Shown here piece after piece: positions 1 through 64,000 of a DNA stretch of 64,000 nucleotides. The notes under the pieces were generated by a model. That model ran no database searches and had not been told where the DNA came from. It was given only the letters and a program-made list of their open reading frames with translations. This DNA comes from Acidobacteriota bacterium (GTDB taxonomy: Bacteria > Acidobacteriota > Thermoanaerobaculia > Gp7-AA8), in the NCBI GenBank assembly GCA_003223645.1, contig QHVT01000006.1, positions 404,967-468,966 of the forward strand, in the 5' to 3' direction. Both the position numbers and the translations under genes were made by a program. Each line of letters starts with the position of its first letter. The first letter of the stretch is position 1.

Positions 1-212
1 TTGATGGCGCGCTCGATGTTGTCTTTCGGCATGTTGTTCGCCTTCGCCTCGGCCACTGCCGCGCGAAGACGGGGATTGCCGATCGGATCGCCGCCGCCAA
101 GGCGCGCGGCAACCGTCATTTCCTTCAGGATGCGCGTGAAGACCTTGCCGCGCTTCGCGTCGGCAGCACCCTTCTTGTGCTTGATCGTGCTCCATTTGCT
201 ATGGCCGGACAT
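1..212 (-). CDS. yebC: YebC/PmpR (TACO1) family protein, 5' part only
   Basis: Partial gene running off the left edge; the 70 visible residues are the N-terminus. The family signature [12 protein letters not shown] follows the initiator Met directly, and [12 protein letters not shown]-like residues lie at the window edge. YebC/TACO1 proteins are cytoplasmic and have been described both as transcriptional regulators and as factors that help ribosomes through difficult motifs. The ATG at 212 is preceded by a good Shine-Dalgarno AAGGAG about 8 nt upstream. It lies 38 bp downstream of the S46 peptidase gene on the same strand, so read-through co-transcription is possible. The family assignment is secure; the exact role in this organism is not visible. 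Confidence 0.95.
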
Positions 213-250
213 TTGGGAACTCCTTAGGGAATCAGAGAGGCGGCCGTAGC

Positions 251-2332
251 TTATCGAACGCCAAGCTCCTTCATCAAGTGATCCGCGTGATCGACCGCGT
301 CCATGATCCAGAGCATGTACTGCGTGTCGACATGAATCGAGCGCGTGTCGGCTTCGTGGAAGAGGAAGTCGGCGTCGATCGACTCGTAGTTGCCGTCGAA
401 CAGGAGGCCGACCAGCTCGCCATTCGCGTTGAGCGTCGGTGAGCCGGAGTTGCCGCCGGTGGTGTCGCATGTGGACAGGAAGTTGACCGGCACGTCTTTC
501 AGATCCGGGTCCTGATGTCCGACCATGCTGTTCGGATCTTTCGCGGCGTCGAGCAGCGTTTTCGGACTCGCGAACGGCTCCTCCCCTTTCTCTTTCTCGA
601 CCACGCCGCGCAGTGTCGTCTGCGGCGTGTACCACGTGGCGTCTTTCGGGCGATAGCCTGCGATGCGGCCGAAGGTGATGCGCAGCGTCGAGTTGGCGTC
701 GGGATAAATCGGCGCGTTGCCGCTCATGTTGCGCAGCAATTCGAAGTAGCGCGGGCGGAGGCGGATCATCGCGCCGCTCCAAGCCATGTCGCGTTCTTCG
801 CGCGCATTGAGCAGCGGGAGGAGCGACAGCGCGAAGTCGACCATCGCGTCATTGCGCGCACGGAGCTGCGCCGTCGATTCATTGAGCATCTTCGCGCGCT
901 CTTCCTGCGACGCGACTTTCGTCGAGCCGTAGAGTCTGTCGAGGAGTGCGTTGACGCTGGCCGCTGCGGCAACGGCATCGTCGATCGGCTTGATGCGCTG
1001 ATCGGCGGGCAGCTTCGCGGCCTCATTGAGGAAGGTGCCGAGGATCGCGCGATCGCTGTGCAACTCGAGCGTGCGCTGCGCGCGCACCGAGGACTGCAAG
1101 AGGCTCGGCCACTCGCGCTCCTGGTAGCGCGCGAGGCGATCGATGTCTTTCTTCGGACGCTCCGTCGCGACGCGCGCGATGTTGAACGCCTGCCCGACCA
1201 TCTGCGCGCGCGGGAGCCAGTCGAGAATCAGGTCGCGCTCGCGCGTACGCAGCTTCTCGTGATTCGCGGCCGCGATGTCGTCGAGCGTCGTGTTGCGGCT
1301 GCGCATCGTCGTGTTCATCTGCTCTTCGCGCGCAACGCGCGCCTCGAAGATGTGGTCCTTCGCGAAGCCTTCGCTCACGCTTTGATAGTTCTTCAGCGAG
1401 TTCGCGAAGCTTTCGATGCGTGACGCGTTCTTAATCTTCGCGTCCTTATCGTTCTTCCCCGCGTCTTCCATCATCTTCAACGCTTCGCTGAAGTAGCGGA
1501 TGTTCACCGGGTAGACGAACTCCTGATAGTTGCGCACTTCGTCCGCGGTCTTGTAGCGGAACGTGCGGCCGGGATAGCCGATGACCATCACCGGATCGCC
1601 TTCGTTGACGCCGCTCGTCGCGAGCTTCAGCCAGTGCGCCGGCTTGTACGGCTTGCCGTTCTGGTACGCGCGATAGAACGAGAAGTCGCCGACGTGGCGC
1701 GGCCACTCGAAGTTATCGATGTCGCCGCCGAAGTTGCCGATCGCTTCCGCCGGCGCGTAGACGAGGCGGACGTCGGTCAGCTCCATGCGCGTCGTGCGCA
1801 GGTACTGCGAGCCCTCGAAAAATGACGACACGCTGCAGCGCAGGCCGCCCGGCTTCTCGCACTCCGCGACGAGCTCTTTCTCGCGGCGGTCGAGCGTCCG
1901 TGCGCGGCCGGCGTCCGGCGTCCTGGCGTCGATGTTCTCCGTCATCCGCTTCGTGACGTCTTCGATGTTCGTCGTCACCCACACCTTCGTTCCCGGCGCG
2001 GCCGGCAATTCTTCCTCGCGCGTTTTCGCGAGGAAGCCGTTGGTGATGAGATCGCGCTGCGGCGTCGAGTTGTGCTGGATCGAGCCGAAGGCGCAGTGAT
2101 GGTTCGTCACGATCAACCCATCGGGCGAGACGAACGACGCCGTGCAGCCGGGGATCAAGACGACCGCGCCGAGCGGATCACCGGTCAGGTCGGAGAATCG
2201 CGCGGGATCGATTTTGAATCCGAGCTTCTGCAGGCTGTCCGCAAGATGCGGCATCTGCTGCGGCATCCACATGCCTTCATCGGCGAGCACGGGGACGGCG
2301 AGCAGCAGCAAGAGTGCGAGCTTTTTCAACAT
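251..2332 (-). CDS. S46 family serine dipeptidyl-peptidase (DPP7/DPP11 type), secreted
   Basis: 693-aa exported peptidase. A signal peptide (residues 1-17, [17 protein letters not shown]) is followed by DEGMW, the usual mature start of S46 enzymes. The catalytic triad is intact: His in TNHHC (78-79), Asp in [12 protein letters not shown] (204/206) and Ser629 in [10 protein letters not shown]46 enzymes are periplasmic or outer-membrane exopeptidases that release dipeptides from oligopeptides taken up as amino-acid sources. The residue 18 positions after the catalytic Ser is Gly (LFDGNY). From memory, this position is Arg in Asp/Glu-specific DPP11 and Gly in DPP7, so a preference for hydrophobic P1 residues is inferred. 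No Shine-Dalgarno is visible before the ATG. Length is typical for the family (about 690-720). Confidence 0.95.
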
Positions 2333-2363
2333 ACGGGACGGCTAAACCGGAAACACGCGGAAT

Positions 2364-2560
2364 GTCATCCCGAGCGTGAGCGAGGGACCTGGGCGGGCGG
2401 CGCTGCGTTGCACGAGCTTCCCGCCGCCACCCGAGCCCCAGGTCCCTCGCTCACGCTCGGGATGACACCTGAACGCACCTGGGTGGGCGGGCGGCGCTGC
2501 GTTGCACGAGCTTCGTGCCGCCACCCGAGCCCCAGGTCCCTCGCTCACGCTCGGGATGAC
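2364..2560. repeat. Family B hairpin: 30-bp perfect inverted repeat plus a partial second copy
   Basis: Positions 2364-2393 and 2437-2466 are exact reverse complements over 30 bp (outer ends GTCATCCCGAGC and GCTCGGGATGAC) around a 43-nt loop. The loop and the right arm are then repeated at about 2477-2560, where the right arm recurs identically at 2531-2560, so the locus grew by partial tandem duplication. It lies between divergently transcribed genes, ahead of the SPFH gene. Related outer arms (GTCATCCTGAGC) appear at 38038 and 61744. Confidence 0.95.
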
Positions 2561-2609
2561 AGCCGGACGCGTTACACTCACAAGCTCACACTTTCGGAGG
2601 TTTCATTAC

Positions 2610-3752
2610 ATGGGCTTCTTCGACAATCTGAAGAATCAAATCAGTCACCAATGGATCGAGATCATCGAGTGGCTCGACGACTCGAACGACACGCTGGTGT
2701 ATCGCTTCCCGGTCTATAACCAGGAAATCAAGATGGGCGCGCAGCTGACGGTGCGCGAGAACCAGGCCGCGATCTTCATCAATGAAGGTCAGGTCGCCGA
2801 TCTCTTCAAACCCGGCCGTTACGAGCTGTCCACGCAGAACCTGCCGATCCTCACGACGCTGCGCGGATGGAAGTACGGGTTCCAGTCGCCGTTCAAAGCC
2901 GAGGTGTACTTCTTCAACACGCGGATCTTCACGGATCTGAAGTGGGGGACGTCGAATCCGGTGATGATGCGCGACGCGGAATTCGGAATGATCCGCATGC
3001 GCGCGTTCGGCACCTATGCGCTGCGCATCGCCGATCCGAAAGCGTTCTTCACGACGATCGTCGGCACGCAGGGCCTCACCACGACCGACGAGATCCTCGG
3101 GCAGCTGCGCTCGACGATCATCAGCCAGTTCTCCGACATCATCGCGGAGTCGAAGATCGCGGCGCTCGATCTCGCGTCGAGCTATCGCGAGCTCTCCGAT
3201 CTGTCGCAGAAAGACCTCGGTCCCGCATTCGCGCAGTTCGGACTCGAAGTCTCGCGCTTCAACATCGACAACATCTCGCTGCCGGAAGAAGTCGAGGCCG
3301 CGATCGATCAGCGCACGAAGCTCGGCGTCCTCGGCGATCGACTCGGCCAATACGCGCAGATGCAGACCGCGGAGTCGATCAAGATCGCGGCCGCGAATCC
3401 CGGCGGTGTCGCCGGCATCGGCGCGGGCCTCGGCGCAGGAATGGCGATCGGACAAACGATGGGCAGCGCGTTCAACGCACCGCCTCCGCCGCCCGGATCG
3501 TCCACGGCACCACCTCCGCCTCCCGGCGGCGCTGCCAACACACCGCGCTGGTCGCTCGCCATCGACGGCAAGACCTACGGCCCGTACACCGACGACGCGC
3601 TGAAAGGAATGATTCAGAGCGGACAGGTTGCGGCATCGACGTCGGCGTGGCATCCCGGCGCATCGGGATGGGCGCCGCTCGAGTCGTACTCGGAGCTCGG
3701 ACTCGGCGGAGGAACACCGCCGCCTCCGCCACCGCCGCCTCCGTCGAAATGA
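2610..3752 (+). CDS. SPFH-domain protein with C-terminal GYF_2 domain (YdjI-like)
   Basis: 380-aa cytoplasmic/membrane-associated protein. Residues 1-270 form the SPFH (flotillin/'virion core protein'-like) region beginning MGFFDNLKNQISHQWIEIIEW. A Gly/Ala-rich stretch and Pro-rich linkers follow, then a GYF_2 domain at about 310-362 (WSLAIDGKTYGPYTDDAL, W-P-G-A-S-G-W), then a poly-Pro tail. The ATG at 2610 is chosen because CGGAGG lies 9 nt upstream; extension to 2502 would translate the family B repeat. In Bacillus subtilis the SPFH protein YdjI works with zinc-ribbon YdjG and PspA in membrane-stress protection. The next gene here is a YdjG-like zinc ribbon, so the same role is inferred. 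The GYF_2 domain suggests binding of a proline-rich partner, possibly its own tail. Confidence 0.9.
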   Translation: MGFFDNLKNQISHQWIEIIEWLDDSNDTLVYRFPVYNQEIKMGAQLTVRENQAAIFINEGQVADLFKPGRYELSTQNLPILTTLRGWKYGFQSPFKAEVYFFNTRIFTDLKWGTSNPVMMRDAEFGMIRMRAFGTYALRIADPKAFFTTIVGTQGLTTTDEILGQLRSTIISQFSDIIAESKIAALDLASSYRELSDLSQKDLGPAFAQFGLEVSRFNIDNISLPEEVEAAIDQRTKLGVLGDRLGQYAQMQTAESIKIAAANPGGVAGIGAGLGAGMAIGQTMGSAFNAPPPPPGSSTAPPPPPGGAANTPRWSLAIDGKTYGPYTDDALKGMIQSGQVAASTSAWHPGASGWAPLESYSELGLGGGTPPPPPPPPPSK

Positions 3753-3756
3753 ACAA

Positions 3757-3830
3757 GTGCAGCGGCGGCCGCTCTCGGCCGCCGAATTCTCGCGAGAGGT
3801 CGGCGGCCGAAGCGGCCGCCGCTCCACAGG
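3757..3830. repeat. Family A element, full two-hairpin copy, intercistronic
   Basis: A 74-bp element made of a left hairpin (CGGCGGCCGC / tctcGGCCGCCG), a spacer with TCTCGCGAGA, and a right hairpin (CGGCGGCCGAAGCGGCCGCCG). The outer ends are complementary (G(T)GCAGCGG and CCGCTCCAC). It fills almost the whole gap between the SPFH stop (3752) and the zinc-ribbon start (3844), so it would be transcribed inside the bicistronic mRNA. Other copies are at 12291, 13692, 13888, 34895, 40537, 47812 and 50480. Confidence 0.9.
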
Positions 3831-3843
3831 TTACGAAGAAGCC

Positions 3844-4923
3844 ATGACCGCCGAAGCACTGCAAGCGAGAGTCCGCAAATTTCCGTGCGAGAACTGTGGC
3901 GCCGATCTCCGCTGGGAGCCCGGCGTCACCAGTCTCCGATGCGAGTACTGCGGATTCAAGAAAGAGGTCGCGCGCAGCGGCGACGCAATTCGCGAGAAGT
4001 CCGTTGATGCCGCGCTGCGCGCGCCGCGCGACCTCGGATGGGGCGCCGAGCGCAAAGTCATCGTCTGCAAACGCTGCGGCGCGCACACGACGCTCGATCC
4101 GCTCGTGTCCGCGAGCTCGTGCGCGTTCTGCGGCACGACGGCCGTCGTGGAAGCGCCTGCGGACTCGAAGGTCGTCCGCCCGGAAGGACTGCTGCCGTTC
4201 CGCGTCACGCGCGACAGCGCGCTGCAGTCTTTCCGCAACTGGCTGCACGGACTCTGGCTTCGTCCGAACGATTTGAAATCGTCGTCGCGCATGACGGCGA
4301 TCCAGGGCGCGTACATCCCCTTCTGGACGTTCGACGCCGCGACGAATTCGTGGTGGACGGCAGAAGCCGGCTATTACTACTACGTCGAAGTCGGCAGCGG
4401 ACAGAATCGGCATCGGGAGCAGCGCGTGCGATGGGAGCCGGCGTCGGGACAGCTCGAGAAATTCTTCGATGACGTGCCGGTCCCCGCGTCGCGCGGACTC
4501 GACTCATCGCTCTGCCGCGACATCGAGCCGTATCCGACCGCCGATCTCACGCCCTACGACCCGTCATATCTCTCCGGCTTCCTCGCCGAAGAAAACGCGA
4601 TCGACTTACCCGAGGCGCTCGAGAGTGCGAAAGAGCGCATGCGCAACGAAATCCAATCCGCCTGCGCGAGCGAGGTCCCCGGCGACACACACCGCAACCT
4701 GCAAGTGAACACGACCTTCTCCGCGCTCGCATACAAGAATGCGCTGCTGCCCGTCTGGATCGCCGCGTACGACTACAGAGGAAAGCCGTACCGCTTCCTC
4801 GTCAACGGCGTGACGGGAAAAGTGAGCGGCAACGCCCCATGGTCGTGGATCAAAGTGACGCTGACGATCTTCGCGGTGCTGATGGTCGTGCTGATCATTT
4901 TGTATTTGGCGGGACAGTCGTAG
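3844..4923 (+). CDS. Double zinc-ribbon membrane protein (YdjG-like)
   Basis: 359-aa protein with two CxxC...CxxC zinc ribbons: Cys15/18 with 33/36, and Cys75/78 with 93/96. A large central domain rich in Trp/Tyr follows (WWTAEAGYYYYVEV). One C-terminal transmembrane helix spans about 332-354 (VTLTIFAVLMVVLIILYLAG), leaving the ribbons in the cytoplasm. Database entries for this family often read 'primosomal protein N'/helicase', but no helicase motif is present. The better match is YdjG of the B. subtilis pspA-ydjGHI membrane-stress operon, supported by the SPFH partner 91 bp upstream. The ATG at 3844 is used (weak GAAG upstream); longer frames would translate the family A repeat. YdjH and PspA homologues are absent from this locus. 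Confidence 0.85.
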   Translation: MTAEALQARVRKFPCENCGADLRWEPGVTSLRCEYCGFKKEVARSGDAIREKSVDAALRAPRDLGWGAERKVIVCKRCGAHTTLDPLVSASSCAFCGTTAVVEAPADSKVVRPEGLLPFRVTRDSALQSFRNWLHGLWLRPNDLKSSSRMTAIQGAYIPFWTFDAATNSWWTAEAGYYYYVEVGSGQNRHREQRVRWEPASGQLEKFFDDVPVPASRGLDSSLCRDIEPYPTADLTPYDPSYLSGFLAEENAIDLPEALESAKERMRNEIQSACASEVPGDTHRNLQVNTTFSALAYKNALLPVWIAAYDYRGKPYRFLVNGVTGKVSGNAPWSWIKVTLTIFAVLMVVLIILYLAGQS

Positions 4924-4932
4924 GGCGGTGTG

Positions 4933-5212
4933 GTGCTGGGTGCTGAGTGCTGAGTGGCGGGTGCCGGGTGCTGAGTGCTGGGTGCTGAGTGCCGAGTGCT
5001 GAGTGCTGGGTGCTGCGTATTGAAGGCTCCTAACACAATACCCAGCACCTGATACCCAGCACGCTGGTACCCAGCACTCAGCACGCTGACACCCAGCACT
5101 CAGCACTTGGTACCCAGCACTCAGCACTCAGCACCCGGTACCCGGTACCCAGCACCCAGCACTCAGCACTCAGCACCTGGCACCCAGCACCCGGTACCCA
5201 GCACTCAGCACC
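4933..5212. repeat. Inverted pair of heptamer microsatellites (GTGCTGR)n ... (CAGCACY)n
   Basis: Positions 4933-5023 hold 13 consecutive 7-bp units, GTGCTGA or GTGCTGG with minor variants such as GTGCCGA and GTGGCGG. After about 10 unrelated bases, about 25 heptamers of the complementary type follow to 5212 (CAGCACT, CAGCACC, CGGTACC, TGGTACC), with two 8-bp slips. The transcript could fold into a very long imperfect hairpin. The field occupies essentially the whole 386-bp gap between the zinc-ribbon and TonB-receptor genes; 5213-5293 contains nothing else recognisable except the receptor's ribosome-binding site. Confidence 0.95.
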
Positions 5213-5309
5213 GCCTCTCAGTTGACTCCCCCGCCCGCCCCGCGCTACCTTCCCCGCACAATCTAAGTACGTCCATTCGGCTCCAGCACGTCTGAGGAGG
5301 AATTTGCGC

Positions 5310-7706
5310 ATGCCCCGTTTGTGGTCTGTCCGTCGGCTGTCTATTGCTGTTCTGCTCGTTCTCTTCGCCGCCCCGTTGTTCGCCGCGCAGGGCCACATCA
5401 CCGGCCGCATCACGCGCGGGGACGGCACGGGTATCGGCGGCGTGATCGTGAATGCGATCGAAGCGTCGCAGGGAACGCTCACCGAGCCGAACGGCTCGTT
5501 CCATCTCAACGTCCCTGCCGGCACCTACACCGTGCAGTTCGTCGCGGGCGAGCAGGTCGCGACGGAGAACAATGTCACGGTCGAGAGCGGCGGTACGACG
5601 AAGGTCGACAAGAAAGTCGACTGGAACCTGAGCATCGCCGAGACGATCACCGTCTACTCCGCATCGCGCCGCACCGAGCGTGTGACCGAGGCGCCGGCGG
5701 CCGTGACGGTCGTCCCGCAGGAAGACATCGCCGCGATCGCGCCGTCGGGACAGGCGCCGCGCATGATCGAGACCGCTCCCGGCGTCGACTTCACGCAGAG
5801 CGGCCTCTATGACACGAACTTCAACGCGCGCGGCTTCAACAGCTCGCTCAACCGCCGCATCCTCACGCTCATCGACGGCCGCGATCCCGCGATCGCATTC
5901 CTCGGATCGCAAGAGTGGGCCGCCGTTTCGTTTCCGCTCGACGAGATGCAGAGCGTCGAGCTGATTCGCGGACCCGGCTCCGCGCTCTACGGCGCAAACG
6001 CGTTCAGCGGCGTGTTGAACATGACGACGAAAGCGCCGCGCGACACTGAAGGCGGACGCGTGATGCTCTCCGCCGGCGACCTCAACACGCGCCGCGGCGA
6101 CATCCGCCACGCCGGCGGATTCGGTAGCGACTGGTTCTATCGCGTCGTCGGCGGATACCAGGAAAGCGATGACTGGGCGCGCTCGCGCAACGTCAGCGTC
6201 GAGTATCCCGGCCTGCGCCTCGAAGGACGTCCGCTCGAGCTCGATCACACCAATATCAAGTTCGGAGGACTTCGTCTCGACAAGTACTTCCCGAATACAA
6301 ACGTCTTCACGGTCGAAGGCGGATATGCAACGCTCGGAGGTCCGGTGTTCCAGACCGGCATCGGCCGCGTGCAGGTGACGGACGTGAAGCGTCCGTGGAC
6401 GCGCCTCAACTACAACATGCCGCACTGGAACTTCAGCGGTTACTACGACGCCCGCCGCGCGAAGAACCAGATCGCGCTGTCGTCCGGCGCGGGGCTGTTC
6501 GAAGACTCGCACAACATCCACGGCGAGATCCAGACCAATTGGTCGTTCATGAAAGAGAAATCGCGCGTCGTCCTCGGCGTCGCGTACAACGGTCAGGACG
6601 TCGACACTTCGAACGACGCCGGCGTCCAGACGCTGATGGATCGTCCGCACTCCGAGAAGGCGCAGAGCGCGTTCGGACAGCTCGACTTCAACATCACGAA
6701 CAATCTCCGAATCGTCGCCGCTTCGCGCTATGACGACTCGAACCTGTACGACGCGCAGTTCTCACCGAAAGGCGCGCTCGTCTACAACGTCGGCAATCAC
6801 ACCTTCCGCTACGGCTACAACCGCGCCTTCCAGCGCCCGAACTACTCCGAACGGTTCCTCACCGTTCCCGCCGCCGCGCCCGCGAACCTCGCCGGCGCCG
6901 CGACGCTGAATCCGCAGACCGCGCCGCTCGCCCCAGCCCTGGCCGCCCTTGGCTTCGGCCCGCTGCCGATCGTCGCGCGCGGCAACAACGCCTTGAACGT
7001 GGAGAAAGTGCGCAGCCACGAGCTCGGATACGCCGGCATCTACGGCGGCAAGGTCTACCTCACCCTCGACCTCTACAAGAGCCACATGGAGGACTTCGTC
7101 ACCGACCTCCTCCCCGGCGTCAACACCGCGTACGCGCCGTACACCGTGCCGACCAACATCCCGACGATTCCGCCGGCGGTGCAGGCCGGCGTCACCGCGT
7201 TCCTCAAAGCCGCACTCGGCCCGGTGAACTACTCGGGACTCACGACCGTCAACGGCAAGCCCGCCGTCGTGTTCTCCTACGCGAACGCCGGCAAGGTCGA
7301 CACCGAAGGCGCGGAGCTCGCCGTCAACTACTACATCGGCAGCAACTGGGTCCTCGACGGGAACTACTCCTACTTCGACTTCGACGTGAAGTCGAAAGCG
7401 ATCGGCGATCAGCTCCTCCCGAACGCGCCGAAGAAGAAATACAACCTCGGCCTCGCCTGGCGCGGCAACAAGTTCAACGCGAAAGTGTCGTATCGCTGGG
7501 TCGACGAGTTCCCATGGGCGGCCGGCATCTTCGTCGGAACCGTCCCGCAATACGACGTCGTGAACCTGGCCGCGAGCTACCGCATCACCCAACGCTTCAG
7601 CTTCGGCACCGACGTCAGCAACGTCTTCGACGACGCACACTACGAAGCCTTCGGCGGCGACATCCTCGGCCGGCGCGCACTGGGCTTCGTGACGATCAAC
7701 TGGTAA
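5310..7706 (+). CDS. TonB-dependent outer-membrane receptor with carboxypeptidase-regulatory-like N-terminus
   Basis: 798-aa outer-membrane transporter. It has a signal peptide (1-26, MPRLWSVRRLSIAVLLVLFA...), a CarboxypepD_reg-like beta-sandwich (about 28-105, GHITGRITRGDGTGIGGVIV), a TonB-box-like ETITVYSASRR near 113, a plug domain (about 120-240, with LIDGRDPAI and IELIRGPGSALYGANAFSGV-type motifs) and a 22-strand-type barrel to the C-terminal aromatic W. Such receptors import siderophores, cobalamin or oligosaccharides using TonB-ExbBD energy; the substrate cannot be read here. The ATG at 5310 has GAGGAGG 9 nt upstream; a TTG at 5304 in the same frame is less likely. It is monocistronic: a repeat field precedes it and a hairpin follows it. 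Confidence 0.93.
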   Translation: MPRLWSVRRLSIAVLLVLFAAPLFAAQGHITGRITRGDGTGIGGVIVNAIEASQGTLTEPNGSFHLNVPAGTYTVQFVAGEQVATENNVTVESGGTTKVDKKVDWNLSIAETITVYSASRRTERVTEAPAAVTVVPQEDIAAIAPSGQAPRMIETAPGVDFTQSGLYDTNFNARGFNSSLNRRILTLIDGRDPAIAFLGSQEWAAVSFPLDEMQSVELIRGPGSALYGANAFSGVLNMTTKAPRDTEGGRVMLSAGDLNTRRGDIRHAGGFGSDWFYRVVGGYQESDDWARSRNVSVEYPGLRLEGRPLELDHTNIKFGGLRLDKYFPNTNVFTVEGGYATLGGPVFQTGIGRVQVTDVKRPWTRLNYNMPHWNFSGYYDARRAKNQIALSSGAGLFEDSHNIHGEIQTNWSFMKEKSRVVLGVAYNGQDVDTSNDAGVQTLMDRPHSEKAQSAFGQLDFNITNNLRIVAASRYDDSNLYDAQFSPKGALVYNVGNHTFRYGYNRAFQRPNYSERFLTVPAAAPANLAGAATLNPQTAPLAPALAALGFGPLPIVARGNNALNVEKVRSHELGYAGIYGGKVYLTLDLYKSHMEDFVTDLLPGVNTAYAPYTVPTNIPTIPPAVQAGVTAFLKAALGPVNYSGLTTVNGKPAVVFSYANAGKVDTEGAELAVNYYIGSNWVLDGNYSYFDFDVKSKAIGDQLLPNAPKKKYNLGLAWRGNKFNAKVSYRWVDEFPWAAGIFVGTVPQYDVVNLAASYRITQRFSFGTDVSNVFDDAHYEAFGGDILGRRALGFVTINW

Positions 7707-7713
7707 GCCTTCG

Positions 7714-7740
7714 ACGTGCGGCGGCGCAGCCGCCGCACGT
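7714..7740. terminator. Perfect GC hairpin between convergent genes
   Basis: A 12-bp perfect stem, ACGTGCGGCGGC and GCCGCCGCACGT, closes a GCA loop between the stop codons of the TonB receptor (7706) and the convergent glycosidase (7751). No T-run follows, so it is a terminator-like or 3'-protecting hairpin rather than a classic intrinsic terminator. A similar hairpin follows the acyl-CoA dehydrogenase gene at 45801. Confidence 0.6.
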
Positions 7741-7750
7741 CTCCTTCGCT

Positions 7751-9367
7751 TCAGTCGTTCGACGAGCGGACGGAGCGACGCCGCGGAATCGCGCCACACC
7801 AGCTTTCGAGCATCGATCGAGCGTTGGCATAGTCGGACCGGTCGTCTCCGGCGCGGTAACTCCACACGAGCAAGCCTTGATAGCCGCTGTCGGCGGCGGA
7901 CATCAAAAAGTCCTGCGTGGTGTGACCGGTCGTTGCGGTAGCTACCTCACCCACGACGGCGGGCTTGTCGAGCGCCAGTTGTGCATACGGCAGCCACGGG
8001 AACGGTTCGGCGGCCGCCATCCAGTCGTACCAGTGAAACTGATAGAGATCCAATCCCAGACCGCTCCAGGATTGCAGCCATTGTCTGCGCGCACTCCCCA
8101 CCGTGACGGTTTGTCCCGGACAGGACGAATGGATCGTCGATGCGACGGCGCGGACAAACTCCTGCATCTCCGCCAACGGCACCGCGTCCACCGTCGGCTT
8201 GTCGGGAAGCTCCTTCGTCGCCCACTCCGGCTCGTTGATCACGTCCCAGGCCAGGATCGCCGGATTGCCGCAGTACCTCCGGACCAGCGGCTCGAGCGCG
8301 TTCTCGAGGAAGGACTGCCTCCGCACCGAATTGCGAATGACGTTGGATCGTCCGCCGAGTTGCGCGCCATTCTCGTCTTTAGCCGCGTCGAACCAGTGAA
8401 AGTCCAGCAGGACCGGAATGATCTTCAGCTTGTGCCGTGCGGCCGATTCCAGCAGTGCATCGAAATCCTGGAAGAAATACTCGTCGAGACCGGTCACTTG
8501 ATCGCTGAATGTGAGCTCCGGCGAGGCGCGCCCGTCGGTGAACACGAAGACGCGGACCGCGGGCGTGGAACATCCGCCCAGGGCCTGCTGCAAGATGGCG
8601 AAGTCGCGGTCGATCTCCAGTTGCTCGAAATCGAAGGTGATCGGTGGCGTGGTGCCGATGACGAAGTCGTCGACGTAGATCGGGGCCGTCAGCGTTGCCC
8701 CGGAGTCGGAGTTGATTCCGATTTTCAGACCCACGGCGACCACTTTTGTTGGATCGTATTCGGCGTCGGATTCTCCCGTCGATGCATCCGCGGTAAACCG
8801 TACCCATCGCTCCTCCTGATCGCCGCTGATGTTCTGATAAACGGTGTAGTGGGATTTGAAACCCTTGCCGCTCTTGAAGAAGAATTGCACGCCATTCGGC
8901 GCCCTCCGGGCGTCGCCCGCACTTCCCCGGGGCAGATACAACCAGCAACTCACGGTCGCATGCCGGACATCGATGGGGACCGGCGTGCCGGGCGGCCTGT
9001 GGTTGTTCAGATCGATGTACACCTCTCCCCGCGATTTGGTCGGATGCTTTCCGACGAGATCCGGAGTGATCTCGAGTGATCCCGCTCCCGACCGCGCTTT
9101 TTTCGTGGAGACACGCGTATCGACGAGACCCTGACTATCGAACCAGGTCTGATACGTCCAGCCGCTCGTGATCAGCCCGTCGTGCCCCCACGCGTTCTTG
9201 CCGAAATCGTGGCCGTAAGCGATCCAGGGATAGTTGACTCCCGCCACGAATGACCGCTTCCCTTCCGCGCGCAAAAGGCCACCCGAGGCAGCGAGCAGCA
9301 GGGTAACGATGACAACCAAACGCCGAGGGCGCGTGACAACCTGAAGCGCACTCCGGAATCCTGGCAT
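7751..9367 (-). CDS. Secreted glycoside hydrolase of clan GH-A (GH5-like)
   Basis: 538-aa exported protein. A basic n-region and hydrophobic segment at about 14-34 form a signal peptide. Residues about 85-240 look like a jelly-roll carbohydrate-binding module (SLEITPD...WVRFTADASTG...YVDDFVIG). A (beta/alpha)8 barrel occupies about 245-525. The putative acid/base is Glu379 in AWDVINEPEW and the nucleophile Glu474 in VVGEVATATTG; both fit the clan GH-A NEP...E pattern of cellulases and mannanases. YQFHWYDWM at 442-450 is the usual aromatic patch before the nucleophile. The substrate is unknown; a beta-mannan or beta-glucan is plausible. An AT-rich stretch 50-65 bp before the ATG may hold its promoter. 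Confidence 0.85.
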   Translation of the reverse strand: MPGFRSALQVVTRPRRLVVIVTLLLAASGGLLRAEGKRSFVAGVNYPWIAYGHDFGKNAWGHDGLITSGWTYQTWFDSQGLVDTRVSTKKARSGAGSLEITPDLVGKHPTKSRGEVYIDLNNHRPPGTPVPIDVRHATVSCWLYLPRGSAGDARRAPNGVQFFFKSGKGFKSHYTVYQNISGDQEERWVRFTADASTGESDAEYDPTKVVAVGLKIGINSDSGATLTAPIYVDDFVIGTTPPITFDFEQLEIDRDFAILQQALGGCSTPAVRVFVFTDGRASPELTFSDQVTGLDEYFFQDFDALLESAARHKLKIIPVLLDFHWFDAAKDENGAQLGGRSNVIRNSVRRQSFLENALEPLVRRYCGNPAILAWDVINEPEWATKELPDKPTVDAVPLAEMQEFVRAVASTIHSSCPGQTVTVGSARRQWLQSWSGLGLDLYQFHWYDWMAAAEPFPWLPYAQLALDKPAVVGEVATATTGHTTQDFLMSAADSGYQGLLVWSYRAGDDRSDYANARSMLESWCGAIPRRRSVRSSND

Positions 9368-9686
9368 GGGGGTTCCCTACTCTCAGCAACGGAAGGCATT
9401 CAAGGCGTTGTGTCCATAAATATAGATCCCTATGGAACGAACGGCCACTATGGAGCTTGCGCGGCACGAACGACGATCTCAGGCGCGTTGCGCCGCTCGA
9501 AGCCGCAGGTCGTGACGTGGCGACAAGCATGCCGCGAGGCGTAGGGCAGGTTTTCCAACCTGCCCCGGGGGGCGGGCTGGAAAGCCCGCACCACACCGCG
9601 ATAGCATGCCACCAACAACCCAACCCTGGGCGGAGCAATCCACGCAGCCGGCCGTACCGGCTAGCTGCCGCGAGTGCCGGCCTCGA
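9368..9686. other. 319-bp intergenic region with two adjacent hairpins
   Basis: No convincing gene. It holds the AT-rich probable promoter region of the glycosidase (about 9415-9432). At 9544-9565 is a hairpin GGGCAGGTT-TTCC-AACCTGCCC, and at 9572-9589 a second, GCGGGCT-GGAA-AGCCCGC. The pair resembles a dispersed type of hairpin familiar from other GC-rich genomes. The remaining sequence shows nothing recognisable. Confidence 0.7.
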
Positions 9687-10262
9687 TCACGGGCGCGCGA
9701 TCTCCTCCCACGGCTCGGTCAGCGCGATCTGGAACCCGTACGGGTCGATCTCCTTCTCGAACTTCGAGGCGGGGATGTACTCGGCGGCATCGCTGAGGAA
9801 GGTGTAGGCCCTGGTGCCGAGGTAGCCGACGCCGCCGCAGGAGGTTTCGAGGACCATCGGGCTGGCGGCGATCCAGTTGATCGAGCTGAAGGCCTTGTCG
9901 CGAGGTTTCGCGATGACGAGCCAGTAGACGCCGCGCTCGAGATCCAGGTCCTCGAACAGCGTGATCCATCCGAGGGCGGGATAGGAAAGATCGAGCGACG
10001 TGCGGGCCACCTCATCGTCCTCCGTGGCTCCGGGACCGACCCTGCGCATCAGGTACGCCTCGAAGTACGCGTGCCCGCCTCCGTTGCCGAGACGCGCGGC
10101 GATCGTGAGGTGAGGATGCGGTTGCGCGAGTGAAAATCCCACCGCCCGCCCGTTGACGCCGATGCCCCACGACACCTCGCCGCCGACGGCGAGCACGGTC
10201 CGCGGTTCCTCCTGCGCGAACAGCGGCACGGCGAAGAAGAGGAGCGCAACCATCGACTTCAT
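9687..10262 (-). CDS. Secreted protein of unknown function
   Basis: 191-aa protein that I do not recognise. The ATG at 10262 gives a compact signal peptide (MKSMVALLFFAVPLFAQEEP); longer frames would add a basic, non-conserved tail. The mature part is of beta-rich appearance with a single Cys-containing motif (SCGGVGYLGTRAYTFLSDAAEY) and WEEIARP at the end. No catalytic motif is apparent. The reading frame is supported by normal amino-acid composition and by the signal peptide, while the opposite strand reads as Arg-rich shadow sequence. No Shine-Dalgarno is visible. It is convergent with nothing and probably monocistronic. Confidence 0.6.
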   Translation of the reverse strand: MKSMVALLFFAVPLFAQEEPRTVLAVGGEVSWGIGVNGRAVGFSLAQPHPHLTIAARLGNGGGHAYFEAYLMRRVGPGATEDDEVARTSLDLSYPALGWITLFEDLDLERGVYWLVIAKPRDKAFSSINWIAASPMVLETSCGGVGYLGTRAYTFLSDAAEYIPASKFEKEIDPYGFQIALTEPWEEIARP

Positions 10263-10489
10263 GCTGCGCGGATGAGCGGTCCGCATGCCATGCGGTTGCT
10301 CTCGTGAAGACTTGCGTGCGCGGGCCCGACGCTCCTCCAACGCGGACAGAACGGCGCCTCGCGAGGACGCACTCCACGGCTACGCGTACGCGTCCACGTT
10401 CCGTAGAAAACGCGCCTCTCGATCCACCCCTTCGCGGGTGCAACCTTTCCTTTCGTTGACCTCGATCGCCGGATCTCCGCAAGCTTCTC

Positions 10490-10816
10490 GTGATGAACGC
10501 GGACATTGCGACGAAGAAGGTCGGATCGAAGTGGCACGGCTCCATCAACGGTCGGCCGGATCTCGAGGAGACGGCGCTGAGCGAGAAAGCCGTGCGCCAG
10601 AAGATGGAACAACTGCTCGACCAGATCGGAACGTGCGGATCGATGACGAGGCTCTTCGGTGGAAGAACGTGCGATCTGATCGCGGGGCATCACGTCCCCG
10701 GAGAGAAGCGGACGCAGCACCGAAGCGGCAGCGTCACGTGGATCGAGGTCTCGCCCGCGGACGGGGCGGTTCCGGGGGTCGCACGGTCGCGCGGTCGCAA
10801 CGGCCGCTCCGCGTAA
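10490..10816 (+). CDS. Small hypothetical protein, tail made of repeat DNA
   Basis: Up to 108 aa; GTG at 10490 or ATG at 10493, neither with a clear Shine-Dalgarno. The first 80 residues have a plausible composition (KWHGSINGRPDLEETALSEKAV, then a helical MEQLLDQIGTC). The last dozen residues (VARSRGRNGRSA) are encoded by the family D octamer repeat beginning near 10779, so either the stop has moved into repeat DNA or the gene is decaying. Overlapping frames on the other strand are less protein-like. The function is unknown and I am not sure it is expressed. Confidence 0.35.
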   Translation: MMNADIATKKVGSKWHGSINGRPDLEETALSEKAVRQKMEQLLDQIGTCGSMTRLFGGRTCDLIAGHHVPGEKRTQHRSGSVTWIEVSPADGAVPGVARSRGRNGRSA

Positions 10817-10842
10817 CCGCGCGACCGAGTGACCGCGTAACT
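10779..10842. repeat. Family D octamer repeat, inverted pair
   Basis: Short arrays of 8-bp type units (GCACGGTC, GCGCGGTC) are followed after about 15 bp by complementary units (GCGTAACC, GCGCGACC, GAGTGACC, GCGTAACT). Longer copies are at 54550-54712, 58455-58540 and 14004-14058. It lies immediately upstream of the arsR promoter. Confidence 0.8.
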
Positions 10843-10856
10843 CTCATTAATATGCC

Positions 10857-10893
10857 TTGACAGGTATATTACCTTCAACGTATATTAGCGAGC
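10857..10893 (+). promoter_or_regulatory. Promoter and probable operator of the ArsR-SRPBCC-DoxX operon; leaderless start
   Basis: TTGACA at 10857-10862 and TATATT at 10881-10886 are separated by 18 bp. Transcription should begin within a base or two of the GTG at 10894, and no Shine-Dalgarno precedes it, so the mRNA is probably leaderless. The octamer GTATATTA occurs twice as a direct repeat (10864-10871 and 10880-10887, 16 bp apart); the first copy is part of a near-palindrome GGTATATTACC and the second covers the -10. This is where an autoregulating ArsR dimer would be expected to bind. Confidence 0.7.
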
Positions 10894-11235
10894 GTGGAAT
10901 CCGTATTCGAAATCATCGCCGAGCCGAATCGCCGCGCGATCCTGAGCCTCCTGATCTCGTCCGAACAGTCGGTCGGAGAGATCGAGCGCCAGCTCGGGAT
11001 GTCGCAGCCGGCCGTGTCAAAACATCTGCGCGTGCTGCGCGATGCCGGTTTCGTGGAAGCCACGGTGGACGCGCAGCGGCGTCTGTACCGGCTGAATCCC
11101 GAGCCGCTTCAGGAGATCGATCACTGGCTGTCCCCGTTCCGCCGGCTCTGGTCCCGTCACCTCGATGCTCTCGAGCGCCACCTCGAGCAAATGGATCGGC
11201 CAACCTCAAAGAAAAAGAAGACGAGGAAGAAGTAG
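10894..11235 (+). CDS. ArsR-family winged-helix transcriptional regulator
   Basis: 113-aa DNA-binding repressor. A winged helix-turn-helix occupies about 1-90: EPNRRAILSLL, then recognition helix MSQPAVSKHLRVLRDAGFV, then the wing with RLYRLNPEPL. It ends in a Lys-rich tail. It lacks the Cys metal-binding motifs of classical ArsR/SmtB, placing it in the SdpR-like branch typically paired with an SRPBCC protein. The GTG start at 10894 is fixed by the promoter geometry. Its TAG stop abuts the next ATG directly. It probably represses its own operon through the GTATATTA repeats. Confidence 0.9.
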   Translation: MESVFEIIAEPNRRAILSLLISSEQSVGEIERQLGMSQPAVSKHLRVLRDAGFVEATVDAQRRLYRLNPEPLQEIDHWLSPFRRLWSRHLDALERHLEQMDRPTSKKKKTRKK

Positions 11236-11778
11236 ATGACCGAACACGCGCAGTACACACCGGGTCCCGCGCGCGGAGCGCACGTCGAGAAGGACGGAGA
11301 GAGATGGACGCTCGTTCTCGTCAGAGAGCTGCACCATCCGCCGGAGAAAGTCTGGCGCGCGATCACGCAGCCGGAGCATCTGCGCGAATGGGCACCCTTT
11401 GATGCCGACGGAAATCTGGATGCGGCCGGAGCCACGGTCAAGCTCACGACAGTCGGAGCGCCGACGCCGCACGTGACCGAAACGAAAGTGACGCGAGCCG
11501 ACGCTCCCCATTTGCTCGAGTACAACTGGGGCGGCTTCGATATGCGCTGGCAGCTCGAAGCCTCAGGCGACGGCACGCGCCTGACGCTCTGGACCAACAT
11601 CGATCGCCGATTCATCGCCATGGGCGCCGCCGGATGGCACGTCTGCTTCGACGTACTGGATCGAATGCTCGACGGCCGGCCCATCGGACGCACCGCCGGT
11701 CCCGACGCGATGAAAGTGGACGGCTGGCAGCGATTGCACGCCGAGTATGCAAAGCAGTTCGGCATCGAGATGCGTTGA
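11236..11778 (+). CDS. SRPBCC (AHSA1-type) domain protein
   Basis: 180-aa START/Bet v1-fold protein. The AHSA1 signature appears at about 25-55 (VRELHHPPEKVWRAITQPEHLREWAPF), followed by the hydrophobic-pocket strands to about 150. Members bind hydrophobic ligands in a deep cavity. In ArsR-SRPBCC pairs the ligand-binding protein is commonly adjacent to its regulator, but a direct functional link is inference. The ATG follows the arsR stop without any gap, implying translational coupling. The length is normal. Confidence 0.88.
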   Translation: MTEHAQYTPGPARGAHVEKDGERWTLVLVRELHHPPEKVWRAITQPEHLREWAPFDADGNLDAAGATVKLTTVGAPTPHVTETKVTRADAPHLLEYNWGGFDMRWQLEASGDGTRLTLWTNIDRRFIAMGAAGWHVCFDVLDRMLDGRPIGRTAGPDAMKVDGWQRLHAEYAKQFGIEMR

Positions 11779-11797
11779 ACAAAGGAGGAAGAATTCC

Positions 11798-12241
11798 ATG
11801 GAATCGACTCTGCAGAACCCGGCCCTGATCGCCAACGAGACCGCGATTCCCCGCTCCAGGGGATTGCTCATCGCCTTCTGGATCGTCACTGCGCTCTTCT
11901 GCCTGCAGATGGCCTTCACTGCCTACGCGCAACTGCGCTTGCCGCAGGTGGCGGAGATGTTCACGCACCTCGGCTTCCCCGGCTATTTCCGGGTGGAGCT
12001 CTCCTGGGTCAAGCTCCTCGGCGTGGTGCTGCTGCTCGCGCCTGTGCCGTCGCGGCTCAAGGAATGGGCCTACGCCGGCTTCGCCATCACCCTCGGCTCT
12101 GCGCTCATCGCCCACTTCTCCGTCGGCGACGCCCCGGCGGTGTGGGGCTGGGCGGCGTTCACCAGCGTGCTGTGGGGACTGTCGTACTTCTTCTGGCGCC
12201 GCGTGGAAGCGCGTCGCAAATCAATTCCATTTGCTGATTGA
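11798..12241 (+). CDS. DoxX-like small membrane protein
   Basis: 147-aa integral membrane protein with four predicted helices (about 24-44, 64-82, 90-108 and 115-135). The DoxX-like core GFPGYFRVELSWVKLLGVVLLL is followed by KEWAYAGFAITLGSALIAH. DoxX-like proteins occur with redox or stress genes, but this subfamily has no settled activity. The ATG at 11798 has the strongest Shine-Dalgarno in the window, AAAGGAGG at 11781-11788. It is third in the ArsR operon, 19 bp after the SRPBCC gene, and translation ends in EARRKSIPFAD. Confidence 0.88.
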   Translation: MESTLQNPALIANETAIPRSRGLLIAFWIVTALFCLQMAFTAYAQLRLPQVAEMFTHLGFPGYFRVELSWVKLLGVVLLLAPVPSRLKEWAYAGFAITLGSALIAHFSVGDAPAVWGWAAFTSVLWGLSYFFWRRVEARRKSIPFAD

Positions 12242-12258
12242 ACATGCCTTCGGGGACT

Positions 12259-12350
12259 GCGGCAGCGAACGCTGCCGCTTTCGAAATCCTGTGGAGCGGC
12301 GCCCGCTCTCGGGCGCCGGATTTCTCGCGAGCGACTGGCGGCCGAAGCGG
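12259..12350. repeat. Short hairpin followed by family A element
   Basis: The perfect hairpin GCGGCAGC-GAAC-GCTGCCGC (12259-12278) lies 18 bp after the DoxX stop and could end the operon. From 12291 a family A copy begins (GTGGAGCGGCGCCCGC / tctcGGGCGCCGG, spacer with TCTCGCGAG); its right end breaks off at about 12350, where the TPR fragment begins. Confidence 0.85.
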
Positions 12351-12353
12351 AAC

Positions 12354-12659
12354 TATCCGCACGTGGCGATCCGCCGCTTCAATCTCGCAATGATGGTGTG
12401 CGATGCCGGTGATCTTCCACGTGCGCATGAACTATTCGTGGAGGCGCTGGCTGCGCACGAACGCTCTCTCGGCGACGATCACCCCTACACCGCGTTGACA
12501 CGGGTCTCGCTTGCGAATGTGCTTCACCGGTTGGGGGAGACGAAAGCGGCATTTGCCGAAGCCGAGAGCGCGTTGCGAGCCGTGGAGGGCCAGCCCGAAG
12601 GCTCGCAGTTCCGCACGCGCGTCGAACATGTCGCGAAAAAAGTGTTGAACGAACCTTGA
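12354..12659 (+). pseudogene. Fragment of a tetratricopeptide-repeat protein
   Basis: About 100 codons encode two TPR units of the kinesin-light-chain type (FNLAMMVCDAGDLPRAHELF, then HPYTALTRVSLANVLHRLGE and an Ala-rich helix). The open frame extends upstream to 12231, but there it translates the family A repeat and nothing TPR-like. There is no plausible start or ribosome-binding site at the junction. I read this as the 3' end of a larger TPR gene whose 5' part was lost, with the break exactly at the repeat element. If translated, a protein would require initiation inside the repeat or DoxX tail. Confidence 0.55.
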
Positions 12660-12679
12660 ACCTTCATTCCTCCCCCGTC

Positions 12680-13237
12680 TTATCCGCTCCCCCCTCCCTC
12701 CCCCTTACCGCGATGCCTACGGCTTCGCATGTAGGCGCGCTTCATCTCCTCGTAGAGCGGGCGGAGGTGCCGGCTGTGTTCGCGGTTGATGGTCCTGCCG
12801 AGGATCCCGTACATCGTCAGGATCGCGTCGCCGAGGCGGTGGCGCTCCTTTCGGTTGCGCGCGGAGATGCCTTTCAGGAACGCGCGGACCGTGCTTTCCA
12901 GCTCGTCCCAGCGGCGGTTCTCCTCGGCCAGGTCGCGCATCTCCTCTCCCGAAAGGCCGGTAACGCCCTTCGCCTCGTCCCAGGCACGTCCGGCGCGAAC
13001 GCCGGCTTCGAGGAATTCGGGATCGAGGAACGCGACGCGCGTCAGCTTGCGCTCCTCCTCGGTCGACAGTTGGGTGAAGCCTGGGATCCGCTGCGCCAGA
13101 TAGCGAAGCGCCTCCACCAGCCTGTCGGGATCCGCCAGTACGAGCGGCGCGGCATCGCCGGGGATCACGAGGAGCTCGGACGCAGACACGGCAAGCTTCG
13201 TTTCCGGATCGTCCGGCCGCGGATCGTCGTCGGACAT
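12680..13237 (-). CDS. Conserved-looking hypothetical protein
   Basis: 185-aa cytoplasmic protein that I do not recognise. It begins MSDDDPRPDDPETKLAVSAS, is largely helical and charged, and ends in a basic, Gly-rich tail (RRHRGKGEGGGSG). No motif, signal peptide or membrane segment is visible. The ATG at 13237 is chosen because upstream in-frame sequence translates the 21-bp repeat array as low-complexity heptads. Convergent with the TPR fragment. The frame is credible from composition (alternating hydrophobic and charged residues, LPEEM-like helices), but the function is unknown. Confidence 0.6.
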   Translation of the reverse strand: MSDDDPRPDDPETKLAVSASELLVIPGDAAPLVLADPDRLVEALRYLAQRIPGFTQLSTEEERKLTRVAFLDPEFLEAGVRAGRAWDEAKGVTGLSGEEMRDLAEENRRWDELESTVRAFLKGISARNRKERHRLGDAILTMYGILGRTINREHSRHLRPLYEEMKRAYMRSRRHRGKGEGGGSG

Positions 13238-13295
13238 GAAGGCATGATGCCACCGCCTTGCGATCATTGATGCCACACATCGTGAAGAGTGCATG

Positions 13296-13674
13296 CGAGG
13301 CTCGGGAGCTGATTGCGCCAGCTCGATGGAAGCATCGCCCAGCGATCGTGCTGTCGCCGTCAGCTCGATCGCTACAGCGCTCAGCGATCGCGCTGTCGAT
13401 GAAAGCTCGTGAGCTGACCGCGTCAGCTCGTTCGATGCAAGGCCTTTCAATCGTGCTGAGCGCGTCAGCTCGATCGATGGGAGGCCTTTCGATCTTGCTG
13501 AGCGCTGTCAGCTCGATCGATGCAGCGCCCTTCGATCGTGCTGTCGATGAAAGCTCGTGAGCTCACCGCGTCAGCTCGATCGAAGCAAGGCCTTTCGATC
13601 TTGCTGATCACCGTCAGCTCGATCGATGCAGCGCCTTTCAATCGTGCTGTCGATGAAAGCTCGTGAGCCGACCT
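13296..13674. repeat. 18-unit tandem array with strict 21-bp period
   Basis: The array is built from three 21-bp unit types: A (about GTCAGCTCGATCGATGCAGC+G), B (CCTTTCGATCGTGCTGTCGA+T) and C (GAAAGCTCGTGAGCTGACCG+C). They follow the order C A B A B C A B A B A B C A B A B C. Only two units are 22 bp. Units vary by a few substitutions (for example ATCTTGCTG for ATCGTGCTG). Both strands remain open for long stretches and read as 7-residue repeats, which explains spurious frames here. It starts about 60 bp upstream of the 12680-13237 gene and could influence its expression. It is not CRISPR: there are no unique spacers. Confidence 0.9.
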
Positions 13675-13691
13675 CGCCTACAAACGAATCT

Positions 13692-13998
13692 GTGGAGCGG
13701 CGGCCGCCCTCGGCCGCCGAACCCGGCGTGACATTCGGCGGCCGAGAGCGGCCGCCGCTCCACTGGATTCGTTTATTGATCAGGCTAGGGGCAACTTACG
13801 TCAGCGTCGATTTTCCCGCGCCCGAGCCCGAGTCCGCTTCCGCGCCCGGGGTGGGCGGGCGACGTTATTCGAAATCCGCGTGACAATTCGGCGGCCGAGA
13901 GCGGCCGCCGCTCCACCGGATTCGTTGGTTAGTCAGGGGAAGGGGCAACTTAACGTCAGCGTCGATTTTCCCGCGGGCGCGGGCGCGGGCGCGGAAAG
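13692..13998. repeat. Family A element within a 90-bp direct duplication, plus hexamer arrays
   Basis: A full family A copy lies at 13692-13763 (GTGGAGCGGCGGCCGC ... GGCCGCCGCTCCAC) and a right-half copy at 13888-13920. Each is followed by closely similar sequence (GGATTCGTT..., then GGGGCAACTTA and CGTCAGCGTCGATTTTCC), so about 90 bp starting near 13735 was duplicated 150 bp away. The first copy runs into C-rich hexamers (about 13812-13860, CCCGAG/CCCGCG type). The second runs into the opposite-strand type (GCGGGC)n at about 13972-13998. Confidence 0.85.
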
Positions 13999-14003
13999 GC
14001 TCG

Positions 14004-14058
14004 TCGTAGCGCGGTCACGCGGCTGCGCAACCGCGTGACCGCGCAACCGCGCAACCGC
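14004..14058. repeat. Family D octamer repeat at the 3' end of the giant surface-protein gene
   Basis: Octamer-type units GCGGTCAC, GCGGCTGC, then GCAACCGC, GTGACCGC, GCAACCGC, GCAACCGC form an imperfect inverted pair. It ends 2 bp before the stop codon of the minus-strand giant gene, so it is in the 3' untranslated region of that mRNA. Confidence 0.8.
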
Positions 14059-14060
14059 AA

Positions 14061-17000
14061 TCACTGCCCTTTGAATGTCGCCACCACCCCCACCCACTCC
14101 GCGGGATTGCCGACCTGTGCGGAGTGGCCCCACGAGCCGGCGGTGGTCACGATCTTTTCGTGGACGGCGGTGGTCAGCAATCCGAATCCCTGGTTGCGGT
14201 CGTCGATCTCGGCGAAGCCTTGCGAGGGGCTGGAGAAGTCGGTGATGGAGTGGGACGTCAGCGCGGTGATGACGAGCTCTTTTGCCTGCGACGTCTGGGC
14301 CGTGTAGCCGGTGTCGACGAAGCCGCTGTTGGATTGGTCGCCGTTGAAAGCGGTCTTCTCGAGCGGCGACGCGGTGACAATGCCGGTGTATTCGGCGAGC
14401 TGCAGGATCATGTCGTCGAAGTAGCCGCCGTCGGCGAAGGTCTCCGACGTTCTGCCGCCGGGGTTGTTCGGGTAGTAGTAGATGGACGTCTTCACGTTGG
14501 TCATTTCGTACGACACCGCGAGCTGCCAGCCGGTGGGAGGCTGCCAGTTGGCGATCGGGTAGAACGACCGCTCGGCGGAGACGATCGCCACGAGCAGATT
14601 GCCGGCCTGCGTCGGCTGCGTCCAGTTGGTGGTGATGGTCTGCTGCGAGTTGGCGGTGCTGGCGGCGAACTGGCGGCGTGCAAGGGCGGGCGCGATGGTG
14701 ATGGTCGCGGCGTTGCTGTTCGCGCTGCCGCAGCTGCCGGTGACGCGCACCCAATACGACTTCGTCGCCGTGAGCGCGGGTGTGGTGAAGGACGCGCTGT
14801 TCGTGCCGACCGGTGTCGTCGTTACACCGCTCGCGCCTTCGTACCACTGATACGTGAAGGGACCGGTGCCGCTCGCGACGACGCTGAGCGTAGCCGTGGC
14901 ACCGCTGCTTATCGTCTGCGACGCCGGTTGCGTAGCGACGCCCGGAGGCGCGCAGACGGTGATGGTCGCGGCGCTGCTGTTCGCGCTGCCGCATGTGCCG
15001 GTGACGCGCACCCAATACGTCTTCGTCGCTGTCAGCGCAGGCGTGGTGAAGGACGCGCTGTTCGTGCCGACCGGGGTCGTCGTTACGCCGCTCGCGCCTT
15101 CGTACCATTGATACGTGAACGGACCAGTGCCGCTGGCGACGACGCTGAGCGTGGCCGTGCCGCCGCTGTTGATCGTCAGAGACGCCGGCTGCGTGGTGAT
15201 GCCGGTTGCATTGCACACCGTCACCGTCGCGGTGCTGCTGTTGACCGAGCCGCATGCATTCGACACGCGCACCCAATACGACTTCGTTGCAGTAAGCGCG
15301 GGCGTGGTGAACGTCGAGCTGTTGGTGCCGACCGGCGTGGTGGTCGTGCCGCTCGCGCCTTCGTACCACTGGTAGCTGAGCGTGCCGCCGCTCGTGGTTG
15401 CGGTGACGTTGAGCGTGGCGGTGCCGCCGCTGCTGGTCGTCGTCGATGCCGGCTGCGTTGTGATCGACGGCGCGGCGCTGCAGAGATCGAGCGACTTGAA
15501 CGTGGCCACGAGTCCGACCCACTGCGTGTTCGCGTTGACGTTGGCTTCGTGACCGTACGCGCCGGCGGTCGAAACGATCCGCTCGTGTATGCCGGCGGTG
15601 ATCATGGTGAAAACGGAGCGTTCGTCGAGCTTCGTGAATCCGTTCGTCGGACTGGTGAATGTCGCCGCGCCGGCGATCGTCAGCGCGGTGACGACCGCTT
15701 CCTTCGCCTGCGAAGTCGCGGACGTCGTACCGGTCGACACGACTCCCCCGCTCACCAGCATGTCGCCGTTGAATGCGACTTTGTCGAGCGGCGCCGCGGT
15801 CGCGCCGGTGTACTCGATGAGCTGGAGGACGAGCTCGCGGAAGCCGGCGACGCCGAATGTCTCCGACGTGCGGCCGCCCGGATGATTCGGGTAGTAGTAG
15901 ATCGCGGCTTTCACGTTCGCCATCTCGTAGCTCGTCGCGTGCTGCCATCCCGCGGGCGGCGTGAAGTTGCCGACGGCGGCGTTGTGCTGCGCCGAGACGA
16001 CGGCCACGAGCAGGCTGCCGGCCTGCGTCGGCTGCGTCCAGTTCGTGGTGATGCTGGTCTGCGAGTTCGCGGTGCTCGCGGCGAACTGCCGCCGCGCGAT
16101 CTGGTTCGCCGCGCTCACGGTGAGCACGGCCGTGTTGCTGTTGACGCTCGCCGTGCCGTTGCACGTGCTGGTCACGCGCACCCAGTACGACTTGTTCGCT
16201 GTGAGCGCGGGCGTCGTGAACGTGGCGCTATTGGTACCGACCGGCGTGGTGGTCGTGCCGCTCGCGCCGTCGTACCACTGATAGCTGAACGGTCCGCTGC
16301 CGCTCGGCGTCACCGAAAGCGTCGCGGAGAATCCAGACGTCACGCTTTGCGACAGCGGATGCGCGGTGATGCCCGGGGCCGCGCAGACGTTGACGGTGGC
16401 GGTGTTGCTGTTCGCGGCGCCGCACGCGTTGAAGACGCGGACCCAGTAGCTCGTCGTCGACGCCGGTGTGACGGTGAGCGTCGCGCCGTTGCCGCCGGTC
16501 ACCGGCGTCGTCATCGATGGCGCGGTGCCCTGGTACCACTGATACTGCAGGCTGCTGCCGGTTGCGGTCACGGAAAGCAGGGCCGGAGAGCCGGCGTTCA
16601 CGGTCGTCGACGCAGGGTGGGCGCTGATCGCCGGCGCTGTCGTGCAGCCGTCGATCGACTTGAACGCCGCGACCATGCCGAGCCACTCGCTCGTGCTGTC
16701 GGCAGTCGCGTCATGACCGTACGCGCCGGCCGCGGTGACGATGCGCTCGTGCACGGCGGCGGTGAGCATCGTGAAGACCGAGCGCTCGTCGAGCTTCGCG
16801 AATCCATTCGTCGCGGCGGTGAAATGCGCGAGCGCGTTCGTCGACAGCGCCGAAACGATCACCGCCTTCGCCTGCGACGTCGGCCAGCCGGGAGTGCCGG
16901 TGGAGACGATGCCGGAGCGCGGCGCGTTGTCGCCGTCGAACGCGGTAACGTCGAGCGGCGATGCCGTCGCGCCGACGTACTCGATCAGCTGCAGCACCGA

Positions 17001-20000
17001 CTCGCGGAAACTCGCGGTGGTGATCGTCTCCGCGGTTCGTCCGCCCGGGTTGTTCGGGTAGTAGTAGATGGTGGTCTTGAGGTGGTTCCACTCGTAGCCG
17101 GCGGCCTGTTGCCATCCGGCCGGAACGCCGAAGGCGCCGACAGCAGCGACGTGACTCGAGCTCATCACCGCGACGAGGAGGCTTCCTGGCTGCGTCGGCC
17201 GCGTCCAGTTCGTGGTGATACTGGTCAACGAGTTGACCGTATTGGCCGCGATCTGCCGGCGCGTGATCTGCGTGACCGGCGTGACGGTCGCAGTCGGGCT
17301 GTCCTTGGTCTTGATGCCGTTGCACGTGCTCGTGACGCGCACCCAATACGAATGCGCGACGTTGATCGCCGGCGTGGTGAATGTGGGCGCATTCGTGCCG
17401 ACCGGGTTGGTGGTCGTGCCGCTCGTTCCCTCGTACCACTGATAGGTGAGCGGATCGCTTCCCGTCGCGGTGACGGTCAGCGTGTCGGTGTTGCCAATGA
17501 CTACGACGTCGTCGAGCGGCGGACCGGGGATCAGCGGCGGGTTGCAGACGGTGACGACGGCGGTGTTGCTGTCCTTGATGCCGCACGTCGCGGTGACGCG
17601 CACCCAATAGCTCGTCGTCACGGACGGCGTGATGGTGAGCGTGCTGTTCGTCCCGCCCGGCACCGGCTTCGTGGTGTTGCCGGTGACTCCCTCATACCAC
17701 TGATAACTCAACGGTCCGCCGCCGCCGGACGCCGTGACGGACAGCGTCGTCGACTCGCCGTTGTCGATGATGCGCGACGTCGGATGCGCGCCGATCGACG
17801 GCGGCTGTGTGCAGATGTCGAGCGTCACGGTCTTCGTGAAGCCGAGATACGTGGCGGTGATGTGCGTGGTGGTGCGCACGGTGATGTTCGCCGGCGTGAC
17901 GGCGAACGTTGCCGATGTGCCGAGGGCCGGCGCCGTCACGGTCGGTGGAACGCTCGCGGCCGGACTGTCGATCGACAGTGCAATGTCGGTCGACACGGGA
18001 GGCGGATCGCCGATCGTCATCGTCGCGGTCGACGGACCGCCGACCACCGCCGGGTTCGGGCTGAACGTGATGTCGACGATCGGCTGAAGATCGACGTGCG
18101 ACGGCACGAAATCGAACCCGTTGTTGGTCACGATCGGACATTGCAGCGTGTCGATGCGCAATCCGAACGTCTTGGCGAAGAGCGCGGCGGCCTGCGCGCG
18201 GTCGACCGCATTGTTCGGGCAGAACTCCGTCAGATCGCAGCCCTTGGAGATGCCGCGTGCCTTGACGTCGCTGATCCACGCGGCTGCCCAATGCGGAGTG
18301 CCGGTAGTGCACGCGACGTCGCCGAAGTCGGGCGAGCACGCCGGCGGAACGTACGCCGCTCCCATCTTCGTGCGGAGGAGGAACACGGCCGCCTCCGCGC
18401 GAGTCAGGGCCTGATCGGGCGCGTAGTTGCCCCCGCCTACCCCGCTCGTCAGCCCCTCGGCCTTGACCTGCGCGATCCACGCCGCGAACGGATGGCTGCA
18501 CGGAACATCGGTGAACGGCGCCGCCGTGCAGGCCGGCGGCTGATACGACCCGCCGTGCTCCGCCTTCATCAGCCAGCGCGCGACCTCGCCACGCGTGACG
18601 ACCGTGCCGGGGCAGAACTGCGTCCCGCCGCAGCCGGTGTCGACGCCGAAGTGCAGCACGGACTCGATGCCGGCGTACGACCAGTCCGTCTTCTCCACGT
18701 CGGTAAAGCTCTTGCCGACGTGAATCGTGACCGGGCTGCCCGGCGTCGGCTGGCCGGTGGTGAGGTTGGTCTCGTTGAACTGAATGTCGGCATGCACCGG
18801 CCGCGTCTGCGCGAACTGCGGCAGCATGAACACGGCATAGCAGTGGCCGAGGGACCAGCAGTCGGAGACGCCGGCGGAGATGTCGTACCACGGAGCGGTA
18901 TCGCGGAATCCGTAGTCATTGCCCCACGGCGGAACGCCGAACGCGCTGACCGGGAGCTGCTGCGCCGACGGCGCGATCGGCCAGGTCGGCTCGACCACGG
19001 CCGTCTCTCCGGGCTCGAGGATGCCGTTCAGATTGCCGTTGGTGGTGTTCCAGGCGGTGACGCCGCCGGCGGAGCTGAAGTACGACTGCACGTGGGCATC
19101 GACCACGACTCTGGTGTTGGTCGAAACGAGCGGCGGCCCGGCGACGACTTTCAGCGTCGTGGAGGCGCTTCCGCCGTCGCCGTCGTTGACGGTGAGCGTC
19201 ACGTTGTAGCAGCCGGCGGCGTACTGGTGGACGACGCGGGAACCGGATCCTGTCGTGCCGTCGCCGAAATCCCAATTCCAGGAGGTGATGTTCGAGCCGT
19301 CATCGGTCGACCCCTCCCCGCCCAGCTCGCAAATCGAGCCGCTGCAGTTGACGGTCGCGCGCGGAACGGGCGGAACGTTGGCCACCGTGATCGTCTTGGT
19401 GAATGACCCGATGAGGCCATCTCCATCGGTGACGGTCAGAGTCGCGTCATAGGTGCCGAGGGCCGCATAGAAATGCGTCCGGTCCTCGGACCCGGTGCCA
19501 TGCGCTCCGTCGCCGAAGTCCCATTCATACGTCAACGGGAACGGTCCGTCGTCGCCGCCGTCGGCGCTGGTGAAGCTGTAGTTCCGTACGTTGGGATTGG
19601 GACGTGACACCGTGAAGGTCGGAGACGGCTGGTGGTTGACCGCTTCGAACGCGACCGGATACTCCTTGAGGATCTGCCCCGCATTCATGATGCGCAGCGT
19701 GGCGTCGAAGACGCCGGCATGGCTGTAGAGGCCGTACAGGCGGCAGTTCTGGAAGTCGCACGAAGTGTCGGTGTTCATGTAGACGCTGCCGCATCCGTCC
19801 GCCGGGTTGTAGCAATCCTCGGCGTTCGGACTCCAGTTGATGGCCGGCGTCGATCCGAACGGGAACATCAGCAGCTTGAACTCATCCAGGTTGAACCCGA
19901 GGCCGCTGACTCGCGTGGTCCAGTCGGCGGCGGGGGCGTAGTGGATGTCGACGGTCGTCGAGCCTGTTTGCTGCGGGAGACCAAAGTGGTATGTGACGAT

Positions 20001-23000
20001 CACCGAGACGGTGTATAGCCCGCTGGCCATGAAGCGGTGATTGACCTTGTAGGCGTCGACGCCGGACGGCTCGTTGCCGAAGCGCCAGATGTACAGGCTG
20101 ACGGCGTTGGGATTCGGCGCGAGCGCGGTGAACACGCATACGCCGTCGGTGCAGCGCGACGTGATCTGCATCGACGACGGCGCGGTGACCGTGATCGTCA
20201 CGGTGCCGATCGTGAACGGCGGGTTGCCGTCCCGCGAGATCAGATACTCGAAGCTGGCCGTTCCGCGGAAGCCGGCGTCAGGAGTGAAAGTACACGTCGC
20301 CGGATCGCTACCGACGCAGCTGACGATCCCGTGGACCGGGTTCTGAACGCCCCCGAACTTCGCATCCGCCGAGTCGTTGGCGAGGAGCTGCGTGCTCGTG
20401 ATCTGCAGCGATGAGTCGCCTTCCATGCTGAAGCTGTCGGGGTTGGCCATCAACGGCGGATTGACCGCAACCGTGACGGCCGCCGAACCCTGACGGCCTG
20501 CCGCGTCGACGACCGTGTACGTGAACGTGTCGTTGCCCGTGAAGCCGAACGGCGGCGTGTAGGTGCAGACACTCCCGTTCACCACGCATTTGGGGTCGGC
20601 ATGGTGGAACGTCACGCCCGGCGCGTCGTTCGCCAGGAACTCCTGCAGGCCGATGGTCAGGGCCTGATTGGCGTCGGTGGAGAACGCGTCGGCTAAAGCG
20701 AGCGGCGGCAGGCCGCACGAGGAGCGGGGTTGCAACGTCACCGCAGGAGTGTCGGCCCCGATCAGCGTGCCATCCTCGGCATATAGGCCGTAGCTCACGA
20801 TGATCGCGGAGCCCGTCACTTCGAAGTTTTCGATGACTGCCGACGTATCGGCGACTTCCGCAAACCGCGCGTCGCTCTTATTGCCGGACGCGTCGACCTT
20901 CAGGACATAAATTCCGCTGTTCTCGGTGATCTCCCACGCGAGCACGTAGCCGCCGATGGAACCGGCGCTGGCGACCTGCGGATAGTCACCCGCCACGAAG
21001 CTGCACGCCACCGGCAGCTCGGCCGGGGCGAATTGGTGCGTGCTCTGGATGTACCGGCGCGTCCTGATCCATGGTCCGTAGTGATTCGGGTCGGCGCCCG
21101 CCCAGGTGACGAGGAAGTCGCCGTTCGAAAGAGCGGCGACCGACGGATGGCCGGGCGACGCCGTCGTCCCGCTCGCGATCTCGAGCTGGCCGCCCACCGG
21201 AACGCCCTGGTCGTTGAGGATGCGGCCGAGGATCTTCGCGCTCGGCCCCATGCCGGTCTGCCACACCACCATGCTGGTGCCGCCGGCCTCGGTGGCGATC
21301 TGCGGCGCAACGGGATTGCCGCTGCTGCCGTCGTCGAGAACCTGCGGACCGAGGGCTTTTCCGAACGAGTCGGTGACCTGCACCGTCAGCCCCGCGTCTT
21401 TGACGATTTGAATCTGGGCGCCGGAGGTGGGGGCGACGGTCGACTTCGCACTGGTGATCTTCAGCACCCAGTCATTGCAGTCGGGCGTGGTGGCCGAGGT
21501 GTACTGCTCACAAGAAAGTGGATCGACACTCCCGCCCGGCTTCGTGAATGTGAAAATCCCCTTCATGTTCGAAGGTGGGTTGGGCGGCTTCACAGCCTTG
21601 CACTGATTCGTGTTGGGGTCGATCTGGCATAAGCCGGTTCGCGGGTTGATCCAGTTGGCGGTCCAGAGGGATGTGGGCCATGTCGTGGCGTTTTTCAGGC
21701 CCGTGACGCCGCCCGAGATATTGAAGTTGATCTGGGCCTCCGTGACGTCGCTCGGCAGATACGCCACAAGAACCTTTTTGCCGGCAAACGCGAGCACCAT
21801 TTGCTTTTCAACGGGCCCCGGCTGGTTCCAGATGCGGTTCGACTGCGGCTTGAGCTGGAGCCACGACACGGGAAGCGATTGAAAGAACGATCGCAGGATC
21901 CTCGTCGAACCGATGGTCCGCAGAACACCGGGATTCTGCCGGCCCAGTTGCTGCGGATCCCATTCGCCGGGACAGCCGAAGCTCGGCAGACCCCAGTTGA
22001 CCACGCTGCATACGCCCATCGTGTAGCCCTGCGCTCCGGAGAGCATGCTGTAGTACGCGGTCTGCCGCGCACGATAGGGCGTATGGATGTTGAGAGTGTC
22101 GAGCGGCCCAGTCCCGGGATAGACCGTTTCGCCGTTAATTGCCGGCTTCACCGGGGTGAGCTTGCTCACGAAGTCGGCCACCTTCACGGCCCGGTCGGTC
22201 ATGGTCTCGAGCTCGTTTGCGTCGGCGGGAGGATCAGGACAAGTGTTCGTGAGAGTCGGCACCGGCGGCGTCTTGTTGGGCGTGCCGCTCTGGAACAGCT
22301 GGAAATCGAGCCACGACTCCTTGTGCGGGAACCCGTCTTTGGTCCGGTCGGTATCCTTGTAATCCTCCTTTCTCGTATTGCCGGCAGTGTGGTTGCCGAT
22401 CGGGTGAATCGATCGCTGCTTGTTGCCTAGTTTCCACTGATCGACAGCTCCGATGTCCTTGCCGACTGTCCGGATGTTGTCCTTGAGGCAGCTCAGCCGG
22501 TGGTCGAAGCCCGGCGAATAGATGACGAAATTCCCGAGCATCCTGGCCGTGACGGCCTCGGCGAAGTACGTTGCTTCGGTCTTGTTGGCTTGAACCTGCT
22601 TCGCCTTGCCGGTAATCGGATCGATGAAGCCCGCAAGTACCACGACGATGTCGTGCGCGTTGGCTTTCTCGACCTTGTCATCCAGCGCCCGCCACCAGAT
22701 CGGGTTGAAGCGGTGGCATTTGTCGACCAACTGGTCTGCTGAAGGAGGATCGGTGGGTTGCGTGGGAATCGCGGGACAGTTGGCGCCGCCGACGCTCACA
22801 AAAGGCTTCTGCGCCGGATTCTTTTGGTTGAGGAAGTCGAGAGGAGCGAAACCCAGCTGGAGAATGCTGAACCCCTCGCGACCGCCGACCAATTCGTCCC
22901 AATCCGGCGTGTGGCTCGGATCCGCGGGGTTGTCCATCCCGATGTTGGCATTCCAGACGGTATCGCCCAGCCAGAAGAACCTCTCCTTATTGTCGAAGAC

Positions 23001-23540
23001 GAGAGCCGGCGGATCGGGATTGACCTTCTCGACGTGCAGTAAGCCGTTGGTGTAAAGCACACCGCCGCCTGCCTCCGCCACCTTGAATTGCCCGCTGACG
23101 TGATCGAGCCAGTCGTCGTCCTCGCATTTCGGTGTGTTGGGACGGGCGTCGCTGCGCGTCGCGCACGTGAGCAGCCAATTCCACTTTCCCGGCGGAAACG
23201 CTCCGCGAATGCGAAACGTGTTGCCGTAGGGCTGACCGTTCGGCTTCAGCTGGCCATTCGCGTCGAGCCCATACCAGAACGCCCTGGCGTTATAGGTGAG
23301 CGACCCGCCCTCCACCTGGGTGAACTTCACGGTCAGGACCAGATCCCGCGACGGATTCAGCGATCCGTCGCCGATGTAATCCGAGTGGCTGGTGATCGAC
23401 GTTTCCCACCGCCGCCATTGGTTCACGCACGGAATCGGCTCGTTCGCGCCGCACTCGGCGCGCGCGGTTGCGGCCATCGCGAGGAGAACCGTGAACAGGA
23501 CAGTGAGCGGGAGCAATGAGAAATGCCTGCGGATCGACAT
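14061..23540 (-). CDS. Giant secreted multidomain protein: DUF5060/DUF4038 glycosidase-like head, PKD, SLH, Ig-like and three C-terminal modules
   Basis: About 3,159 aa. Signal peptide 1-28; DUF5060-like sandwich (about 30-165); apiosidase-like DUF4038 barrel (about 175-620, with WLGDTVWN and candidate catalytic Glu in INGETVYPG); beta-propeller-like repeats (about 735-900); two cadherin/VCBS-like repeats (about 945-1120); two PKD domains (about 1315-1465, WDFGDG twice); three SLH domains (about 1610-1800, FTDV...RGEVARWL and RAEAAVFLL); six Ig-like domains with SYQWYEG. Three copies of a 205-aa module lie at about 2095-2297, 2482-2687 and 2954-3159. SLH domains suggest anchoring to the cell surface, and the head may cleave plant-type glycans. 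The ATG at 23540 is preferred over GTG 23546 from promoter spacing. No sorting tail is seen. Confidence 0.88.
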   Translation of the reverse strand: MSIRRHFSLLPLTVLFTVLLAMAATARAECGANEPIPCVNQWRRWETSITSHSDYIGDGSLNPSRDLVLTVKFTQVEGGSLTYNARAFWYGLDANGQLKPNGQPYGNTFRIRGAFPPGKWNWLLTCATRSDARPNTPKCEDDDWLDHVSGQFKVAEAGGGVLYTNGLLHVEKVNPDPPALVFDNKERFFWLGDTVWNANIGMDNPADPSHTPDWDELVGGREGFSILQLGFAPLDFLNQKNPAQKPFVSVGGANCPAIPTQPTDPPSADQLVDKCHRFNPIWWRALDDKVEKANAHDIVVVLAGFIDPITGKAKQVQANKTEATYFAEAVTARMLGNFVIYSPGFDHRLSCLKDNIRTVGKDIGAVDQWKLGNKQRSIHPIGNHTAGNTRKEDYKDTDRTKDGFPHKESWLDFQLFQSGTPNKTPPVPTLTNTCPDPPADANELETMTDRAVKVADFVSKLTPVKPAINGETVYPGTGPLDTLNIHTPYRARQTAYYSMLSGAQGYTMGVCSVVNWGLPSFGCPGEWDPQQLGRQNPGVLRTIGSTRILRSFFQSLPVSWLQLKPQSNRIWNQPGPVEKQMVLAFAGKKVLVAYLPSDVTEAQINFNISGGVTGLKNATTWPTSLWTANWINPRTGLCQIDPNTNQCKAVKPPNPPSNMKGIFTFTKPGGSVDPLSCEQYTSATTPDCNDWVLKITSAKSTVAPTSGAQIQIVKDAGLTVQVTDSFGKALGPQVLDDGSSGNPVAPQIATEAGGTSMVVWQTGMGPSAKILGRILNDQGVPVGGQLEIASGTTASPGHPSVAALSNGDFLVTWAGADPNHYGPWIRTRRYIQSTHQFAPAELPVACSFVAGDYPQVASAGSIGGYVLAWEITENSGIYVLKVDASGNKSDARFAEVADTSAVIENFEVTGSAIIVSYGLYAEDGTLIGADTPAVTLQPRSSCGLPPLALADAFSTDANQALTIGLQEFLANDAPGVTFHHADPKCVVNGSVCTYTPPFGFTGNDTFTYTVVDAAGRQGSAAVTVAVNPPLMANPDSFSMEGDSSLQITSTQLLANDSADAKFGGVQNPVHGIVSCVGSDPATCTFTPDAGFRGTASFEYLISRDGNPPFTIGTVTITVTAPSSMQITSRCTDGVCVFTALAPNPNAVSLYIWRFGNEPSGVDAYKVNHRFMASGLYTVSVIVTYHFGLPQQTGSTTVDIHYAPAADWTTRVSGLGFNLDEFKLLMFPFGSTPAINWSPNAEDCYNPADGCGSVYMNTDTSCDFQNCRLYGLYSHAGVFDATLRIMNAGQILKEYPVAFEAVNHQPSPTFTVSRPNPNVRNYSFTSADGGDDGPFPLTYEWDFGDGAHGTGSEDRTHFYAALGTYDATLTVTDGDGLIGSFTKTITVANVPPVPRATVNCSGSICELGGEGSTDDGSNITSWNWDFGDGTTGSGSRVVHQYAAGCYNVTLTVNDGDGGSASTTLKVVAGPPLVSTNTRVVVDAHVQSYFSSAGGVTAWNTTNGNLNGILEPGETAVVEPTWPIAPSAQQLPVSAFGVPPWGNDYGFRDTAPWYDISAGVSDCWSLGHCYAVFMLPQFAQTRPVHADIQFNETNLTTGQPTPGSPVTIHVGKSFTDVEKTDWSYAGIESVLHFGVDTGCGGTQFCPGTVVTRGEVARWLMKAEHGGSYQPPACTAAPFTDVPCSHPFAAWIAQVKAEGLTSGVGGGNYAPDQALTRAEAAVFLLRTKMGAAYVPPACSPDFGDVACTTGTPHWAAAWISDVKARGISKGCDLTEFCPNNAVDRAQAAALFAKTFGLRIDTLQCPIVTNNGFDFVPSHVDLQPIVDITFSPNPAVVGGPSTATMTIGDPPPVSTDIALSIDSPAASVPPTVTAPALGTSATFAVTPANITVRTTTHITATYLGFTKTVTLDICTQPPSIGAHPTSRIIDNGESTTLSVTASGGGGPLSYQWYEGVTGNTTKPVPGGTNSTLTITPSVTTSYWVRVTATCGIKDSNTAVVTVCNPPLIPGPPLDDVVVIGNTDTLTVTATGSDPLTYQWYEGTSGTTTNPVGTNAPTFTTPAINVAHSYWVRVTSTCNGIKTKDSPTATVTPVTQITRRQIAANTVNSLTSITTNWTRPTQPGSLLVAVMSSSHVAAVGAFGVPAGWQQAAGYEWNHLKTTIYYYPNNPGGRTAETITTASFRESVLQLIEYVGATASPLDVTAFDGDNAPRSGIVSTGTPGWPTSQAKAVIVSALSTNALAHFTAATNGFAKLDERSVFTMLTAAVHERIVTAAGAYGHDATADSTSEWLGMVAAFKSIDGCTTAPAISAHPASTTVNAGSPALLSVTATGSSLQYQWYQGTAPSMTTPVTGGNGATLTVTPASTTSYWVRVFNACGAANSNTATVNVCAAPGITAHPLSQSVTSGFSATLSVTPSGSGPFSYQWYDGASGTTTTPVGTNSATFTTPALTANKSYWVRVTSTCNGTASVNSNTAVLTVSAANQIARRQFAASTANSQTSITTNWTQPTQAGSLLVAVVSAQHNAAVGNFTPPAGWQHATSYEMANVKAAIYYYPNHPGGRTSETFGVAGFRELVLQLIEYTGATAAPLDKVAFNGDMLVSGGVVSTGTTSATSQAKEAVVTALTIAGAATFTSPTNGFTKLDERSVFTMITAGIHERIVSTAGAYGHEANVNANTQWVGLVATFKSLDLCSAAPSITTQPASTTTSSGGTATLNVTATTSGGTLSYQWYEGASGTTTTPVGTNSSTFTTPALTATKSYWVRVSNACGSVNSSTATVTVCNATGITTQPASLTINSGGTATLSVVASGTGPFTYQWYEGASGVTTTPVGTNSASFTTPALTATKTYWVRVTGTCGSANSSAATITVCAPPGVATQPASQTISSGATATLSVVASGTGPFTYQWYEGASGVTTTPVGTNSASFTTPALTATKSYWVRVTGSCGSANSNAATITIAPALARRQFAASTANSQQTITTNWTQPTQAGNLLVAIVSAERSFYPIANWQPPTGWQLAVSYEMTNVKTSIYYYPNNPGGRTSETFADGGYFDDMILQLAEYTGIVTASPLEKTAFNGDQSNSGFVDTGYTAQTSQAKELVITALTSHSITDFSSPSQGFAEIDDRNQGFGLLTTAVHEKIVTTAGSWGHSAQVGNPAEWVGVVATFKGQ
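14064..17265 (-). repeat. Three copies of a roughly 205-residue module inside the giant gene
   Basis: Copies lie at about 17265-16650, 16105-15485 and 14685-14064. Each begins RRQ(I/F)AA(N/S)T and contains GWQ.A..YE, then IYYYPN(N/H)PGGRTxET, QLxEYxG and SPL-type motifs, then HERIV and GxVATFK. They are separated by Ig-like domains whose DNA (TACCACTGATA, CCGACCGGCGT) is itself highly repetitive. The layout looks like recent unequal recombination within the gene. Confidence 0.85.
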
Positions 23541-23576
23541 GGACACACGTTAGGCAGTCCCGGCGCGAACAGACAA
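23541..23576 (-). promoter_or_regulatory. Promoter of the giant gene; probable leaderless mRNA
   Basis: Read on the minus strand: TTGTCT (23576-23571), an 18-bp spacer, then TAACGT (23552-23547), 6 nt, and ATG at 23540. No Shine-Dalgarno is present. The spacing matches the arsR promoter in this window. The divergent gene must draw on the same short interval. Confidence 0.5.
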
Positions 23577-23628
23577 TAACGAAGGGATGGATGGGCCCGG
23601 CTCGGGGACGGATGCATCCGATTCAGGG

Positions 23629-26600
23629 ATGGCGAACACGGCCGCGATTTGGTCCAAGGCTTTCCATCGATCATACTTCCCAGGAATCCGCACCCCCATC
23701 GATAAGCCGCATCTCCGCATCGGCAGCCTCGAGGCCGACATTCGCGCCGGCAACGAGCGGGAGTTCCTCGCCCGGCGGCGCATCGCGGCATTGAAGCGTC
23801 ACGGCCGGCCGGGGAAAGAACAAGGGCCGCCCGCGCTCAAGCCCGTTCCCGGCGCCAGCAACTGGGTGCAGGTCGGGCCGATGTCCACCACCAACGGTCC
23901 GCCCTACGCGAAGAACCTTCAGTTCTGGACGGGACGCATCAGCTCCATCCTCATCGATCCGACCGCCGCCGGCACCATGTACATCGGCGCGGCCAAGGGC
24001 GGCGTCTGGAAGACGACGGACGGCGGCAAGAAATGGGCGCCGATGTCGGACGACGAGATGTCGCTCGCCATCGGCGCGATGGCTCTCGCCCCGAACGACG
24101 CGCAGACCGTTTACGCGGGCACGGGAGAAGGCAACATCTTCTATGTCGTCAACGTCCCCGACTCGACGCAGGAAAGCTACTACGGAGCCGGTTTTCTGAA
24201 GAGCACGAACGGCGGGACGAGCTGGAACCTCTACGGGCAGGCGGAGTTCACCGGTGGGGCCTTCTTCCGCATCGCCGTGCATCCCGCGAATCCGAGCCGC
24301 GTGTGGGCCGCGACGTCGAACGGTCTCTTTCTCAGCGACAGCGGCGGGACGTCATGGACGCCGGTCACCAACGGCCTCCCCCCGATCGTGCCCGGCACCT
24401 TCACCGGCAGCACGGAGATCGTCCTCCATCCCACCGATCCGGCGATCGCCTTCACCTACTTCGTGAACGGCGGCATCTACAGGAGCACGAATGCCAACGG
24501 CGTGAGCCCGGCGTTCGTCCAGGTTCCCGCCGCTTTGCCCCTCACCCAGGTTCGAGGGAGCATCGCATTCTCACCTTCGCAACCGCTGCGCATGATGGCG
24601 GCGGTCTCCGGCGAGCTCTGGTTCTCGACGGACGGCGGGCAGAACTGGCAGCCGACCGGCGCGGCGCCGGTGAATTGCACGACCTACGACTACGGCAACC
24701 ATGTCGCCATCGATCCTGTCGATCCCAACATCGTCTACCTCAGCGGCATCCCGCAGTTGAACAAGTTCACGTTCGACCCGGTCGCCATGACCTGGAGCAG
24801 CGGCATCATCGGACAGGGGACGACCCACGCCGATCATCATTTCCTCGCGATCGATCCGGCGAACCATCTCCATCTTTACGCGGGAACGGACGGCGGAATC
24901 TACGAGTCGTCCGACGGCGGCGGCTCGTGGAGCGACGGCATCAACCGCGGTCTCTGCATCACGCAGTTCGAGTTCCTCGATCACCACCCCACGTCCGACG
25001 CGGTGCTGTTCGGCGGCACGCAGGACAACGGCACGCAGCAGTTCCGCAACAGCACCGTTTTTCCGGTGGCCTCGGGCGGAGACGGCGGCTTCACGGCCGT
25101 CGACTTCAACAATCCCCACAACGTCCTCCTGGAGCATTACTACGCCTCGCCGGAGCGCTCGACGCAGGCCGGCGAGTACCTCACCTTCACCGACATTTCG
25201 CCGGGTCTCAGCGGCGTGCCGCTCTTCTATCCGCCCTACGCGCTCTGCGCGGAAGATCCGGACTGGATCGCCTTCGGCACCAGCGTCCTCTTCATCGACA
25301 AGGCACAGGGAACCGGCGGCTGGCCAACGTTCGTCCCGCTGCCGGGCAACACCGGCTCGATCTCGGCCATCAACTTCGTCAGCAAGACCTTGATCTACTG
25401 TGCGTCGATCCACGGTCAGGTCTATGCCGTCCGTTCGATGAACGGCGGCGTCGACTGGGCGGCCGAGCCGATTTACGCCGCTCCCTTTCCGGCGAGATTC
25501 GTCTGGGACATCGGCGTGATGCCGAACGACAGCGCGCACGTCATCGTCGTCGTCTCCGGCTACGGCACCGGTCACGTCTGGAGCGGGATCGTGCCGCAGA
25601 GCGGCGTCGCGGCGTGGACGGACGTCAGCGGCAGCGGCGTCACGGCGATTCCGGACGTTCCGGCGAATTCGCTGGTCATCGATCCCGCTGCACCGTCGAC
25701 CTACTACGTCGGCACCGACATCGGCGTCTTCAGGACCATGAACGCCGGCGGGCAGTGGGAGAACTTCGGCCAGGGTCTCCCGAACACCGCGGTCTACGAC
25801 ATGCGTCTGCACGGCGCGTCGCATCTCCTGCGCGCGGCGACTCACGGCCGCGGAGTCTGGGAGAGGCGGGTGGATGTGGCGTCGTTGCCGGACGTGGACA
25901 TCTACGTGCGTCATCACATGATGGACAGCGGCCGGGGGCTGGCGCCGGAAGGCATTCCCGCCGCGTTCAAGAACATCGGCCAGTTCATCGACCTCGGCGA
26001 TCCGCAGCGCCACTGGATGTGCGCGGACATGAAAGTCGACGCGCTCCTCGGCAACCCGCTGTCCTACCAGTACGCCACCAGCGCGGTCGACTTCGTGGTC
26101 TTCGAGGCCCAGCTCGTTCACCGCAACGCCGAGCGCGGCAACGTCAACCACGTCTTCGCCCAGGTTCACAACCGAGGCATCAAGGCGGCGACTGTGACGG
26201 TGAAGCTCATCTTCGCCGACTCGACGGCGAAGGTTCCGCCGCTGCCGAACGATTTCTGGACCGCCTTCCCCGGCAACTCCGCGGTCCCGAACACGCCGTG
26301 GCATCCCATCGGCGCAGCCAAGACCGTAACGGTCACACCGACATTGCCGGCCGTCCTGGAGTGGGACTGGCTGACTCCGATGGGACAGCCCACGCATTCA
26401 TGCCTGCTGCTGGTCGTCGATTCAGCCGATGATCCGATTCCCGCCGCGCACAAGATCTTCGACGTCGACGCGCTGGTGAAACTCGACAAACGCACCGGAC
26501 TGAAAAACCTGCACATCGTCGACGCCCCGCCGAAGCCGCCCGGCCCCGCCCCGCCACCCTGGTCGGCCGCGATCCTCGACATCATCGGACCGCCATCGAA

Positions 26601-26982
26601 CGAGACCACGCTCTCCTTCGAGCTCCTCGGCGGCCCCGATTCCGCCCTCGCCTTCTTCCTGCCGAGGGACATGCCGCCGTTTTCCCTGCCGGAACGATCC
26701 CCGCTGAAGATCACCACCCCCACCACCGACCAGCTCGAAGCCGCGCGCAAGGTCCTCGGCAAGTCGATCGATGCGTACGACACCAGTCGCCTCTACCTCG
26801 CAGCCGGCGTCAGGCAAGCCGCCACGCCGCCGTTCGCCATCCCCGAGCGCGGCCTCCGCCTCCCGATCCTCCTCAGCGGCACGACCCGCCGCGGCGAGAT
26901 CCCTCCGCGGTTCAACGTACTCCAGCATTTTCGAAGGGAGCTGCTGGGAGGAAGCACCTTCGTGCTGGTGACGCGGGAGTAG
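23629..26982 (+). CDS. BNR/WD40-like beta-propeller protein (VPS10/GH74-like fold)
   Basis: About 1,117 aa from ATG 23629 (an ATG at 23587 in the same frame is possible; neither has a Shine-Dalgarno). Residues about 75-770 form two beta-propellers with Asp-box-type repeats (GGVWKTTDGGKKWAP, GFLKSTNGGTSWN, GLFLSDSGGTSWTP, LWFSTDGGQNWQP, GVFRTMNAGGQWENF). The rest (about 770-1117) is a beta-rich CARDB-like tail with Pro-rich linkers. The fold is shared by sortilin-like proteins, GH74 xyloglucanases and sialidases, but no catalytic Asp pair can be assigned, so an enzyme name is not warranted. No classical signal peptide is visible, which is unusual for such a protein. It is divergent from the giant gene. 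Confidence 0.8.
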   Translation: MANTAAIWSKAFHRSYFPGIRTPIDKPHLRIGSLEADIRAGNEREFLARRRIAALKRHGRPGKEQGPPALKPVPGASNWVQVGPMSTTNGPPYAKNLQFWTGRISSILIDPTAAGTMYIGAAKGGVWKTTDGGKKWAPMSDDEMSLAIGAMALAPNDAQTVYAGTGEGNIFYVVNVPDSTQESYYGAGFLKSTNGGTSWNLYGQAEFTGGAFFRIAVHPANPSRVWAATSNGLFLSDSGGTSWTPVTNGLPPIVPGTFTGSTEIVLHPTDPAIAFTYFVNGGIYRSTNANGVSPAFVQVPAALPLTQVRGSIAFSPSQPLRMMAAVSGELWFSTDGGQNWQPTGAAPVNCTTYDYGNHVAIDPVDPNIVYLSGIPQLNKFTFDPVAMTWSSGIIGQGTTHADHHFLAIDPANHLHLYAGTDGGIYESSDGGGSWSDGINRGLCITQFEFLDHHPTSDAVLFGGTQDNGTQQFRNSTVFPVASGGDGGFTAVDFNNPHNVLLEHYYASPERSTQAGEYLTFTDISPGLSGVPLFYPPYALCAEDPDWIAFGTSVLFIDKAQGTGGWPTFVPLPGNTGSISAINFVSKTLIYCASIHGQVYAVRSMNGGVDWAAEPIYAAPFPARFVWDIGVMPNDSAHVIVVVSGYGTGHVWSGIVPQSGVAAWTDVSGSGVTAIPDVPANSLVIDPAAPSTYYVGTDIGVFRTMNAGGQWENFGQGLPNTAVYDMRLHGASHLLRAATHGRGVWERRVDVASLPDVDIYVRHHMMDSGRGLAPEGIPAAFKNIGQFIDLGDPQRHWMCADMKVDALLGNPLSYQYATSAVDFVVFEAQLVHRNAERGNVNHVFAQVHNRGIKAATVTVKLIFADSTAKVPPLPNDFWTAFPGNSAVPNTPWHPIGAAKTVTVTPTLPAVLEWDWLTPMGQPTHSCLLLVVDSADDPIPAAHKIFDVDALVKLDKRTGLKNLHIVDAPPKPPGPAPPPWSAAILDIIGPPSNETTLSFELLGGPDSALAFFLPRDMPPFSLPERSPLKITTPTTDQLEAARKVLGKSIDAYDTSRLYLAAGVRQAATPPFAIPERGLRLPILLSGTTRRGEIPPRFNVLQHFRRELLGGSTFVLVTRE

Positions 26983-27096
26983 CCGTTTTGGCGTAGCACG
27001 GCATCACCTCTGATACTCCAACCGCCATCCATGTCCGGGACGGCGAGCGCAGCCAAAATCATGCGCGTCGTTTCCCTTTCGCCCTAACAAGGAACG

Positions 27097-28035
27097 ATGA
27101 CACTCGCGTACAATCCCGCGGTCGTGATCGAGGCCCTGGTGACAGCGATCCTGCCGGTTTACAACGGCGAGGCGTGGATCGCGCGAGCGATCGAGAGCGT
27201 GCTTTCGCAGACGTACCGGCCCGTCGAGCTCATCGTCGTGGACGACGGCTCGACCGATGGAACGCGCCGCATCATCGAAAGCTTCGGCGACCGGGTCAGG
27301 CTGCTCGAGCAACCGAACCGCGGCGTCTATTCGGCTCGCAACCTCGGCGTGCGTCACGCGCAGGGAGAATGGATCGCGTTCCTCGACGCGGACGACGTCT
27401 GGCTTCCTGACCGGCTGATGTTGCAGGTTCCGCTGATGGGGCGCGCCGAAGTGGGGCTGGTGTTCGGAGACGCCATCCACGTGAAGCCGGGCGGATCCCG
27501 CACGGAGCTGTCGTGTTTCCGCGCCGCGCCGCCGCGGCGCGGACACGCCGCGCGCGGCCTGGTGCGATGCAATTTCGTTCCGACCATCACCACTCTCGTT
27601 CGCCGCCGCTGCCTCGAAGAGATCGGAGGATTCGTCGAGACGACGCCTCTTTCGGCGGACTATCTGGCCTGGTTCCGAATCGCACTGCGCCACGAGATCG
27701 ACTACGTCGATCGTCCGGTCGCGCACTACACGGTTCGTCCGGGCAGCCTCAGCTTCGATCTGGGCCGCGCCCTCGAGGCGCGCATCCGTCTCTTCTTCGA
27801 CGAGCTCGCGCGCGCCACCGGCCGGAAGGAGCGCGCGCTGCTGCGGCAGTTGCTCTTCAACCTCGCGCTGCAGCTCGCGCTGGCGGCCGTTCGCAGGCGC
27901 GCCCGCAACACGCCGCATCCGCTGCGGCTCGCCTGGCGCACGGCCGCGGCAGTGGCCGGCCTCCTCACGGCGCCATGGACCGCGGCGTTCGTGCTTCATC
28001 ACGTCCGGGTGCGCGGAGGGCGGCTCCTCGCATGA
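27097..28035 (+). CDS. Family 2 glycosyltransferase
   Basis: 312-aa GT-A-fold inverting glycosyltransferase. The nucleotide-binding VVDDGSTDG is at about 48-55 and the metal-binding DADD at 97-100 (FLDADDVWLP). A basic region and a C-terminal helix (about 285-305) suggest peripheral membrane association. It probably transfers a sugar to a lipid-linked glycan on the cytoplasmic face. The start has AAGGA upstream. It is first in a run of six genes; its TGA overlaps the next ATG by 4 bp. Donor and acceptor cannot be told from sequence. Confidence 0.9.
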   Translation: MTLAYNPAVVIEALVTAILPVYNGEAWIARAIESVLSQTYRPVELIVVDDGSTDGTRRIIESFGDRVRLLEQPNRGVYSARNLGVRHAQGEWIAFLDADDVWLPDRLMLQVPLMGRAEVGLVFGDAIHVKPGGSRTELSCFRAAPPRRGHAARGLVRCNFVPTITTLVRRRCLEEIGGFVETTPLSADYLAWFRIALRHEIDYVDRPVAHYTVRPGSLSFDLGRALEARIRLFFDELARATGRKERALLRQLLFNLALQLALAAVRRRARNTPHPLRLAWRTAAAVAGLLTAPWTAAFVLHHVRVRGGRLLA

Positions 28036-28973
28036 ACGGAGCGCTCGTTTCGGTGGTCGTCGAGACGATCACGGCCCGCTTCGACTCGACCACCGGATCG
28101 CTTGCGAACGATCTCCAGGCCACGCTCGACGGCATCGCGCGGCAGACGTATCCGCGCGATCGCATCGAGACCATCGTCGTCATCGATGAGAACGTCTCCT
28201 CCGGCACGGTGACCGAGCTGCGGCAGCGATACCCGGACGTGAAGTTCGTGTCGTCGAATGCCAGCAACTACTTCGCGGCGAAAAACGCGGGCGCCGCGGC
28301 CTCATCGGGCGACTTCATCGCGCTGCTCGACGGCGACTGCGTGCCGGCGGCCGACTGGCTCGAGGTGCTGTTCTCGCGGTTCGAGGACGATGTTGCAGCG
28401 GTCGCAGGCTGCACGCGATACGAAGGCCGCTCGCTGACCGCGCGGACCTTCTCCATTCCCGACTTCGCCTACGTGCATGGCGAAGATGACGGTGCATCGG
28501 GGTTCAACATCAACAACCTCGCCTTTCGCCGCGCGGTACTGCTCGGGCACCCGTTCGATGCGCGCATCCGGCGCAACGGCGGCTGCTATTTTCTCTTCCA
28601 TCAACTGCGTGCCGCGGGCGCGCGCATCGTCTACGAACCGCGGGCCACGGTGGCGCATGGGTTGGACATCCGCGGCCTCGGCTTCGCACGCAAGCATTTC
28701 GACCGCGGCTACGACGGCGTGGTCGTCTACCGCCTCGACGAGCAGGCCGTGCTTCGCGGCACACGCTTGTTCCGGCGGCTCGGAGCCGCGGCGCTGCCGG
28801 CGATTTATGCGCGCCGGCTGTTCATCGACTGGGCACGGATGGTGCGACATCGCCGTCAGATCGGAATCGCACTGCTCGCGCTCCCTTATTTCGTCATGGT
28901 CTCCGCGGCGACGCGATCGATCGAGCTCGCCGGCGCGCTCACAGCGGCCACGCACGGGAAGACGCCGGCCTAG
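28032..28973 (+). CDS. Family 2-like glycosyltransferase
   Basis: 313-aa protein with GT2 features: VVIDENVSSG replaces the usual DDxSxD at about 49-58, and DGDC at 100-103 is the metal site. AFRRAVLLGHPFD and a Gly-rich acceptor loop follow. A C-terminal hydrophobic helix spans about 270-290 (IGIALLALPYFVMVSAAT). The unusual IDEN in place of a DD motif suggests a divergent subfamily. It is translationally coupled to the preceding GT2 (ATGA overlap). Confidence 0.87.
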   Translation: MNGALVSVVVETITARFDSTTGSLANDLQATLDGIARQTYPRDRIETIVVIDENVSSGTVTELRQRYPDVKFVSSNASNYFAAKNAGAAASSGDFIALLDGDCVPAADWLEVLFSRFEDDVAAVAGCTRYEGRSLTARTFSIPDFAYVHGEDDGASGFNINNLAFRRAVLLGHPFDARIRRNGGCYFLFHQLRAAGARIVYEPRATVAHGLDIRGLGFARKHFDRGYDGVVVYRLDEQAVLRGTRLFRRLGAAALPAIYARRLFIDWARMVRHRRQIGIALLALPYFVMVSAATRSIELAGALTAATHGKTPA

Positions 28974-28980
28974 GAGACGG

Positions 28981-30198
28981 GTGTTGCGCGACGCCAACAT
29001 CATCTGTCTTTCATCGATCGACTGGGACTTCAATCGGCAAAACCCGCAGGAAGTCGCCCTCGGATTCGCTGCCTCCGGCAACCGCGTGCTCTTCATCGAG
29101 AACAGCGGTGTGCGCAGCGCGCAATGGCGTGACCTGCCGCGGCTCTGGTCGCGACTGACGAACTGGTGGCGCGCGCGCGGCGGCCTTCGTGCCGAAGCCG
29201 TGCGCGGGATCGACATCTATTCGCCGCTGCTCCTGACGTTCCCGTACTCACGCACCGCCACCGCCATCAACCGCGGCATTCTGCGGCGGGTCATCCGCCG
29301 GTGGCTGGAGCGCACCGGTGCCGGCGGACCGCTGATCGTCATCACATTTCTGCCGACGCCGCTGGCGCTGGAAATTATCCACGCGCTGCAGCCGTCGCTC
29401 GCCGTCTACTACTGCATCGACGACCTGGCCGAGAGCTCGCCGGCAGCGCGCCGAGTCGCGACTTCCCAGGCCAAGCTGTTCGCCGAGGCGGACCTCGTGC
29501 TGGTGACGTCGCATGAGCTGTACGAAATGGCCAAAACCCTTTCCGCGAACGTGGAGTTGCTCGTCAGCGGCGTCCGCTGCCAGGAGTTTGCCCGCGCGCG
29601 AGCCTTGCGATCGCAACGTCCCCATCTCCTCGACACCATCGGCCGGCCGGTGATCGGTTTCGCCGGCAGCCTGCGCAGCGCGACGGACCTCGATCTGACG
29701 GCGAGGGTCGCGAGGCTCGCGCCGGATCTGAATTTCGTGCTGGCCGGGCCGCACCTCGCCGACACGCGCGAGCTCGCAGCTCTCCCCAACGTTCATCTGC
29801 TCGGTGAGATGCCGCATGAGGACGTGATCGAATTGATGGTGCGGTTCGACGTCGGCATCCTGCCGTATGTGCTGAACCGTTTCACCGCGGCGGTGATGCC
29901 GGTGAAGCTGAAGGAGTATTTCGCGGCCGGTCTGCCGGTCGTCGCCACACCGCTGCCGGAGCTGGTGTCGTTCGCCGCGGCGCACCCGGGGATGATGTCG
30001 TTTGCAAGCGATGCCGAGGCATTCGCGAGCGCGCTTCGGACGGAGCTCGCGCGGAACACTCCGGATGCGGAGCAGCGCCGCATGGCCTTGGCACGCGAGT
30101 TCGACTGGGCACGGCAGATCGAAAGGATGATGGACGCGATGGAACATGCACGATCGCGCGCGAATGCGGACTACGACCGCCCCGCGGTCTCTCGATGA
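28981..30198 (+). CDS. Glycosyltransferase, GT-B fold (GT4-like)
   Basis: 405 aa. GTG at 28981 is chosen because AGGAG sits 5-8 nt upstream. The N-terminal domain (VALGFAASGNRVLFIENSGV) is followed by a Rossmann C-domain with RPVIGFAGSLRSATDL, PNVHLLGEMPHEDVIELM, then the retaining-GT signature VMPVKLKEYFAAGLPVVATPLPE at about 308-330, where a Glu contacts the donor. The family uses nucleotide-activated sugars to extend lipid-linked oligosaccharides. Its stop overlaps the flippase start by 4 bp. Confidence 0.9.
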   Translation: MLRDANIICLSSIDWDFNRQNPQEVALGFAASGNRVLFIENSGVRSAQWRDLPRLWSRLTNWWRARGGLRAEAVRGIDIYSPLLLTFPYSRTATAINRGILRRVIRRWLERTGAGGPLIVITFLPTPLALEIIHALQPSLAVYYCIDDLAESSPAARRVATSQAKLFAEADLVLVTSHELYEMAKTLSANVELLVSGVRCQEFARARALRSQRPHLLDTIGRPVIGFAGSLRSATDLDLTARVARLAPDLNFVLAGPHLADTRELAALPNVHLLGEMPHEDVIELMVRFDVGILPYVLNRFTAAVMPVKLKEYFAAGLPVVATPLPELVSFAAAHPGMMSFASDAEAFASALRTELARNTPDAEQRRMALAREFDWARQIERMMDAMEHARSRANADYDRPAVSR

Positions 30199-31544
30199 CC
30201 ACCCCGCGCCGGCGTCTGGCGCATGCGAGTTTCTGGACCATGGCCGGAACCAGCGTGCAGCTCGGTGCGGGGATGCTGGGGTCCATCGGCGCGGCACGAC
30301 TCCTGGGGGCCGTGCGATTCGGCGAGTTGGCGATCACGCGCACGACTCTGCTCACCTTCACGCTCCTCTCCGGAGCGAACCTCGGCGTGGCGGCCTCGCG
30401 AGCGATCGCGGAACTGCGCAGGACCGATGCGGAACGCGCGGGCCGCGTTTTGGGAGTTCTCTTCGATCTCAGTCTGATCGTCAGCCTGGTTGCGGCCCTC
30501 CTCTGTCTCGTGCTCGCCGTGCCGATCACGCGTCAACTCGGCATGCCGCATCTCACCGCGGTCTTCGCGCTCATTGCTCCGGCGGTCCTCTTCGCGTCGA
30601 TGGGCGCGGTGCAGATCGGCGCGCTGAACGGCTTCGAAGCGTTCGCCGTCGGCGGATGGCTGCTCGCCGCGGAAGGCGTGCTGACCGCCGCCCTGCTCGT
30701 CGGCGGCGCGTACGCGGACCACGTGCGCGGCGCCGTCTTCGGTATGATCCTCGCCGCGGCCGCGGCGTACATTCTCCGGCGCCGCGCGCTCGCGGCGATC
30801 TGTCGCGCGCACGGCATCGTGGTGCGCCGGGGACAGCGCATGACCGCGGAGCTCCCGCTCCTTCGCACCCTGGTACTTCCCTCCGCTCTTTTCGGCTTGG
30901 GCACGCAGCCGTTCGCGTGGCTTGCGCGAGCGCTTCTGGCGCGCGGCCCGGACGGTCTGGCCGCGGTGGGCGTGTTCAGCGCCGCGTACTCGTGGGGCGC
31001 CGCGGTGCTCATGGTCCCGACGCAGATTACACGTCCCTCCATGCCTATCCTCACGAGCCTGCTCGCGCAAGGCGAGACCGCGAATTTCAAGCGGTTGTTG
31101 CGGGATATGCTCCTCATCGCCTTCGGCGCGGGACTGTTGATCGCATTGCCGGTGGTGGTGTTCGCGCGCTGGATCATGGGCGCCTACGGCTCCCGCTTCG
31201 CGTCGGGAGCGCTCGTGCTGTGCCTCCTCGCGCTCTCTTCCGTGCTCGCGTCGCTGTCGGCGGCATTGCGATCGGCGCTCGTGGCGAGCGGTGACGCGTG
31301 GGGACAGGTCCTGCAGTCGCTGCTGTGGGGATGCGCGCTGATCACTACGTTTTTTCTGGCGCGCCGGCATGGTGCGCTCGCACTCGGCATCGCATACAAC
31401 GTCGCATTTTTCGTCACGCTGGTCTCGCAGGCGTGGATCGCCGCGGTCATGCTGAAGACGGGACGGCGCATACGCGCCGCGGTGAATTTGTCCGATCCAG
31501 CAGTTGCGGAAACGACGGCGTTGTTCGAGGAGCCGAAGGCGTGA
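30195..31544 (+). CDS. Polysaccharide flippase (Wzx/MATE-fold)
   Basis: 449-aa inner-membrane protein with about 12-14 hydrophobic helices. The N-terminal hallmark ASFWTMAGTSVQLGAGMLGS...ARLLGAVRFGELA is that of the Polysacc_synt family. Such proteins flip undecaprenyl-linked repeat units to the periplasm. ATGA coupling to the upstream glycosyltransferase and GTGA coupling to the downstream methyltransferase place it inside the polysaccharide operon. The specific glycan is unknown. Confidence 0.9.
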   Translation: MTTPRRRLAHASFWTMAGTSVQLGAGMLGSIGAARLLGAVRFGELAITRTTLLTFTLLSGANLGVAASRAIAELRRTDAERAGRVLGVLFDLSLIVSLVAALLCLVLAVPITRQLGMPHLTAVFALIAPAVLFASMGAVQIGALNGFEAFAVGGWLLAAEGVLTAALLVGGAYADHVRGAVFGMILAAAAAYILRRRALAAICRAHGIVVRRGQRMTAELPLLRTLVLPSALFGLGTQPFAWLARALLARGPDGLAAVGVFSAAYSWGAAVLMVPTQITRPSMPILTSLLAQGETANFKRLLRDMLLIAFGAGLLIALPVVVFARWIMGAYGSRFASGALVLCLLALSSVLASLSAALRSALVASGDAWGQVLQSLLWGCALITTFFLARRHGALALGIAYNVAFFVTLVSQAWIAAVMLKTGRRIRAAVNLSDPAVAETTALFEEPKA

Positions 31545-32476
31545 GGACTCTCCTCGATGTTCCGCGCCGGATGGTTCGCGGCACCATGGAACGGCTGCTC
31601 GCGCCATTCGGCGCGCGCGCTCTCGAGCGAATGATCGAGGACGGGTTGCCGGCCCGGCTGGCACCGGCGCTCCGGTTTCTGTTCAGCGGCGAGGCGCCCG
31701 CGGCCGCGGAAGAGGCAGCGTGCACGATCGAGGGTTTGCGCGCGCAGATCGCTGCGCGCCCCGAGGCCTATCGGTTCGCTGTTTCAGACAGCGCGCTCGG
31801 GCCGGTGCGGCTGGCCGAGCGAGCCGGGAAAACGAACGCTGTCGTCACGTCGGATCACCTGGCGACCTCGGTCAGCGTTCCGAAGCGCTGGGGAGTGTTT
31901 CTGCACCTTTGCGCCGAGGCGTTCGATGCGAAGACGATCCTGGAGATGGGTGCTTGCGTCGGCATCTCCAGCGCGTACTTCGCCTCCATCCGCTCCCGCC
32001 CGCACGTCATTACGCTCGAGGGTTCGCCGCCGCTTGCCCTGCTTGCTCGAGAATCCCTCGCGGCGGTGTCGGACCGTGGAGAGGTCATCGTCGGCGCGTT
32101 CGAGGAAACGCTGGTCGTTACGCTCGACCGCCTCGCCGAGACCGGCGAGAAGGTCGACGTCGCGTTCGTCGACGGACATCACGAAGAAGCGGCGACGCTG
32201 CATTACGTCGAGACGATCTCACGGCATCTCGCCGGCACGGCTCTGATCATTCTCGACGACATCTATCTCTACGAAGGGATGTGGCGGGCCTGGCAGACGC
32301 TCTCGTCCGGCAGTTCCGTCATCGCGGTCAACGCCGGCCGTTTCGGACTGTTGGTGTACGAACGCGGGCGTCCGGCGGGCCGCCGGTATGATCTTGCCCG
32401 CTACACGGGCCGTTGGCGCGTTGGAGGTGAGCGCGCGCGTATCCTCGCCGAGGAGCGAGCCCGAGACCGCGCATGA
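31541..32476 (+). CDS. Class I SAM-dependent methyltransferase (Methyltransf_24-like)
   Basis: 311 aa from GTG 31541, whose overlap with the flippase stop (GTGA) supports the choice. Motif I ILEMGACVGISSAYFA is at about 133-147, the acidic loop ITLEGSP at about 157-163, and VAFVDGHHEEAATLHYVE at about 208-224. DGHH is the motif of the small-molecule methyltransferase branch. A long N-terminal helical region (1-110) precedes the domain. The likely role is methyl decoration or capping of the surface glycan; this is inferred from neighbours. Confidence 0.85.
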   Translation: MRTLLDVPRRMVRGTMERLLAPFGARALERMIEDGLPARLAPALRFLFSGEAPAAAEEAACTIEGLRAQIAARPEAYRFAVSDSALGPVRLAERAGKTNAVVTSDHLATSVSVPKRWGVFLHLCAEAFDAKTILEMGACVGISSAYFASIRSRPHVITLEGSPPLALLARESLAAVSDRGEVIVGAFEETLVVTLDRLAETGEKVDVAFVDGHHEEAATLHYVETISRHLAGTALIILDDIYLYEGMWRAWQTLSSGSSVIAVNAGRFGLLVYERGRPAGRRYDLARYTGRWRVGGERARILAEERARDRA

Positions 32477-33780
32477 TCGTTGCCGTCTGCCAGACGGTTC
32501 TCACCGGCATTGCCTGCTACGCGCTCTGGCGGCTGGCGCGGCGATCGACCAGCCGGATCACGGCCGCAGGATTTCTCCTGCGTGCGTTCGCGGCGCAAGC
32601 CCTCTTCTGGATCTCCTGGCTGCGACTTCCGATTGCCTCTTCGCTGCAGATCGGCGAGGGCCTCTGGTTCTTTTCGCTCGATGGCGCCTTCTACTACCGA
32701 GCCGCGAACGAGCTCGTTCTCACCGGCAGCAGCGCCGCCGCGTCCATTCCGGTCGTACAGTTCTTCGCGTACTGGATGCTGGCATTCGGAAACGTCGTCT
32801 CCGCGGCGATCCTTCTCAACTGCTTCGCATACCTCGGCACGGCGCTGCTCATCGAGGATCTCGGCGGGCGCAGCTCGTACACGAAAATCGCTCTTGTCGC
32901 TCTTGCGCTCAACCCATCGAACATCCTCTGGTCGACGCAGCCGTTGAAAGACTCGCTGTTCTGCTTTCTGCTCGCGGCACTGGTGAAACTGCTCGATCAC
33001 TGGCAGCTGTCATGGAGGCGCGAGCGGGCGATCGACTGGCGGCGGTTTTTCGCCTGGACCGCGGCCATGATCGCCGTGCTCTTCGCCATCGCCGCGACGC
33101 GCGCATACATGGCCGTGTTCATCTGTGCGCTCTTCGTTCCGTTCGTGGTGATGGTTGCCGCGCGAGGACGCCGTTGGGATGCGGCGATTCTCGGCGTGCT
33201 TCTCCTTCTTCCGTTGACACAGGTGACGCGCCTTGGCGGCGGCGAAGAGCTGCGGCGCGTGCAGAGGAGGATCGCCCGGCCGGAACACGCGCGAATGAAC
33301 TTCGACCAGACCGGCGGCGGGACGCACATCATTGCCGGTCCTCTGCTGGCGCAAGGCGGCCGTGCGCGGTCGTTCGCGGCCGGACTCGCGGCAACATTCC
33401 TTCCGCGTACGGTCGCGCAGCCGGCCGGTCTCGTGCGTATCGGCGGCGGCCGCGGATTATGGTTCTTCGCGGACATCGACACGCTCGTCTTCGACGCGAC
33501 GATCGTGATCGCCATCGCGTGGTGCATCCGGCGGTTGCGAGCGGGCGCAAGCCTCTCGCCGGCATTCGTGTTCTTCCTGCTGCTGCTGCTGATCACCGCC
33601 GGTCCGCTGATCTACAGCGTCACGAATTTCGGGACGCTCTTCCGTCTTCGCCAACTCATCTACGTCCTGGCGGTTCTGTTGCCGATGACGCTCGCCGAAT
33701 CGTCGAATCCGTTGGGGACACAACCCGGTGATGAAAGAGTACCCGCCGGCGATCAGCACGGTCGCGAGGCGCGCGAATGA
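32473..33780 (+). CDS. Polytopic membrane protein, candidate Wzy-type polymerase
   Basis: 435 aa with about 10 helices. The segment NPSNILWSTQPLKDSLFCFLLA (about 155-176) resembles the N-P-S-x-x-x-W-S...L(K/R)D motif of oligosaccharide repeat-unit polymerases and EpsG-like proteins. A large periplasmic loop (about 255-335) contains Arg-rich and HIIAGPLLA motifs. Position after GTs, flippase and methyltransferase fits a polymerase. Wzy proteins are poorly conserved, so the call stays tentative. It starts by ATGA overlap with the methyltransferase and is the last gene of the operon. Confidence 0.6.
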   Translation: MIVAVCQTVLTGIACYALWRLARRSTSRITAAGFLLRAFAAQALFWISWLRLPIASSLQIGEGLWFFSLDGAFYYRAANELVLTGSSAAASIPVVQFFAYWMLAFGNVVSAAILLNCFAYLGTALLIEDLGGRSSYTKIALVALALNPSNILWSTQPLKDSLFCFLLAALVKLLDHWQLSWRRERAIDWRRFFAWTAAMIAVLFAIAATRAYMAVFICALFVPFVVMVAARGRRWDAAILGVLLLLPLTQVTRLGGGEELRRVQRRIARPEHARMNFDQTGGGTHIIAGPLLAQGGRARSFAAGLAATFLPRTVAQPAGLVRIGGGRGLWFFADIDTLVFDATIVIAIAWCIRRLRAGASLSPAFVFFLLLLLITAGPLIYSVTNFGTLFRLRQLIYVLAVLLPMTLAESSNPLGTQPGDERVPAGDQHGREARE

Positions 33781-33847
33781 AACAGTGCGACCATGAATTT
33801 CGCAGTAACAATCCTCGTTGGGATCTTGTGATCAGGCGCGAAACGCA

Positions 33848-34879
33848 GTGATAGATTTTCAGTACTTCCGACGTCTCGTCTTGCTGGCGTTCATCCTCGG
33901 CGCCTTGTCCGCGCCTGCCGGAGATCCGGACGCGGCGCAGCTCTACTACGCGCGAGTCCTTCAACATCGCGCGGCGGAGAAGGCGATCGGCCGCGAGTCT
34001 TCGATCGCGGGCGGCATCGTCCGCAACAGTCTCGATGAGCCGGTTGCCGGCGCGACGGTGATCGTCATCCGGATTCGCACGGTCGACGGTCAAACGAAAT
34101 TCGACGAGCTCGCGAAAGGTGCGACCGACGACAGCGGGCGGTTCGCGATCGCGGCGGAGACGCGCGCGGAAGACGCCATCGGTCTCGAAATTCACGCGCC
34201 GAGCTTCCTGATGTGGCGGCGATGGTCGGGCGGAACGGTCGAAGGGGAGTCGATCGTTTTGAATCGCGTCATCGACGACGCGTTTTTTGCGGACGTCGAA
34301 CGCGCGGCGGATCCGGTGCTCCGGTTGTCGCTCCTGCTCGATCTCGTAGGACGGCGCGCATTCAACTCGAACGACTTCGACGAGCGCATCGAGCAGTACT
34401 ACTCACATCTCGGAGCGGTGCGGGAGGATCTGCTGACCATCGCGCAGTCGAAGGCGTTCGCAGTCGCCGACGATGAGTACGGCGTATCGCCCGCGGAGCG
34501 CGCGAAGAATCTGTTGATCTATTGGTTCGATCCGAACGATGAACCGTTGATCCAGAAGTGGACGAAAGAAGACGCGTTCAAGCATTTCCGCCTGGACGTC
34601 GCATTTACCGGCAGCTCTCCCGAGGAAGCGTTGCGCGCGTATACCGACGCGCATTTTGCACGCGAGCCGAAGACGTTCTACTACTTCCCCGATACCGTCT
34701 TCAGCCCCGACTGCAAGCACGCGTACGTCGTCTTCGTCGTGAGGTACGCGCATTGGGGATACTGGCAACCGCTCGTGCTCCTCGATGAGGGAGGCCGTTG
34801 GAAGATCAAGCTCGCCGGCGAGGGCGGGCGGTGGCACGGCCTGTCGCCGGAAGGGCCGGGGATGGTGTATCGGGACTGA
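33848..34879 (+). CDS. Exported hypothetical protein with carboxypeptidase-regulatory-like domain
   Basis: 343 aa from GTG 33848 (a TTG at 33818 is possible), giving an N-terminal hydrophobic segment (RRLVLLAFILGALSAPAG). A small beta-sandwich at about 55-120 resembles CarboxypepD_reg repeats (AGGIVRNSLDEPVAGATVIV...DDSGRFAIAAE). The helical and beta-rich C-terminal half contains DAFKHFRLDVAFTGSSPEEA and ends in WHGLSPEGPGMVYRD; I do not recognise it. It follows the polysaccharide operon by 67 bp and may be read through from it. Confidence 0.65.
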   Translation: MIDFQYFRRLVLLAFILGALSAPAGDPDAAQLYYARVLQHRAAEKAIGRESSIAGGIVRNSLDEPVAGATVIVIRIRTVDGQTKFDELAKGATDDSGRFAIAAETRAEDAIGLEIHAPSFLMWRRWSGGTVEGESIVLNRVIDDAFFADVERAADPVLRLSLLLDLVGRRAFNSNDFDERIEQYYSHLGAVREDLLTIAQSKAFAVADDEYGVSPAERAKNLLIYWFDPNDEPLIQKWTKEDAFKHFRLDVAFTGSSPEEALRAYTDAHFAREPKTFYYFPDTVFSPDCKHAYVVFVVRYAHWGYWQPLVLLDEGGRWKIKLAGEGGRWHGLSPEGPGMVYRD

Positions 34880-34894
34880 CCGTCTACGATTCCA

Positions 34895-35127
34895 GTGGAG
34901 CGGCGGCCGCTTCGGCCGCCGAGGTATCGCGAGATCCCGGCGCCCGAAGCGGGCGCCGCTCCACAGGAGACCAGCTCTCGCGAGATCCCGGCGCCCGAAG
35001 CGGGCGCCGCTCCACTGGAGACGGCTCTCGCGAGATCCCGGCGCCCGAAGCGGGCGCCGCTCCACAGGAGACGGCTCTCGCGAGATCCCGGCGCCCGAAG
35101 CGGGCGCCGCTCCACTGGAGACGGCTC
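34895..35127. repeat. Family A element with its right hairpin amplified four times
   Basis: One left hairpin (GTGGAGCGGCGGCCGC / ttcGGCCGCCG) is followed by four near-identical copies of the right half: TCGCGAGATCCCGGCGCC, then CGAAGCGGGCGCCGCTCCAC and (A/T)GGAGAC. Copies start at 34927, 34978, 35028 and 35078, giving periods of 51, 50 and 50 bp. The copies differ mainly by CCACAGG versus CCACTGG. A small hairpin GAGCCGGC-GAT-GCCGGCTC (35130-35148) closes the region. It occupies the 287-bp gap upstream of the GNAT gene. Confidence 0.95.
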
Positions 35128-35151
35128 CCGAGCCGGCGATGCCGGCTCCGT

Positions 35152-35166
35152 TATCATCCCCTGATC
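35152..35166 (+). promoter_or_regulatory. -10-like element close to the GNAT start
   Basis: TATCAT (35152-35157) lies 9 nt before the ATG at 35167, and no Shine-Dalgarno is present. The geometry suggests a very short or absent leader. A -35 cannot be recognised in the repeat DNA upstream. Confidence 0.35.
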
Positions 35167-35703
35167 ATGGAGCCTGTCGTTTTGCGGCGACTTCGCGAGG
35201 ATGACGAAGCTGTCTTCGTTCGCGCGATTGCGTCGTGGCCACGCGACGAGGCGACGACATTCGCGCCGAACTTCGATCCCGCTGCCGGCGTCGGCGAATA
35301 TGTCCGGCTGCTCGATGCGCAGGCGCGAGGGGAGCGGCTGCCGGACGGCTGGGTGCCGTCGATCACGATGTTCGGCTTTGCCGGCGATGAAGTAGTCGGA
35401 CGTCTTCAGTTTCGGCGCGTTTTGAATGAGCGCCTGCTGCTGATCGGCGGCAATATCGGATATGCGGTCTTGCCGCAGTTTCGCGGCCGCGGCTACGCGA
35501 AGAGCATGCTGCGGCAAGGTCTGACGCTCGCGTGCGCCGAAGGATTGAGGCGGGTGTTGATTACGTGCGATGAAGACAACCGGGCTTCTGCTCGCATCAT
35601 CGAGAGTGTCGGCGGTAAACTCGAGAACGTTGTGAGCACGGGCGAGGCGACGCCGCGCAAGGCGCGGTACTGGGTATCGTTGGAATGCGAAGAGGGCGGG
35701 TAA
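35167..35703 (+). CDS. GNAT-family N-acetyltransferase
   Basis: 178-aa acetyltransferase. The acetyl-CoA pyrophosphate-binding motif QFRGRGYA is at 104-111 within GYAVLPQFRGRGYAKSML, and the typical C-terminal ITCDEDNRASARIIESVGG follows. The family resembles small-molecule or antibiotic GNATs; the acceptor is unknown. The downstream membrane-protein gene starts inside its last 19 bases, so the two are coupled. Confidence 0.88.
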   Translation: MEPVVLRRLREDDEAVFVRAIASWPRDEATTFAPNFDPAAGVGEYVRLLDAQARGERLPDGWVPSITMFGFAGDEVVGRLQFRRVLNERLLLIGGNIGYAVLPQFRGRGYAKSMLRQGLTLACAEGLRRVLITCDEDNRASARIIESVGGKLENVVSTGEATPRKARYWVSLECEEGG

Positions 35704-38375
35704 GCCTCCTCATCGGGCTCTGCTGCCTGCTGATCTACAACGCCAACCGTCGTGCGATCCCTGCCGGCGATACGTATCCGGCGCGCTACCTGCCGTTCGC
35801 AATCCTGCAAAATCACACCGTCCTTCTCGATCCGGTCGTGATCGTGGCAGCGCAGGGACGAGGCAATACCGCGTTCTGGATGGTGCGCCTCCCGAATGGC
35901 CACGTCATCTCGCTGTACCCCGTCACGCTGCCGGTGCTCATCGCGCCGCTCTACCTTCCGGCGGTTGGTTACCTGCACCTCCGTGGCTGGAGCGACCCGC
36001 GGCTGGACCATGTGGCGAAAGTGATGGAGAAGCTCTCCGCTTCTCTCATCGCTGCACTCTCCGCGGCGCTTCTCTATCTTCTTCTGCGAAAACGTACGAC
36101 AGGACCGGTCGCGCTGCTGCTCACGATCGCTTATGCGTTTGGTACGACAACCTGGGTGATCAGCAGTCAGGCTCTGTGGCAGCACGGAATCGCGCAGTTC
36201 CTGGTCATCGGCGCGCTGCTGCTCGTCACCGGACCATGCACTGCGCCGCGAGCACTTGCCGTCGGCTTGTTGTGCGGCCTCATCGCCGCCAACCGCCCGC
36301 CCGATGTCATCCTCGCTGCGGCTCTCGGGGCGTACGCACTTTTCTGGGCGGGCCGGCGCCGCGCTGCGCTCCTCGCCGCCGGCGCCGCGCTGCCGGCCGG
36401 CCTCGTGCTCTTCTACAACCTCGGCGTCGCCGGCAATCTCGCCGGTGGCTACGGGGTGCAAGGGAGGCCAGAGTTTTTTCATCACGACCTGCTCTCCGGG
36501 ATCGGCGGATTGCTCGTCAGTCCGACGCGCGGGCTGCTCGTCTTCTCTCCCTTTCTCGTCTTCCTCGTTCTCGCGTGGCGGCACCTGCCGCGTGATCGCC
36601 GGCAGCGGGCTCTCACGATGGCGATGATGATTGCCGTCGTATTGCAGATCCTGCTCTACGCCAAGGCGGACTGGCGCGCCGGCGTCTCCTGGGGTCCGCG
36701 TTACATGACGGACCTTCTGCCGTTCCTGATGTGGATGCTGGTCCCGGTTGTCAGCGCGCTGCGCGGCGCCGGCCGGCTGCTCTTTCTGTCGGCAGTCGGC
36801 GTCGCGATCTTGATCCAGGCGATCGGTGCCTTCTGCTACACCGGCATGACCGATTGGGTGTTCTTCACCGACAGCGGGATGCGTGCGATGTGGAACTGGC
36901 GAAACGCACCGTTTCTCGCTTCGCTGAAGCAGGGCCTCGCGCCCGCGGAGTCGCTGGCCGGGACGCGCGGCAGTCTCGACGCCATCGATGTCACGACACG
37001 GCAGGAAGCGATCGCCAGCGGATGGGCGCTCATCGGCCACGCGACGCCCGCGCGAGTCTCCCTCATCATCGACGGCCGGCAGACCGTCACCACGAAGATA
37101 TTCTTCGACCGGCCGGACGTTCGCGATGCGTTGCACGAGGCGAGTCCCGCCGGCTGGCGCATTCCGTTCAGCACCGCCGGTCTCGCTCCGGGCGATCACT
37201 ACGTGACCGCGTTCGCACGGACCAACGCCAAAGGTGAAGGACGATACCTGTACGAGCGCAGGTTCAGTCTCGAGAATCTCGAAGCCAGCTCGAGGAGCGC
37301 TGCGTCACGAATTCGAGAGCACCAGCAGGCACCGGGGTACTGGCTGACCGCCTACACGAGCGGGACGAGTTTTCATGATCCGCATCCGGAGATGAACACG
37401 TTTCTCACCGCGTTGCTCGTGGAGTTGCTCGATCCTCTCGCGAGCGCGAACGGACTCACAGACAGTCTGCAGCGCGCACGCCGGCACCTCACGAAACAGA
37501 TCGAGCCCGGCGGACTGGTGCGCTTTCATGGTCTGCCCGACGCTCCCGGCATCGGAACGCTTGGATGCGCGATCACGCCGGACACCGACGACACGACGCT
37601 CGTCTGGCGACTCGCTCCCGGCGCCGATCGCACGCAACTGACGGCGGCACTGGCGACGATCGATCGCTATCGAACACCCGAGGGGCTCTATCGCACGTGG
37701 CTCGCACCTCGTGAGGCCTACCAATGTCTCGATCCCGGCCGCGATCCGAATCCGACGGACATCGCCATTCAGATGCACCTGCTGCTGCTCTTGTCGGACG
37801 TGCGACCGGAAGCCGGACGCGCATTGTGTGAAGCGCTCCGTCCCGTCGTCGATCAGGATCGCGTGTGGGTCTACTATCGAAAGGCGCCGCTGATTCCGAT
37901 CCTGCGACTTCCCGACCTCCGCCGCGCCGGCTGCGATCTGAAGTTGCCGGAGTCGCGGATGCACACGGACGTTTCGGGGCAGCAGATCTGGGTCGATGTC
38001 GTCCGGCTGCTGCTGAGCGGCCGTGAAGAAATCCCCCGTCATCCTGAGTCGGCGAAGCGCGACGAAGGATCTCAAAATACGAAGAGCCTGCAATTTAGAG
38101 ATCCTTCGCCGTCTGCGCGGCTCAGGATGACGGGGATTTTTTCACAGCCTCTGAGCGGAACGTCAGCGCCCGACGCCGAACGCATCCACGAAATTCTGCG
38201 CGATCTCGCAGCGAACGACTTTTTCCTCTTACGAACGAGTCCCCCACTCCTCTACCATAATGATCTGACCGCGAGTGTCTCGCGGTACTACTGGTCTGAA
38301 GACGCCGGCTACGCGCTCTGGTTGAGGCTCTATCACGAATATGAATTCATCGGTTCTCCCGATTCCGGCCACTAA
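35685..38375 (+). CDS. Fusion of a GT-C-like polytopic membrane domain with an alpha-barrel (terpene-cyclase-like) domain
   Basis: 896 aa. Residues 1-400 hold about 9-10 helices with an N-terminal extracytoplasmic acidic motif (AGDTYPARYLPF) characteristic of GT-C-type transferases using polyprenyl-phosphate sugars. Residues about 400-540 form a small beta domain. Residues about 545-896 read as an alpha/alpha repeat domain like the squalene/terpene cyclase and prenyltransferase superfamily: QQAPGYWLTAYTSG, FLTALLVELLD, then DTDDTTLVWRL near 633. Residues about 782-820 are encoded by a family B hairpin. The last 35 bp overlap the UbiA gene. A transferase acting on an isoprenoid carrier is inferred. 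I know of no named family with this exact combination. Confidence 0.7.
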   Translation: MRRGRVSLLIGLCCLLIYNANRRAIPAGDTYPARYLPFAILQNHTVLLDPVVIVAAQGRGNTAFWMVRLPNGHVISLYPVTLPVLIAPLYLPAVGYLHLRGWSDPRLDHVAKVMEKLSASLIAALSAALLYLLLRKRTTGPVALLLTIAYAFGTTTWVISSQALWQHGIAQFLVIGALLLVTGPCTAPRALAVGLLCGLIAANRPPDVILAAALGAYALFWAGRRRAALLAAGAALPAGLVLFYNLGVAGNLAGGYGVQGRPEFFHHDLLSGIGGLLVSPTRGLLVFSPFLVFLVLAWRHLPRDRRQRALTMAMMIAVVLQILLYAKADWRAGVSWGPRYMTDLLPFLMWMLVPVVSALRGAGRLLFLSAVGVAILIQAIGAFCYTGMTDWVFFTDSGMRAMWNWRNAPFLASLKQGLAPAESLAGTRGSLDAIDVTTRQEAIASGWALIGHATPARVSLIIDGRQTVTTKIFFDRPDVRDALHEASPAGWRIPFSTAGLAPGDHYVTAFARTNAKGEGRYLYERRFSLENLEASSRSAASRIREHQQAPGYWLTAYTSGTSFHDPHPEMNTFLTALLVELLDPLASANGLTDSLQRARRHLTKQIEPGGLVRFHGLPDAPGIGTLGCAITPDTDDTTLVWRLAPGADRTQLTAALATIDRYRTPEGLYRTWLAPREAYQCLDPGRDPNPTDIAIQMHLLLLLSDVRPEAGRALCEALRPVVDQDRVWVYYRKAPLIPILRLPDLRRAGCDLKLPESRMHTDVSGQQIWVDVVRLLLSGREEIPRHPESAKRDEGSQNTKSLQFRDPSPSARLRMTGIFSQPLSGTSAPDAERIHEILRDLAANDFFLLRTSPPLLYHNDLTASVSRYYWSEDAGYALWLRLYHEYEFIGSPDSGH
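38029..38142. repeat. Family B hairpin inside the coding sequence of the GT-C/cyclase-like fusion
   Basis: The left arm starts GAAGAAATCCCCC then GTCATCCTGAGTCGGCGAAG. The right arm ends GGCTCAGGATGACGGGG then ATTTTTTC. The arms pair over more than 35 bp with few mismatches around an AT-rich 25-nt loop. It reads through in frame as HPESAKRDEGS ... RDPSPSARLRMTG, and recognisable domain sequence resumes downstream (YYWSEDAGYALWLRLYHEYE). A sister copy is at 61744-61827. Confidence 0.9.
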
Positions 38376-39237
38376 GGCCTCGGTTTTCCGCTACTTTTCA
38401 CGCCTTCGCCTCCTCGACATTCTCGTGCTTCAAGGCCCGCCCCTCCTCGGCGCCGCCTTCGCGATTCCCCACCCCTCGCGGCACATGGGGACGCTGGCGG
38501 CTCTCGTCGTCGCCAACGTGTTTCTGGTGACGCACATCTTCATGCTCAACGACTGGTCCGGCCTGACGACCGATCTCGCCGATCCGAACAAAGCAGCCGG
38601 CGTCTTCACGGCGAGAGGTGTCGGACGCGCGGAGCTCGGCATTCTCACGACCGGCCTGCTGATTACGAGTCTCCTTCTCTTCAGCCGCCTCGGTCCGATC
38701 ACTCTCGGCTTATCGCTCGCAATCGCGACGCTGAGCGCGCTCTACTCCCTGCCGCGACTCCATTGGAAAGGCAGACCGTTTCTCAATTCCGCGGTGCATC
38801 TCGCCGGCGGAATCCTGCACTTTCTTCTCGGCTACTCGCTCGGTCACGCCATCGACGGGCGCGGCGTCGCCATCGCCACGTTCTTCGCTCTGATCTTCGC
38901 CGCCGGCCATCTGACGCAGGAGACCCGCGACTATCACGGCGACGCCTTCAACGCCATCACGACCAACGCCGTCAGCTTCGGTCCGCGTCGCACGTTCGCC
39001 GCGAGCCTCGTCCTGTTCAGCGCCGCGCAGATTCTCTTTCTCCTGCTGGCGCTGAACGGAATTCTTCCGCGCGCGCTCGCCGCGCTGGTCGTGCTGTATC
39101 CGATTCAGATTCTTTGGTCGCACGAGGCCCTGCGCGACGGACTCACGTATGCGAGCGTCTCCCGTCTGCAGGCGCGTTACCGCGCGCTTTACGCCCTTGT
39201 GGGGTTAGCGATGGTCGCGGCGTTGTACGCGCGATGA
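38341..39237 (+). CDS. UbiA-family membrane prenyltransferase
   Basis: 298 aa, about 8-9 transmembrane helices. The first Asp-rich motif is NDWSGLTTDLADPNK (about 77-91; NDxxxxxxD...D), and the second is the DYHGD-type acidic motif at about 199-203 (TQETRDYHGDAFN). UbiA enzymes transfer prenyl groups from prenyl diphosphates to aromatic rings or, in some lineages, phosphoribosyl to polyprenyl phosphate. Its start lies within the last 35 bp of the GT-C/cyclase-like gene, which implies co-translation and a shared isoprenoid substrate. The exact acceptor is unknown. It ends 4 bp from the convergent dehydrogenase gene. Confidence 0.88.
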   Translation: MNSSVLPIPATKASVFRYFSRLRLLDILVLQGPPLLGAAFAIPHPSRHMGTLAALVVANVFLVTHIFMLNDWSGLTTDLADPNKAAGVFTARGVGRAELGILTTGLLITSLLLFSRLGPITLGLSLAIATLSALYSLPRLHWKGRPFLNSAVHLAGGILHFLLGYSLGHAIDGRGVAIATFFALIFAAGHLTQETRDYHGDAFNAITTNAVSFGPRRTFAASLVLFSAAQILFLLLALNGILPRALAALVVLYPIQILWSHEALRDGLTYASVSRLQARYRALYALVGLAMVAALYAR

Positions 39238-39241
39238 TTCC

Positions 39242-40294
39242 CTACCCGAGGCGCTTCAAGATCGCCTCGCCCGCCGCTCGCGTTCCGAGCGAGCCGCCGA
39301 GGTCTTTCGTGGTCTCGTGGTCGAGAATCGCGGATGTCACGGCGCGCTCGATGAGAGAGCACTCTTCATAGAAGCCGAGGTATTCGAGCATCATCGCGGC
39401 GGTGAGGATCGCGCCGATCGGGTTCGCGGTGTCTTTGCCGGCGTATTTTGGGGCGCTGCCGTGAATGGGCTCGAAGAGCGAGACGCGGCCGGGATGGATG
39501 TTGCCGGACGCGGCGACGCCGAGGCCGCCCTGCAGCGCGGCGCCGAGGTCGGTGACGATGTCGCCGAACATGTTGTTCGTCACGATCACGTCGAACATCT
39601 CCGGCGCGCGCACCATCTGCATCGTCAGCGCGTCGACGAACATGTGGAAGTGCTCGATGCCGGGATACTCCCTCCCCACTTCCTCGAACGTCCGCACCCA
39701 GAGGTCGCCGCCGAAGCGCATGACGTTGCTCTTGTCGGACATGCAGACGGACTTGCGTCCGGTCCTCTTCGCGTACTCGAATGCGTAGCGGATGATCCGC
39801 TCGACGCCTTTGCGCGTCGACACGTCTTCCTGCACCGCCACTTCTTCGGCCGTCCCTTTCTTGAACGCTCCACCCATCCCCACGTACGCGCCCTCGGTGT
39901 TCTCGCGGAAGATGACGAAGTCGATTTCGGCAACACCTTTCCCTTTCAGCGGACACAGACGCTCGTCGAGCAGTTTCACCGGCCGATAGTTGACGTAGAG
40001 GTCGAGCTGGAAACGCATGCCGAGGAGGATGTCGGCGGCGTGCTTCATGTCGGGAACGCGCGGGTCGCCGAATGCGCCGAGATAGACCGCGGCGTAGTGA
40101 TCGCGGATGTCTTCCATCGCGCCGGGCGGCATGGAGACGCCGGTGCGCAGATATTCGTCGGCGCTCCAGGTGAAGTGCGTGAACTCCAGCCCGAGGCGGT
40201 GCTCGTCATTCACGCGCTCGAGGACGCGCATACCTGCGTCGATCACTTCCGGTCCGATCCCGTCGCCGGGGATCACGGCGATTCTTTTCGTCAT
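39242..40294 (-). CDS. Isocitrate/isopropylmalate dehydrogenase family protein
   Basis: 350-aa NAD(P)-dependent beta-decarboxylating dehydrogenase: IAVIPGDGIGPEVIDAG at 4-20, FRENTEGAYVG (about 125-135), catalytic Lys/Asp region SDKSNVMRFGG, and NMFGDIVTDLGAALQGGLG...NIHPG. RENTEG is more usual in isocitrate or tartrate-type enzymes than in LeuB (RELTGG), so leuB is not assigned; no leuC or leuD is nearby. The ATG at 40294 overlaps the stop of the ChbG-like gene (ATGA), placing it last in a four-gene minus-strand operon. Its link with glycan genes is unexplained. Confidence 0.85.
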   Translation of the reverse strand: MTKRIAVIPGDGIGPEVIDAGMRVLERVNDEHRLGLEFTHFTWSADEYLRTGVSMPPGAMEDIRDHYAAVYLGAFGDPRVPDMKHAADILLGMRFQLDLYVNYRPVKLLDERLCPLKGKGVAEIDFVIFRENTEGAYVGMGGAFKKGTAEEVAVQEDVSTRKGVERIIRYAFEYAKRTGRKSVCMSDKSNVMRFGGDLWVRTFEEVGREYPGIEHFHMFVDALTMQMVRAPEMFDVIVTNNMFGDIVTDLGAALQGGLGVAASGNIHPGRVSLFEPIHGSAPKYAGKDTANPIGAILTAAMMLEYLGFYEECSLIERAVTSAILDHETTKDLGGSLGTRAAGEAILKRLG

Positions 40295-41085
40295 TGACCC
40301 GAACGTATCACGGAAGGCGCAACCAACTCGATGCCCCGCTTCGCCAGCTCGCCGCGCAGACGCGGATCGCATAACGCGCGCGTTTCGTCGTCCCAATCGT
40401 AGTCCCAGTGATCGTAGCCGCGCACGGCGACGCCGGGATGCGTAACCAGCTCCGTCACGCCCTCGGTGACGCGATCGAACAGCGCGATGACATCGCGCAG
40501 ACGGCCGGCCTCGGCGACGCCGATCGTGCGATCGTTGTGGAGCGGCGGCCGCCCTCGGCCGCCGGCTCTTGCGCGACGTCCGAGGAAGCTGAGGGCGCTC
40601 ATGGCGACGCGGCGGGCGGGAGTGGTGCGCGCCTCCGGCGTGCCCCCGCCCAAAGGCGCGCCGGAGGCGCGCACCACTCCCGCTCCTTCGTTCACGATGC
40701 GCACGTAGTCGATCAGATACTCGCTCGCGAGCTTCTTCACGACTTCGAAAATACGCGGCAGGACGTGGAGATGCTGATGTCCGTTGAGGTGCGTGACCCT
40801 GAGTCCGGTCGCCAGAACCTTCTCGATTTGCGCGCGCAGCTCGCGCTCGATCGCGCCGATCGAGATCACGCGCGCGAGGTAGAGCGGAACGAACGATGTG
40901 TATTTGCGCGGGAAGCGAATGCACGTCAGCGGCTTCTCTTCGACGAGCGTGAGATGCACGCCGGCTTCGAGCGAGGGGACGCCGCGCAGTTTTTCGATCG
41001 CGTCGTCAAAGGCCGCGCCGTTCGCGACGATGCTGCACGCGGTGACGATGCCGTCGCGATGCGCGCGGATCGCGCCGTCGGTCAT
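40291..41085 (-). CDS. ChbG/YdjC-like carbohydrate deacetylase; true start probably ATC at 41136
   Basis: 264 aa from the first ATG (41085), but the conserved N-terminus lies upstream in frame. 41136-41086 encodes IKRLLIVTADDVGLHRG, which aligns with MERLLIVNADDFGLS of E. coli ChbG (from memory). TADD holds a metal ligand/catalytic Asp, so a protein starting at 41085 should be dead. No ATG, GTG or TTG exists between the upstream in-frame TAA (41146-41148) and 41085; the aligned initiator is ATC (41136), 4 nt after the stop of the upstream glycosyltransferase. Other zinc ligands are His in AGVHLTL (about 44) and NGHQHLH (about 103). Two hairpin repeats (40537-40570, 40619-40682) are in frame within it. 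It probably removes N-acetyl groups from a lipid-linked or soluble aminosugar. Confidence 0.8.
   Translation of the reverse strand: MTDGAIRAHRDGIVTACSIVANGAAFDDAIEKLRGVPSLEAGVHLTLVEEKPLTCIRFPRKYTSFVPLYLARVISIGAIERELRAQIEKVLATGLRVTHLNGHQHLHVLPRIFEVVKKLASEYLIDYVRIVNEGAGVVRASGAPLGGGTPEARTTPARRVAMSALSFLGRRARAGGRGRPPLHNDRTIGVAEAGRLRDVIALFDRVTEGVTELVTHPGVAVRGYDHWDYDWDDETRALCDPRLRGELAKRGIELVAPSVIRSGQ
40537..40570. repeat. Family A half element inside the ChbG-like gene
   Basis: GTGGAGCGGCGGCCGC / cctcGGCCGCCGG is the left hairpin of family A. It is translated on the minus strand as part of RARAGGRGRPPLHN. The frame is kept and the conserved ChbG C-terminus (GVTELVTHPG) resumes after it. Confidence 0.85.
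40619..40682. repeat. Family C hairpin inside the ChbG-like gene
   Basis: Arms AGTGGTGCGCGCCTCCGGCG and GCCGGAGGCGCGCACCACT pair over about 20 bp around a Pro/Gly-coding loop. It is translated in frame as GVVRASGAP...TPEARTTP. The same element with the same frame is at 43266-43323. Confidence 0.9.
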
Positions 41086-41140
41086 CCCGCGATGCAGGCC
41101 GACGTCATCCGCTGTGACTATCAGCAGGCGTTTGATTTTT

Positions 41141-41941
41141 CTAGTTTATCCCGCGCGAAGACGCGGGATCTCTGGTTACATGATCGTTGATGGTTTCATT
41201 GGTCGCGGGATCAACTGCGAGGTTCTGCCGCCTGCGCATCTCCGGATAGAGCTTCACCAGCTCGCGCAGGATTTTGAAGATCACCGACGGCGATGACAAA
41301 TTCGACGTGCCGCGGATGCGCGGGAAGTAGTCGATGCCGATCTGCTGGATGGCGAAGCCGCGGTTCTTCGCTTTCACGATCAGCTCCGCGTCGATGAGCG
41401 ATCCTTCGGACTTGAGCTCGATCTTCTGCAGCACTCTGCGCTTGAAGAGCTTGAACGAGAAGTTGATGTCGCGGTGCGGCCAGCCGAACAGCACGCCGAT
41501 GAGCGTGTTGTAGACGTACGAGTAGATCGTGCGCCGCAGCCCTTCCATCGTGCGGTCGTGACGGTAACCGGCGATCAGGTCGGCGCCGGTTACGTGCATC
41601 GCGCGGATCGCGCGGCCGAGGACGTCGGGATCGAACGGCAGGTCGGCGTCCATGTAGAGCACGAGATCTTTCGTCGCGGCGGCGAATCCCGTGCGGATCG
41701 TGCCGCCGAGCTTGCGGTTCTTCTCGTGGCGCAGCACGCGGATGCGCGGGTTCTCTTCGGCCATCCGCGCGGCCATCGCCGGCGAGTCGTCGGTCGACGC
41801 GTCGTCGACGATGATGAGCTCGTAGTCGTCCGAGTATTTCGTCAACGCTTCGACCGCCGCCGAGACGGCGTGCTCGATGTTCAACTCCTCGTTGAACATC
41901 GGAATGACGAGCGAGACGGACGGCCGGGCCACGACAGGCAT
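41141..41941 (-). CDS. Family 2 glycosyltransferase (dolichyl/polyprenyl-phosphate mannose synthase-like)
   Basis: 266-aa GT2 of the DPM1/ArnC/GtrB type: SLVIPMFNEELNIE at 10-23, IIVDDASTDDS at 43-53, LYMDADLPFDPD at 95-106. Then INFSFKLFKRRVL and IDYFPRIRGTSNLS, which are hallmarks of the polyprenyl-phosphate glycosyltransferase branch. No C-terminal membrane helices are present, as in DPM1-type enzymes. It probably loads a hexose onto a polyprenyl phosphate, which GT-C enzymes such as the upstream gene would then use as donor. No clear Shine-Dalgarno; its stop lies 4 nt before the ATC proposed as the ChbG start. Confidence 0.9.
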   Translation of the reverse strand: MPVVARPSVSLVIPMFNEELNIEHAVSAAVEALTKYSDDYELIIVDDASTDDSPAMAARMAEENPRIRVLRHEKNRKLGGTIRTGFAAATKDLVLYMDADLPFDPDVLGRAIRAMHVTGADLIAGYRHDRTMEGLRRTIYSYVYNTLIGVLFGWPHRDINFSFKLFKRRVLQKIELKSEGSLIDAELIVKAKNRGFAIQQIGIDYFPRIRGTSNLSSPSVIFKILRELVKLYPEMRRRQNLAVDPATNETINDHVTRDPASSRGIN

Positions 41942-41970
41942 GATGACGATCAGCTTTCGCTGATGATAGA

Positions 41971-43782
41971 TCAGCGTTGTTCGAACAGCGTCAGTTGTAC
42001 GGCCAGCCGGCGCCGGTCCTGGTTGTGAAGCACGTCGTCCGGCCGGAAGGAGCGCGCCGAACGGATCGTGATTTCTTTTCCGAACGGCACGATCGCCCAG
42101 ACCGGTTTCTTCGGCACGTTCACTTGCGCGGCCCGCTGCCCGTCGACGAGCACTTCTACCGCATTGCTCTCGTACGGTGCATCGATCGAAAGACTGAATT
42201 GCAACGCGACCGTTTTCCGGCCGAGCTGCGGCAGGCGGATCGTCGCCTCCGGTCCGAGCCACCGCCACTCCCCTTCGTTCGCCGTCGCCTCGAGGTGATG
42301 CACGCCGAACACTTCGAGGAAGCGCTCTTCGGGCCGCAGCGGGTCGACGCTGACGCGCAGTCCGAAGTTGCGCGTCATTTTCACGTAGGCGTTGCTCTCG
42401 TGCCACGCGAACACGCGCGCGTCGCGATCGACCGAGCCGCCGTCGAGGATGATCACCGCGGGCGTTGCGGGCTGGTCGTAGAGATCGAGCATCGCGCGCT
42501 CGAGAAATCGCGAGCGATAGAGCGGCAGCAGCCATTCCACGTGCGAGCGCGTGCCGGCCTGATACAGCACGACCGTGTTGCGCGGCACGCTCGCGTTCAC
42601 GTAGCGCGCGGCGGCGACGATCGGCGACGGAGTCGTCACGCGATCGATGACGATCGGACTCACGTACCACGCGGACAGTCCCACGATGACCGCCGTTCCG
42701 ATCCACCACGGAATGCGCACGAAGCGAAGTCCGAGTGCGGCGAGGAGGGCGAAGAGCGGAAGCGCGGGGAGCGAGTAGCGGACGGCGTCCGCGGGATCCA
42801 TCGCCGCGATGGCGAAGCCGAGGTGCTCGAACGTGAAGACGACGAAGGGGATGATCGAGCGGCGCCAGCCGCGGAGAAACGGGATCACGCCGATCGCCGC
42901 GAAGAGACCGATCAATGCGATCGTGATCGACGAGCCCCACGCGCGGAGCACGAATCGCGCGGCGATGCGCAGGAGCGTCTTCGATCCGCGTGAAGCGGCG
43001 GCGTCGTGCGCAGCGAAATAGCGCGCCTGCCCGAGCTCGTAATTCGTGAATCCCTTCCACCCGCCCGTCGCCTGAATCAACGGCACGAGCCAGATCAGCG
43101 ATGCGACGGTGAAGACGGCGATCGCAATCGCGCGCTGCTTCCACGTACGAAAGCAGAGGAACAGCGCGACGATGAGCGCGGGCACGAGCGGAATCGCGAG
43201 CTGTGGACGGCAGCCGATCGACGCCGACGCGAAGAGAGCCGATGCAACCGCCGGCGTCAGAGCCGGAGTGGTGCGCGCCTCCGGCGCGCCTTCGGTGGGC
43301 GCGCCGGAGGCGCGCACCACTCCCGGCTGACTGAGAGAATGAAACGTCAGCGCGAGGAACATGAGCGCCGTCGCGTCCGCGAGCGCGAGCGTCGCATGGA
43401 TCAGCATCCCCGCCGACAGATAGAAAATGAGAGAGCCGGCCAGCGCGACGTCGGCGTCGTCGACGTAGTTTCGGAAGGCGCGATAGAGTGCGGCGAAGCC
43501 GACGACGCAGGCGACGATGTTCAGCGCGACGAGCGCGGCAAAGGGATTGGGAATGAGCAAATTGGCGAACTTGCCAAGAGCCACGAAGAGCGGGTAGCCG
43601 GGCGGATGCGGGTGGTGGCGGAGCGGCTCGAACCTGGAAAGGGCCTCGAGAAAATGAAACTCATCGAGCTCCCACGGCGTGCGTGGGAACGTCAAGAGAC
43701 GCGAGACGAGCACGACAGCCGCGCCCGCGTACAGCCGCCAGTCGGGTCTTCGAGATTGGACGATGGGATTGCTCCGTAACAC
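41971..43782 (-). CDS. GT-C-type membrane glycosyltransferase
   Basis: 603 aa, with about 10 helices in the first 390 residues and a soluble C-terminal beta domain (about 400-603) probably in the periplasm. The first loop has the acidic DE motif (PWELDEFHFLEALSRFEP) followed by HHPHPPGYPLF, characteristic of GT39/PMT-like and ArnT-like enzymes that use polyprenyl-phosphate sugars. Residues about 154-173 (GVVRASGAPTEGAPEARTTP) are a family C repeat lying in a loop between helices. GTG 43782 is the longest start and overlaps the divergent methyltransferase start by 20 bp. It is first in the operon with the DPM1-like GT2, its likely donor supplier. Confidence 0.82.
   Translation of the reverse strand: MLRSNPIVQSRRPDWRLYAGAAVVLVSRLLTFPRTPWELDEFHFLEALSRFEPLRHHPHPPGYPLFVALGKFANLLIPNPFAALVALNIVACVVGFAALYRAFRNYVDDADVALAGSLIFYLSAGMLIHATLALADATALMFLALTFHSLSQPGVVRASGAPTEGAPEARTTPALTPAVASALFASASIGCRPQLAIPLVPALIVALFLCFRTWKQRAIAIAVFTVASLIWLVPLIQATGGWKGFTNYELGQARYFAAHDAAASRGSKTLLRIAARFVLRAWGSSITIALIGLFAAIGVIPFLRGWRRSIIPFVVFTFEHLGFAIAAMDPADAVRYSLPALPLFALLAALGLRFVRIPWWIGTAVIVGLSAWYVSPIVIDRVTTPSPIVAAARYVNASVPRNTVVLYQAGTRSHVEWLLPLYRSRFLERAMLDLYDQPATPAVIILDGGSVDRDARVFAWHESNAYVKMTRNFGLRVSVDPLRPEERFLEVFGVHHLEATANEGEWRWLGPEATIRLPQLGRKTVALQFSLSIDAPYESNAVEVLVDGQRAAQVNVPKKPVWAIVPFGKEITIRSARSFRPDDVLHNQDRRRLAVQLTLFEQR
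43266..43323. repeat. Family C hairpin inside the GT-C gene
   Basis: GAGTGGTGCGCGCCTCCGGC and its complement GCCGGAGGCGCGCACCACTC form a perfect stem of about 25 bp including GCGCC, around a TTCGGT-type loop. Translated in frame on the minus strand as GVVRASGAP...EARTTP, between two predicted membrane helices. Confidence 0.93.
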
Positions 43783-44389
43783 GATTGTAACGTACCGCGC
43801 CTACCGGAAGAGGCCGCCCGGCACGCGCCTGCACACGTTGATTCGCTTTCTCACCTGCCCGTTCACGCGCGTGTTGCAATCGATCCCGAAGGATGCCCGC
43901 TCGCTGCTCGAAGTCGGCGCCGGCCACGCCCTCTTCTCCCGCCTTGCTGCCGCGCGTGGAGTCCCGCAGGTCGTTGCCGTCGAGCCGGACCTGCGCAAAT
44001 TCGGATCGGTGGAAGGTGTCCGATCCGTCGTCGCCTACGACGATGCTATCCGCGGCACCTTCGACGTCGTGGCCATGCTCGACGTCTTCTACGCGATCCC
44101 GATCTCGGATTGGGACGCTCTCCTCGCGCGCTTGTTTGACCGACTCTCACCGGGCGGCACGCTGCTCATCAAAGAGATGGACCCGGCATCGGTCAAGAAC
44201 CGATGGAACCGCGCGCAGGAATGGATCTCGATGCGACTGCTGCGCATCACGATGGCAAACGCGTTCGACTACGAGCGAAGCGAGGCGTTCATCGCGCGAT
44301 TGACACGCATCGGCTTTCGCGAGGTACACGCGAAGCGCGTGGATTTTGGGTATCCGCATCCGCACCTGCTGTTTCTCGCGAGAAAGTAG
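43763..44389 (+). CDS. Class I SAM-dependent methyltransferase
   Basis: 208 aa. Motif I SLLEVGAGHALFSRLAA is at about 48-64, VAVEPD at 72-77, VVAMLDVFYAIP at about 100-111 and LSPGGTLLIKEMDP at about 128-141. These identify a Methyltransf_23/ubiE-like small-molecule or glycolipid methyltransferase. The ATG at 43763 lacks a Shine-Dalgarno and lies 20 bp inside the 5' end assigned to the divergent GT-C gene, so one of the two starts is probably further downstream. The substrate is unknown; neighbours suggest a lipid-linked glycan. Confidence 0.85.
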   Translation: MGLLRNTIVTYRAYRKRPPGTRLHTLIRFLTCPFTRVLQSIPKDARSLLEVGAGHALFSRLAAARGVPQVVAVEPDLRKFGSVEGVRSVVAYDDAIRGTFDVVAMLDVFYAIPISDWDALLARLFDRLSPGGTLLIKEMDPASVKNRWNRAQEWISMRLLRITMANAFDYERSEAFIARLTRIGFREVHAKRVDFGYPHPHLLFLARK

Positions 44390-44396
44390 CCTCTCG

Positions 44397-44528
44397 CGAT
44401 CCCGCGCCCGCGCCCGCGCCCGCTTCCGCGCCCGGGGCGGGGGCTCAGCGCAGCGATAAAAGTCACCCCACCCACCCCGGGCACGGGAGCGGGCACGGGC
44501 GCGGGCGCGGGCGCGGGAAGGGAACGCG
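44397..44528. repeat. Family E: inverted pair of hexamer microsatellites (CCCGCG)n ... (CGCGGG)n
   Basis: About 44412-44445 has CCCGCG units ending CCCGCT, TCCGCG, CCCGGG. A spacer of about 40 bp follows, and then 44480-44521 has CACGGG, AGCGGG, CACGGG and three CGCGGG units. A related, more decayed pair is at 13812-13998. It fills the gap before the acyl-CoA dehydrogenase gene, leaving only the Shine-Dalgarno region free. Confidence 0.9.
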
Positions 44529-44562
44529 ATATCATCGAGGAAACTACGCAAGGAGTCTCACC

Positions 44563-45801
44563 GTGCCTAATTTCCCCGGCGTCGATTACATGGATATCGA
44601 CTCGCTCTTCACCGAAGACGAGTTGATGGTGCGCCAGACCGTTCGCGATTTCGTCGATGAGGAAGTGCTGCCGATCATCGAGCACGCGAATCGCGAAGAG
44701 AAGTTTCCTCATCACCTCGTGCCGAAGATGGCGGAGATGGGTCTCTTCGGCGCAACGATCAGCGAATACGATCTCCCCGGCCTCGGCCCCGTCGCCTACG
44801 GCCTCATCATGCAGGAGCTGGAGCGCGGCGATTCCGGCCTGCGCTCGTTCGCGTCCGTGCAGTCGGGACTGGTCATGTATCCGATCTACACGTACGGCTC
44901 GAAAGAGCAGCGCGACTACTGGATCCCGAAGCTGGCCGCGGGCGAGAAGATCGGCTGCTTCGGCCTGACCGAGCCCGACTTCGGATCGAACCCCGGCGCG
45001 ATGCGCACGCACGCGCGCAAGGACGGCGACTCGTGGGTGCTGAACGGCGCGAAGGCGTGGATCACCAACGGCAGCATCGCCGACGTCGCAATCGTGTGGG
45101 CGAAAGCGGAAGGAACGATCCGCGGCTTCCTCGTCGAGAAGGACACGCCCGGCTTCACGACGGCGTATCACATGGGGAAGTTCTCGCTGCGCGCGTCGGT
45201 GACGTCGCAGCTCTTCTTCGAAGACTGCCGCATTCCGCTCGAGAACGTGCTGCCGGAAACGGACGGCCTCAAGTACCCGCTCGGCTGCCTCACGCAGGCG
45301 CGCTACGGAATCGCGTGGGGCGTGCTGGGCGCGGCGATGAGCGTCTTTCATACCGCGAACGAGTACGCGAAGTCGCGCATCCAGTTCGGCGGACAGCCGA
45401 TCGCGTCGCATCAGCTCGTGCAGAACAAGCTGGCCTGGATGATCACCGAGATCACGAAGGGACAGCTCCTCGCGCTGCAGGCCGGCCGCATGAAAGAGCG
45501 CGGCGTCTTGAAGCCGCAGCACGTATCGATGGCAAAGATGAACAACTGCAACATCGCGCTGCAGTGCGCCCGCATGGCCCGCGACCTCCTCGGCGCGAAC
45601 GGCGTCTCCGACGAATACCCGGTCATCCGCCACATGATGAATCTGGAGTCGGTGTATACGTATGAGGGGACGCACGACATTCACAACCTGATCATCGGCC
45701 ACACCGTCACCGGCATCCCCGCCTACAACCCGCCGATGTCGGCGCAGCAGGAGCGGGAGCTGAGCGAAGCAGCGGCGGTGGCTGCGACCGCGAAGAAGTG
45801 A
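44563..45801 (+). CDS. gcdH: Acyl-CoA dehydrogenase, glutaryl-CoA dehydrogenase type
   Basis: 412-aa flavoenzyme. GTG 44563 is preceded by AAGGAG. FASVQSGLVMYPIYTYGSKEQ, GCFGLTEPDFGSNP and the catalytic-base motif TYEGTHDIH (Glu368) match glutaryl-CoA dehydrogenase, as does Arg in LRSFASVQS, which contacts the substrate carboxylate in the human enzyme. GCDH oxidises and decarboxylates glutaryl-CoA to crotonyl-CoA in lysine/tryptophan and aromatic degradation, passing electrons to ETF. Some relatives are non-decarboxylating, so the decarboxylase step is inferred. It is monocistronic between repeat fields. Confidence 0.88.
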   Translation: MPNFPGVDYMDIDSLFTEDELMVRQTVRDFVDEEVLPIIEHANREEKFPHHLVPKMAEMGLFGATISEYDLPGLGPVAYGLIMQELERGDSGLRSFASVQSGLVMYPIYTYGSKEQRDYWIPKLAAGEKIGCFGLTEPDFGSNPGAMRTHARKDGDSWVLNGAKAWITNGSIADVAIVWAKAEGTIRGFLVEKDTPGFTTAYHMGKFSLRASVTSQLFFEDCRIPLENVLPETDGLKYPLGCLTQARYGIAWGVLGAAMSVFHTANEYAKSRIQFGGQPIASHQLVQNKLAWMITEITKGQLLALQAGRMKERGVLKPQHVSMAKMNNCNIALQCARMARDLLGANGVSDEYPVIRHMMNLESVYTYEGTHDIHNLIIGHTVTGIPAYNPPMSAQQERELSEAAAVAATAKK

Positions 45802-45819
45802 CGGCGGCAAAGCCGCCGT
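45801..45819. terminator. Hairpin overlapping the acyl-CoA dehydrogenase stop codon
   Basis: ACGGCGGC-AAA-GCCGCCGT, with the first base being the last base of the TGA stop. There is no T-run, so a classical terminator is uncertain; it resembles the 7714 hairpin. Confidence 0.5.
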
Positions 45820-45828
45820 CCTGGGAAT

Positions 45829-45922
45829 GTGGTGACCGCTGCCCTCAGCGGTCACGGCGGCGCGAAGCGCCGCTGGCGCCGCCATCGGCGGCGCTGCGAC
45901 CGCTGAGGGCAGCGGTCACCAC
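45829..45922. repeat. Family K: 25-bp perfect inverted repeat
   Basis: Positions 45829-45853 (GTGGTGACCGCTGCCCTCAG...) and 45898-45922 (...GAGGGCAGCGGTCACCAC) are perfect complements. The 44-bp loop holds further small inverted repeats (GGCGGCGC, GCGCCGCC). Intergenic, between the dehydrogenase and the arginase-fold gene. Confidence 0.92.
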
Positions 45923-45961
45923 AAAGCTTTTGGAAATGCGCAATGGTCTTCGCGCCTCGGG

Positions 45962-46717
45962 ATGACGATGACGCGTTACTTCACCGTTCCGTACGACTCC
46001 GGATACAAGGGCCTGCGCATGGGCGCGGGCCCTTTCCGTCTCGCGCAGGAATTGGGCGTCGACGCGGATGAGATCGAGCCCGCGAGTCCATTCCGACGAG
46101 AGATCACGACCGCGTTCGAGTTGTATCGCGCGCTTGCGACGCGCATTCGCGAGACGAACGAATTCCCCGTCGTCCTCTCCGGCAACTGCGGCTCCGCCAT
46201 CGGCGCCGCGGCAGGCCTCGGCACGGATCGTCTCGCCGTCCTCTGGTTCGACGCGCACGGCGACTACAACACTCCCGACACGACCGACAGCGGCTTTCTC
46301 GACGGCATGTGCCTCGCCGTTCTCACCGGCCGCTGCTTCCACAACCTCGCGCACACGATTCCCGGCTTCGCGCCCGTCGCGCCGTCGCGCACGATCCAGA
46401 TCGGCTCGCGCAACTACAGCCCCGGCGAGCGCGAGGCGCTCGAACGCGATGGCGTGCGCATGACGCCGGACTTCGCCGGCATTGACGCCGACCGCATCCT
46501 CGTGCACGTCGACCTCGACGTCATCGATCCGCAGTTCGGCCGCGCGAATCCCTACGCCGTCGGCGGAGGGCTCTCCCCCGACGACGTGCTGCGCGTGATC
46601 GAGGAGGCGCGCGAGCACTTCACGATCGCGGGACTCGTCCTCGCGTCCTACGATCCGTCGTGCGACGAAGACGGCCGCATCGCCGCGATCGGCGCGCGCA
46701 TCGCGCGCTCGATTTAG
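45962..46717 (+). CDS. Arginase/agmatinase-fold protein with an atypical metal site
   Basis: 251 aa of the ureohydrolase superfamily. [10 protein letters not shown] (Asp97, His99, Asp101) and [10 protein letters not shown] (Asp184, Asp186, Asp189) supply most of the two-manganese ligands. The first motif, normally GGDH, is SGNCGS (73-78) with Cys76 where the metal-ligand His is expected, so one Mn site should be altered. LSGNC-type members are known in several bacteria; their substrates are poorly defined. ATG at 45962 or 45968, no Shine-Dalgarno. A guanidino hydrolase or formimidoyl-glutamate-type activity is possible, not proven. Confidence 0.8.
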
Positions 46718-46761
46718 GTGTTACAGTTCACGCCGCAAAAAATCCTGGGGATCGGAGCGTC

Positions 46762-47745
46762 ATGGAATCGAGTCTCGAAATCGGATTTCTCCGCGCGGCG
46801 GAAAAGGCGGCCATCGCCGCGGCGCGCACGATGGGCTACGGCAACCGCAAGTTTTCCGATCAGGTGGCCGTGGAGGCGATGCGCGAAGAGCTCAATCGCC
46901 TGAAAATGCGCGGCACGGTGACCATCGGCGAGGGAGAGCGCGACAAGGCGCCCATGCTCTACGTCGGCGAGCCCCTCGGGCGCGGATGGACGGAAGGCGA
47001 GATTTATCCGGAAGTCGACATCGCCGTCGATCCCCTCGAAGGGACGAACCTCTGTGCGACCGGTTCCGCGAACTCGATCGCCGTCATTGCGGCATCCGAA
47101 AAAGGCGGCCTCCTCAACGCGCCCGACATCTACATGGACAAAATCGTCGTCGGGCCGACCGCCGCCGAATCGGTGAACCTCGCCGCGTCCGTCGAAGAGA
47201 ACCTGCAACGCATGGCCAAGGCGTTCGACCGCGACATCAATGAGTTGACCATCACGGTGCTCGACCGCGAGCGCCACCACGATCTCATCATGCGCATCCG
47301 CGAAGCGGGCGCGCGCATCAAGCTGATCACCGACGGCGACCTCTCCGCCGGCATCGCCGCCGCCGTTCGCGGCACGGGCGTGCACGCGGCGATGGGAATC
47401 GGCGGCGCGCCGGAAGGCGTGCTCACCGCGGCCGCGATGCGCTGCCTCGCGGGACGGATGCAGGGACGCCTCGCGCCGCTCGAGAAGTGGCAGGAAGATC
47501 GTTTGAAAGCGATGGGCTTCACCGATCACGACAAGATCTACGACACCGCGGAGCTCGCGTCCGGCAACGACATCATCTTCTGCGCGAGCGGCGTCACCGA
47601 CGGCGACCTCCTGCGCGGCGTCCGCTTCTTCGGCGGCGGCATCCGCGTCTCGTCCCTGTTCATGGCGCTGAAGTCGAACGTGATCCGCTTCGTCGACTCG
47701 ATCTATCGCGAAGAAGGATCGAAGCTCGCGGTGAGCTTCACGTAG
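46762..47745 (+). CDS. glpX: Class II fructose-1,6-bisphosphatase GlpX
   Basis: 327-aa Mg/Mn-dependent phosphatase that converts fructose 1,6-bisphosphate to fructose 6-phosphate in gluconeogenesis. [15 protein letters not shown] (56-70), DPLEGTN (Asp90, Glu93) and the Gly-rich [15 protein letters not shown] region match GlpX throughout, with normal length. The ATG at 46762 has GGAG upstream. The stop overlaps the end of the convergent VWA gene by 8 bp (47738-47745), so the two transcripts are antisense at their 3' ends. Confidence 0.95.
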
Positions 47746-50467
47746 TCTTTCGCTTCGCACGTTTGCCCGCTCGTTCGAGGGCGTCGACAAGCGGGCTCTC
47801 GATCGTTTCCTGTGGAGCGGCGGCCGCTTCGGCCGCCGGCTTTTCGCGAATAACCGGCGCCCGAAGCGGGCGCCGCTCCACAGGACGTACGCCGGAAACA
47901 CGCACTACGGGCGTCCACGCACCGAACACACGCATCCTTCGCTCCATCACCTCCGCGAGCAACGCGATTACTGCCGCAAGCAAAAGAAACGTCCGCAGCG
48001 GAATGCTGTGCCGTCGCACGGGCAGATCGCGCCAGACGTCGGCGACGTTGATGCGCTCTTTTCCGCCCGTCGCGCGCGCGATGCGCTCGAGTGCGGCTCG
48101 TCCCTCGCCTGGAGCCGCAGGCGCAAGCTCGGGTGAGTAGGGCAACGCGACCGGTGGGAGCGTGACGCGGCCGACGCCGGGGACGTCGACGGACGAGAGG
48201 AACGTCGCCGATCCGTCGAGCGGGACTTCGATGCCCAGCTCGTCGGGCGTGCGCCACGTCATCTCCGCGCGCGTGATCGCCGGCGCGCCGCCGCCCGGCA
48301 TTCCCGCGAGTGTCGTCACGCGCGGCGTGCGGGTGATATTCGTCGAGGAACGCTCGGGATCGAGTTGCAGCGAGATGTCGCACACGCCGTTCTCGACGCG
48401 CTGCGTGACGAGCATGTCCTGCGACAGTTGCGACCGCGCGCCGGCGGTCCAGCGCACGAGGCTCGTGTAGTAGTCGCCGGTGGCGGGCCACTTCGCGAGC
48501 GCGCCGGTGTACGCGCCGTCGATCTCGCCGGTGTACGCGAGCACGCGGCCGCTCCCCGCCTGCCACGCTGCGACGACCGGCGCGTGATGTTCGTCGTCGG
48601 TCAGCACTGCCGCGGATGCGCCGTTCTTGAGATAGGTCAGGTTGTAGCCTCCGATCGATGGGATGCCGCTGAACTGCCGTCCCGCGATCGTGAGGAGCGA
48701 TCCGCTCGTGCGCTGCGCGACCGGCTCGTCGACGAACGCGCTGCGCGCGACGATGAACGTGTCCTGCGCGAACAAACGCGGCAGATCGTTCGCGTCCTCG
48801 GTGAAGAAGATGCGGCCGCCGCCGCGCGCGGCGATGTCGCGCAGGAGCTCGGCGTCGGAGTCCTTCGGCGTGCCGAGGCCGATGACGGTGACGGTGATGT
48901 TCGCCTTCGCGCATTGCGCGAGGAGCTCGCGATACATCCCCGGCTCCTCGGAGTCGGCAGCGTCGGCGAAGAGGATGATGTGCCGCGTCGACGAGCGCGC
49001 GGTGAGCAGCATCTTCGAGGCCGTCGACAGCGCCTCGTAGATGAAGATGCCGCCGCCGGCCGACTGCACGCTCATGATGCGGCTGCGCAGGTCCGTGCGT
49101 CCTTCGATCGGATCGAGGTCGGCGATGATGTGCGCGCTGCTGTCGACGGCCACGACTCCGAGCTCGTCGTGCGGCGAGAGGAGATCGAGCACCTGCGCGG
49201 CGGCGAGATCCGCCAGCTCCATTTTCGTCCGCCCGTTGCTCGCTTCCATCCCCATGCTGCCGGAGCGGTCCATCGCGATGACGATCGAGATGTCGAGCTT
49301 GCGATGCTCGCGCCGCAATTCCATCGACACCGGCAGCAGCGGATCGAGCGGCGACTTGAAATAGCCGCCGGCCGCGAACGAGCTCTTGCCCCCGGTGAGC
49401 ATCAGCGCGCCGCCGCTCTCCGTGACCCACGATGCGAGCGTCTGCATGCCGCCGACGCCGAGGCCTTGCGAGGGGATGTTCTCGAGCACGACGGCGGAGT
49501 AGTTCGAGATCGCATCGAGCGACCAGTCGGGTTGCGCGGGCGTCGCGATGTCGACGCCGCTCGATCTCAAGAGCGCGGGCAGATGCGATGACGAGCCGGA
49601 GACGACGAGCACCGGCTTGGGACCGTTGACGCCGACGAGAAATCGCGCGCGATTGTTTTCGGGAACGGGATCGTCGCCGGTCACGCCGACGTCTACGGTG
49701 TACGCGAGCGTGCCGGCTGCGGACGCGCGATCGCGGAACGCGATGCGATTCGTCCCTGCGACGAGATGATGCTCGCCGGATGCGATCGTCGTCGCGCCGC
49801 GTTTCAGCGCGATCGTGACGGTCGTCTCGTGCGGCGCGTCGATCGTCGCGGCGATGACGAACGACTCGGCCGGCGAGACGACCGTCGGCGCGTCGACGCG
49901 CTCCACCGCGACGTCGGCCGCGCTCGATCGCGTGACGACGCGATAGTCGATCGCAACATCACGCGCGGCGGCGCGAAGCGCGGCGGCGGAAGGATCGCGG
50001 CCGGTCCAGCGACCGTCGCTGATGACGACGATGCGTCCCGGCACGTCGCGCGGGATCATCGACAGCGCGGTCTGCATGCCGTCGTGCAGGTTCGATCCGT
50101 CCTCGGCCTCGCGCATGCGGAAGTCGCCGAAGCGCGCGCCTTCCGGCAACAGCTCGATCTCCGCCGCGCGTCCGAACGACACGACGCCGGTGCGCGATTC
50201 GCCGCGCCGCTTCGACTCGATCGTCTTCACGATCTCGCGCTCGTTCGCGCCCGCAGTCTGCGGCATCGAGCGGCTGCGATCCGCGACCACGACCACGACG
50301 CCTTCGCGTCCCGGCAACTGCAACGCGAGACCCGCGAGCGCGAGAAGGACAAGCGCGAGCAAGATGACGCGCAACACCATGACGGTGCGCGACACAGCGG
50401 GCCACAACCAAAGAGCCGCGGCGAGCGGCAGCGCGAGCAGGAGCCAAATGGGATCGCTGAACGTCAC
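47738..50467 (-). CDS. Membrane protein with two VWA domains and a glutamine-amidotransferase-like domain
   Basis: 909 aa from GTG 50467, which overlaps the upstream stop (GTGA). Two N-terminal transmembrane helices (about 6-22 and 30-50). VWA1 (about 57-190) has MIDAS residues DRSRS (63-67). A class I amidotransferase-like fold lies at about 290-410 ([25 protein letters not shown]). VWA2 (about 395-565) has [10 protein letters not shown]-terminal transmembrane helix is near 825 ([21 protein letters not shown]). Residues about 862-885 ([14 protein letters not shown]...) are encoded by a family A repeat. Proteins of this design occur with MoxR and DUF58 and probably assemble an envelope complex via metal-dependent VWA contacts. 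Confidence 0.82.
47812..47882. repeat. Family A element inside the C-terminal coding region of the VWA protein
   Basis: Full two-hairpin copy: GTGGAGCGGCGGCCGC/ttcGGCCGCCGG, spacer TTTTCGCGAA, then CCGGCGCCCGAAGCGGGCGC and CGCTCCAC. Translated in frame as [20 protein letters not shown] on the minus strand, about 25 codons before the natural-looking Lys/Arg-rich end of the protein. Confidence 0.9.
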
Positions 50468-52146
50468 GAAGCGGCTCCTGTGGAGCGGCGGCCGCTTCGG
50501 CCGCCGATTACTCGCGAGATCCCGGCGCCCGGAGCGGGCGCCGCTCCACTGATTCTCTGATGGAACACGAGAATCGCGAGTGCGATCAGCAGCAGGATCC
50601 AAGCGACGTTCTCGAAGCCCGCCGACACGAGTGCTTCGTCGTTCCACTTCCCCCAGTCGCCGCTCGTGTTGTGCGAGAAATCGGTTTCACCGGCCGCGAG
50701 CGCGTTGCAGGCAAACGAATAGTTGCCCACTCGCCAGATGCCGGGCTGCGTGGTAGCGATGACGACAGTGCCGTCGCGCGCGTCGAGCTTGCGGCGCTCG
50801 CCATCCGGCGCGATCACTTCGGCGTCACTCGATTCGAGATTCACGAACGCGTTTGCGCCGAGGATCACGTTGGCGCTGCGCGGGCCGGGAAGTTGCGCGG
50901 CGCGCCACTCGATGATGTTCCACCAGAGCGCGGGCCACGCGGGCGCGTGATGCAGGTTCGAGATCGACGGATCGAAGCGGATGCGCAGGTGATGCTGATC
51001 GATCGTGACGAGCGGCTGATCGCCGGCGAGGATCACCGGCTGTCCTTGCATCGCCCCGCGCGTTGCGCCCCATACCAATCCGTCGAGTGCGAGTCCGGTC
51101 GTGAGCGCGCTCGTGCGATCGATGACGTACGGCCCGACGAAGGCCGCGCCTCCGCGACCCTGTTGCAGCTCGACGCTCCATTCATCGGTGGATGCGCTGT
51201 CGCCGATCGTCAGTTGCGGATGAACCGCGTCGATCGTCACGCGCGAGGTCGCGCGCAACGCGCTTTCGACAATCTTCGGATCGGACATGCGAAGAGTGAC
51301 GCGGATCGGCGGGCGATGATCGGGAAGCAGCGTCACGCGGTTGTCGAACGGCGCAGCGTCGTCGCCGAGGGTCGCCTGGATCGCGCCGCTGTTTGCGGGA
51401 AGCGTGAGCTGCACGCGTTGCCGCGCATGCGGCGGGACTTCGATGCGCGTGTCGCGCACGACGTGCAGCGTCGTCGACTGCGCGGACGAAGAATCGTTTG
51501 CGATCTCCAGCAGGATGCGATCGCCGGCGCGCGTGGCGGAGGCGAAGCCGAGGTTCGGGAGTGGAGCGCCGAAGGCCCGCCAGCGGATGCGGCCAGGATC
51601 GATCGCGCGCTCGGGCGCGTGATCGGTGAGGACGAGCACGAGCGCGTTGCGTCCGGCTGCCGACGCCGCGAGCGCAATCGCCGCATCGAGATCGGACGAC
51701 GGCGAGGTACACGTCCACTGCGCGAAGTCGCGCTCGAATCGCGGCGTCGCGCCGGCGACGATGATGCGCACCGGCGAAAATTGCCGCTTCGCTGATTCGC
51801 TTTTTGCCGAAGCAATCGCTTTCTCGCGCGCGCTCCCCGCCTGCATCGACAGGGAGTCATCGCAGACGATCACCAGCGGACGCGAGTGCGACCACTTCGG
51901 CAGCAGCGGCTGCGCCGCCGCGAACGCGAGCAACAAGACGGCGAGCACTTCGAGCCAGAACGTGAGCGGAAGCTGCAGGCGCTCGCGCGTGCGGCCGCCG
52001 ATGCTCGGCTGGCGGATCGCGTCCCACAGCACGAGGCTCGACACGTCGCGCACGCGATAGCGGCGCTGGAAGAGATAGATCGCGACCAGCGCCGGAACGG
52101 CGAGAAGCGCGAACAGCGCGAAGGGCGACGTCAGGAACGGGACCAT
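50464..52146 (-). CDS. BatA-like membrane protein with VWA-like domain
   Basis: 560 aa. The BatA N-terminal double-helix region is at about 5-25 and 55-75 (FALFALLAVPALVAIYLFQRR; TFWLEVLAVLLLAFAAAQPLL), with the conserved RYRVRDVSSLVLW between. A VWA-like fold starts with VIVCDDSLSMQAG (DxSxS). The long periplasmic part ends in a C-terminal helix near 510-530 (VAWILLLIALAILVFHQ). The final residues about 532-560 are encoded by a family A repeat, so the original stop has probably been displaced. Overlaps DUF58 upstream by 16 bp and the two-VWA gene downstream by 4 bp. Confidence 0.82.
   Translation of the reverse strand: MVPFLTSPFALFALLAVPALVAIYLFQRRYRVRDVSSLVLWDAIRQPSIGGRTRERLQLPLTFWLEVLAVLLLAFAAAQPLLPKWSHSRPLVIVCDDSLSMQAGSAREKAIASAKSESAKRQFSPVRIIVAGATPRFERDFAQWTCTSPSSDLDAAIALAASAAGRNALVLVLTDHAPERAIDPGRIRWRAFGAPLPNLGFASATRAGDRILLEIANDSSSAQSTTLHVVRDTRIEVPPHARQRVQLTLPANSGAIQATLGDDAAPFDNRVTLLPDHRPPIRVTLRMSDPKIVESALRATSRVTIDAVHPQLTIGDSASTDEWSVELQQGRGGAAFVGPYVIDRTSALTTGLALDGLVWGATRGAMQGQPVILAGDQPLVTIDQHHLRIRFDPSISNLHHAPAWPALWWNIIEWRAAQLPGPRSANVILGANAFVNLESSDAEVIAPDGERRKLDARDGTVVIATTQPGIWRVGNYSFACNALAAGETDFSHNTSGDWGKWNDEALVSAGFENVAWILLLIALAILVFHQRISGAAPAPGAGISRVIGGRSGRRSTGAAS
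50480..50549. repeat. Family A element forming the C-terminus of the BatA-like protein
   Basis: Full copy (GTGGAGCGGCGGCCGC ... GGAGCGGGCGCCGCTCCAC). Read on the minus strand in a different frame from the 47812 copy: SGAAPAPGAGISRVIGGRSG and RRSTG, followed only by AAS and the stop. Confidence 0.9.
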
Positions 52147-53015
52147 GCGGGCCGAAGGATCTCCGCCGCCGCGAGATCGTCGAACAGGAGCTTCCCTTCG
52201 ACGTCTTCGGCGATGCAACGCGTCACCACCGCGCGCGCGTAGCGCGCCGCTTCATCCCACAACTCCCGCAGCCGCGACAACGCGTCGCGGTACTGCGCCG
52301 CGGCCGCGGCGTCGAAGAAAATCTCGCGCCACTCGTTGCTCTCGACGTCGAGCACGCGCCATCCGCCGCGCAGATCGGGATTCGCGTCCTCCGACGCGAG
52401 CACCTGGATGATCACCGTCGCCGTCGCGTCCTGCGCAAGCGCCGCCGCCACCGCCTGCGGCTCGCCGGGCCACAACAGATCGCTGATGAAGAAGCGCATG
52501 CTCAGCGGCCGCAGCGAGCGCGCGCCGGACGCGATCGCGCCCGCCGGCGTGCCCGCGTAGTCGAACGCGATCGGCTCCCACGACGACGGCCGCGCGCTTC
52601 CGCCAGCGATGCGATGCAAGCGCTCGCGCACGATCGACAGCGCGTACGGAAAGCCAGAGTTGATCGCCGCGGCGGCGAGCATCGCCGCGATCGCGAGCGT
52701 CGCTTCCGACTTGCGCGTGCCGGCGAGCGCCATCGATCGCGATCCGTCGACGACGATCTCGACGAACGGGCTGATCTCTTCGTGAAACTGCTTGACCGTC
52801 AGGCGGTCGCTGCGCGCGAACACGCTCCAGTCGAGATGGCGCAGATCGTCGCCCGGCTCGTAGTCGCGATGATCGCGAAATTCGAGCGAGCCTCCGGCGC
52901 GGCGGCTGATGCGCGCGCCGCCCGCGCCGGACGCGATCGCGCGCGGCGGCACGAGCACGTGCAGCGAGCCGACGCGCTCCCCTTCCGCGATCGCCGCGCG
53001 CTCGCTGCCGGTCAT
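52131..53015 (-). CDS. DUF58 protein (MoxR-associated)
   Basis: 294 aa. The DUF58 signature SLEFRDHRDYEPGDDLRHLDW is at about 56-76, followed by the VWA-like segment FVEIVVDGSRSMAL (DxSxS). DUF58 proteins are partners of MoxR ATPases and are thought to help VWA proteins mature. No transmembrane helices are visible, so it is probably cytoplasmic. Coupled by 4 bp to the permease gene upstream and by 16 bp to BatA downstream. Confidence 0.9.
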   Translation of the reverse strand: MTGSERAAIAEGERVGSLHVLVPPRAIASGAGGARISRRAGGSLEFRDHRDYEPGDDLRHLDWSVFARSDRLTVKQFHEEISPFVEIVVDGSRSMALAGTRKSEATLAIAAMLAAAAINSGFPYALSIVRERLHRIAGGSARPSSWEPIAFDYAGTPAGAIASGARSLRPLSMRFFISDLLWPGEPQAVAAALAQDATATVIIQVLASEDANPDLRGGWRVLDVESNEWREIFFDAAAAAQYRDALSRLRELWDEAARYARAVVTRCIAEDVEGKLLFDDLAAAEILRPAWSRS

Positions 53016-54538
53016 TCCGGTCTCGCTTCCCCGAGGCGCAGCGGCGAGGCCCAATCGATCGGCGCGGCGGTTTTCACGTCGAAGCGCCGGAAGCGCGCGG
53101 CCTGCTGCATGAACGATCGCGCGTTGAACGCGAACGCGAGCGCGGCCCAGATCAGGAGGAACAGCGTGCGGAAGTCGCGCAGCTCGCCGGTTCGCGACGC
53201 CATCGGGAACGGATTCGCGAACGTCGCGAGCTGCATCAGCTCACCGAGCTGCTTCGACTGCGCGTCGATGACCAGCGCGATGAGGCCCGGGATCAACGCG
53301 AGCAAAACGAAAAGGGAGAGCGCGATCGCCCACGTCACGCGCGGCGGAATGCGCGACAGCAACTTGCGGCGAATGAGCGTCGCGGTGAGCGTGTATGCGA
53401 GAACGCAGAGCGCGGCGTCGACGAGGGCGCGCGTGATGTCGATGCTGAAGCGCCCGGCGCCCGCGACCAGCACTTCGATGAAGTTGTACGACACGATGGT
53501 TGCGGCGTAGAAGAGAATCGACCAGAGGACGCCGCCGGCGTTGCCGCTGTAAAAGAGAAACGCGAGCACGCGCCGCAGCGGGTTGTTCGGAATCGTACGC
53601 GCGACGCGCGGCGCCCACGACTCCCGCTCTCCGCTCGCCGAGAGCAGCACCAGCGAGATCAGCGTGATGAAGTAGACGGCCCAAAGGCGCAGGAGCTCGT
53701 CGCGCGCCATCGCCAGCGTCGCCAGCGCGGCGGCGCCGAGCGAGATCGCCCACATCACCGCGAGCATCACGCGAATCGCCAGCGCGCGGTTCGCCACCGC
53801 CGGCGTGATGAGCGCAATCGTGACGACGATGAGGATCGCGTCGATCACCAGCATCGTGGCGAGGAACGCGCCGACTCCGGCCAGGAATTGTCCGTAGAGG
53901 ACGGTGGCGCCGAAGCCGGAGCGCAACAGCTGCGATTCGAACGCGAAGACCATCGGAAACGTCGCGAACGTGCCGAGAAAGAATGCCACGGCGACCAGGA
54001 CCTTGAACGGCTTCGACGCGGGGAGCGCGCCGAGGAAGAGCGCCAGCACGGAGTGGCTGATGACGACCACGAAGGCGACGGCGAGAAGGACGAGAATCGA
54101 GAAGAGATCGATGCCGCGCAGGACGTAGGAGAACACGAGGAACGGCAGCGACGCGCTGAAGATCAGCACGACCAGCAGCACGACGGTGATCAGTTTGCCG
54201 AACACGATCGTGCGCGGGCGGATGGTGGTGATGAACAGGAGATCGGTGTGCGTGTCCCCGCGCTCGGCGGCCATGCGGATGCCGGTGTACGCGGGGATGA
54301 GAAAAATGCAGATGGTGAAGAGGACGCTGTAGAGCGCCATGAACACGATCGCGCCGGGCGCGGGCGCGAAGCCCGCGGCGACGGTGGTGCGAAGCGACGT
54401 CGTGATCATCAGCAGCGCGATCGCCAGGAGCTGGCCGATGAGCGAGAGAATCACGGCGACGGCGACGAAACGTCCGCGCACGGCCTGGCGCAATTCTTTG
54501 ACGGCGATCGGATTCAGCCAGTCGTCGATGCGGTTCAT
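53012..54538 (-). CDS. ABC-type transporter permease
   Basis: 508-aa membrane protein with about 12 helices. It begins MNRIDDWLNPIAVKELRQAVRGR, the NPI..KELRQ motif of ABC-2-like exporter permeases, followed by an early periplasmic loop and RGDTHTDLLFITTIRPRTIVFGKL. The Shine-Dalgarno GGGAGG precedes the ATG. It pairs with the ATPase gene upstream, from which a 172-bp repeat separates it. Role in the MoxR/VWA complex inferred: an ABC module accompanying surface-protein or motility machinery, comparable with Gld-type exporters. Confidence 0.85.
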   Translation of the reverse strand: MNRIDDWLNPIAVKELRQAVRGRFVAVAVILSLIGQLLAIALLMITTSLRTTVAAGFAPAPGAIVFMALYSVLFTICIFLIPAYTGIRMAAERGDTHTDLLFITTIRPRTIVFGKLITVVLLVVLIFSASLPFLVFSYVLRGIDLFSILVLLAVAFVVVISHSVLALFLGALPASKPFKVLVAVAFFLGTFATFPMVFAFESQLLRSGFGATVLYGQFLAGVGAFLATMLVIDAILIVVTIALITPAVANRALAIRVMLAVMWAISLGAAALATLAMARDELLRLWAVYFITLISLVLLSASGERESWAPRVARTIPNNPLRRVLAFLFYSGNAGGVLWSILFYAATIVSYNFIEVLVAGAGRFSIDITRALVDAALCVLAYTLTATLIRRKLLSRIPPRVTWAIALSLFVLLALIPGLIALVIDAQSKQLGELMQLATFANPFPMASRTGELRDFRTLFLLIWAALAFAFNARSFMQQAARFRRFDVKTAAPIDWASPLRLGEARPE

Positions 54539-54549
54539 GAACCACCTCC

Positions 54550-54712
54550 CGTGCCCGCTTGCGCGGTCGCGCGGTTGCGCGGTTGCGCAGAGAGACGCGG
54601 TTGCGCGGTTGCTCGGTCGCGCGGTTGCTCGGCGCGAGAAACGCACGCGCTTTTGCCGCGCAACCGCGAGACCGCGTAACTGCGCAACCGCGAAAGACCG
54701 TAACCGCGCTTC
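54550..54712. repeat. Family D: inverted pair of octamer microsatellites (TTGCGCGG)n ... (CCGCGCAA)n
   Basis: About ten 8-bp units (TTGCGCGG, TCGCGCGG, TTGCTCGG) at 54561-54632 are followed after about 25 bp by complementary units (GCGCAACC, GCGAGACC, GCGTAACT, GCGCAACC) to 54712. It separates the ABC ATPase and permease cistrons, a place where an mRNA hairpin could change the ratio of the two subunits. Confidence 0.9.
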
Positions 54713-55640
54713 ACTGCACGCCTCCCGTGGTGATGTCCATGAACACCTGCTCGAGATCGACGCCTCGCTGATGGAACTCGGCGATGCGGAATCCGCGTCG
54801 CACAAGCTCGGTCAGCAAGTCGCTCGCGCCTTCTTCCGTTCCCGCGAACTCGACTTGCACCGCGTCATCGTCCGGCTGCGCCTCCACGACTCCGGGCAGT
54901 TCCAGCACTGCGCGCTGCAATTCCTCGGTGCGGCCGATCGAGCGAATGATCAGCGTCCGCTTCTCGCGATTGATCGAGAGCACTTCGCCGAGCGTGCCCG
55001 CGCGCAGGATTCGTCCGCGCTCGATGATCACGGTGCCGGTGCAGATCTCGGCGAGCTCGGTGAGGATGTGCGAGCTCATGAGAATCGCTTTCCCCTGTGT
55101 CGCGAAGACGCGAATCAGCTCGCGCAGCTCGATGCGCGCGCGCGGATCGAGTCCTGCCGCCGGCTCGTCGAGGATCAGCACTTTCGGATCGTGCAGGAGC
55201 GCGCGCGCGAGGCAGACGCGCTGGTTCATTCCCTTCGACAGCGCCTTGAGCAGTTTGTGGCGGATGCCGGTGAGGTTCGTGAATTCTTCGACGCTCTCGA
55301 TCACCTGTTTCCGCTGCGCGCCGTTCAGTCGATACGCGCGCGCGAAGAAGTCGAGATACTCGTGCACGGTGATGTCGGAGTGCGTCGGCAGCGCGTCGGG
55401 GACGAATCCGATCGAGCGGCGGGCGTGCTCCGGCTCCTGCACGATCGAGACGCCGTCGAGCAGCGCGTCGCCGTCGCTCGGCTCGTCGAGCGTCGCCAGG
55501 ATGCGCATCGTCGTCGTCTTCCCCGCGCCGTTCGGTCCGACGAATCCCATCACCTCGCCGGGACCGAACGAGAACGACACGCCGTCCAGCGCGGTCGTGC
55601 GGCCGAAGTCTTTTCGCAGACCGCGGACTTCAACTCGCAT
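54711..55640 (-). CDS. ABC transporter ATP-binding protein
   Basis: 309-aa nucleotide-binding subunit. Walker A GPNGAGKTT (35-43), signature LSKGMNQR (133-140), Walker B VLILDEP (153-159), H-loop SSHIL. The C-terminal DUF4162-like region (about 220-305) is typical of ABC-2 exporters. GGAG sits 6 nt before the ATG, which also overlaps the upstream gene by 11 bp. It energises the permease encoded downstream. Confidence 0.93.
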   Translation of the reverse strand: MRVEVRGLRKDFGRTTALDGVSFSFGPGEVMGFVGPNGAGKTTTMRILATLDEPSDGDALLDGVSIVQEPEHARRSIGFVPDALPTHSDITVHEYLDFFARAYRLNGAQRKQVIESVEEFTNLTGIRHKLLKALSKGMNQRVCLARALLHDPKVLILDEPAAGLDPRARIELRELIRVFATQGKAILMSSHILTELAEICTGTVIIERGRILRAGTLGEVLSINREKRTLIIRSIGRTEELQRAVLELPGVVEAQPDDDAVQVEFAGTEEGASDLLTELVRRGFRIAEFHQRGVDLEQVFMDITTGGVQ

Positions 55641-57303
55641 GCGCGCTCCGTCCGATCACGACGGTGTCGGAAGTTGATTTCGTCGCGTTCTCGAGCGCCG
55701 GCTCGACAAACGGCGAGCGCTTGATCACCGCGATGTACGTCCCCGGCGTCAGGTAGTCCCACACTTCGTTCTTCACGCGTCCGGCCAGCGAATGCCACGT
55801 CGCCGACGAGCCGTACAACGCTGATGGATCTTTGGTGTCCACGACGGCGCTCTTCCCCATCGGCTTCAGCACGACCTCTTTCCCCGCGGGAATATGCTCA
55901 GCGCGATAGATTGCACCGTTCTCCAATTCGACGTGCAATTCCTCAATCGGCACGCCGAGTCCGTTCAGCGCGAACACTTTCCCTCCATCCACGCGGATCG
56001 GCATGCGCTCGCGCCGCGCTTCGACCTTGCGCAGCGCGAAGTGGCTCGGCACGCGGCTGGCGATCCAGCCGGACATGAATCGCTGTCCGTCCGTCCAATC
56101 CGTCGCCGCGTCTTTCGCAAAAAAGAACGGACGCACTTCGCTCGTGGAGTCGAAGCGCACCTTTCCGTTCGGCGCGAACGTCGAGTAGATGCCGGTCCAG
56201 CCGATCGTCGTCGCCTCGCCGCGCCCTTCGTCGAGCAGCGTGAGCGCCGTCGTCTTCTGCACGCGCACCCACCCTTCGCTGAAGATCAGCGCGGTGACGA
56301 CGATCGCCGCCGTTCCGATCGCGAGCAGCGGCAGCGTTAGAAAAATCCAGATGCGGCGGTCTTTTTTCGCCAGCGCGAACAGGCTCACCGGACCGCCGGT
56401 GATGGCGAAGACGATGAGCAGGGAGAACATCGCGCCGATCGGAACGTTGTTGCTGTCGAGGATCGGCATCGACGCGTTGAGCTGATCGGTTGCCTGCGTC
56501 CCCTGCGGCGCCCGTTGCCACTGCGCGCGCAATTGCTTCGCCTGCTCCTCGTTCAACAACGGCTCATTGCCTGTGAAGACGACTGTGCCGAAGCCATAGT
56601 GGCCTGCCGCAAACTCCGTGATCTCGTTCGCGGGACGGAGCGACGGATAGCTGTCCGGCCGTCCGAGAAAAATGAGCGTGCCGCCGGCGGAGACCCATTG
56701 CAGAAGCGCCGCGCGCACCGGCGGCGGAGTCTCCGACCAGTCGCGCGGCGTGAGAATCGCGCCGTCGAAGCGGCCGTATTGAATCCACTGATCGCTCCAG
56801 CCACTCGGCGGAATGTCGGCGCGGACCGGCAGGCCGCTCGTGTAATCGGGAAAGAGAAACGTGACGAGGGTCTGCGGCACTTCGCGGCCGATGAGCACGT
56901 AGCCGCCGCCGCGATTCCAGTCGCCGACGTTGGGCCTCGTGACGGTGAGATGCTGTCGCTGGTCGCGGCCGTCGATCGTCACGATCGCGTCGCCCGACCC
57001 GATCGCGTTCGCGGCGACGAAGTCGGGAAGGCTCAGCGACTCGCTCGACCGCGGAGCGATCGTGAATTCGCGCGACGTGTGCGTGGAACCGGACGACATC
57101 ATGAAGACCATCGACTTGATGTCGATGCGCACGGTGTGCTGCTGCGCCGAATCGTTGCGGATCAGAAAGCGAGACTCGCAATACGCGCCGTTGCGCGGCG
57201 GACCGAGCGACGGCAGCTGCTCGATCGCGATCGGTCCGTACTCTTCGGCGGACGCGATCGTCGCGAGCGCGAAGAGGATTGCGATCACGCACGCGCCCCT
57301 CAC
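55630..57303 (-). CDS. Exported membrane protein of the MoxR operon, unknown function
   Basis: About 557 aa if started at GTG 57303, giving the signal peptide MRGACVIAILFALATIASA. GTG 57288 (GAGGGG 7 nt upstream) and ATG 57423 are alternatives, the last translating a whole family J repeat. The mature part has two Ig-like beta domains, a ThuA/amidotransferase-like segment (TPRDWSETPPPVRAALLQW, GGTLIFLGRPDSYPS), two transmembrane helices (about 310-365) and a C-terminal beta domain. I do not recognise a named family. Similar proteins accompany MoxR/ABC/DUF58 sets. It overlaps the ABC ATPase gene by 11 bp. Confidence 0.7.
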   Translation of the reverse strand: MRGACVIAILFALATIASAEEYGPIAIEQLPSLGPPRNGAYCESRFLIRNDSAQQHTVRIDIKSMVFMMSSGSTHTSREFTIAPRSSESLSLPDFVAANAIGSGDAIVTIDGRDQRQHLTVTRPNVGDWNRGGGYVLIGREVPQTLVTFLFPDYTSGLPVRADIPPSGWSDQWIQYGRFDGAILTPRDWSETPPPVRAALLQWVSAGGTLIFLGRPDSYPSLRPANEITEFAAGHYGFGTVVFTGNEPLLNEEQAKQLRAQWQRAPQGTQATDQLNASMPILDSNNVPIGAMFSLLIVFAITGGPVSLFALAKKDRRIWIFLTLPLLAIGTAAIVVTALIFSEGWVRVQKTTALTLLDEGRGEATTIGWTGIYSTFAPNGKVRFDSTSEVRPFFFAKDAATDWTDGQRFMSGWIASRVPSHFALRKVEARRERMPIRVDGGKVFALNGLGVPIEELHVELENGAIYRAEHIPAGKEVVLKPMGKSAVVDTKDPSALYGSSATWHSLAGRVKNEVWDYLTPGTYIAVIKRSPFVEPALENATKSTSDTVVIGRSAHAS

Positions 57304-57411
57304 CCGGCGCTTCGCGCCACCCTCTCCCCGCAAGCGGGGCGAGGGGCCACCACCCTGTTGCCCTTCTCCCCGCTTGCGGGGAGAAGGTGGCCGAAGGCCG
57401 GATGAGGGGCG
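57296..57411. repeat. Family J: compound hairpin element at the moxR / membrane-protein junction
   Basis: CCCCTCACCCGGCGCTTCGC... with inner hairpins (CCCCGCAAGCGGGG, twice) and complementary outer ends (CCCCTCA...CCGG / CCGG...TGAGGGG). It is of a type seen dispersed in many GC-rich genomes. It covers the likely start of the downstream gene: GTG 57303 and the GAGGGG that could serve GTG 57288 are both repeat bases. Confidence 0.88.
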
Positions 57412-57415
57412 CGCG

Positions 57416-58450
57416 TTACGCATTCGCACTCCCTCGCACCACGACGTCGTCCGGCAGTCGCATCTCGGTCTCGTCGATCTTCGACAGCAGCTCATCGATG
57501 ATCTGGTCCGCTTTGACTCCGTCGAGCCGCGCTCGATAGCTGAGGATCAGTCGATGATTGAGGATGGCGTGTGCGACGCGCTTCACGTCGTCGAAGCCGA
57601 CGGTCGGCCGTCCGTTGAGCAACGCGAGCGCGCGCGCCGACTCGGCCAAGCCGATCGCGGCGCGCGGCGACGCGCCGAGGCTCACGTACTTCGCGATCAT
57701 CTCGACCGCGCTGCCGTGCGTGGCGGCCACGAGGCGCGCGATGTAGCGCGACACCGCGCGCGGCAAAAACACGCGATCGACCGAAGCGAACAATTCGTCG
57801 AGCTCCGACGGCGTGACGGTCATGCGCGGCGCAGGCGGCTCGCCGCGGCGACGCGTCGAGATGATTTCGTCGAGCACGTCGGCATCGAGTCCGAGCACCT
57901 GCAGTTTGAACAGAAACCGGTCGATCTGCGCCTCGGGGAGCGGGTACGTTCCCTCGAATTCAATCGGATTCTGCGATGCCATCACGAAGAACGGCGACGG
58001 CAGCGGACGCGTGACGCCGAACATGGTGACGGCGTGCTCCTGCATCGCCTCGAGCAGCGCGGACTGCGTTTTCGGCGACGCGCGATTGATCTCGTCGGCG
58101 AGCAGGATGTTCGTGAAGACGGGGCCGGGCTGAAATTGCAGCTGCCGTTGTCCGCCCGCGGTTTCCTGCAGGATGTTCGTGCCGAGGATGTCGCCCGGCA
58201 TGAGATCGGGCGTGAACTGCACGCGCTTGAGCTGCAATCCGAGAATGTCCCCGAGCCCTTTCGCGAGCGCGGTCTTGCCGAGGCCCGGAACGCCTTCGAG
58301 CAGGATGTGGCCGCGCGTGAGAATGCCGATGACGACCATGCGATGGAGATCGGTGCGGCCGAGAAGAATGCGATCGAGCTCGTCGAGGATGGCGTTGGCG
58401 CGCTCCGCGTGCACGCGAAGCTCGGCGGGCTGCATCAGTACGTCGCTCAT
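57416..58450 (-). CDS. MoxR-family AAA+ ATPase
   Basis: 344 aa. Walker A GVPGLGKTA (53-61), Walker B NILLADEINRA (Asp119, Glu120), sensor-1 region VMASQNPIEFEGTYPLPEAQ, Arg finger DRF. MoxR ATPases act as chaperones that activate VWA-containing partners, here encoded downstream in the same operon (BatA-like and two-VWA proteins) with DUF58 as adaptor. Full length and all motifs are intact. The start is preceded by a family D repeat and lacks a Shine-Dalgarno. Confidence 0.95.
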   Translation of the reverse strand: MSDVLMQPAELRVHAERANAILDELDRILLGRTDLHRMVVIGILTRGHILLEGVPGLGKTALAKGLGDILGLQLKRVQFTPDLMPGDILGTNILQETAGGQRQLQFQPGPVFTNILLADEINRASPKTQSALLEAMQEHAVTMFGVTRPLPSPFFVMASQNPIEFEGTYPLPEAQIDRFLFKLQVLGLDADVLDEIISTRRRGEPPAPRMTVTPSELDELFASVDRVFLPRAVSRYIARLVAATHGSAVEMIAKYVSLGASPRAAIGLAESARALALLNGRPTVGFDDVKRVAHAILNHRLILSYRARLDGVKADQIIDELLSKIDETEMRLPDDVVVRGSANA

Positions 58451-58454
58451 GGTT

Positions 58455-58540
58455 TTTGTGGTTGCGCAGTTACGCGGTCCCTCAGGCTCGCGGCAAAACC
58501 GCCGAGCAACCGCGAGACCGCGCGACTGCGCAACCGTCCT
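58455..58540. repeat. Family D octamer repeat upstream of moxR
   Basis: Short version of the octamer inverted pair: GTTGCGCAGTTACGCGG, then after about 30 bp GCAACCGCGAGACCGCGCGAC and TGCGCAACC-type units. Intercistronic between the DUF4175-like gene and moxR. Confidence 0.85.
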
Positions 58541-58541
58541 T

Positions 58542-59912
58542 TCACGGTTTCCTTTCGAAAAAGCGCTCGACCGTTCCGCGATGGCGCGGCAGCACGACGG
58601 TCGTGAACGCCGATCCTGATCCTGCTCGTGCGTTCGCGAGCGCGCCACCGGTCGAGCGCTGCGCGTCTTTCGTTTGCGGCGTTGCGGCGCTGACCGCGAC
58701 GAGCTGCGATCCGCTGAGCGCCGCGGCTGCTGCGGGCGGCAGCGTTTGTTCTTTGAACGCGCCGTCTTCGCGCGCCTGCTCGCCGAAGAACATCGGCGCG
58801 TCGCCGCGTCCGCGATCGCGTCCCGGTTTTCCCTGGCACCACTGGCCGATCGTCGTCGAGAACTTCGTCTCGCTGCCGTGCTGCTTGAGGAATTGCGCAA
58901 GCTCGCTGCGATCGCCGGGATTCGTTCCGTTCTCGAACTGCCGCAGCGTTTTCGGATCGATGAGCCCCGCGTTGCTCAGCTTGTTCAGCATCGCGTGCAG
59001 CTTCTCTTTCGAAGTTCCCGCGACGCCGGCGAGTTTCCCGAGCTGCTCTTTCGTCAGCGTGTTCTTCGCAATCGCATCGCGCAGTTCGGCGGGGAGGTTC
59101 GCGAGCAGTTCCTTCGCCTCGTTCTGCGACGACTGCAATTCGTTCGACATCTCGCGCATGCCTGCCGCGACTTGCGACGGATCGAGCGCGTCGCTGGCGA
59201 GTCCCTGCGCCATCGCCTCGGCGCGCGTGAGCGACTCCCCTTTGCGCAGCGCCTCCTCCCCCGCCTCTTTCGCCGCCTGCGACGTCGCCTCGGCGATGCT
59301 GTCGAGCGCTTCCCACGCCTTCGCGGGATCTTCCGCCTCCGCATCGCGCTGCAGCGCGTCGACGGTCTTCGTCATCGACTCCGCGCGCGCGTCGGTGAGG
59401 ACGTTTTCCTCGCGAAGCAGATCGATGCGCTTCTGCAACTGTTCGGCGTCGCGGCGGATGTCGAGCGTCTTCTTGGACTGCGATGCACGCGCGGGCATGA
59501 GCATCGCCGCCGCGGCGAACGCGATCGCCAGCAGCGCGACGATCACGTGTCGCTTGTTCATCCATTTCACTTTCGGGATGCGATCGACGTCGACGCTCCA
59601 TTCGCCGAGCGGCACCGCGGTCGACGCCATCAACAGTCCGCCGCAATGAACGTCGGCGTCGAGGAATGCGACCAGCGAGTCGCGCGACGGGCGCATGCGG
59701 CGCGCGTGCAACGCGGCGGCGAATGCGATGAGCGGCAGCGCGGCGAAAAATGCGAGCGGAGGCGGAGACCCGGCGAGCGTGAAGCGCGCGACCAGCGCGA
59801 TCACGCCGAAGACGATCGCCCACGCCGAAAGCCAGACGAACGCCTGACGGAGGCACAGCACTGCGGTGACGCGTCGCTCCAGGGACGTGACCGCTCGTGG
59901 CATCCGATTCAT
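58542..59912 (-). CDS. Membrane-anchored coiled-coil protein of the MoxR operon (DUF4175-like)
   Basis: 456 aa with three hydrophobic helices (about 25-45, 50-70 and 120-140), then a long helical, Ala/Glu-rich region (about 150-330, AEQLQKRIDLLREENVL) likely to form coiled coils, and a Gly/Ala-rich tail. It resembles the N-terminal half of DUF4175 proteins found beside MoxR/VWA genes. The ATG at 59912 has GGAG 8-9 nt upstream. It is the first gene of an eight-gene minus-strand operon that ends at 47738. Confidence 0.65.
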   Translation of the reverse strand: MNRMPRAVTSLERRVTAVLCLRQAFVWLSAWAIVFGVIALVARFTLAGSPPPLAFFAALPLIAFAAALHARRMRPSRDSLVAFLDADVHCGGLLMASTAVPLGEWSVDVDRIPKVKWMNKRHVIVALLAIAFAAAAMLMPARASQSKKTLDIRRDAEQLQKRIDLLREENVLTDARAESMTKTVDALQRDAEAEDPAKAWEALDSIAEATSQAAKEAGEEALRKGESLTRAEAMAQGLASDALDPSQVAAGMREMSNELQSSQNEAKELLANLPAELRDAIAKNTLTKEQLGKLAGVAGTSKEKLHAMLNKLSNAGLIDPKTLRQFENGTNPGDRSELAQFLKQHGSETKFSTTIGQWCQGKPGRDRGRGDAPMFFGEQAREDGAFKEQTLPPAAAAALSGSQLVAVSAATPQTKDAQRSTGGALANARAGSGSAFTTVVLPRHRGTVERFFERKP

Positions 59913-59918
59913 GCGCGG

Positions 59919-59933
59919 GTCTCCACAATAATA
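59919..59933 (-). promoter_or_regulatory. Likely -10 of the MoxR operon and its ribosome-binding site
   Basis: Read on the minus strand: TATTAT (59933-59928), then TGTGGAGACCCGCGC and the ATG at 59912, with GGAG as Shine-Dalgarno. A -35 cannot be assigned with confidence. Initiation here would give a leader of roughly 8 nt. Confidence 0.4.
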
Positions 59934-59952
59934 CGGACACCCGAGGATTCCG

Positions 59953-60801
59953 TTACGAAACCGCGCCGCGGAACAGATCGCGAAACGCTTTCGGAACCGG
60001 CGCGGTGAAGACGAGATGCTTGCCGGTCATCGGATGGTCGAAGCCGAGGAGCTTCGCGTGCAATCCGAGGCGGCCGATCGGATTCACCTCGCTCCCGTAC
60101 ATCCGATCGCCGACGATCGGATGTCCCGCCTCGGAGAGGTGCGCCCGGATCTGGTTCTTGCGGCCGGTCTCCAGCGTGATCTCGAGCATCGAGTAGCCGT
60201 TCGCCGACTGAATCGTGCGGTAGTGCGTGACGGCGAATTTCGCGTCGGGATGCGCTTTGACGCTGACCATTTTCAGGTCGCGCATCTCGCGCAGATGCGA
60301 GCGAAACGTTCCGGCGGGTGACGACATCGCCCCTTCGATGATCGCGACGTAAATCCGATCGACCGTATGCGCGGCGAATTGTTCCTTGAGCGCCTCGCGC
60401 GCGGCGAAGTGTCTCGCGAAAACGAGGATGCCGGAGGTCTCGCGATCGAGGCGGTGCACGACGTGGATGCGCTCTTCGCCGATGGCGCCGAGGTAGGTAT
60501 TCAGATAGGCCTGCGCCGTCGTGTCGCGTTCGCGCTCCGTCGGGACCGTGAGCAGCCCGTTGGCCTTCAGCACGACGATTACGTGCTCGTCCTCGAAGAG
60601 GATCGACAGCTCCGGCGGCAACGCCCGCTGCACGCTTTTCGGAGTGACGTCGATCATCTCGTCGGACTCAAGCTCGCGCTTCGCGTTCTTCTCGATCTCG
60701 CCGTTCACGCGCACGCGGCCGGACTGCAGCATCTGGCGGAGCGTGGTCTTCGATGAATCGGGATAGAGCTTCGCGAGCGAGTCGAGGAGCGTCTTGGGCA
60801 C
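59953..60801 (-). CDS. RluD-family ribosomal RNA pseudouridine synthase
   Basis: About 282 aa. An S4 RNA-binding domain (about 1-60, LRQMLQSGRVRVNGE) precedes the catalytic domain with HRLDRETSG, where Asp (126 in the longest frame) attacks uridine. ETGRKNQIRAHL and GRLGLHAKLLGF complete the RluA/C/D signature. GTG 60801 is preferred over ATG 60822: TATGAT lies 6 nt before it, matching other starts here, and the protein then begins PKTLLDSL. Which rRNA uridines it modifies (RluC- or RluD-type) cannot be settled. Confidence 0.9.
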   Translation of the reverse strand: MPKTLLDSLAKLYPDSSKTTLRQMLQSGRVRVNGEIEKNAKRELESDEMIDVTPKSVQRALPPELSILFEDEHVIVVLKANGLLTVPTERERDTTAQAYLNTYLGAIGEERIHVVHRLDRETSGILVFARHFAAREALKEQFAAHTVDRIYVAIIEGAMSSPAGTFRSHLREMRDLKMVSVKAHPDAKFAVTHYRTIQSANGYSMLEITLETGRKNQIRAHLSEAGHPIVGDRMYGSEVNPIGRLGLHAKLLGFDHPMTGKHLVFTAPVPKAFRDLFRGAVS

Positions 60802-60813
60802 GGCGCGATCATA
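60802..60813 (-). promoter_or_regulatory. -10 element of the pseudouridine synthase gene; probable leaderless start
   Basis: TATGAT (60813-60808 on the minus strand) followed by 6 nt and GTG at 60801. There is no Shine-Dalgarno. The expected -35 position falls inside the heptamer repeat beginning at 60826. Confidence 0.45.
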
Positions 60814-60825
60814 TGAAACCATTAG

Positions 60826-60916
60826 CGATGAAGGATGAACGATGAAGGATGAGGGATGAATTAGCCTCTATCGCTCATCCGTCATCCGTCATCCTTCATC
60901 ATTCATCCTTCATCCT
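60826..60916. repeat. Inverted pair of heptamer microsatellites (GGATGAA)5 ... (TCATCCT)6
   Basis: Five 7-bp units (CGATGAA, GGATGAA, CGATGAA, GGATGAG, GGATGAA) at 60826-60860, a 14-nt spacer, then six complementary units (TCATCCG twice, TCATCCT, TCATCAT, TCATCCT twice) at 60875-60916. Located between divergent genes, where it would lie in both promoter regions. Confidence 0.95.
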
Positions 60917-60941
60917 TATCGTTAACGCGAGGACCAAACCC

Positions 60942-61682
60942 ATGGACTACAAGATCACCGGCGATGTCATGCAAGCGCTTCAAGTCACGCTCCGCCCCGG
61001 CGAGGAGTTGTACGCCGAGGCGGGATCGATGCTGTACATGAGCAGCGGCATCGAGCTGCAGGCGCGGATGCAGGGCGGCGTGATGAAGGGACTGATGCGC
61101 AAGTTCCTCGCCGGCGAGTCGATGTTCATGAGCGTCTTCCGCTGCAACGGCGGCGACGGACGGCTCGCGCTGGCGAATCCGATTGCGGGCAAGATCTTTC
61201 CGATCGAGCTGCGCGGCAACACGATCCTCGCGGAGCGGAACGCGTTCCTCTGCGCGATCGGCAACGTCGATCTCTCGATCGCGTTCACGAAACGCTTCGG
61301 CGCGGGACTCTTCGGCGGCGAAGGCTTCATCCTGCAGAAGCTGAGCGGAAACGGACTCCTGTTCCTGCACGGCGGCGGCAACATGATCGAGTTCGATCTC
61401 GCGCCCGGCGAGACGATGCGCGTCGACACCGGCTGCATCGTGTCGATGGCGGAGACGGTCCACTACGACATCCAGTTCGTCGGCGGATTCCGCAACGCGC
61501 TCTTCGGCGGCGAAGGTCTGTTCTACGCCGTGCTCACCGGACCGGGACACATCGTGTTGCAAACGCTCCCGTTCAGCCGCTTCGCGAACCGCGTCGCCGC
61601 CGCCATCGGCAGCCACCGCGACGAGTCCCGCGGCATCGCCGGCCTCGGCGGCAAGATCCTCGGGAACATCATCTCCGACTGA
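60942..61682 (+). CDS. AIM24/TIGR00266 family protein
   Basis: 246 aa. MDYKITGDVMQALQVTL with GEELYAEAGSMLYMSSGIEL is the family's characteristic opening, followed by FVGGFRNALFGGEGLFYAVLTGPG near 180-203. The fold is a trimeric beta-prism/tryptophan-RNA-binding-attenuator-like barrel. Mitochondrial AIM24 shapes inner-membrane organisation; the bacterial role is not established. GAGGA precedes the ATG. Monocistronic; divergent from the pseudouridine synthase gene. Confidence 0.9.
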   Translation: MDYKITGDVMQALQVTLRPGEELYAEAGSMLYMSSGIELQARMQGGVMKGLMRKFLAGESMFMSVFRCNGGDGRLALANPIAGKIFPIELRGNTILAERNAFLCAIGNVDLSIAFTKRFGAGLFGGEGFILQKLSGNGLLFLHGGGNMIEFDLAPGETMRVDTGCIVSMAETVHYDIQFVGGFRNALFGGEGLFYAVLTGPGHIVLQTLPFSRFANRVAAAIGSHRDESRGIAGLGGKILGNIISD

Positions 61683-61743
61683 CGGCGCTTCGCTCACCCG
61701 CATTTCTTACAGCATCTGAAAAGGCGTGGAGCAAGTGTCAAAC

Positions 61744-61827
61744 GTCATCCTGAGCCGGCGAAGCGCGGCGCAGGATCTCAGGTTACGTAGATTGAGATCT
61801 TTCGCCGTCTACGCGGCTCGAGATGAC
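61744..61827. repeat. Family B hairpin, intergenic copy
   Basis: GTCATCCTGAGCCGGCGAAG at the left pairs with CGCGGCTCGAGATGAC at the right, with inner AGGATCTCA / TGAGATCT arms and a 12-nt loop. Same family as 38029-38142 and, more distantly, 2364-2466. The rest of the 280-bp gap (61683-61962) holds only the promoter of the ankyrin genes. Confidence 0.9.
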
Positions 61828-61950
61828 GGCAAGGTGTGAGAAATGCAGACTAAAGCCGTCCCCGTCCCCACATTCTTCAGCGCTTCGGCGCCCGTACTCC
61901 GGCCGCCGGATCAACACGCGATCGTCAGGATCGATATGCACCGCAACCGG

Positions 61951-61962
61951 TATACTTTTTTC
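61951..61962 (+). promoter_or_regulatory. -10 element of the ankyrin operon; probable leaderless start
   Basis: TATACT (61951-61956) lies 6 nt upstream of the ATG at 61963, in an otherwise GC-rich region. No Shine-Dalgarno is present. No clear -35. Confidence 0.45.
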
Positions 61963-63000
61963 ATGCGTACCGCGCTTCTGGTGGTTTTCCTGGGGGCGGC
62001 GTCCGTTTACGCAGCGAAGCCGCCGGCGGTGGAAGCGATGATCGCGAAGGCGACGGCGGCCGTCGCGGACGGTTCGATCGATCCGGCTCGCGACTTCACT
62101 CCCCTCCTCGATCGTCTGGTGTCGACGAAGAACGCGTCCGAGCAGGACGACATCATCGACATGATCGAAGCCGTGGGCGAATGGGACAGCTACAGCCCGG
62201 CCATGGTGAAGACGTGGCTGCGCGAGAACGCGCCGCCTGCGCTGCTCGCCGTGGCGAAGAGCAAGACCGACAAGAGCGTCCGCGAGGCCGCGCTCATGGT
62301 GCTGCGCGATCTCAACGTCGCGGATGCGGTGTTCGACGAGGCGATCGCGATCGCCAACGCCGATCCGAGCGAAGCCGCGAGCTCGATCCGCTTCCGCGGC
62401 GAGCTGCTGAAGAACTGGAAGGAGTCGCGCGGCGTCACGTCGCTGCCCGTCGCCGCGACGGCGATCGCGGACAAGGAGCTCGCCGCGCTCGCGCTCCTGA
62501 AACGCAGCCGCACGCGCCCGGTCCCGTCGAGCCTCGGCGAGGCGGCTATGCACGGCGACGCCGCGGTCGTCGAAGCGCTGCTCGACACCGGCATCAGCGC
62601 GAACGCGGCGCAGATGGTCGGCTCCCCGCTCGGCTCCGCGGTGAGCTGCTTCGACGACGTGCCGGCCGAGGACCGCATCGCCACGATCGACGTCCTCCTC
62701 GCGCGCGGCGCGGACCTGAAGTGGAAGGACGGCAACGACAACACCATCCTGCTGTTCGCGGTTGACTGCCCGGTGCCGGTGGTCGAGAGGCTCATCGCCG
62801 CGGGCGCAGACATCCACGCGAAGAACGTCATGGACATGACGCCGCTGAAGATCGCATTCGCGAAAGGGCGGTGGAGCGTGGCCGAGGCGTTGGTGTCGCA
62901 CGGCGCGCGGATGAGCAGGAAAGAGATCGATCAGTTGTTCTTCGAGAAACCCGACGACCCCGCGAAGCTCGCGCTGATCAAACGCGCGACCGCGAAGTGA
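61963..63000 (+). CDS. Exported ankyrin-repeat protein
   Basis: 345 aa. ATG 61963 gives a signal peptide (MRTALLVVFLGAASVYA). A HEAT-like helical region (about 20-190) is followed by ankyrin repeats (about 190-310): SLGEAAMHGDAAVVEALLDT, DVLLARGADLKWKDGNDNTI, RLIAAGADIHAKNVMDMTPL, EALVSHGARM. Periplasmic ankyrin proteins commonly bind partners such as catalases or transporters, but no partner is visible here. It is followed after 11 bp by a related gene. Confidence 0.8.
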   Translation: MRTALLVVFLGAASVYAAKPPAVEAMIAKATAAVADGSIDPARDFTPLLDRLVSTKNASEQDDIIDMIEAVGEWDSYSPAMVKTWLRENAPPALLAVAKSKTDKSVREAALMVLRDLNVADAVFDEAIAIANADPSEAASSIRFRGELLKNWKESRGVTSLPVAATAIADKELAALALLKRSRTRPVPSSLGEAAMHGDAAVVEALLDTGISANAAQMVGSPLGSAVSCFDDVPAEDRIATIDVLLARGADLKWKDGNDNTILLFAVDCPVPVVERLIAAGADIHAKNVMDMTPLKIAFAKGRWSVAEALVSHGARMSRKEIDQLFFEKPDDPAKLALIKRATAK

Positions 63001-63011
63001 GGAGCACGCCG

Positions 63012-63629
63012 ATGCGCATCGTCACCGCCGCCGTCCTGTTGTTCGCCGCCGTCACCGCCGCTGCCGCCCCCTCTGCCGATAACGTCCCGAAGATGACGCG
63101 CGAGGAAGCGCTGCGGTACCTCGAGGGCGAGCGGTATGCTGTCGATCAGACGAACCTCGTCGGCGCAATCATGAACGGCAATCCGGAGCTCGCCGAGGCG
63201 CTGCTCTCCGCCGGCGTCGACGTCAACGATCCGGAGCTCATCCACCCCGCGCTGCACCTCGCCGCGACTTCGTGCGCGGGCAAGCGCGTCGAGACGGAGA
63301 CGATCCTGACGATGATCGAAGTCCTCCTCGCCCACGGCGCAAAGGCGAACGTCCCGGGCGAGAGTGAGCTGAGCGCGCTGATGGTCGCGGCGCAGCAATG
63401 CGAAGGATCGATCGTGCACCGCCTCGTCAAGGCCGGCGCGGACATGAAGTTCCGCACCACGGCCGGCTTCACGCCGCTGAGCATGGCCTTCCTCGTCGAC
63501 AACCTCAGCGCCGCGGAGGCGCTGGTCGGCGAAGGCGCGCGCCTCAGCGCCGAGGCCGCGGCGAAACTGCTCGAAGGAAAAGACGATCCGAAATACATCG
63601 CGCTGGTGAAGAAGGCGCGGGCGAAGTGA
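63012..63629 (+). CDS. Exported ankyrin-repeat protein, paralogue of the upstream gene
   Basis: 205 aa with signal peptide MRIVTAAVLLFAAVTAAAA and about four ankyrin repeats (LVGAIMNGNPELAEALLSAG, EVLLAHGAKANVPG, HRLVKAGADMKFRTTAGFTP, EALVGEGARLSAE). Both proteins end in (D)DP-KXIALXKKA-type helices (FEKPDDPAKLALIKRATAK; LEGKDDPKYIALVKKARAK), which points to tandem duplication of an ancestral gene. GGAG lies 7 nt before the ATG. Second gene of a bicistronic unit. Confidence 0.82.
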   Translation: MRIVTAAVLLFAAVTAAAAPSADNVPKMTREEALRYLEGERYAVDQTNLVGAIMNGNPELAEALLSAGVDVNDPELIHPALHLAATSCAGKRVETETILTMIEVLLAHGAKANVPGESELSALMVAAQQCEGSIVHRLVKAGADMKFRTTAGFTPLSMAFLVDNLSAAEALVGEGARLSAEAAAKLLEGKDDPKYIALVKKARAK

Positions 63630-63705
63630 CTTCGTAGGCGCGTAACTCAACCTCCCGTGACCGGCGCGTCGATCGCGGATCTCACCACCAGAGATTTTCA
63701 GCAAA

Positions 63706-63990
63706 TCCGCTGAATCATCAAGCAATGCGCAGGAAATCTCAGCGAACCTGTTAGTAATCTCAGCGAACGTGCTGGCAATCTCCAGCAGCGCGCAGGAAAT
63801 CTCAGCAGATATGCTGGCAATCTGACGAGTGGACAGGAAATCCCCAGCGGATGTGCTGGAAATCTCAGCAAATCAACCAATGATGTTAGCAAATATGCTT
63901 ACAACCTCAGCAAACATGCTTATGATCCCAGCATACTTGCTAAAAAACTATGCATTTGCACTTCATGTGTCAGCAGTTGTGCTGACACTC
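63706..63990. repeat. Degenerate array with about 21-bp period
   Basis: Units beginning AATCTCAGC start at 63735, 63756, 63777, 63798, 63819, 63839 and 63861 (steps 21, 21, 21, 21, 20, 22). Further AGCAnnnnTGCT dyads follow at roughly the same spacing (AGCAAATATGCT, AGCAAACATGCT, AGCATACTTGCT, AGCAGTTGTGCT) to the end of the window. It is much more AT-rich than its surroundings. No gene is visible in 63630-64000. Confidence 0.8.
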
Positions 63991-64000
63991 AGTACGGTAA

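Follow-up and report, generated by a model that had tools for sequence, protein, structure and literature searches.

REP and REPIN elements are short GC-rich palindromes that occur in many copies, often as inverted pairs and often at gene borders, and a GTAG-type tetranucleotide at the hairpin base is one of their defining features. Rickettsia palindromic elements (RPE) are palindromic insertions that lie in frame in protein-coding genes. Near-cognate initiation of the AUU type is known from infC. At short gene overlaps, termination of one gene followed by reinitiation on the next has been described (PMC10666635, PMC12548453).

All of these bear on a junction in the genome of an Acidobacteriota bacterium, studied here in a window of 64,000 nucleotides (the whole stretch of DNA that was analysed; contig QHVT01000006.1). 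A REP-like palindromic dimer, REP-A, occupies the junction between a GT2 glycosyltransferase gene and chbG, a gene for a deacetylase of the YdjC/ChbG/HpnK family (PF04794); the GT2 frame continues across the element as far as a TAG at its border. The deacetylase resembles known members of its family in its full-length profile match and its TADD, GVHL and HLNGHQHLH motifs, but it falls below both NCBIfam cut-offs, has no canonical start and carries two internal mobile-element insertions. REP-A shares the short GC-rich palindrome, inverted pairs, copy number and gene-border location of REP/REPIN elements, whereas the single PF01797 gene detected in the genome adjoins a different family, REP-C, and at least one REP-A copy lies within coding sequence (leuS). 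Like RPE, palindromes are found in frame inside genes, here chbG and leuS, but phylum and sequence differ, and both the start and the stop of a coupled junction also appear to have been removed. As in the termination-reinitiation systems of those papers, the stop and putative start are a few nucleotides apart, and most relatives with a glycosyltransferase upstream have an NTGA overlap; here, however, the putative start is ATC and the overlap would have been destroyed. This ATC, like the infC start, is a near-cognate of the AUN group, but the aggagg-like sequence upstream of infC is missing from the window chbG.

A deacetylase gene without a canonical start

The gene order on the minus strand is GT2 glycosyltransferase (PF00535), YdjC-family deacetylase and isopropylmalate/isocitrate dehydrogenase-like gene. 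The features discussed below are:

41141–41941, minus strand: GT2 glycosyltransferase, encoded upstream of chbG; the C-terminal 24 residues (VDPATNETINDHVTRDPASSRGIN) come from the element, and the TAG is at 41143–41141
41143–41216, no strand assigned: REP-A, a REP-like palindromic dimer of 74 bp, with an intact hairpin at 41148–41169 and a degenerate second end
41136–41142, no strand assigned: T-rich edge of REP-A, TTTTTCT on the plus strand; on the sense strand this gives the run of A that immediately precedes ATC
41134–41136, minus strand: ATC, the best candidate initiation codon
41125–41127, minus strand: first CTG, an alternative near-cognate start, 13 nt past the GT2 stop
40291–41136, minus strand: chbG/YdjC-family deacetylase frame as read from ATC, 281 codons plus a stop that overlaps the ATG of the next gene
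40616–40683, no strand assigned: REP-B, a second palindromic family, in frame within chbG (VVRASGAP...TPEARTTP)
40535–40566 (approximate limits), no strand assigned: REP-C, a third palindromic family, in frame within chbG (GGRGRPPLH)
39242–40294, minus strand: isopropylmalate/isocitrate dehydrogenase-like gene, identified by profile matches, whose start overlaps the chbG stop

Read from ATC, chbG begins ATC AAA CGC CTG CTG ATA GTC ACA GCG GAT GAC (IKRLLIVTADD). Its frame contains a TAA four codons upstream of ATC and is open thereafter. The first-pass annotation had held that no canonical start precedes TADD, and this is correct: there is no ATG, GTG or TTG in the open frame from TAA to TADD, and the first ATG (41085) lies downstream of the motif. 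The near-cognates ahead of TADD are ATC, CTG (41127), CTG (41124) and ATA (41121). The ATC (41136–41134) does follow the GT2 TAG by 4 nt, as had also been claimed.

The protein belongs to the YdjC family by its full-length match to PF04794 (E 5e-49; 168 bits against a gathering score of 29.7; profile positions 2–265 of 266). TADD, GVHL and HLNGHQHLH, which we take to be the metal-binding Asp and His motifs of this family, are all found. Relatives vary in them: G002 has GAHL, G003 has LNSHQHLH and G007 is without the third motif. The protein scores below the cut-offs of both the ChbG equivalog NF002559 (chitin disaccharide deacetylase; 107.2 vs 227 bits) and HpnK TIGR03473 (145.2 vs 232.6 bits). 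With phmmer, its residue 2 aligns with residue 2 of 7vi8 chain A ('Chitooligosaccharide deacetylase'), presumably E. coli ChbG, and the alignment runs ungapped to TADD/NADD, so that ATC sits at Met1 of that solved enzyme. The proposed alignment of ATC with the deacetylase Met therefore holds against this chain, but is less clear-cut against the nearest relatives, as those with a canonical start have it one codon nearer to TADD.

The junction in relatives

The window genome (G000; 6.38 Mb, 51 contigs) was compared within a family set of 18 genomes that includes it, 16 of which were matched by a 150-residue chbG query. Distant paralogues with 30–38% identity (L031, L048–L052) were excluded from the family counts, which removes G015, and the orthologue set comprises 14 loci besides the window. 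A canonical start (ATG, GTG or TTG) lies exactly 6 codons before TADD in 12 of these 14, the exceptions being G014 and G005. Comparing this codon in relatives had been suggested in the first-pass annotation, and the outcome is mixed for its reading: the window has AAA at the shared position and ATC 7 codons ahead of TADD. Among the 12 canonical starts, 8 are followed by AAA or AAG as codon 2. Over the 15 nt before TADD, the window agrees better with 12 of 14 relatives when it is assumed to have gained one CTG, which places ATC at the start position, a fit that is allowed one free insertion; the ungapped fit, which puts AAA there, is better in same-genus G001 (13 vs 10) and in G007 (10 vs 8). 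Without such a gain of CTG, the family start would fall on the codon that follows ATC.

A glycosyltransferase lies upstream of chbG in 13 relatives, while G002 has no such match. Stop and start overlap as NTGA in 8 of the 13 and over a longer stretch in two (G001, G011); a gap separates the genes in three (G014, G005 and, as read by eye, G007). In many relatives the open chbG frame extends a long way upstream, which raised the suspicion of an ancestral GT2-ChbG fusion; this was rejected because GT2 ends at the NTGA overlap in a different frame.

Judging by these relatives, we infer that the pair once overlapped and that REP-A took the place of its stop as well as its start. At one end the window copy carries the consensus AGTTTATCCCGCG and at the other a similar sequence in inverted orientation, here degenerate (AGTTGATCCCGCG, minus strand 41204–41216), and it supplies the first base of the GT2 stop. 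When the sense RNA was folded alone, the hairpin was kept just upstream of ATC; at a z of -1.85, with 9 of 200 shuffles equally stable, the fold is not remarkable as a whole. If REP-A took the normal start away, chbG must either be initiated at an unusual codon, most plausibly ATC, or produce next to no protein. Of the earlier suggestion of reinitiation or a recent ATG-to-ATC change, the first part is well suited by the short distance from stop to ATC. A single substitution as the whole story is weakened by the presence of REP-A, which probably rewrote the junction, and by the family start position.

REP-A and other palindromes across the genome

The REP-A core pattern, ATCCCGCG and CGCGGGAT separated by at most 10 nt, matches exactly at 94 places in the window genome, at one in same-genus G001 and at no more than one in any of the remaining 16 family genomes. 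Among the matches listed, these places are mostly paired, about 70–190 bp apart. As a short palindrome with many dispersed copies, often in inverted pairs, REP-A fits the general description of REP/REPIN elements, but its consensus end, (C)AGTTTATCCCGCG in 71 copies from 40 loci, has no GTAG-type tetranucleotide at the hairpin base. A T-rich edge outside this end is common, with TTTT in 22 of 71 copies compared with 4 of 71 in a control stretch; the window copy has TTTTT.

Borders were surveyed with a script that found the core in 39 of 40 loci, and the flanks were scored by an ad hoc codon model built from seven ORFs of the window. By these rough counts, REP-A is frequently located at gene borders: of 70 intact outer flanks, 38 point to a gene start and 29 to a gene end, and 3 are weak. 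The first canonical start is within 30 nt in 29 of the 38 start-facing flanks, beyond 50 nt in 4 and absent in 1. Two of these outliers, at lnt and in leuS, were examined more closely. One copy appears to have displaced the start of lnt (apolipoprotein N-acyltransferase; L144:1293-2771, G000:C19; TIGR00546, 293.4 vs 132.9 bits), where the domain starts directly at a REP-A dimer and a GTG within the element is the sole canonical in-frame start further upstream. In leuS (L180:229-2739, G000:C10; TIGR00396, 1018.7 vs 548.4 bits), a dimer is inserted in frame, and about 34 residues are without counterpart in the best-matching solved LeuRS. As leuS is normally essential, this suggests that such insertions are tolerated even in genes of this kind.

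The two palindromes inside chbG belong to other families. REP-B (GTGGTGCGCGCCTCCGGCGNGCC) has 57+53 pattern matches (110) in the window genome and none in the 17 other family genomes, and REP-C has 227+236 (463), with 37+47 in G006, one in G014 and none in the other 15. A second REP-B copy in the window (43262–43325) lies in frame inside an ORF for a 603-aa membrane protein. Another window ORF, for a large membrane protein (35685–38375), contains a stretch like RHPESAKRDEGSQ...RDPSPSARLRMT, possibly a further in-frame repeat. The single PF01797 (RAYT-like) match in the window genome (G000:C4:53122-53433) is flanked by several REP-C copies, and no REP-A was found in the 2.6 kb around it (L125, G000:C4:52000-54600).

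A comparable junction is found in G014, where the space between glycosyltransferase and chbG is filled by a different repeated palindrome, of the CACAGAGACACAGAG type. This stretch has at least 67, 73 and 74 matches in three genomes of its genus, with the strands of the palindrome counted apart and 40 first-look candidates scored per genome. G014 has no canonical start between the stop of the frame and TADD, while G005 has a GTG 12 codons before TADD; their start-position codons are TCC and CCG. Between the two, chbG shows dN 0.19 and dS 1.12, which indicates constraint in this genus, though G005 may use its GTG.

Reinitiation as a possible route to expression

Our preferred reading, held tentatively and at somewhat less than even confidence, is that an ancestral overlap was lost by REP-A insertion and that chbG is still made, at a reduced rate, by reinitiation 4 nt past the GT2 TAG on ATC. 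In the ancestor, the GT2 stop and chbG start would have overlapped, and the insertion would have destroyed this overlap and left GT2 to end on the element edge. Ribosomes translating GT2 would unwind the REP-A hairpin, terminate at TAG and reinitiate on the nearby near-cognate ATC, giving weak chbG translation; the CTG 13 nt from the stop would be the second choice.

Published measurements bear on this in both directions. In PMC10666635, a 2-nt gap cost E. coli gene pairs 5, 20 and 70% of reinitiation, and a +14 nt stop-start distance is said to cost 40–80%. Coupling in that account drops steeply with distance yet survives at a few nucleotides, which would allow ribosomes that terminate at the TAG to restart on ATC. 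The same paper cites a value of about 0.3% of ATG for initiation on ATT. In PMC10303841, a B. subtilis fusion whose start had been mutated to AUC is described as having 'much lower' expression. Such weak initiation counts against the use of ATC, as do the lack of an evident Shine-Dalgarno sequence in the 25 nt upstream of it and its place one codon off the family start (unless a CTG was gained).

Non-AUG starts in related bacteria provide analogies. In three hpnK-like loci (L027, L030 and L037, from G032, G044 and G029) the start position is occupied by a CTG that forms part of a CTGA overlap with the preceding gene, and coupled non-AUG starts thus seem to be tolerated in this class. Two of them exceed the HpnK cut-off of 232.6 bits (G032 265.7, G044 263.2); the G029 locus is cut by a contig end and has an in-frame GTG 31 codons further upstream. 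Across the class, hpnK was found in 5 of 118 genomes at E 1e-30 or better. The infC start position is ATT in all 16 of 18 loci where the motif was found, including the window genome (L109, G000:C21), and three of the 16, not the window genome, also have TTG or GTG further upstream in frame. In the window genome, the ATT follows an aggagg-like sequence and is the sole near-cognate candidate of the AUN group, and infC appears to begin with it. By analogy, the hpnK-like CTG and infC ATT make near-cognate reinitiation on chbG plausible.

Is chbG still in use?

The window chbG is otherwise intact, without strong signs of decay. It keeps its full length of 281 codons, with two in-frame insertions (REP-B and REP-C) and no internal stop. 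Of 78 columns without variation in ten relatives, 3 are altered in the window; for the ten themselves the figure is 1 to 8. Compared with G001, dN is 0.20 and dS 0.68, values that cover the whole branch since G001 and not only the time after the insertion. Relative-rate counts (window to G001) with six outgroups are 20:20, 21:13, 24:11, 26:17, 16:14 and 13:16, at most a modest acceleration. No second chbG copy was found in the window genome, where the 36 other matches all cover the REP-B-encoded stretch. A strongly conserved His is replaced by Arg (EAGHL to EAGRL), a change that could be harmful and is counted against chbG remaining in use.

This same evidence bears on whether the insertion silenced chbG, leaving a young start-less allele with little or no protein and decay only just begun. 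We regard this as unlikely, though it deserves real weight. The missing canonical start, the weakness of near-cognates in PMC10666635 and PMC10303841, the EAGRL change and the two internal insertions would all fit, and the gene may be dispensable, as the query was unmatched in 2 of 18 family genomes. However, the frame is full length, the changes at otherwise invariant columns are mid-range for the family, acceleration is modest at most and no other copy was found in the genome. A base-call or assembly error at 41134 hiding a canonical codon seems improbable. ATC is one base from ATG and stands immediately before AAA CGC CTG, in keeping with the AAA or AAG at codon 2 of many relatives, but REP-A insertion already accounts for the loss of the start, the family starts one codon further in, and G014 (TCC) and G005 (CCG) also have no canonical start at that place.

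Reinitiation could also use CTG (41127 or 41124) or ATA (41121) in place of ATC, with a protein 2–4 residues shorter than the family, and the three hpnK-like loci show CTG at the start position. Their CTGs overlap the upstream stop, though, while the first CTG in the window is 13 nt downstream, where reinitiation drops according to PMC10666635, and we consider such a start quite improbable. Least credible, and very improbable indeed, is a GT2-ChbG fusion that would arise from a +1 frameshift at AAC-TAG. In its favour, chbG is read in the +1 frame with respect to GT2, and this frame opens shortly before the TAG; nevertheless, its own TAA a few nucleotides before TAG means that only AAC-TAG could serve, no slippery codon was recognised there, and the genes are separate ORFs in all 13 relatives with a glycosyltransferase upstream.

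Implications

Reinitiation on ATC remains our preferred reading for the window. A broader proposition is possible but on the doubtful side: that the start codon is expendable at a coupled junction, with mobile palindromes having removed it separately in two lineages or more (the window's and, by an unrelated repeat, that of G014) and chbG being kept in use by reinitiation on whichever near-cognate is closest to the new stop (ATC in the window). What is new is not so much the ATC as the rewriting of a translationally coupled junction by a mobile palindrome, and in our literature search no paper describing the loss of a bacterial start codon to such an element stood out. In practice, gene callers limited to ATG, GTG and TTG starts would begin chbG past its catalytic motif. 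If reinitiation on ATC is true, a gene can be cushioned by translational coupling when its start codon is lost, and REP-like elements do more than fill intergenic gaps, as they can reshape gene borders and provide new C-termini and new starts.
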